Shown here piece by piece: positions 1-22,944 of a stretch of DNA of 22,944 nt. Every line of letters starts with the position of its first letter. The first letter of the stretch is position 1. The stretch is taken from IMG/VR virus record IMGVR_UViG_3300009151_000416, positions 1 to 22,944 of that record. The stretch is one strand, 5' to 3'. The translations under genes and the position numbers were made by a program. This DNA is from a virus. The notes beneath the pieces are model-generated. The model had not been told where the DNA came from. It saw only the letters and a list, made by a program, of their open reading frames with translations, and searched no databases.

Positions 1-959
1 CACCGCAAGGTCTAGCCAAGCACATCGAGGTGTTCAAAGCGTGGGAGATTGACCCAGCCTATCGTGCATGGAACACAGGCAAGTGCGGTATGCACGTACA
101 CATTGACTCTCGTGCCTTCACGCAGTTGACTGTTGGCAAGTTCCTCATGTTCATCAACAGCAGTGGCAACGTCGACTTCATTCGCAAGATTGCAGGTCGC
201 CATCCATCTGTCGATGACCAAGCCCGTAGCTACTGCGCCGCTGAGCATCAGTCCATACTTGCCAACCCCAAGACTGCGGTCAAGGGTAAGTCTGGTGAGC
301 GCTATCGCATGGTCAATATGTGCAACCTCGGCAGTCGTGAGGCTAGGCGTCTGGGTCTTAGCATGGACAACAGCTACAACGGCAAGTACAACACTGTCGA
401 GCTTCGCATCTTCCGTGCTTCGCTCAAGAAGGAACGTCTGCTTGCACAGATCGAGTTCACCCATGCCGCTGTCATGTTCTGCCGTGTCGCATCGTGGCGT
501 GATCTCAACGGCACATCTTTCGTCAAGTGGCTCAAGACTGTGGCGGGTCAGTACCCTGCGCTGACTAAGTGGTATGGCGTGCGCAATGTACACACATCCA
601 CACCGACAGTCATAGCGCCAGCTATGGACACTTGCACTGACGCTGTGCCCCCTGCGCCTTGGCAACCCCACCATACGGAAGACAGGCATGACCGCGAGTA
701 CCCAGTGCACATACCCTACGACAACGAGGCTGAGACCTTGAGATCGTGGGTACGGCGTAACGATCTGTACTTCCGCTTCGCTACCTACGCAGGCTCTGAG
801 TATGCGTACTTCCCCTACGGGGGCGGTGACTTAGATCGCATCAGTGAGGATGATGTTGTCTATATGCGTGTCGGTGAACTGTGGGTTCTTATGAATGAGT
901 CCTTCGCCGCCACGATGGCGCAGTGCTCGTACACAGTGTCTGAAGAGCAACCTGTTTAA
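1..959 (+). CDS. Putative amidoligase (COOH-NH2 ligase), 5'-truncated
   Basis: The frame is open to the window edge, so the true start lies upstream; the GTG at 30 is internal. The protein matches the pattern of the Amidoligase_2 family, ATP-dependent ligases of the glutamine-synthetase fold that join a carboxylate to an amine. Visible signatures are CGMHVHID (about nt 84-107), RYRMVNMCNLG (about nt 300-332) and NTVELRIFRASL (nt 390-425), followed by a helix KKERLLAQIEFTHAAVMF. The first and third correspond to the family's H-x-H and T-V-E-x-R-x-F motifs. About 130 residues follow the core: a Pro/Thr-rich linker, then a small domain ending SEEQPV that I do not recognise. The next gene encodes a glutamine amidotransferase, the natural ammonia donor or trimming partner. 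The substrate cannot be read from sequence: peptidoglycan peptide, a protein tail or a small metabolite are all possible. Family call fairly sure, role inferred. Confidence 0.75.
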   Translation, partial: PQGLAKHIEVFKAWEIDPAYRAWNTGKCGMHVHIDSRAFTQLTVGKFLMFINSSGNVDFIRKIAGRHPSVDDQARSYCAAEHQSILANPKTAVKGKSGERYRMVNMCNLGSREARRLGLSMDNSYNGKYNTVELRIFRASLKKERLLAQIEFTHAAVMFCRVASWRDLNGTSFVKWLKTVAGQYPALTKWYGVRNVHTSTPTVIAPAMDTCTDAVPPAPWQPHHTEDRHDREYPVHIPYDNEAETLRSWVRRNDLYFRFATYAGSEYAYFPYGGGDLDRISEDDVVYMRVGELWVLMNESFAATMAQCSYTVSEEQPV

Positions 960-975
960 TTCAACAACAACCAAC

Positions 976-1000
976 GGGGAAAACTTTCCCCATTCTTTTA
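976..1000 (+). terminator. Hairpin between amidoligase and amidotransferase genes (repeat copy 1)
   Basis: A 16-base inverted repeat at 976-991 (GGGGAA, loop AACT, TTCCCC) is followed by ATTCTTTTA. It resembles a weak intrinsic terminator or an RNA-stabilising hairpin. A near-identical copy (19 of 21 bases including the trailing ATTCT) is at 2755-2775. It sits 27 bases before the next start codon. Confidence 0.45.
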
Positions 1001-1017
1001 CATCAAGGAGTTTTATT

Positions 1018-2124
1018 ATGTGTCTAATTATTACTGGCAAGTCTTCCACAGTTCGTTCAACCCTGCTCAACACACACGGGCTACTGAGCGACATCTTCAC
1101 AGCCAACCCTGACGGCATTGGGTTCATGTATGGTTCAGCCAAGGGACTCAAGGTCACTAAGAACCTGCCCAAGAATCTTGGCGATGCTACTGCATTCATT
1201 CAGCGTCTGCCGCAAGACGATCGTGAGATTGCCATCCACTTCCGCTGGACTACACACGGCAAGACTGACATGGTTAACTGCCATCCGTATGATGTGATTC
1301 CTGGCTTCATCGCCATGATGCACAACGGCATCCTGCATACAGGCAATGCTGCTGACAAAGACAAGTCAGATACATGGCACTTCATCAATGACTACTTGCA
1401 CAGCGCTGTGTCTGCTTCACCAGACCTTGTGTATGACGCAGGCTTCGTTGCTATGCTGGAGGAGTTCATCGGCAACAATCGCTTCGTGTTCATGAATGGC
1501 GAGGGTCGTATGCAACACGTCAACTTCGATCAGGGTATCGAGCATGATGATATGTGGTTCAGCAATACCTATGCTTGGACTCCATCACGCCTGATCCCTA
1601 GCTACAAGAGTGCGACACTCAAGTCGTACAAGTATGCCAGTAGCTATGGTAGCTACATGGACGACGAGTACGACGAGATGTATGACTACAACGCAAGCTT
1701 CGGTATCAAGCCTCGCTTGGTCAGCGCACACAGCGCCAACTACGACGAGACAGCGTATGACTTTCCAGATGACGAGGATGGCTTCGTGCAGCCTACCCCT
1801 GACGACATTGCCGTTGCGCTGACTGAGGCTGACGTAGAGACTGTTGAAGTATGGCTTGACCAGATGCCTGCGTACACAATCACTACGCTACTGCACTGCT
1901 ACACGCCTTCGCCTCTTAGCTACACACATCGTGACGACTTGTGTTTTGCCGAGCAGGGTATCTACGATATGTTGATGGAGGGTGATGCGTCTGGTCTTAT
2001 CAGTTCAGTGACCAAGTCGTATGGCACAGTCGGCATCGTTGCCGAGGTGATGTGCTACTACCTGCAATGGGATGTGCGCACACCTGTGACATTCAAGCCA
2101 ACCTTGCCTGCACTGTTGACTTGA
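1018..2124 (+). CDS. Class II glutamine amidotransferase (Ntn hydrolase)
   Basis: Predicted to hydrolyse glutamine to glutamate and ammonia. The ATG at 1018 is chosen because it follows an AAGGAG site and gives Met-Cys: after Met removal Cys2 would be the N-terminal nucleophile that this family needs. Other class II features are NPDGIGFMY (30-38), HFRWTTHG (74-81, Arg76 in the substrate-binding position), MHNGIL (101-106, the Asn-Gly oxyanion loop) and KSDTWHF (116-122). The amidotransferase domain covers about the first 185 residues. After it comes a Tyr/Asp/Ser-rich stretch (about 195-250) and a C-terminal region of about 115 residues of unknown function. There is no synthetase domain in the polypeptide, so the acceptor enzyme is most likely the adjacent amidoligase. 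A strong terminator follows directly, so the two genes look like one transcription unit. Confidence 0.85.
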   Translation: MCLIITGKSSTVRSTLLNTHGLLSDIFTANPDGIGFMYGSAKGLKVTKNLPKNLGDATAFIQRLPQDDREIAIHFRWTTHGKTDMVNCHPYDVIPGFIAMMHNGILHTGNAADKDKSDTWHFINDYLHSAVSASPDLVYDAGFVAMLEEFIGNNRFVFMNGEGRMQHVNFDQGIEHDDMWFSNTYAWTPSRLIPSYKSATLKSYKYASSYGSYMDDEYDEMYDYNASFGIKPRLVSAHSANYDETAYDFPDDEDGFVQPTPDDIAVALTEADVETVEVWLDQMPAYTITTLLHCYTPSPLSYTHRDDLCFAEQGIYDMLMEGDASGLISSVTKSYGTVGIVAEVMCYYLQWDVRTPVTFKPTLPALLT

Positions 2125-2130
2125 TTCGTA

Positions 2131-2154
2131 GTGGGGGCTTGCCCCCACATTTTT
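2131..2154 (+). terminator. Intrinsic terminator after the amidotransferase gene
   Basis: A perfect 7-bp GC-rich stem (GTGGGGG, loop CTTG, CCCCCAC; 2131-2148) is followed by ATTTTT. It lies 6 bases after the stop codon and ahead of the ribosome site of the next gene. This is the best terminator in the window. Confidence 0.8.
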
Positions 2155-2171
2155 AAACCAAGGAGAAGTAA

Positions 2172-2342
2172 ATGAAATACCGCGTACAAGTAGTTATGTC
2201 CTACTGGCAGACAGTAGAGGTCGAAGCCGACAACAGTACCGATGCTGCAAACAAGGCGTTCGATGAGTTTGATATTAAGAAAGCCCACGTTGGGGAAGGC
2301 GAGACTCACGCTATTGAGTTAATAGAAGGAGAATCAGAATGA
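2172..2342 (+). CDS. Small phage protein, DpnD/PcfM-like
   Basis: A 56-residue protein starting MKYRVQVVMSYWQTVEVEADN, with AAGGAG eight bases before the ATG. A beta-hairpin-like N-terminus (VQVVMSYWQTVEVEAD) followed by a helix with an STDAANKAFDEF pattern is what small DpnD/PcfM-like proteins look like; they are common in phages and mobile elements and have no well-defined function. It is acidic and has no cysteines or membrane segment. Its stop overlaps the start of the next small gene. The coding call is good because of the ribosome site and tight spacing. The family match is tentative. Confidence 0.65.
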   Translation: MKYRVQVVMSYWQTVEVEADNSTDAANKAFDEFDIKKAHVGEGETHAIELIEGESE

Positions 2343-2431
2343 TGACACCATGGGAAAAACTAGAAAGAGTAGTACTTTTGTTATCCGTGATTGTACTAAT
2401 ACTGGATCTTTTATACTGGAGACCCTATTGA
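2339..2431 (+). CDS. 30-residue single-span membrane protein
   Basis: The reading frame opens with two Met codons (2339 and 2342) that overlap the TGA of the previous gene; GGAG lies 8 bases upstream. The product is about 30 residues: a short polar N-terminus (MTPWEKLER), then VVLLLSVIVLILDLLYW, which is hydrophobic enough to span the inner membrane, and a basic RPY end. Codon 2342 may equally be the start. No family is recognisable at this size. Short phage membrane proteins include holin-like, superinfection-exclusion and host-takeover factors, but nothing here singles one out. It could be a spurious frame, but the coupling, ribosome site and hydrophobic pattern argue for a real gene. Confidence 0.55.
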   Translation: MMTPWEKLERVVLLLSVIVLILDLLYWRPY

Positions 2432-2435
2432 CTTC

Positions 2436-2458
2436 TGTCTACTCTTGGACAAATAATA
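2436..2458 (+). promoter_or_regulatory. 23-bp repeat, copy 1 (candidate promoter)
   Basis: These 23 bases match 11101-11123 at 19 positions without gaps: CTGTC, then CTT, then a ten-base identical core GACAAATAAT. The repeat ends 20 bases before the ATG at 2478 and just ahead of its ribosome site. A TTGACT at 2428-2433 lies 18 bases before AATAAT, which would fit a sigma70-type promoter for this copy only. Confidence 0.5.
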
Positions 2459-2477
2459 TCAACTCAAGGAGAAAATA

Positions 2478-2696
2478 ATGAACAGCCCACCCTACGATAC
2501 AGGTAAGGTCAAGATAGGCTTGACTTACGCACCCCCACCCCCTGAATCTACGCCTGAATCCGACTGGATACAGGGCATATTGCTTGGCGACAAGCAGGGG
2601 ATGGATGATCTACTACTCACCACAATACAGTCCCTCGGACTTATCGCTTTCATCGTTATCGTCATGCTACTAACAGGAGGAACCTCAAATGCCTGA
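2478..2696 (+). CDS. Small protein with C-terminal membrane segment
   Basis: A 72-residue protein with AAGGAG nine bases before its ATG. The N-terminal 45 residues are polar and proline-rich (APPPPESTPESDW) and the C-terminus has one hydrophobic segment, LGLIAFIVIVMLLTG (about 53-67), ending GTSNA. This suggests a tail-anchored inner-membrane protein with its soluble part in the cytoplasm, although the topology is not proved. It is the first gene after the 23-bp repeat and overlaps the next start by 8 bases. I recognise no family. Confidence 0.7.
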   Translation: MNSPPYDTGKVKIGLTYAPPPPESTPESDWIQGILLGDKQGMDDLLLTTIQSLGLIAFIVIVMLLTGGTSNA

Positions 2697-3360
2697 CATG
2701 CAAACCGCCCTCAAGACCGCACTTAGCACAACCTTACAGGAATGGGATGACGATGGGGAAAGTTTTCCCCATTCTCCTTCTGTTCAACCAGTGTCATCTT
2801 CTTTATCGCCACCAACTCAAGGAATTCCCATGACCAAGCAGCTCTTTCCAATTAAAAATAACATCACTCGCGTCACGTTTAACTACATCCGAGACAACCC
2901 CGGATCCACACGCAAAGAGATCATCACTGCGCTTGAGCATCAGGACTACAACAGCGGATCAACTTCGTCGCTAATTTCGCAACTGCGTAAGAATGGTCTG
3001 GTGCACATGACCAACGATCTGTACTATGCGGATGCAGATGAGTACGCGCCACTCAAGAAAGTGAAACCTCTGAAAAGCAACGGACTCAAACCCGCACGAG
3101 AGCCTTTTGCTAAGCGTAAGTACGAGAAGAAAGCCGTGACAGGCATCGGTGCGTTACTACGCGAGAAGCTGCAAGCCATGCCAGAGCCTAGCAAAGAAGC
3201 GCTGGATGCAGCTATGAGAGCGATGGAACCTGCGCATATACCCAACAGACGCTACACATCCCTCGTACGCACCAAGACGCCACACGATATATTGCAGGAC
3301 ATGACTGTGTATCAGGCGCATGAGTTGTACGTTCACTTGAAACAGATGTTCGGGGGCTGA
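2689..3360 (+). CDS. Winged-helix DNA-binding protein
   Basis: Two starts are plausible in the same frame. The ATG at 2689 has AGGAGG eight bases upstream and overlaps the previous stop (223 residues). The ATG at 2830 has AAGGA six bases upstream (176 residues, MTKQLFPIKNN). The domain begins only after the second start: ITRVTFNYIRDNPGS-TRKEIITALEH, then SGSTSSLISQLRKNGLVHM, then DLYYADADEY. That is a helix-turn-helix with a wing, similar to MarR-type or phage replication-initiation wHTH domains. The extra 47 residues are low in complexity (Ser/Pro-rich) and their codons span a 16-base inverted repeat at 2755-2770. The C-terminal half (residues 100-223) is basic and helical, without a recognised domain. 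Likely a transcriptional regulator, inferred from fold only. Confidence 0.75.
   Translation: MPDMQTALKTALSTTLQEWDDDGESFPHSPSVQPVSSSLSPPTQGIPMTKQLFPIKNNITRVTFNYIRDNPGSTRKEIITALEHQDYNSGSTSSLISQLRKNGLVHMTNDLYYADADEYAPLKKVKPLKSNGLKPAREPFAKRKYEKKAVTGIGALLREKLQAMPEPSKEALDAAMRAMEPAHIPNRRYTSLVRTKTPHDILQDMTVYQAHELYVHLKQMFGG
2755..2775 (+). repeat. Hairpin repeat copy 2, inside the winged-helix reading frame
   Basis: GGGGAAAGTTTTCCCC (2755-2770) plus ATTCT matches 976-996 at 19 of 21 bases; the two differences are at the hairpin centre. Here it lies between two in-frame start codons (2689 and 2830) and could act as an attenuator or mark the real upstream border of the downstream gene. Confidence 0.55.
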
Positions 3361-3361
3361 C

Positions 3362-3544
3362 ATGGATGAAGAAACAAGAGAGATGGACTTGCAGTTGGCC
3401 GAGCTTGATGTAGAAGTCAAACGGCTACGCAGGATTGAGCAAGCCGCCCATGCTGTGATGAAAGCGTTTGGCAACAGCATTGACTACAACACATGGGACA
3501 AGGCGCTTGATGCGCTTGAAACTGTACTCAAGGAGAAACCATGA
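3362..3544 (+). CDS. Small coiled-coil protein
   Basis: A 60-residue protein starting one base after the previous stop and ending in an ATGA overlap with the next gene, so its place in the operon is clear. The first half (MDEETREMDLQLAELDVEVKRLRRIEQ) has heptad-like spacing of Leu/Val and alternating charges, typical of a short coiled coil. The C-terminal part (YNTWDKALDALETVLKEK) is helical. No function is recognised. Dimerisation or an adaptor role is possible but unsupported. Confidence 0.65.
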   Translation: MDEETREMDLQLAELDVEVKRLRRIEQAAHAVMKAFGNSIDYNTWDKALDALETVLKEKP

Positions 3545-3696
3545 TCGAGTTAACTTGGGATGCTGAAAGCGGCGAAGGCGCTGTACACATCAACAAAGAC
3601 TTTGTGCTTGCGCACCGCATAGTTCAGTTGGATGCACTGACTGACTGGATCGCAGAACTTCAAGAACTTTATAACGCAATGCTGGAGAAGCCATGA
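3541..3696 (+). CDS. Small acidic protein of unknown function
   Basis: A 51-residue protein, linked by a 4-base ATGA overlap at both ends (3541-3544 and 3693-3696). It begins MIELTWDAESGEGAVHINKD and ends in an amphipathic helix (LDALTDWIAELQELYNAMLEK). The N-terminal half looks like a beta strand pair. I do not recognise a family. Coding status rests on the double overlap and an unbroken frame. Confidence 0.6.
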   Translation: MIELTWDAESGEGAVHINKDFVLAHRIVQLDALTDWIAELQELYNAMLEKP

Positions 3697-3896
3697 CAGA
3701 AGCACAACTAAATGTATGGGAGAAAGCCTTGGGCTGGCGCAAGCGTCAGATGATTAAGGGGCAGATCACCAATGAAGTCACGCGCAAGATTCGCAACGAT
3801 GCGCTTGAGGAAGTGGCGCGTGAGTTCGATGATATGAAAAACTCTGGTGACACCGCCCCAAGCTTCGCGGCATACGTGCGGGGCATGAAAACATGA
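3693..3896 (+). CDS. Small helical protein of unknown function
   Basis: A 67-residue protein between ATGA overlaps. It is rich in charged residues (WEKALGWRKRQMIKGQITNEVTRKIRNDALEEVAREF) and predicted almost entirely helical. Its basic centre would suit nucleic-acid or protein binding. No family is recognised. Confidence 0.62.
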   Translation: MTEAQLNVWEKALGWRKRQMIKGQITNEVTRKIRNDALEEVAREFDDMKNSGDTAPSFAAYVRGMKT

Positions 3897-4123
3897 AAGG
3901 GAATTATGTTAAAGAGAACCTTGCTGCTTATTCGGTCACACGCGCACTTAACAAGTACCGTGCAACCCGAAAGAAGTTGTGTTGGAAATGCCAAAAAGAC
4001 AAACCGCAATTCGGTGGTTGTGCCCAAGTGATGGATGGTTTTGGCGGTAACGTTCACAAGTTTATATGCGGAGACTGTATAGCTGCCAAAGAGAAAGAAA
4101 GGAGTCTGAAACTTGAAAAGTAA
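3893..4123 (+). CDS. Small zinc-ribbon protein
   Basis: A 76-residue basic protein with C30-x2-C33 and C59-x2-C62 (CWKC and CGDC), the spacing of a zinc ribbon; Cys43 is an extra cysteine. A Lys/Arg-rich N-terminal helix (SVTRALNKYRATRKK) precedes it. Such mini zinc ribbons in phages often bind nucleic acid or host transcription factors, but no partner is evident here. It is coupled by ATGA to the gene before it, and the next gene starts inside its last codons. Confidence 0.68.
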   Translation: MKGNYVKENLAAYSVTRALNKYRATRKKLCWKCQKDKPQFGGCAQVMDGFGGNVHKFICGDCIAAKEKERSLKLEK

Positions 4124-4424
4124 TCACAACATCATTCGTGAGCTACTCAAACGACACCCCGATGGTTTGAAGTCAAGCGATATAGCTAAGTTTACTGGCA
4201 TAGACGTTCGCTCTGTCAACAAATCATTGGAGGGTGTGTTTGGTGTGTACGTTGATCGGTGGGAGTTAGCAACCCACCGCAATACATTAGCCGCCGTTTG
4301 GGTTGTGGTCGATGTACCTGTAAACTGCCCAAAACCAGAAAACACAGGAAGAAGATCGCGTGAGCGAATACGCAACCCTGATGACGCTATATTTTTAAAC
4401 AAAAGGAGAGAGATCAATGACTAA
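4113..4424 (+). CDS. Small helix-turn-helix protein (TTG start)
   Basis: A 103-residue protein using TTG at 4113, supported by AAGGAG about ten bases upstream. Residues 5-45 (IIRELLKRHPDGLKSSDIAKFTGIDVRSVNKSLEGV) form a clear helix-turn-helix of the winged-helix type. Residues 45-75 look like a wing or beta region (VYVDRWELATHRNTLAAVWVVVDVP). The tail is basic (RRSRERIR). A DNA-binding or regulatory role is likely. It overlaps the preceding and following genes by about 10 bases each. Confidence 0.7.
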   Translation: MKSNHNIIRELLKRHPDGLKSSDIAKFTGIDVRSVNKSLEGVFGVYVDRWELATHRNTLAAVWVVVDVPVNCPKPENTGRRSRERIRNPDDAIFLNKRREIND

Positions 4425-4659
4425 AGACATAGAAGAAACACGCGCAATGCAACAACGAATGGAGCAAGTTGAATTGACGGCAAACAAACTACAAACCGTG
4501 TTGGTAGGCACAGAAAGTTATATAGGTATTGGCGCGTTGATTAGTTATTTAGGTCAAGTTGCGTACGACGCAAAAATGCCGCTTGACATGGTAGTAGCAG
4601 GGCTTATAACTGTTTTTGACGCGTGTGAAAAGAAAGATAAAGATGGCAGAAACACCTGA
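4417..4659 (+). CDS. Small protein of unknown function
   Basis: An 80-residue protein whose ATG follows AAAGGAGAGAG and overlaps the preceding gene. The N-terminal 30 residues are coiled-coil-like (METRAMQQRMEQVELTANKL pattern). The centre is mildly hydrophobic (YIGIGALISYLGQVAYDAKMPLDMVVAGLITVFDA), perhaps a helical hairpin, but not convincingly membrane-spanning. No family recognised. Confidence 0.6.
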   Translation: MTKDIEETRAMQQRMEQVELTANKLQTVLVGTESYIGIGALISYLGQVAYDAKMPLDMVVAGLITVFDACEKKDKDGRNT

Positions 4660-4954
4660 ATGGAAAGTAAAGAAGGCGGTACGGCTGTTGCTTGACAGGC
4701 TAGGCGTGTACCACTTCATGCCCCCTGCTAACGGCTTTGGCCGCGCAGGGATACCCGACATCATTGGCTGTATGGATGGGCATTTCATCGCCATCGAGTG
4801 CAAAGCAGGCAAAAACAACACAACGCCACTGCAAGACAGGGAACTTAACATGATCCTCAACGCAGGCGGTACTGTGTTCATTGCCCGTGAGCACAACATA
4901 CCAGACCTAGAACTATTACTGAAGGAGAAACAAAATGAACTACGTGGAACCTGA
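4643..4954 (+). CDS. VRR-NUC family nuclease
   Basis: A 103-residue protein starting at the ATG at 4643. This start is preferred over upstream alternatives because the protein then begins MAETPEWKVKKAV, as in other stand-alone VRR-NUC proteins. The PD-(D/E)xK core is intact: GIPD (36-39) with Asp39, IECK (51-54) with Glu52 and Lys54, then Gln64 in the helix TPLQDREL. The family cleaves DNA, including branched substrates such as Holliday junctions; stand-alone copies are frequent in phages beside replication genes. A role in resolving replication or recombination intermediates is therefore likely. The next gene overlaps its end by 20 bases. Confidence 0.85.
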   Translation: MAETPEWKVKKAVRLLLDRLGVYHFMPPANGFGRAGIPDIIGCMDGHFIAIECKAGKNNTTPLQDRELNMILNAGGTVFIAREHNIPDLELLLKEKQNELRGT

Positions 4955-5231
4955 CTTCGCAATGACAGACGAAGAGCTACACCGCAGAGTCGAGGCCATG
5001 TCAGACGATGAGCAAGAGCACTTCAGACTACTGATCCACAAGTTGGTGATGTGCTACGGCCAAGGCAAGGCGCAGGGCATTGTCATCATTGGACGCGCTG
5101 AAGATCAATTAGCAGGAGTCGTCACCCTAAACTGTGACGAGATGGAGGCGTCGCAACTCATGTTGGCGGCAAACGATTTTTTCGGCTTTCTAAACGTCCT
5201 CGACGCACCACCCAAGGAGAATTTTAATTGA
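4935..5231 (+). CDS. Conserved phage protein of unknown function
   Basis: A 98-residue acidic protein with GAAGGAG upstream of its ATG. The ending, with CDEMEASQLMLAANDFFGFLNVLDAPPKENFN, resembles a small phage family in which a strand-rich centre (GIVIIGRAEDQLAGVVTLN) is followed by an N-A-D-E-M-E-A-type helix and a terminal DAPPKE motif. That family has no known function. It is recognised from memory of the pattern, not from a search. Confidence 0.65.
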   Translation: MNYVEPDFAMTDEELHRRVEAMSDDEQEHFRLLIHKLVMCYGQGKAQGIVIIGRAEDQLAGVVTLNCDEMEASQLMLAANDFFGFLNVLDAPPKENFN

Positions 5232-5497
5232 CACAAGATGAAATCATTAAGATGGCTAGACAGGCGGGCTTTATTGACGCTGATTGGAACATGTGGATGG
5301 TTCTTCCGCACCTTGAAGACTTTGCCAAGCTAGTAGCACAGCATGAGCGTGAGGCGTGTGCAGTGGCGGCGGAGAAAGAATCACTGCGTGGGTTACCTGA
5401 AGAACAACCCGAGGGCGAAGCATTACTACGCGCCTGTGCGCAGATTGCGGGTGGGGTTCTTATTGCCGACGCCATCCGAGCAAGGGGACAAGCATGA
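5228..5497 (+). CDS. Conserved phage protein (TTG start)
   Basis: An 89-residue protein with a TTG start in a TTGA overlap with the preceding stop; AAGGAG lies about 8 bases upstream. The layout DEIIKMARQAGF, then LEDFAKLVAQHEREACAVAAE, then a C-terminal CAQ-DAIRARGQA is a widespread small phage protein pattern, often found next to the kind of gene that follows here. Its function is unknown. Confidence 0.7.
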   Translation: MTQDEIIKMARQAGFIDADWNMWMVLPHLEDFAKLVAQHEREACAVAAEKESLRGLPEEQPEGEALLRACAQIAGGVLIADAIRARGQA

Positions 5498-5721
5498 CTG
5501 ACTGTCCAAACTGTGAGTACCACAGGAAACGAGCACAACTGTGGCGTGAGGAAGCCTACAAGCAAGCAGGGCATCCGTTGCCTGAGCGTGGTTGGGTAGG
5601 GCTGACGGATGGAGATATTGCCGAAATATATAACCAAAAAGATTGGGACATTCACACCAATTGGGATTATGAAAGAGCCATTGAAGCCAAACTCAAGGAG
5701 AAGAACCATGCTAGTCCGTAA
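5494..5721 (+). CDS. Conserved small phage protein with N-terminal CxxC
   Basis: A 75-residue protein coupled by ATGA to the previous gene. It has C4-x2-C7 at the N-terminus (CPNC) and a middle motif GWVGLTDGDIAEIYNQ followed by a helix ending RAIEAKLKEKN. These last two segments are a common signature of small phage proteins, usually at a C-terminus. Function unknown. A single CxxC is not enough for a complete zinc site in the monomer. Confidence 0.68.
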   Translation: MTDCPNCEYHRKRAQLWREEAYKQAGHPLPERGWVGLTDGDIAEIYNQKDWDIHTNWDYERAIEAKLKEKNHASP

Positions 5722-5989
5722 GGTCAGAGGCGAAGACAAGGTGGGCAAGATTACTTTGCTTGCGTCTGAAGTGGCAATGGTTCGAAAGATAGGCATACCG
5801 ATCGAGAAGTATGTAACGGCAAGGCTTGTACAGATTGCCAAAGAACGCAGATGGAAGTGGTATTTCAACAAGAGAGAAGTTGTGCTTGGCTCTTATGGCG
5901 GGCATCACGATCGTGTTGGGTTTGTGTACAAAGACACAGGACTACCGCCTACACAGGCAGAGATAGATAACAAGGAGAAGAACAGTTGA
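5708..5989 (+). CDS. Small basic protein of unknown function
   Basis: A 93-residue protein from the ATG at 5708, which has AAGGAG eight bases upstream and overlaps the previous gene by 14 bases. It is basic, with KERRWKWYFNKREVVLG in the centre and a polar tail (TQAEIDNKEKNS). The N-terminal region contains a helix (ASEVAMVRKIGIPIEKYVTARLVQIA) that could be a degenerate HTH, but I do not claim it. The polymerase gene starts in its stop codon. Confidence 0.62.
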   Translation: MLVRKVRGEDKVGKITLLASEVAMVRKIGIPIEKYVTARLVQIAKERRWKWYFNKREVVLGSYGGHHDRVGFVYKDTGLPPTQAEIDNKEKNS

Positions 5990-7971
5990 CCAAACCGTTT
6001 GACAAAATAATAACCATCGACTTCGAAACCTACTGGGACACCAAGGAAGGTTACACACTGAGCAAGATGACAACTGAGGAGTACATACGCCATGATAAAT
6101 TTAGAGCGTTCGGAGCTTGCGTCCATGTATACGGAAGCGATGAACCAATTAGATGGTTTGGAGATGCAGAGCTACGTGAGTACCTTGATGGGGTCGACTG
6201 GGGACGAACCGCAGTGCTTGCCCATAACGCACAGTTCGATGTATCCATTATGGAGTGGGTCTACGCTGTACATCCAGCCTTCATCTTCGACACGTTATCA
6301 ATGGCGCGAGCTCTCAGAGGCGTTGAGGTTGGCAACAGTCTCGCCAAACTTGCAATCGATTTTGATCTTCCCGCCAAAGGGACAGCCGTACACAGCACCA
6401 ATGGTGTGGCCGAGTTGGACGAGGTCTTGGAATCTGAGCTTGCAGACTATTGCAAACACGACGTATATCTATGCGAACGAATCTTTGAGCGCTTGGTCAA
6501 TGGATACCCGTCCAAGGAACTTCGGCTCATAGATATGACGCTGAAGATGTACACCCGTGCGTGCCTTGAGCTTGACCCCAACATGCTGACTGACGCCATA
6601 CTAGATGAAAAGGAAAAACGTGAAGCACTATTACAGAAGCTCGGCGTGGACGAAACTGCACTTGCGTCGAACCCACAGTTTGCAGCACTACTTGAAACCC
6701 TCAGTGTGGCTCCCCCAAAGAAAGTCAGTAAAACTACCGGGAAAGAAACACTTGCATTGGCTAAGAATGATGCCCTCTTTCAGGCGTTGCTCAACGGTGA
6801 ACGTGAGGACGTTGCCCTTCTTTGTGAAGCGCGTCTTAGGGTTAAGTCGACCACTGAGCGTACCCGTGCTCAGCGGTTCCTCGACATTAGTAAACGTGGC
6901 GCCTTACCAGTACCTCTCTCCTACTACGGTGCGCAGACTGGCCGGTGGACAGCAAGCAAGGGTTCGGCCATCAACATGCAGAACCTCAAGCGAGGCTCGT
7001 TCCTACGCAAAGCGATTATGGCTCCCGCTGGTCATCAATTGGTCGTGGGGGACTTATCACAGATTGAACCGCGAGTGCTCGCGTGGCTTTCGGATTACAC
7101 AGACATGCTCGACATCTTCCGCTCAGGTGGTGACCCTTACGCCGCTTTCGGCGCTCAGATGTTCAACATCCCAAATCTCACCAAAGAAACTCACCCAGAT
7201 CTTCGACAGTCTGCGAAGTCTGCGCTCCTTGGGTGCGGGTACGGCCTCGGTTGGGCAGCGTTTGCATCGCAACTTCTCACAGGGTTCCTCGGGGCACCGC
7301 CTCAGCGTTACGACCTTGCTTTCGCAAAGAAGTTGGGCGTTACGCAACAAGCCGCGGAGAAGTTCCTAGACTGGGAAGTCAACGTCGAGAAGCTCAACGC
7401 TATCCCGCACACCTGTACCACCAGAGAACTAGTCATCCACTGCCTAGCATCCAAGGCGATCATTGATAAGTACAGGGCTACAGCCACCCCCGTAGTTGAG
7501 TTTTGGGACTTGCAAACCCAGCTTATCAACGAGTCCCTTTACAAAGGGAAGGAGTACAAGCACAAGTGTTTGACGTACCGCAAGGGGGAGATCGTGCTAC
7601 CTTCTGGCATGAAGCTGTTGTACCCTGACCTCAACATCAGGCGCTACACGGACGAGAAAACAAATAAAGAGCAGGTCGAGTGGACATACGGCCAAGATCG
7701 TACTAAGATATATGCAGGCAAGATAACCAACAATGTCACGCAGGGCGTAGCGAGATGCGTAATGACAGATGGTATGGTGCGTACTGCCAAGAGATACTTT
7801 GTAGCGGGAACAGTGCATGACGAGCAGATCGTCGTGGTTCCTGATGCAGAGGTGTCTGAGGCTAAGACTTGGGTCTTAGCGCAGATGACTATGGAGCCGC
7901 CCTATATGCAGGGCATTCCATTGGACGCTGACGGTGGCGCGCACCGTAGGTATGGGTTAGCCAAGAGTTAA
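5986..7971 (+). CDS. Family A DNA polymerase with 3'-5' exonuclease
   Basis: The phage replicative polymerase, 661 residues, from a TTG in a TTGA overlap with the previous gene. The DEDDy proofreading domain has IDFETYW (Asp12, Glu14), HNAQFD (80-85) and YCKHD (155-159). The polymerase domain has motif A DLSQIEPR (Asp356), motif B with Arg407, Lys411 and Tyr419, and motif C VHDE (610-613). There is no 5'-3' exonuclease domain, as usual for phage enzymes; T7 polymerase is 704 residues. The residue equivalent to E. coli Pol I Phe762 and T7 Tyr526 (Arg of motif B plus eight) is Leu415. All catalytic residues seen are intact. Neighbouring genes supply helicase, primase and nucleases. Confidence 0.95.
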   Translation: MTKPFDKIITIDFETYWDTKEGYTLSKMTTEEYIRHDKFRAFGACVHVYGSDEPIRWFGDAELREYLDGVDWGRTAVLAHNAQFDVSIMEWVYAVHPAFIFDTLSMARALRGVEVGNSLAKLAIDFDLPAKGTAVHSTNGVAELDEVLESELADYCKHDVYLCERIFERLVNGYPSKELRLIDMTLKMYTRACLELDPNMLTDAILDEKEKREALLQKLGVDETALASNPQFAALLETLSVAPPKKVSKTTGKETLALAKNDALFQALLNGEREDVALLCEARLRVKSTTERTRAQRFLDISKRGALPVPLSYYGAQTGRWTASKGSAINMQNLKRGSFLRKAIMAPAGHQLVVGDLSQIEPRVLAWLSDYTDMLDIFRSGGDPYAAFGAQMFNIPNLTKETHPDLRQSAKSALLGCGYGLGWAAFASQLLTGFLGAPPQRYDLAFAKKLGVTQQAAEKFLDWEVNVEKLNAIPHTCTTRELVIHCLASKAIIDKYRATATPVVEFWDLQTQLINESLYKGKEYKHKCLTYRKGEIVLPSGMKLLYPDLNIRRYTDEKTNKEQVEWTYGQDRTKIYAGKITNNVTQGVARCVMTDGMVRTAKRYFVAGTVHDEQIVVVPDAEVSEAKTWVLAQMTMEPPYMQGIPLDADGGAHRRYGLAKS

Positions 7972-7986
7972 CAAGGAGAAGCGGTA

Positions 7987-8292
7987 TTGAAATTACCAAC
8001 AAAAATAAGAGTAGGTAGGCGGTGGTACTCAGTCGAAGTAGTTGAAGCCATGCTTGATAAGCGTGACATGGGGCGTGTTCATTACGATGAGCAACGCATC
8101 CGACTAGGACGAACGAGTAACATCACAGGCAAGCCATTCAAGCCAGAGCAAATTACAGACACGTTCTGGCACGAGGTAGTACACACAATTCTTAAAGACA
8201 TGGGCGAACACAGGCTCAACTCTAACGAAGTGTTTGTTACCAAGTTTGCTAACCGATTAACAGAAGCCATTAACACAGCGAAGTTCGAATGA
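7987..8292 (+). CDS. Small zinc-metallopeptidase-like protein (HExxH)
   Basis: A 101-residue protein with a TTG start 14 bases after the polymerase stop; AAGGAG is about 9 bases upstream. It has H62-EVV-H66 in WHEVVHTILKDMG and a downstream NSNEVFVTKFANRL helix in which Glu81 could be the third zinc ligand. This is the arrangement of small phage proteins related to zincin peptidases. Whether it cuts proteins or only binds zinc is not known. It is coupled to the next nuclease gene by an ATGA overlap, so it may work with the replication proteins or on a host factor. Confidence 0.75.
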   Translation: MKLPTKIRVGRRWYSVEVVEAMLDKRDMGRVHYDEQRIRLGRTSNITGKPFKPEQITDTFWHEVVHTILKDMGEHRLNSNEVFVTKFANRLTEAINTAKFE

Positions 8293-8954
8293 AAAAACCA
8301 GCATGGTCACACAGCAGCCTAAAAGATTTCGAGGGCTGCCAACGCAGGTATCACGAGGTCAAGGTCTTGAAGAAGTACCCCTTCCAAGAGACCGAAGCTA
8401 CGCGTTACGGCAATCAGGTACACAAGGCTATCGAAGACTACATCAGGGACAAGACGCCAATACCACCTGAGTATGCGCAGTTCCTGCCTGTAGTGAACGC
8501 CATGCTGAGTAAATCAGGCCGAGTGCTTGCTGAGCATGAGATGGCGTTAACTGTAGACCTACAGCCTACGGGCTGGAAGTCTCCTGACGTTTGGGTTCGA
8601 GGCATAGCCGACATCCTGATCGTTAACGATGAGAACCTTACGGCGTGGGTGGGAGATTGGAAGACCGGCAACAACAAGTACCCCGACAGGGATCAGCTTG
8701 TGCTTATGTCGCTTATGGTCTTCGCACACTTCCCCCACATCCGCAAGGTTAACTCAGCGTTGCTGTTCATTGTCAAAGATGATATGGTCAAGATGCAGAT
8801 GACACGCGATCAATCTGAAGCCTTCTGGTGGAAGTATCGTGAGCGTACTGCGCGTCTTGAATCATGCTTTGAGACAGACGTATGGAACCCCAATCAAACC
8901 CCACTATGCGGATGGTGTCAGGTCACCGGATGCGAGTTCAATCCCAAACACTAA
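8289..8954 (+). CDS. PD-(D/E)xK nuclease, Cas4/RecB-like, probable Fe-S cluster
   Basis: A 221-residue protein. The RecB-like nuclease motifs are in order: YGNQVHKAIEDY (His45), RGIADIL (Asp108), VGDWKTG (Asp123, Lys125), then QLVLM (Gln136). One cysteine near the N-terminus (C17) and three near the C-terminus (C207-x2-C210-x4-C215) match the split four-cysteine cluster that ties the nuclease fold together in Cas4, AddB and Exo5-type enzymes. Such enzymes degrade or trim DNA ends. In a phage replication operon the likely role is recombination, replication-end processing or host DNA breakdown. The Cys-x4-Cys spacing is one shorter than in the best-known members. Confidence 0.85.
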   Translation: MKKPAWSHSSLKDFEGCQRRYHEVKVLKKYPFQETEATRYGNQVHKAIEDYIRDKTPIPPEYAQFLPVVNAMLSKSGRVLAEHEMALTVDLQPTGWKSPDVWVRGIADILIVNDENLTAWVGDWKTGNNKYPDRDQLVLMSLMVFAHFPHIRKVNSALLFIVKDDMVKMQMTRDQSEAFWWKYRERTARLESCFETDVWNPNQTPLCGWCQVTGCEFNPKH

Positions 8955-8962
8955 GGATTTTT

Positions 8963-9250
8963 ATGTCACTTTTACAAGAACAAACTACTCACCCTTCATA
9001 CCCAAGCATGTGCCATGTTTGCAGCAAACCTCTACGCGCCTGCGACAGCGCTATCGTGCACGATGGGCGGGTGCACACTAATGCAGATAATGGTACTGAT
9101 TACGGATCAATCGGTCTGCACATAGAGTGCGCTACGATCTTGTCAATGCGCCTGATTGCAGACGTAATGAAGCACAAAGGTAGCGCGCACGAACCTCGTG
9201 TGGTGCGTAGCCTGCGCAACGCGTGTGAAGCAAAGCTAAAGGAGTTCTAA
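8963..9250 (+). CDS. Small zinc-binding protein
   Basis: A 95-residue protein from the ATG at 8963, which follows an AAGGA site just after the previous stop. It has C17-x2-C20 (CHVC), Cys27 and then H53-x2-C56 (HIEC), a plausible zinc site. The C-terminal half is a basic helix pair (MRLIADVMKHKG and RVVRSLRNACEAKLKEF). I recognise no specific family. A nucleic-acid or nuclease accessory role would fit its place between two nuclease genes, but that is inference. Confidence 0.65.
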   Translation: MSLLQEQTTHPSYPSMCHVCSKPLRACDSAIVHDGRVHTNADNGTDYGSIGLHIECATILSMRLIADVMKHKGSAHEPRVVRSLRNACEAKLKEF

Positions 9251-9252
9251 CC

Positions 9253-9492
9253 ATGACACAGACCAATGGCAAGCGTGACTACAAACACGCATACAAACTG
9301 CAAAAGAAAACAGGCGAGACAGCCGATCAGATTGAACGGCAGAAGGCTCGTAGAACCTACGATAAGAAAGGTGTTGATCGTGCAGGTAAAGACATTGACC
9401 ACATCAAACCTCTGCGTGCAGGGGGCAAGTCAACAACAGGCAACACCCGCCTTCGTAGCAAGAGCGCCAATCAGAGCGACAACGGAAAATAA
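9253..9492 (+). CDS. Small HNH-type nuclease-like protein
   Basis: A 79-residue, very basic protein. The C-terminal half contains IDHIKPLRAGGKSTTGNTRL (48-67) followed by SKSANQSDNGK: an Asp49-His50 pair, Asn64 and Asn73 in the order of a beta-beta-alpha HNH motif. Phages carry many such minimal HNH proteins. The N-terminal part (DYKHAYKLQKKTGETADQIERQKARR) is a charged helix. No CxxC knuckles are present. It may be active alone or assist the neighbouring nucleases and packaging. Catalytic competence is not shown. Confidence 0.72.
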   Translation: MTQTNGKRDYKHAYKLQKKTGETADQIERQKARRTYDKKGVDRAGKDIDHIKPLRAGGKSTTGNTRLRSKSANQSDNGK

Positions 9493-9507
9493 TAGCTTGG
9501 AGAAGCA

Positions 9508-11067
9508 ATGGAAATCATCGAAGACAAAGCACTAGTCTTACGCACAAGGAACCCGAACAAGTACAAAGTCATACCCAAACACAAGATCGTCGAGCGCATG
9601 GATGGTGGCTACGACGTGGCTGTGTATTGGGGGCTTGACGAAGCGCGGGTCTTGCGTAACCTAGGTGTTAAAAATGTGCCATCGCCTATCACTAGGCGCT
9701 ACGACTGGCCGGGGCGTTACAAGCCCATGGCGCATCAGATCGAGACGGCAGCGTTCCTCACGCTGTACAGGAGAGCCTTTGTGTTCTCTGAGCCGGGCAC
9801 GGGCAAGACACTCTCAGCTTTGTGGGCGGCTGACTACCTGATGAAGCTTGGCAAGGTGCGCAGGGTTCTTGTCCTGTGCCCTCTGTCGATCATGCACAGC
9901 GCATGGATGGGCGACATCAACAACAGTGTGATACATCGCTCTGCCGTTATCGCGCACCATGCTCAGGCTAGTCGGCGCATCGAGATGATCCAGCGTGACT
10001 ACGAGATTGTGATTGCCAACTACGAGGGCTTGAACCTTATCGCTGATGAGGTGCGTAACGATGGCCGGTTTGATCTTGTGATTGTTGATGAGGCCAACGC
10101 ATACAAGACGATCACCACACGCAGATGGAAAGCGCTCAACTCCATCCTGACTCCCAACACCTACCTGTGGATGATGACAGGAACGCCGGCATCTCAGTCA
10201 CCTGTAGATGCGTATGGCTTGGCTAAGCTAGTCAATCCAGAAGGTGTGCCCAAGTTCTTTACAGCATGGCGCGATCAGGTCATGAACAAGGTAACGATGT
10301 TCAAATGGGCGCCCAAGCTTGATGCCAAGGACAAGGTGTATGAAGCGCTACAGCCAGCAATACGCTTCACAAAAGAAGCGTGTTTAGATTTACCTCCAGT
10401 AATAACCATGACGCGAGAGGTAGCTTTAACACCGCAGCAGGCCAAGTACTACAACCTTTTGAAAGAGCGCATGCTTGTGCAGACCGCAGGGGAAACCATA
10501 ACGGCAGTCAATGCCGCCGCTGGCGTATCCAAGCTATTGCAGATTAGTTGTGGTGCGGCATACACAGACGACAAGGAAGTTGTGGAGTTTGATTCTGCGC
10601 CTAGGCTTGCGGTACTGGAGGAGATACTGGACGAGACAGATCGCAAGGTCATCATCTTCGCCTTGTTCCGTAGCACCATCGACACCATCAGCACATACCT
10701 CACGAAGAAGGGTATTGTCAATGAGTGCATCCACGGAGACATAAGTCCCCCTAAGCGTGGGCAAACTATCAATCGTTTTCAGACTGAGGCTAACCCTAGG
10801 GTGTTGGTCATGCAACCTGCGGCGTCTGCTCACGGCATCACGCTGACTGCCGCTGACACTGTGGTGTTCTATGGGCCACTCATGAGCGTAGAGCAGTACA
10901 TCCAGTGTTGTGCCCGTGCTGACCGCAAGGGGCAGGACTCAGACAAAGTTACCGTGATTCACATTCAGGGTAGCGCGATTGAGAAGAAGATGTTTAATGC
11001 GTTGGCAGGGAAAGTTAGTGATAACTTACTACTGACCGACATGTTCGAAACTGAAATTAAATCTTGA
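9508..11067 (+). CDS. SNF2-type superfamily 2 helicase/ATPase
   Basis: A 519-residue DNA translocase or helicase with both RecA-like domains. Motif I is SEPGTGKT (94-101, Lys100), motif II is VDEAN (193-197, in place of the common DEAH), motif III is MTGTPA (223-228). The second domain has IIFALFRSTIDTI (Ia/IV region), then QPAASAHGITLTAADTVVFYG (motif V) and QCCARADRKGQ (motif VI, with the arginine fingers). The order and the ARxxRxGQ form of motif VI point to the SNF2 branch seen in many phages. It probably remodels forks or protein-DNA complexes during replication or recombination. Start: ATG with GGAG eight bases upstream. Confidence 0.92.
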   Translation: MEIIEDKALVLRTRNPNKYKVIPKHKIVERMDGGYDVAVYWGLDEARVLRNLGVKNVPSPITRRYDWPGRYKPMAHQIETAAFLTLYRRAFVFSEPGTGKTLSALWAADYLMKLGKVRRVLVLCPLSIMHSAWMGDINNSVIHRSAVIAHHAQASRRIEMIQRDYEIVIANYEGLNLIADEVRNDGRFDLVIVDEANAYKTITTRRWKALNSILTPNTYLWMMTGTPASQSPVDAYGLAKLVNPEGVPKFFTAWRDQVMNKVTMFKWAPKLDAKDKVYEALQPAIRFTKEACLDLPPVITMTREVALTPQQAKYYNLLKERMLVQTAGETITAVNAAAGVSKLLQISCGAAYTDDKEVVEFDSAPRLAVLEEILDETDRKVIIFALFRSTIDTISTYLTKKGIVNECIHGDISPPKRGQTINRFQTEANPRVLVMQPAASAHGITLTAADTVVFYGPLMSVEQYIQCCARADRKGQDSDKVTVIHIQGSAIEKKMFNALAGKVSDNLLLTDMFETEIKS

Positions 11068-11089
11068 AAGGGGCTTGCAACGCTAGAAA

Positions 11090-11099
11090 TTACATGTAA
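11090..11099. promoter_or_regulatory. 10-bp perfect palindrome, possible operator
   Basis: TTACATGTAA is a perfect palindrome ending one base before the 23-bp repeat copy at 11101. With TTGCAA (11075-11080) and TAAACT (11097-11102) 16 bases apart, it also overlaps a weak sigma70-like promoter. It may be a regulator site. Chance is not excluded. Confidence 0.3.
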
Positions 11100-11100
11100 A

Positions 11101-11123
11101 CTGTCCAACCTTAGACAAATAAT
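11101..11123 (+). promoter_or_regulatory. 23-bp repeat, copy 2 (candidate promoter)
   Basis: It matches 2436-2458 at 19 of 23 positions without gaps, sharing CTGTC at the start and GACAAATAAT at the end. It lies in the 70-base gap between the SNF2 helicase gene and the next gene, ending 14 bases before that ATG and directly before AGGAG. The position fits a promoter or a leader element for the SSB-like block. Confidence 0.5.
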
Positions 11124-11137
11124 TAACAGGAGAAGCA

Positions 11138-11539
11138 ATGGAAGAAGAAGCAGTACCGTTAGACAAGCTGGTAAAAATTTACCGCAAGCTACGTACACGT
11201 ATGACCGAACTGACCCAAGCGTACGACACACAAGCTGAAGTACTCAAGGCGCAACAGGACGAGATCAAGAACGCGATCAAGGAACAGATGAAGGCGATGG
11301 GCGTCACATCAGTTCGCACTACCGAGGGCACGGCAGTCATGTCCGTGAAGACTCGCTACTACACACAGGACTGGGACTCGTTCAAACAGTTTGTGATTGA
11401 CAACCACGCCCTAGAGCTTTTTGAGAAGCGTATTGCGCAGTCCAACATGGCTCAGTTCTTGGAAGAAAACCCCGGGGTCGTACCGCCCGGTCTGAACTCA
11501 ACATCTGAGTTCGACATCTCTGTACGCAAACCAACTTAA
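11138..11539 (+). CDS. Conserved phage protein with N-terminal coiled coil
   Basis: A 133-residue protein, strong AGGAG site. Residues 8-55 form a long amphipathic helix (LVKIYRKLRTRMTELTQAYDTQAEVLKAQQDEIKNAIKEQMKAMG), followed by a strand region TSVRTTEGTAVMSVKTRYYTQDW and a helical FKQFVIDNHALELFEKRIAQSNMAQFLEEN. It ends PPGLNSTSEFDISVRKPT. This overall pattern is familiar from phage proteins encoded beside ssDNA-binding or recombination genes, but its function is not established. A Gam-like or SSB-partner role is only a guess from shape and position. Confidence 0.75.
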   Translation: MEEEAVPLDKLVKIYRKLRTRMTELTQAYDTQAEVLKAQQDEIKNAIKEQMKAMGVTSVRTTEGTAVMSVKTRYYTQDWDSFKQFVIDNHALELFEKRIAQSNMAQFLEENPGVVPPGLNSTSEFDISVRKPT

Positions 11540-11551
11540 TCGGAAATCAAA

Positions 11552-12535
11552 ATGAGCAATATTGCAATGTTCAACCCCTCAAACGTGCCAGCTTTCGCTA
11601 AGAACGCTGAGCTTTCCGCAACTACCTTGGCTTTGGCCGGTGGCGTTAACACCAGCAGTGGCATGAAGCGCGTCTCCATCAAGGGTGGCGTGTTCCGTCT
11701 GCTTGCAGGCGGCAAGGAAGTGGCATCCATCGAAGACCGCCACTTGGATGTGATCGTGGTTAAAGCTGCCCCCAAGGTCAGCCGTATTTTTTACGCAGGA
11801 TCGTATGACAAAGACGCGGCTGCAGCCGCCCCTGACTGCACATCTGCTGATGGTGACAAGCCCGATGCAGGCGTACGTAACAAGCAAGCGTCAAGCTGCG
11901 CCGCTTGCCCACAGAACATCGCTGGGTCAGGCAATGGTCAAAGCCGTGCGTGCCGTTACCAACAGCGTTTGGCTGTGGTCTTGGCTAACAACCCTGAAGG
12001 CGACGTGTTGCAAGTGACTCTGCCTGCCACATCTATCTTTGGCAAGGAAGAAGGCGAGAAGCGCCCACTGCAAGCATACGCTCGCTACATGGCGGCTCAA
12101 ACTCCACCAGTTAACTTGGACGCTATCGTGACGCGCATGAAGTTCGACACCAAGGCTGAGTCTCCCAAGCTGATCTTCGCCCCTGTGCGTTGGTTGACTG
12201 ACTCAGAGTATCTGATTGCCCAAGAGCAAGCTCTGTCCAAGGATGCTGAGAAGGCTGTGTCTGTTACTCCTGCCGCCGCTGATGGCGTGGTAGCCCCTGC
12301 ACCGTTGGCTATTGAAGGTAAGCGCCCTGCGGCTAAGACTCTTGGTGACTTGCTTGATGAAGACGAAGCCGAAGCTATGGCCGAAGTCAAAGCGGCTAAG
12401 CCCAAGAAAGCCAAGGCTGTTGAAGCCGAAGCTGAAGAAGAACCAGAAGTGCGTAAAACCGCACCCAAGGTTGAATCCGTTCCAGCTAAGAAGGGCAAGC
12501 TGGCCGACATCGTTGCTGATTGGGACGATGAGTAA
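11552..12535 (+). CDS. Probable phage single-stranded-DNA-binding protein with Cys4 site
   Basis: A 327-residue protein. Residues 38-150 hold the conserved-looking core: KRVSIKGGVFRL, LDVIVVKAAP, then PDCTSADGDKPD (Cys96), SCAACPQN (Cys116, Cys119) and SRACRYQQRLAVVL (Cys134). These four cysteines suggest a zinc site. Residues 235-320 are an Ala/Lys/Glu-rich, flexible tail, and the last residues are ADIVADWDDE, an acidic tip like that used by ssDNA-binding proteins to contact partner enzymes. Its place between polymerase/helicase and primase genes supports an SSB role. The ribosome site is only a weak CGGA, odd for a protein usually needed in quantity. The coding call is certain. The SSB role is inferred. 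Confidence 0.7.
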   Translation: MSNIAMFNPSNVPAFAKNAELSATTLALAGGVNTSSGMKRVSIKGGVFRLLAGGKEVASIEDRHLDVIVVKAAPKVSRIFYAGSYDKDAAAAAPDCTSADGDKPDAGVRNKQASSCAACPQNIAGSGNGQSRACRYQQRLAVVLANNPEGDVLQVTLPATSIFGKEEGEKRPLQAYARYMAAQTPPVNLDAIVTRMKFDTKAESPKLIFAPVRWLTDSEYLIAQEQALSKDAEKAVSVTPAAADGVVAPAPLAIEGKRPAAKTLGDLLDEDEAEAMAEVKAAKPKKAKAVEAEAEEEPEVRKTAPKVESVPAKKGKLADIVADWDDE

Positions 12536-12543
12536 CTGAATCG

Positions 12544-12598
12544 GGGGGAACGCTGTGCAAAGGCTTTTTTAGCTTGCGGACGAGCAGTTAGTACCCCC
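12544..12598 (+). other. Structured leader or small RNA element
   Basis: GGGGG (12544-12548) pairs with CCCCC (12594-12598); inside, A50-C51 pairs with G91-T92 and GCTG (52-55) with CAGT (85-88). An inner arm pairs GCAA with TTGC and GCT with AGC around a run of five Ts. It fills the only gap between the SSB-like gene and an HTH gene that has no ribosome site. There is no T-run after the outer stem, so a simple terminator is unlikely. Pairing is by eye. Confidence 0.4.
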
Positions 12599-12608
12599 AC
12601 CTATATAC

Positions 12609-12902
12609 ATGGCCTACTCACAAAAAATCATTGACGAAGTAGCAAAGACACCCAAGTCTCTGGGCAACCAGCTTGGGCGTTGGGCGATACATCTTGACTT
12701 TCCGGTCACGAAGATTGCCTATGCGCTTGGCGTCTCTCGACAGACTGTTTACAACTGGTTTACAGGCACGGAAGTGTTTGTGGCCTATCGTAATCGCGTC
12801 GAATTCTTAACTCACATAATGAAGACCTCACGCACGGCAGATGAGGCATGGAGAAAAATATGCACGGAATACAACCTAGATCCCTCACCACGCAAGAACT
12901 GA
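12609..12902 (+). CDS. Small helix-turn-helix protein
   Basis: A 97-residue protein. Residues 31-53 (FPVTKIAYALGVSRQTVYNWFTG) are a textbook helix-turn-helix of the Cro/C1 or sigma-like type, with helices on both sides. The ATG at 12609 has no purine-rich ribosome site; the preceding bases are CCCCCACCTATATAC. The upstream 55-base structured element may matter for its translation. A DNA-binding regulator that times the switch around the replication genes is a reasonable reading. The next gene begins out of frame inside its last 43 bases. Confidence 0.75.
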   Translation: MAYSQKIIDEVAKTPKSLGNQLGRWAIHLDFPVTKIAYALGVSRQTVYNWFTGTEVFVAYRNRVEFLTHIMKTSRTADEAWRKICTEYNLDPSPRKN

Positions 12903-13042
12903 TTCGGTTTGCTGAAGACTTTGTACACAAGCCCGAAGGCTTGCCAAAGAACTGGCAAATGGAACTGCTCAGTCGAATTGCGGGTTACCCAATCATGGAG
13001 CGCCCAGTAAGCACAGACCCACGCCAACTCGACCTTTTCTAA
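12860..13042 (+). CDS. Small protein overlapping the HTH gene
   Basis: A 60-residue protein. The ATG at 12860 is preferred to the one at 12848 because GGAG (12850-12853) lies six bases before it. The protein reads HGIQPRSLTTQELIRFAEDF, PKNWQMELLSRIAGY and ends RQLDLF. The N-terminal part looks like a short phage protein in which a LTTQEL-like segment leads a helix pair, and the QLDLF end resembles short linear motifs that bind partner proteins such as the sliding clamp (QxxLxLF). The clamp-binding idea is an inference. No family is recognised. Confidence 0.65.
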   Translation: MHGIQPRSLTTQELIRFAEDFVHKPEGLPKNWQMELLSRIAGYPIMERPVSTDPRQLDLF

Positions 13043-13057
13043 ACCGCAAGGAACTCA

Positions 13058-15952
13058 ATGACTCCGCTTGAGTTTTTAGCGGTCGTTCTGCCGCCGCCAG
13101 AATTTGGTCGGTATTGCGTAGCAGAACTTACAAAGAAGGAGCATGCCTTCGTGCATACTCTGGAAGAGACCACCGCGCCAATCAAACGTTGGCATGACAG
13201 CAAGTTCGACATTTACTTTGCCTTGGCTACATTCGGCGACGAGGACAATCGTCTGGCCGTAAACGCTAGGTACGTGAAGTCCCTGTTCATCGACATGGAT
13301 GGCTACGTTTCAAAGAAAGATGCCGCGCTTGCACTTCACGCGTTCTTGGAGAATACAGGACTTCATGCTTTTGGTACGCCCTATGTCGTAGCGTCTGGTG
13401 GTGGTTTGCACTGCTACTGGCCTTTGACCGAGGCTGTGCCTATCGACGCATGGAAACCTGTTGCTGAGAACTTCAAGCGCCTGTGCAAACAGGAAGGCTT
13501 AGCTATCGACATGACTGTGACGGCTGATGCCGCCCGAGTACTGCGTGTGCCTGACACCACCAACTTCAAGAAGAAATACGCGACACCGCGCCCCGTGCGC
13601 ATACTGTCTGACGGTGACACCTTTGAGTTTGACATGCTTGCCGAGCACATCAGGAACAAGTTGGTGGGGTCTGTGTATGAGACGCAAGCTGCGCCCAAGC
13701 TAGACTTGGCTGGAACCCGTCCGTCTGGGGCTTCTGCTCCATCCGCGACCAGTGTCAAACTCTTTGAAAACAGCATCACCAAGTTCAAACCAATTTGGTT
13801 GGCTACGCAAAATTCAAGGGGGTGCGGCCAGCTTGCGCACTACGTTGAACACGCAACCGAAGAAGGCATGGAGCCGATCTGGCGCGGCTTGTTGTCATGG
13901 ACTAAGGTCTGTGAGGACGGCAACAAGGCGGCGGTGTGGCTGAGCAAGATGCACCCATATGAGCCTGAGCGCATGAACCAAAAGCTTCAGAGTATCAAAG
14001 GCCCCTATCCCTGTATCAAGATGGATAGCGAGAACCCCGGCGTGTGCCCAACATGCGCGCATTGGGGCAAGATCACCAACCCACTGATCCTAGGTCGTGA
14101 GTTGGCGGTTGAGGTCGAGGAGAAAGAAATCGAGGTGAAGCTTTCGAGTGACAGTCCCGTCACGGAGAAAGAAGTCATCAAGGTCATGCGCCCAACACCG
14201 CCACGCGGCTACTCCTATGGAGCCAACGGCGGCACGTTCATGGAGCGCACAGTAGAAGACGATGATGGCGCCAAGTCCAAGAAGCAGGTCATGTTGCTAC
14301 CTTACGAACTGTTTGTTGTTGACATCCTCAACAGCAACGGGGATCACACAGTACACCTGATAGCGCTCAAGCCTGATGGTGCAGTGAACATAACCATGCC
14401 TCAAAGGGCGGTGGTTAGCAAAGACGAAACAGTAAAAGCTTTGGCTAGCCAAAACATTGTGGCGGCCTTCGGTCAAGGCAACGATAAAAACCTATCTGAA
14501 TATATAAGGGCATGTGTGGAAGAAGCTAGCACAAACAAACCAGCGATCAAGGTTCCCGACAGCTACGGATGGCAGGCCGACAACACGTACGTGTACGCGG
14601 GTCGTATCTTTAGCAAGGGCAAACCTCCAGTCAAAGTCCCGATGCCGGGGCTTGAGAACATCACAGTAAACACCGAACCCAAGGGAACCATAGAGGCTTG
14701 GCGCGACTTCATGAATATGTTGATCGCCAAGAAGATGTGGGGGCACATAGCCGTAATCCTTGCCGGTGCTGGCGCACCATTCATGCGCTTTACAGGCATC
14801 TACGGGATGACATACCACTGCGCTAGTACCGAATCTGGTACGGGCAAGACGTTGGCTCTCGAAGCTGCCGCTTCAGTATGGGGACACCCAACGCACTACC
14901 GCACAGGCAAGAGCACTTCTCCTGTCGCTATGCAGCAACGCCTAGGCTTGCTCAACAGCCATCCGCTTATCACGGATGAGATCACCGCCAAGAACAGAGC
15001 CGCCCCCGAATGGTTGCCTGAGTTTCTCTTGGACATGACCGAGGGTAGGGGCAAGGAGCGTATGGAGTCTGGCTCCAACAAGGAACGCTTGAACCTCTCT
15101 ACATGGATGACTGCATGTTTGATGTCATCTAACACGCACGTTGTGGACTACCTAACTGGTGGACGCGACCACTCATCTGAAGGCGAGCTTCGCCGTCTGC
15201 TTGAGTTCACCTTCGAAGAAGAACTGTCATGGGCTCCCCATGAGATTGAGATCATCAAGTCTTTGCAACACAACTATGGCGTGGCTGGCTACAAGCAGGT
15301 CGAGTACATGGTGGAGCATGCTGATGAGTTCCCTACATCTGTGCGTGAGTCGGTTGCCGCCATGTACACAGAGTTCAACGCTACCAACGATGAGCGCTTC
15401 TGGATGGCAGGCATCGGAACCGCAGTGCAGGCACGCAATGTTTTCAAAGCGGCTGGCATTGTGGAGATCCCCCTGCGCCCTGTCTTAAACGCTTTTAAGA
15501 AGGTAGTGCAGACCATGCGTGCCAGTATGAAGAACAGTGTCCGCACTGCTGAAGACATACTTAACGCGTACACCCGTGAGAGTTATGGCAGCTTTGTCGT
15601 TGTGCGTCCTAGCACTGGCGGCTTGATGGCAGAACTCGGTAGCGGCCAAGTCATTGACCAGACCATCACACGCAACAAGATTCTTGGACGTGTGGAGCAT
15701 GGCATCACTGCCGGTTATGTTGACTACTTCATTGAGGAACAACTGCTCAAATCGTATTGCGCTTCGACAAGTTTCGGTTACGCTTCATTCAAGCGCCAGC
15801 TTGAGGATCAATTCCCAATCGAGTACTTAAAGAAGAACATGACCGCCAAGACCAAGGGGCCACCAATGCGTGTTACTGTGATGCGTGTTAGACGTAAGAT
15901 GGACGAAGTCGATGAAACTCTCCTTAATCCGGTTCCCTTGGGAGACGACTGA
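13058..15952 (+). CDS. Primase-helicase (AEP-like primase fused to SF3/DUF927-like ATPase)
   Basis: A 964-residue replication protein, AAGGA before its ATG. N-terminal third: primase-polymerase type catalytic features LFIDMDG (Asp79, Asp81), ASGGGLH (112-118), DMTVTADAARVLRVPDTTNFK (151-171). Next comes a cysteine-containing connector, CIKMDSENPGVCPTC (about 318-333), likely a metal site. The C-terminal half is an ATPase: STESGTGKT (590-598, Lys597) as Walker A, LITDE (637-641) as Walker B, and CLMSSN as a sensor-like segment. The layout resembles phage and plasmid primases of the archaeo-eukaryotic fold linked to DUF927/SF3-like helicases. It would open the fork and prime synthesis for the family A polymerase upstream. 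No separate replicative helicase is seen in the window. Confidence 0.9.
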   Translation: MTPLEFLAVVLPPPEFGRYCVAELTKKEHAFVHTLEETTAPIKRWHDSKFDIYFALATFGDEDNRLAVNARYVKSLFIDMDGYVSKKDAALALHAFLENTGLHAFGTPYVVASGGGLHCYWPLTEAVPIDAWKPVAENFKRLCKQEGLAIDMTVTADAARVLRVPDTTNFKKKYATPRPVRILSDGDTFEFDMLAEHIRNKLVGSVYETQAAPKLDLAGTRPSGASAPSATSVKLFENSITKFKPIWLATQNSRGCGQLAHYVEHATEEGMEPIWRGLLSWTKVCEDGNKAAVWLSKMHPYEPERMNQKLQSIKGPYPCIKMDSENPGVCPTCAHWGKITNPLILGRELAVEVEEKEIEVKLSSDSPVTEKEVIKVMRPTPPRGYSYGANGGTFMERTVEDDDGAKSKKQVMLLPYELFVVDILNSNGDHTVHLIALKPDGAVNITMPQRAVVSKDETVKALASQNIVAAFGQGNDKNLSEYIRACVEEASTNKPAIKVPDSYGWQADNTYVYAGRIFSKGKPPVKVPMPGLENITVNTEPKGTIEAWRDFMNMLIAKKMWGHIAVILAGAGAPFMRFTGIYGMTYHCASTESGTGKTLALEAAASVWGHPTHYRTGKSTSPVAMQQRLGLLNSHPLITDEITAKNRAAPEWLPEFLLDMTEGRGKERMESGSNKERLNLSTWMTACLMSSNTHVVDYLTGGRDHSSEGELRRLLEFTFEEELSWAPHEIEIIKSLQHNYGVAGYKQVEYMVEHADEFPTSVRESVAAMYTEFNATNDERFWMAGIGTAVQARNVFKAAGIVEIPLRPVLNAFKKVVQTMRASMKNSVRTAEDILNAYTRESYGSFVVVRPSTGGLMAELGSGQVIDQTITRNKILGRVEHGITAGYVDYFIEEQLLKSYCASTSFGYASFKRQLEDQFPIEYLKKNMTAKTKGPPMRVTVMRVRRKMDEVDETLLNPVPLGDD

Positions 15953-16142
15953 AAGAGGTCAGGGGTTCTTCATCCCCTGCCTCGATCCTGATAGTGTTCG
16001 TGAACTAGGGCTGCGCAAGGCAGTCCTTTGCCGCGTACTAGATGCCCGTGCTAAGACGGGCATCTACGAAGGCTTTACTGGGGTCTTTTTCTTTCGGTTG
16101 CCCGATAGAAAGCCTCGGCCTCTCGATTCTGCGCCGCCTTGA
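15912..16142 (+). CDS. Small conserved-looking phage protein overlapping two neighbours
   Basis: A 76-residue protein from the ATG at 15912, inside the last 41 bases of the primase-helicase gene in another frame. Its body (FPWETTERGQGFFIPCLDPDSVRELGLRKAVLCRVLDARAKTGIYEGFTGVFFFRLP) has the look of a real protein and resembles short phage proteins with a GFFVPCL...GL..A....R.....GI..G..GV.F.R pattern. The last 22 codons run past the stop of the convergent minus-strand gene. The ribosome site is poor (GACGA). If real, it closes the plus-strand module. Function unknown. Confidence 0.65.
   Translation: MKLSLIRFPWETTERGQGFFIPCLDPDSVRELGLRKAVLCRVLDARAKTGIYEGFTGVFFFRLPDRKPRPLDSAPP
16039..16066. terminator. 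Perfect 11-bp hairpin at the convergent gene junction
   Basis: TAGATGCCCGT (16039-16049) and ACGGGCATCTA (16056-16066) pair perfectly around GCTAAG. It starts 8 bases beyond the stop of the minus-strand giant gene and lies inside the small plus-strand gene. There is no directly adjacent T-run on either strand; on the plus strand TCTTTTTCTTT begins 17 bases later. A bidirectional transcription stop or RNA-end protecting hairpin is likely. Confidence 0.5.
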
Positions 16143-19100
16143 TGCGTGCGATCAGCTCATCTTTACGCTCTGTTGAGAGCCTAGAGTCAGCGCGTATCGT
16201 ACGTTCATCGGTGAACATCTCCCCCATAGACTTCTTGAAGCCTCCAGCCATATCAGCTTGAGCCAACAACGCCGCATACTCCTGCGCCCATGCCTTGGCT
16301 TCAGCTTTCTTACCTCGGCTTGCCAAATCCTCATAGCCCTTTTGCGCTTGCACCACTTCGTCCATGCGGTTGTATGCGCGGTCGACTATGAAGCGCCCAT
16401 CGGCTGACTGGAACAACCCTCCGAAGAACGGCGTCTTGCTAGCTGACGAAGAGGCTTTCGCGCCTTCTGTCGACGAGCGCAGGGCTGGGTCTAGCATGTG
16501 CAACGCTGACAGTCCCAAGGAGCTTGTGTAGCTACGCACAAAGTGCTCGATCATCAGAGGCGACACGCCAACGGCTCCGGTTAACGATCCCAAAGTTTTG
16601 GCCGCCTCGGTCGTTTCTTCGCGGTAGCGCATAGCCGCTGGCAACTCTTTCTCCCTTGCCGATTCGATCGGGCCATATGGTGTAGCGCCAATAGAAGCTT
16701 CGATGAACGGCTTGCCGGCCACAGGCACAACTCCGGGTGCGGACTGCCAGAGCAACATGCCCAAACCTTTGATAGCTTCTTTGGCCTTGGTATCGCGCCT
16801 CGCCACATCAAGGATAGCTTCGGGCAACGCTTTGAACAAGATACCTACCTCATACGGAATCGGTATTTTGAGAGGGTCTTTGACGCCCGGAATGTGCACA
16901 AACCAATTGCCGTACTTAACTTCGGGCGGCATTTTGCGGTAGTCCTCGTCGTCTTCCATCATCAGAGCGTACGACAGCGTTCCAGCCATCAACAAAATGC
17001 CACGCATTTTAATCTTGCGCTGGATTTCCAAACGCTCTGAGAAAGGCATATCGCCCTTGAATGAACGATACAGCACGTCCAAGCCTTGAATCTGCGCATT
17101 GAAGAACGGAATCAGCGTGTTCATTACTTGAATGCTTGGCGACAGTCCACGGCGGCCAAAGTTTTGAGACTCCATCGCACGAAACTGAGAGCGTGCTTCT
17201 GACAAACCTTTTTTTATGGAATCTTCATATATAGTTACGCGGGTAGCCGCGTCAGACTGAAGCGCAAAAGTATCTAGCATGCCAAGCATCTTGTCCCACT
17301 TACCGCGACCTGTGCTGATGTCTTGCAAAAACTTTTGCATATCTTTTTCGTCGCCTGTGTACACGTTGCTACTGACAACAAGCCCACGCATTAACGCTTC
17401 TTCCGAAGGGCTACGGCCAACCCGCATTTTAATCAGGGCTGTTAGCGCGTTAAGCACAGGCACGCCATCCACACCGCCTACGATAGCCGCATTAAGCGGG
17501 TCACGAATTAGCTGACGAACAGGATACGCTGGGCCACGGGTCACAAATTTACGAACCCAGTTTGCTGGAATGCCCATCATGCGTACGATCTCTGGGATGG
17601 TAGTCTTGATACCTTCCATGCCTTTGACAATTAGGTGGGCAGGAATACCAAAGGTATCAGAGTCAATCACAGCAAAGTGGTCATCACCATCAACCTTGTA
17701 GCGCACTACGTCAGCGCCTGCTGGGCCGCTTCCTTTGCCGATCTTGGATGCAAAACCTGCCTTGTACATTGCGTCAGAAGTACTGTGCGTAGCTTGATTC
17801 TTTAAACCGGCACGGGACAGCATGAACGTGTTTTGAACAGCACTGGTCAAAATTGGCAATATGGTTTTTTCGTCGCCCAACATGCGTTGCAAGTCTGGGT
17901 TTTCTTTAATGTTGCCAATACGAATGCTGTGTTCTTTGTCAGTAAACAGCTTGACTTCGTTGTTCTCAATACGATAGAACGGAATAAACGGCGTCTTTTT
18001 CAGCCGCTCGCCCTCTTGTTTAGATATAAATCCGCACTGAACAATAAAGTCTATAAGGCCATTGTTGTACTGTTTGTACACCGCCTTGGCCGCATCAATG
18101 TGTTTCTTAGCTTCAGGGTTTGCCGCCAATGTGGCTTTGTCTTTAAGGTACTCAGCTTTAGCCGCCGCAGGATCAGAAGACAACAAGCGTGACCAGCCGT
18201 TGGGCGTAGCTTCCGCACGCTCACCAGCAACTTGAACTGTCAGGATGCGCTCAGCATCGGCACCTAATCCGGCTTTAGAAGCGTCTTCTATATGCTTGGA
18301 CATATCCACAAGGTTAGGGCCAGTAGATGCTTGGTAACGGTACTCTTTACCAAACGCAGTATTTTCAGATACGATTGATATCGGGCCACTGTTAATAAAT
18401 TGCCCCGCGGCTTGCGTAGTCTTATCAGCTAAACGCAGGAAATACTGCGTTTGGAAAGCCTCTGTAGAAGACAACTTACCAGCGCCTTCACCAGCCACAA
18501 TAGCCGCATCTGCTGCAGCTAAGCTATCAATTAACTGTACGCGTCCACCAAGGCCAAACAAGTTTGCTTTGAGCGAATCTAATTTGTTGGCTTCTTGGCC
18601 AACAATAACTGAGCTAACTGCTGGCGCTTTGGTGCGGAAGACGGATGCCGTGTTGAGCTTGTCCACCATCTCAAACTTCTGTGCAGGCATGTACAGCGCT
18701 TCAATGTTCTTGGTAGCTACATCAGTAGTCAACTGACCTGTCTTGAAGCCAATTAAACGCAAGACGGCTTTGAAGAAGCGTGTCAACATGTTGCCGCCAA
18801 ACCAAGGCTTTTCATTGATGCGGTCACGGAAGTCTTTATTAGACTGCACCTCAGACGCAAACTCAGCTACGTTGGTCAGGCCGTACTCATTAACCAACGC
18901 CTTGTCTTTTTTCAGTTGGTTGAACATGGCGTTCAACTCATTACGCGCCGCAAGCTGGTCTTTAGTTAGATCGGTTGCAGGCATTACCAAACCGCGCAGT
19001 GATGCGGCGTGGGTCACTTCGTGGATCAGGTTTTCTTCTGTCAACTCTCCGGGTCTAAACGACACAGTGTTGGTCACGTTGTTGTAGAACGCAGGCACGG

Positions 19101-22100
19101 GAACGCCATTAGCATCAACCAAATTAGGATCAATGACTACCTTGGTGCGAAGCAACATGTCAACCACGTTTTTGGCGTTCTGGCGAATGAACTCGGTCTG
19201 TCCGTTCTCAGCCACATCATTGACAGCATCAAGTAAGCGCCCATCTGCAATGGCTTCTTTAGCCGTGTCAGATAACTGAGCCTGCTCCATCTCCGTGTAC
19301 TGCGTTGCAGCACCTTGGATTGGGCCTTCTTCGTCAATCTCTGGCAGTGTGGCGGCTTCTTGCTTGGCAGTAGCGGCATCGATTGCCGCTTCGACTTCTG
19401 CTTGCGATCCGCCTTTGAGGGCTTTAGATGCACGAATATCACGCGCATTTTTGTATACTTCTTCTGCCGCATCGCTACGCTGGTTAGCAAGGTCAAGGGC
19501 GTCTTGTGCCAACTCCTTGGTTGCAGGGGTCTTGGCTTCGTCAAAATCTTTCTGAGCTTTTTCAAGATCAATCACTGACTGACGATAGCGCTCACGGGCC
19601 GCAATAATTTCAATCGTTGGGCCTTGACCCAACAGGCGCTTGCCTTCAGCCAACTGCTTGGCAACTTGGTCTTCAGTCAAACCTTCGGTGGCCTCTGCGT
19701 AAGCAGTCTCCAACTTAGCGCGGCTGGCATCAGTAGCGCCATCTAAACGAGCTTTCGCTGTAAACAAATGAACTGCGTTGGCAGCTTCTTGTGACAAGCC
19801 GTCGGCTCTAAGTTTAATAACCCCGGCTTGGCGTACACGTTTAGCGCCAGCCAAGTTACGAACCACGGGGCCTTCTTTACGGGCAGGTAACCGCATACCT
19901 TCCGCAGCCGCTGGTTGTGGTGCATTAGGCTGTTCTACATCACGTTCCACAATAGGCGCTGATGCGTAAATGGTGTCGATATTGGACTCAATCTGGTTGT
20001 ACTCGGTTTGATACTTTTCAATATCCGCTGTGTTGTTTGTCAACCTAGCCTTACCCAAGTTAGTATCTGCGGCAGCTAAATTTTTCTTAAGCTTGTTAAG
20101 TTCTGCCGTCATTGCTGGGCCAGAAGTGTCTCTTGTAAAGCGACGTACGTCATAGCCTGTGCCAGACATGGCTTTTTCAAGGCGATCTTTTTCTACCTTG
20201 GCAGCGTCCAGTGCTTTGCGTTGTTCTCCAGCGCCAGCATTTCTTTCGGCCTGCAACTTGCGTTCTTCTTCACGCGCTTTGGTTTCTGCTTCTGCACGCG
20301 CTTTTTCAGCTTTAGCGGCTGTAGCTTTGGCTTCTTCAATTTGTTTGACCAAAGGAGACTCTTGGTTCAAAGCTTTAGCCAAACGAGCGCTGGTGTTTAC
20401 AAACGCTTCACGCAAATCCTCACCCATCAACTTGTTTAAAGTCAAATTATCTCGACGTGCGGCCAAGTAAACCAGTTCAGCAGCCTGTGTCTTAGGTAGA
20501 AGTTTGTCAGTCGCACTAGAGGCGCGAGTCATAGCACTGTCTAAGCGGCCAAACTCAAGACCAGAAGCCATAGAAGGCAGGTTATCTATTCCTCTGCGAG
20601 CCGCCTCATATGCTTCCTGTGACGCATCGCTAACTTTCTTAGCTGCGTTGTATTCACTACGAGCGTCTTTTTCGGCAAAATCAACAGTAGCCGCGTAGTC
20701 TCTTGGCAACGGCCCTTTCATTTTGGCTATTACAGGAGACAGCGCTTTCTGCTTATCAGACCCGCGCTCTTGCAGCACTGCGTCAATTTTTGCCAACTCA
20801 TCGTCAATTGCTTTAACGTTTTCTTCAGAAAACGCGCCTTTAACAAGAGGCTCAAGCTCCTGTATGACTAGTTGTTGTTGTCTAATTTCTTGTGTAACAC
20901 CCGACTCGGATAACTTGCCACGAGCAGATGTAAGCTCTCTGCCAGACATACGCGCAATTTCAGTTGCCCTTGACAGCGCCTTCTGCGCTTTAACGACTTC
21001 TGGCACTTTGGCCACAGGTGCAACGGATTGCTTTTTGATATCCCAGCTTTCAGCTTTCTTAGGCTTGGTAAGAATTCTGTCCTTAACATTCTTAAACTCA
21101 CGAGTTTCACCGGCTTTTAAACGCTCGGCTTCAGTTTGGCCGGCAGGAGCTTTTGTAACAGCGCCTTGTTGCTGTTCCTGCATACGCTGGCGGCGTTCTA
21201 AATCAATCAGTGCAGCTTCAGCTTTGGGCACCGCACGTTGGGCTTGCTCCAATTCTTTTTGAATTGCTTTTAGATCGGCTTGACCTTGTTCAGTCAAATC
21301 TGCCAGCATGTCAAAGTAGCGTGAGTTTTGTTCGCGTGCTGCGTAATCTGCTACAGCTCTATCTAATAAAAAGCTGTTAGGAAAATCTCTACGCTCTGCC
21401 TGATATTGTTTGACTTCATTCCGTAACCTAGTGGCCAGTTCACGGAAGTATTGAGGGTTGTCTTGCAACGCCTCTGTGTTGCGCATAGCTTTCTTTAGTT
21501 CTTCAACCCTAGTCTCTGCCGCCACAAACGCAGTGCGCGCATCTGTCAGTTCTTCGGGCGTAATCTCACGCAGTGTAGGCGCAAGGCGCTGTGGCTGAAT
21601 GCCGGGCAACTCTCGTTGACCTGTAACTGCGGTTGTTTCTTCTTCAGTTCCAGCGGCAATCTTTGCCTTCAAGTCATCACGAGCTTTCTGCAACTGTGCG
21701 CGGATGTTGCCTCTCTCGGACTCAACAGTCAGACCTTTAAGCTGGCGCTCAATGTTGCCAAGCTGCTGTTGCATCTCAGCCATCTCTGGCGTAACTTCTT
21801 GGGCTTGTTTGTTAGCTTCTGCAATAGCGGGACGTGCAGTACGCAACTTTCTTAACTCATCGCCGAGGTCTTTACGGCGGTCTTTAAGTTCTGCCAACGC
21901 AGCCATCTTGGCTTCGTCTGTGGGCCGGCCAGCTTTTTGGACACGCTCATTTACAAGACGCAACTCACGCGTAACTTCATCAATACGGTTAGCCGCACCC
22001 TCTACACGTTCAATAGGAAGCTGACGGCCTGCTTTAGATACTTCACGCTCTTCTGCGATGACTTGGCTGTAACGATCAATTATGGCATCAGCGCGTTCTT

Positions 22101-22944
22101 CCAAACCTTTCTCTAGCGGCCTGTCAGCAATAGTCAGTAGTTGTTCACGCAAACCTTGATTAGCTTCGCGTTCTAGTGCTTTGCCGTTTGCCAAGAGGCG
22201 GTTAATGTTTACAAGGCGGGTTGCATCAAAGATAAACTGGCTTGTAGCTTTACGCACCTCATTAAAGTTTTTTCCTTTGGCCGCGTCATACAGGTCAATC
22301 AAGTCGTCGTGTACTTTGGCGCGCAATTCTTGCGTCTGCTGGCGCATTTTTGCTCGGTCGTTCTGTACGTCAAACCCTTCTTGCGCAGGCTTTAACTTGG
22401 GCAAGTAGTAGTCAAGCAACGACGCCACGTTCTCGTCTGTGCGCTCACCAATAATGTTCTGAGCAAACGGGGTTGTGTCTTTATAACGGTCAGCCGTCTC
22501 CATACGGCGGTTCAGGTTATCCAAAGCTTTGCGCTTTACGTTCAACTCAAACGTTTGGCGGCTAGGCAGCATCTTGCCCGCTTCGTCCTCACTCTTAGAC
22601 AGTTCTTTAACGTCTTTCTCAAGCGTCTCTTTGAGCTTGTCGCGGTCATCGCGGAACTCTGTGTTAGCAGGGTCTTGCTTTAACTTGTTCCAGTCTTGCT
22701 CACCATCTTTAAACAAAGCCAACAAAGAACGTGCGTCTTCCAAGTCCTTGTCATAAATTGCTTGCTCTACAGGAGAGCGGCCTTTGTTTTTCTCCGCTAT
22801 GGTTTGCAGCTTTTCAATTTCAGCTTCAACGCTTTCCCGTGTCTCGCGGGCTTCTTGCGCGCCTTTGTCAATCTCAGCGGCAAACAAATCATCTGTGGGC
22901 GTACCGCGGAACTGATCGCCTTCCATCAATGTGGGTACGGCTTC
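16075..22944 (-). CDS. Giant polyvalent virion protein with HExxH and LPD38-type region, 5' end beyond window
   Basis: More than 2280 codons. The first Met-like codon is at 22929, but the frame stays open to the window edge (EAVPTL before it), so the start is probably outside. Residue numbers count from 22929. About 1-1200: very long Ala/Glu/Lys/Arg-rich helices with coiled-coil spacing and Gln/Pro-rich breaks. About 1235-1400: a zincin-like domain with LIHEVTHAAS (H1303, E1304, H1307) and a following VAEFASEV helix. About 1470-1780: mixed region with VIVGQEA and FIPFYRIENNEVKLF. About 1785-2180: RKFVTRGPAYPVRQLIRDP, then ALQSDAATRVTIYED, matching the LPD38 region of phage polyvalent proteins; it includes hydrophobic pieces (GILLMAGTLSYALMM). 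Such proteins are thought to be packaged and ejected with the genome. Strand and size fit a late virion gene. Confidence 0.85.
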   Translation of the reverse strand, partial: EAVPTLMEGDQFRGTPTDDLFAAEIDKGAQEARETRESVEAEIEKLQTIAEKNKGRSPVEQAIYDKDLEDARSLLALFKDGEQDWNKLKQDPANTEFRDDRDKLKETLEKDVKELSKSEDEAGKMLPSRQTFELNVKRKALDNLNRRMETADRYKDTTPFAQNIIGERTDENVASLLDYYLPKLKPAQEGFDVQNDRAKMRQQTQELRAKVHDDLIDLYDAAKGKNFNEVRKATSQFIFDATRLVNINRLLANGKALEREANQGLREQLLTIADRPLEKGLEERADAIIDRYSQVIAEEREVSKAGRQLPIERVEGAANRIDEVTRELRLVNERVQKAGRPTDEAKMAALAELKDRRKDLGDELRKLRTARPAIAEANKQAQEVTPEMAEMQQQLGNIERQLKGLTVESERGNIRAQLQKARDDLKAKIAAGTEEETTAVTGQRELPGIQPQRLAPTLREITPEELTDARTAFVAAETRVEELKKAMRNTEALQDNPQYFRELATRLRNEVKQYQAERRDFPNSFLLDRAVADYAAREQNSRYFDMLADLTEQGQADLKAIQKELEQAQRAVPKAEAALIDLERRQRMQEQQQGAVTKAPAGQTEAERLKAGETREFKNVKDRILTKPKKAESWDIKKQSVAPVAKVPEVVKAQKALSRATEIARMSGRELTSARGKLSESGVTQEIRQQQLVIQELEPLVKGAFSEENVKAIDDELAKIDAVLQERGSDKQKALSPVIAKMKGPLPRDYAATVDFAEKDARSEYNAAKKVSDASQEAYEAARRGIDNLPSMASGLEFGRLDSAMTRASSATDKLLPKTQAAELVYLAARRDNLTLNKLMGEDLREAFVNTSARLAKALNQESPLVKQIEEAKATAAKAEKARAEAETKAREEERKLQAERNAGAGEQRKALDAAKVEKDRLEKAMSGTGYDVRRFTRDTSGPAMTAELNKLKKNLAAADTNLGKARLTNNTADIEKYQTEYNQIESNIDTIYASAPIVERDVEQPNAPQPAAAEGMRLPARKEGPVVRNLAGAKRVRQAGVIKLRADGLSQEAANAVHLFTAKARLDGATDASRAKLETAYAEATEGLTEDQVAKQLAEGKRLLGQGPTIEIIAARERYRQSVIDLEKAQKDFDEAKTPATKELAQDALDLANQRSDAAEEVYKNARDIRASKALKGGSQAEVEAAIDAATAKQEAATLPEIDEEGPIQGAATQYTEMEQAQLSDTAKEAIADGRLLDAVNDVAENGQTEFIRQNAKNVVDMLLRTKVVIDPNLVDANGVPVPAFYNNVTNTVSFRPGELTEENLIHEVTHAASLRGLVMPATDLTKDQLAARNELNAMFNQLKKDKALVNEYGLTNVAEFASEVQSNKDFRDRINEKPWFGGNMLTRFFKAVLRLIGFKTGQLTTDVATKNIEALYMPAQKFEMVDKLNTASVFRTKAPAVSSVIVGQEANKLDSLKANLFGLGGRVQLIDSLAAADAAIVAGEGAGKLSSTEAFQTQYFLRLADKTTQAAGQFINSGPISIVSENTAFGKEYRYQASTGPNLVDMSKHIEDASKAGLGADAERILTVQVAGERAEATPNGWSRLLSSDPAAAKAEYLKDKATLAANPEAKKHIDAAKAVYKQYNNGLIDFIVQCGFISKQEGERLKKTPFIPFYRIENNEVKLFTDKEHSIRIGNIKENPDLQRMLGDEKTILPILTSAVQNTFMLSRAGLKNQATHSTSDAMYKAGFASKIGKGSGPAGADVVRYKVDGDDHFAVIDSDTFGIPAHLIVKGMEGIKTTIPEIVRMMGIPANWVRKFVTRGPAYPVRQLIRDPLNAAIVGGVDGVPVLNALTALIKMRVGRSPSEEALMRGLVVSSNVYTGDEKDMQKFLQDISTGRGKWDKMLGMLDTFALQSDAATRVTIYEDSIKKGLSEARSQFRAMESQNFGRRGLSPSIQVMNTLIPFFNAQIQGLDVLYRSFKGDMPFSERLEIQRKIKMRGILLMAGTLSYALMMEDDEDYRKMPPEVKYGNWFVHIPGVKDPLKIPIPYEVGILFKALPEAILDVARRDTKAKEAIKGLGMLLWQSAPGVVPVAGKPFIEASIGATPYGPIESAREKELPAAMRYREETTEAAKTLGSLTGAVGVSPLMIEHFVRSYTSSLGLSALHMLDPALRSSTEGAKASSSASKTPFFGGLFQSADGRFIVDRAYNRMDEVVQAQKGYEDLASRGKKAEAKAWAQEYAALLAQADMAGGFKKSMGEMFTDERTIRADSRLSTERKDELIARIKAAQNREAEAFYRATERKRPQ

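Follow-up and report, generated by a model that had tools for sequence, protein, structure and literature searches.

The first two kilobases of a 22,944-base IMG/VR virus record, the stretch analyzed here as a whole and referred to as the window, carry the end of a gene for a predicted amidoligase followed by a complete gene for a predicted glutamine amidotransferase (GATase). The locus raises two questions: what chemistry such a pair performs for a phage, and how its expression is controlled. A preliminary description read the pair as an amide-forming modification system closed by a terminator. The explanation that we consider best, and hold with moderate confidence, joins an enzyme module for ammonia-fed amidation to regulator-operator control by the first gene of the operon; here we infer the binding, the repression, the chemistry and the target alike. 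The features of the window on which the argument draws are as follows.

3..959, + strand: Amidoligase_2 ligase, C-terminal 318 of 696 amino acids (PF12224 over cutoff; identical full-length reading frame in L008)
976..991, no strand: genome-specific palindrome GGGGAAA-AC-TTTCCCC (GGGGAAAACTTTCCCC), a proposed operator between ligase and GATase, one of seven copies in contig G001
1005..1010, + strand: ribosome-binding site AAGGAG of the GATase gene, read directly from the sequence
1018..2124, + strand: class II (Ntn) GATase-like protein of 368 amino acids with a Met-Cys start and an extra C-terminal helical domain (invariant residues; AlphaFold2 and Foldseek)
2131..2148, + strand: hairpin followed by a T run (GTGGGGGCTTGCCCCCAC ATTTTT), after the GATase gene; an operator-type palindrome stands at the same place in G004
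2755..2770, no strand: second window copy, GGGGAAA-GT-TTTCCCC, inside the 5' part of the reading frame 2689-3360; relatives have their own palindrome at the same place

The window begins within the ligase gene, and the extension of the contig that had been proposed earlier was supplied by a near-identical contig of 60,609 bases (G001, locus L008), which spans the window from its base 16,917 with 3 mismatches over 22,944 bases. The complete ligase gene lies at L008:2852-4942 and encodes 696 amino acids. The phages of this group are uncultivated, and their host is probably Burkholderiales-like. The integrase family PF00589 was not found in 12 relatives of the window phage, all of which are fragments. 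On the minus strand, positions 16075-22929 of the window hold a very long reading frame of 2,284 amino acids (2,880 in G001), with a coiled-coil-like composition and an HExxH motif (LIHEVTHAAS); its product is perhaps an injected virion protein.

The ligase belongs to the family to which it had been assigned, as the Amidoligase_2 model PF12224 matches with 25.8 bits for the fragment and 28.9 bits for the full protein, against a curated Pfam cutoff of 22 bits. The motifs HVHID and NTVELRIF are present, and the full-length protein retains its ATP/metal-type residues, the loss of which had been named as grounds for rejecting the assignment. Across 43 ligases the residues G332, E334, E336, D365, S367, E374, C406, G407, H409, H411, R444, N483, T509, E511 and R513 are invariant, a set that takes in the family's acidic, histidine and arginine residues of the active site. 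The AlphaFold2 model has a mean pLDDT of 84, and its predicted fold matches that of glutamine synthetase (5dm3, E 5.1e-4) and YbdK (1r8g, E 9.1e-4), both with a Foldseek probability of 1.00; gamma-glutamylmethylamide synthetase is also among the neighbors, and the TM-scores of these matches are low, the query carrying extra domains. A sequence search of the PDB with the ligase returned chance antibody matches and nothing else. The N-terminal region is rich in cysteine, with C233 invariant and C251 and C254 nearly invariant among the 43 sequences, and its motifs are probably zinc-binding. In the window phage's ligase (P0003) the conserved CxC...CxxC stretch occupies residues ~231-285 and is followed by an acidic linker. 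Similar cysteine pairs are seen in ligase homologues from gut bacteria.

The GATase gene starts with the ATG at 1018. Its product scores 12.9 bits against the Pfam GATase_4 model, under the curated cutoff of 23, and phmmer finds the GlmS glutaminase motif weakly (E 0.004). Comparison of 36 diverse GATases, drawn from relatives in phages and bacterial genomes, leaves C2, N30, D32, G33, H74, R76, G81, H89, P90, H102, N103, G104, D118 and S182 invariant. We take this set to include the class II nucleophile and the glutamine-binding residues, on the basis of position in the GlmS motif alignment and of what is known of the family. The motifs Cys2, HFRWTTHG and NG pointed out in the preliminary description are all there, and H89 P90, D118 T119 and S182 complete the active site beyond them. 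In the AlphaFold2 model (mean pLDDT 80, mostly >90 over residues 1-180) the closest Foldseek structures are GlmS (1xff, E 3.4e-6) and EgtC (4zfl, E 1.8e-5). By predicted fold and active site the protein is a class II, Ntn-type GATase despite its sub-cutoff Pfam score. We read the protein as a divergent subfamily of the fold, outside the GATase_4 family as curated.

The ligase fragment and the GATase gene are adjacent and co-directional, just as first described, and the suggestion that the pair might be conserved in relatives holds almost without exception. The ligase is present in 12 of 12 large relatives and adjoins the GATase in every IMG/VR GATase locus with room upstream; in the 11 IMG/VR loci with a GATase and no ligase, the GATase starts at most 163 bases from the end of the DNA, and where a ligase has no GATase the DNA stops within ~100 bases of the ligase. 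On contigs of bacterial genomes, which include Candidimonas, Collinsella, Adlercreutzia, Treponema and Erysipelotrichaceae, the genes adjoin in 16 of 19 GATase loci, or 16 of 18 when one of the remaining three, at a contig edge, is set aside. The pair is adjacent in the sequenced phages MEP401, MEP402 and MW202733, and the two genes stand ~1.1 kb apart in phage PV036454. By computation the two genes form an intact, nearly obligate unit, and the pair is a widespread phage module. An apparent ligase-GATase fusion in an Atopobiaceae MAG (L196:4717-6762) was set aside: the DNA at the junction is nearly that of L195, the end of the ligase reads frameshifted, and a frameshift is the most likely cause.

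The pair had been put forward as the best candidate for undescribed biology, which overstates its novelty. Phage modules of amidoligase and GATase have already been published, together with the same hypothesis of cell-wall modification and superinfection (PMC10580990, PMC5498523, PMC3890496). Both genes were reported in OM43 phages (PMC10580990), in a paper that credits Iyer et al. 2009 with the idea that phiEco32 guards against superinfection by modifying the cell wall. Larger cassettes are known from LUZ24-like and RIO1-like phages (PMC3890496, PMC5498523), and there too the idea is credited to Iyer et al. Experiments on the chemistry of the pair were not found in these published descriptions. 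In MEP401 and MEP402 (OM43 phages) and in Podoviridae sp. MW202733, genes of the same families are likewise adjacent, co-directional and placed in the early region near replication genes (PMC10580990). There the genes overlap or are a few bases apart, whereas those of the window are ~58 bp apart; the proteins are 23-30% identical to the window pair, and no palindrome array was found in these three phages. The "peptidoglycan modification cassette" of phiEco32, LUZ24 and RIO-1 resembles the window in having Amidoligase_2 and a class II GATase among the early genes, but adds COOH-NH2_lig, a gamma-glutamyl cyclotransferase and an ATP-grasp ligase (PMC3890496, PMC5498523). COOH-NH2_lig and the cyclotransferase are absent from genomes G001-G010, with positive results in the LUZ24 and phiEco32 controls; the RimK model for ATP-grasp gave no match in G001-G010 or in the LUZ24 control and a sub-cutoff one in the phiEco32 control. 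The window pair is thus a two-gene form of a known kind, without two other families of the cassette.

Our first choice for the chemistry is that ammonia from glutamine feeds an ATP-dependent amidation, with an EgtA/EgtC-type arrangement close behind. Most likely, the glutaminase would split glutamine at its N-terminal cysteine and supply ammonia, and the glutamine-synthetase-fold ligase would use ATP, early in infection, to activate a carboxylate of a host target and turn it into an amide, an assignment made at the level of the family. A target in the host envelope is favored because of the early position of the genes and the literature, and cell-wall peptides are the leading guess. The term amide-forming, as first applied to the locus, is accordingly fair as a family-level statement, although a gamma-glutamyl ligase and hydrolase of the EgtA/EgtC kind would fit nearly as well. 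In EgtA/EgtC and PuuA/PuuD, which are metabolic enzymes, a ligase of the GS/GCL type works with a hydrolase of the GATase fold. These systems share with the window pair the combination of a ligase and a GATase-fold partner but lack the phage context and the Cys-rich N-terminus, both of which the window ligase has. On such a model the GATase would take gamma-glutamyl groups off as an Ntn hydrolase, and its partner would be a ligase for gamma-glutamyl or another amino acid, the two forming a protect/deprotect or tag/untag pair. EgtC structures do come after GlmS among the fold neighbors of the GATase, YbdK and gamma-glutamylmethylamide synthetase are among the neighbors of the ligase, and the larger phage cassettes contain a gamma-glutamyl cyclotransferase. 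That cyclotransferase is, however, absent from this phage group, and GlmS is both the best fold match of the GATase and the nearest relative in the HMM evidence, and we regard the gamma-glutamyl model as a serious but less likely alternative. Class II GATases also take part in the 7-deazaguanine modification of phage DNA, and on that precedent the pair might act on a nucleotide or DNA base instead of a protein or the cell wall. Such a role is highly improbable, given that none of the window genes examined resembles a 7-deazaguanine gene and that the partner belongs to a family of carboxylate-amine ligases.

Amidation fed by glutamine-derived ammonia, the preferred chemistry, leaves the control of the pair to be explained, and here the DNA between the two genes is informative. 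The palindrome at 976-991 was absent from the preliminary description. G001 contains seven such palindromes, all at 12.7-19.7 kb, with no further copy in the rest of the 60,000 bases covered, and two of them fall within the window. In shuffles that preserved dinucleotides, no such arm was seen more than once. Related phages each have 3-8 copies of a palindrome of their own at corresponding positions, with arms that read GGGGAAC, GGGGAGA, GGGGACA, GGGGAC-nnn, GGGGTCA, GTTGCAC, GGGAGAAC or GGGAAGA. Within a genome the arms agree almost completely and 1-3 central bases vary, and asymmetric centers such as CTT/AAG are found in both orientations. Some copies are intragenic, and there the encoded peptide shifts with the arm, from GGEKVSP (AGA) to GGELVP (AAC) in one case and between DDGESFP and DDGEQVP in another. 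An element resembling a -10 promoter sequence can be made out by eye some tens of bases upstream of the first palindrome, and the sites thus seem to fall within a transcribed leader, where a palindrome could instead function as a hairpin in the RNA. Many genomes, G002-G007 among them, have another conserved inverted repeat (ATCGG...CCGAT) downstream of the promoter-like region and ahead of the first palindrome. The hairpin at 2131-2148, earlier called a strong terminator that closes the pair, is real, but it may not end the operon because relatives such as G004 have their own palindrome at this place and then, at once, a ribosome-binding site.

Where the sequence reaches far enough upstream, the distance from the first palindrome to the start of the first early gene is 34-52 bases in most genomes; in some, the criteria applied yielded no site ahead of this gene, or the position fell outside the sequence examined. 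This gene encodes a protein of 124-156 amino acids, whose N-terminal sequence occurs in several types that match the arm types and whose C-terminal part is exchanged between types. By computation, the palindrome changes together with this first protein and not with the ligase. Among the 37 testable of 39 genomes, the nearest neighbor by the N-terminus of the first gene shares the arm in 34 cases, compared with 17 of 37 when the neighbor is chosen by ligase. Permutation of the labels reached the observed difference in 0 of 5000 trials for the N-terminus and 941 of 5000 for the ligase, figures that are descriptive given that the genomes are related and sometimes come from one sample. In the GGGGA group, the AUC for separating same-arm from different-arm pairs is 0.96 for the first-gene N-terminus and 0.49 for the ligase, with 0.60 for the GATase, 0.49 for gene 2, 0.59 for the 74-aa gene and 0.93 for up259, another early gene. 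Within the alpha class the N-terminus reaches 1.000, up259 0.83 and the ligase 0.545. Overall identity fails to separate AGA from AAC in the beta class for any gene (first gene 0.57, up259 0.58); a conserved stretch of the first-gene protein reads VNT in all AAC and VNA in all AGA members of this class, whose sites measure 16 or 17 bp in total, spacer length mostly tracking a subtype difference.

Individual pairs of genomes illustrate the coupling. G001 and L230 have ligases that are 93% identical, first N-termini that are 25% identical and different arms (AAA vs AGA), whereas G003 and G004, at 61% identity in the ligase and 92% in the first N-terminus, both have AGA arms. Simple linkage is insufficient as an explanation because the ligase sits between the sites and yet does not track the arms. 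Where the N-terminal domain has been exchanged, the sites have probably been replaced along with it, across 7-8 kb and to either side of unrelated genes. Swaps of this kind between close relatives provide natural matched pairs for the study of specificity. In two contigs from one sample, L213 and L214, a 3.06-kb segment with the ligase is 99.5% identical; the two differ upstream and have mixed arms, reflecting either recent recombination or a chimeric assembly.

We read the palindromes and the first protein as a putative regulator-operator system that resembles the stoperators of mycobacteriophages. In the proposed mechanism, the early operon containing the enzyme pair would be under regulator-operator control: the first protein of the operon would recognize the phage-specific palindrome through its N-terminal domain, copies of this operator would stand in genes and transcribed leaders, one of them separating ligase from glutaminase, and the protein, once bound, would hold early transcription down as a roadblock or repressor. 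A DNA-binding role is proposed for this protein on account of its coupling to the palindrome. It had no relative in Pfam, HTH families included, or in PHROG, no credible hit came from PDB profile searches, and for two of the types tblastn against 50,697 phage records returned no match.

The same palindromes might instead be ordinary intrinsic terminators or attenuator hairpins, homogenized within each genome by recombination and read by no cognate protein. Their stems are GC-rich, and several copies, that at 976-991 included, precede T-rich stretches; yet many others have no T run and some lie within coding genes, asymmetric centers occur in both orientations, and the type of arm tracks the N-terminus of the first protein and not the ligase located between the sites. 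As their sole function, plain termination is ruled out by the coding copies, the missing T runs and the two orientations, and we judge the broader hairpin explanation unlikely. A reading of similarly low probability accepts the palindromes as real operators but assigns them to another protein, such as up259, with the first gene merely linked. The gene up259 tracks the alpha and beta classes, with a high AUC in the GGGGA group, and its product may be an alternative reader for the class difference, but it falls behind the first gene in the alpha class, and in the beta class neither gene tracks the arms by overall identity. The window also encodes a 97-aa HTH protein (12609-12902, + strand), whose recognition helix is the same across genomes with different arms; it was rejected as the reader of the palindromes.

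Recognition by the first-gene protein, our preferred reading, invites comparison with the stoperators of cluster A mycobacteriophages, which are 13 bp, asymmetric and in one orientation, number 20-30 per genome and are bound by an HTH repressor (PMC6550527, PMC9283540). Both systems repeat one genome-specific motif in transcribed regions, and in both the motif differs between relatives alongside the regulator, here a candidate one. In contrast, the sites of the window group are palindromes of 14-17 bp present in 3-12 copies, mainly in the early region, and lack the asymmetry, single orientation and genome-wide number of 20-30; moreover, the candidate regulator has no recognizable HTH, which the cluster A repressor has. 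Probably these phages encode small modular regulators at the head of the operon, whose exchangeable N-terminal domains come in six or more types and whose C-terminal parts are swapped, and which would read genome-specific 14-17 bp palindromes dispersed over the early operon as a stoperator-like immunity or timing code that controls the amidoligase/GATase module and is also found in a Candidimonas prophage. If such a code operates, stoperator-like control would reach Gram-negative phages as well, and its DNA-binding protein would be of a new kind. No description of genome-specific palindromes coupled to a first-gene protein was found in the literature searched for these phages, and the arrangement looks new.

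The arrangement recurs in the 5.6-Mb genome of Candidimonas nitroreducens SC-089, where locus L192 contains the enzyme pair and repeats of TTAACCCAGGTTAA. The genome has 11 exact copies of this 14-mer, 10 of which lie inside one 17-kb stretch that also holds an integrase and the enzyme pair. When variation in spacer and center is allowed, the stretch has 12 sites of the form TTAACC-n(1-3)-GGTTAA. The prophage is located in the following entry.

L231/L232, contig C2, 125,381-143,209: prophage carrying the ligase/GATase pair, an integrase, a terminase and 12 palindromes

The locus links the pair and its palindromes to a temperate element, and it offers a place to study the pair in a sequenced bacterium. 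One site, at 143,196, immediately precedes the first gene of the leftward operon, and the terminase gene is on its other side.
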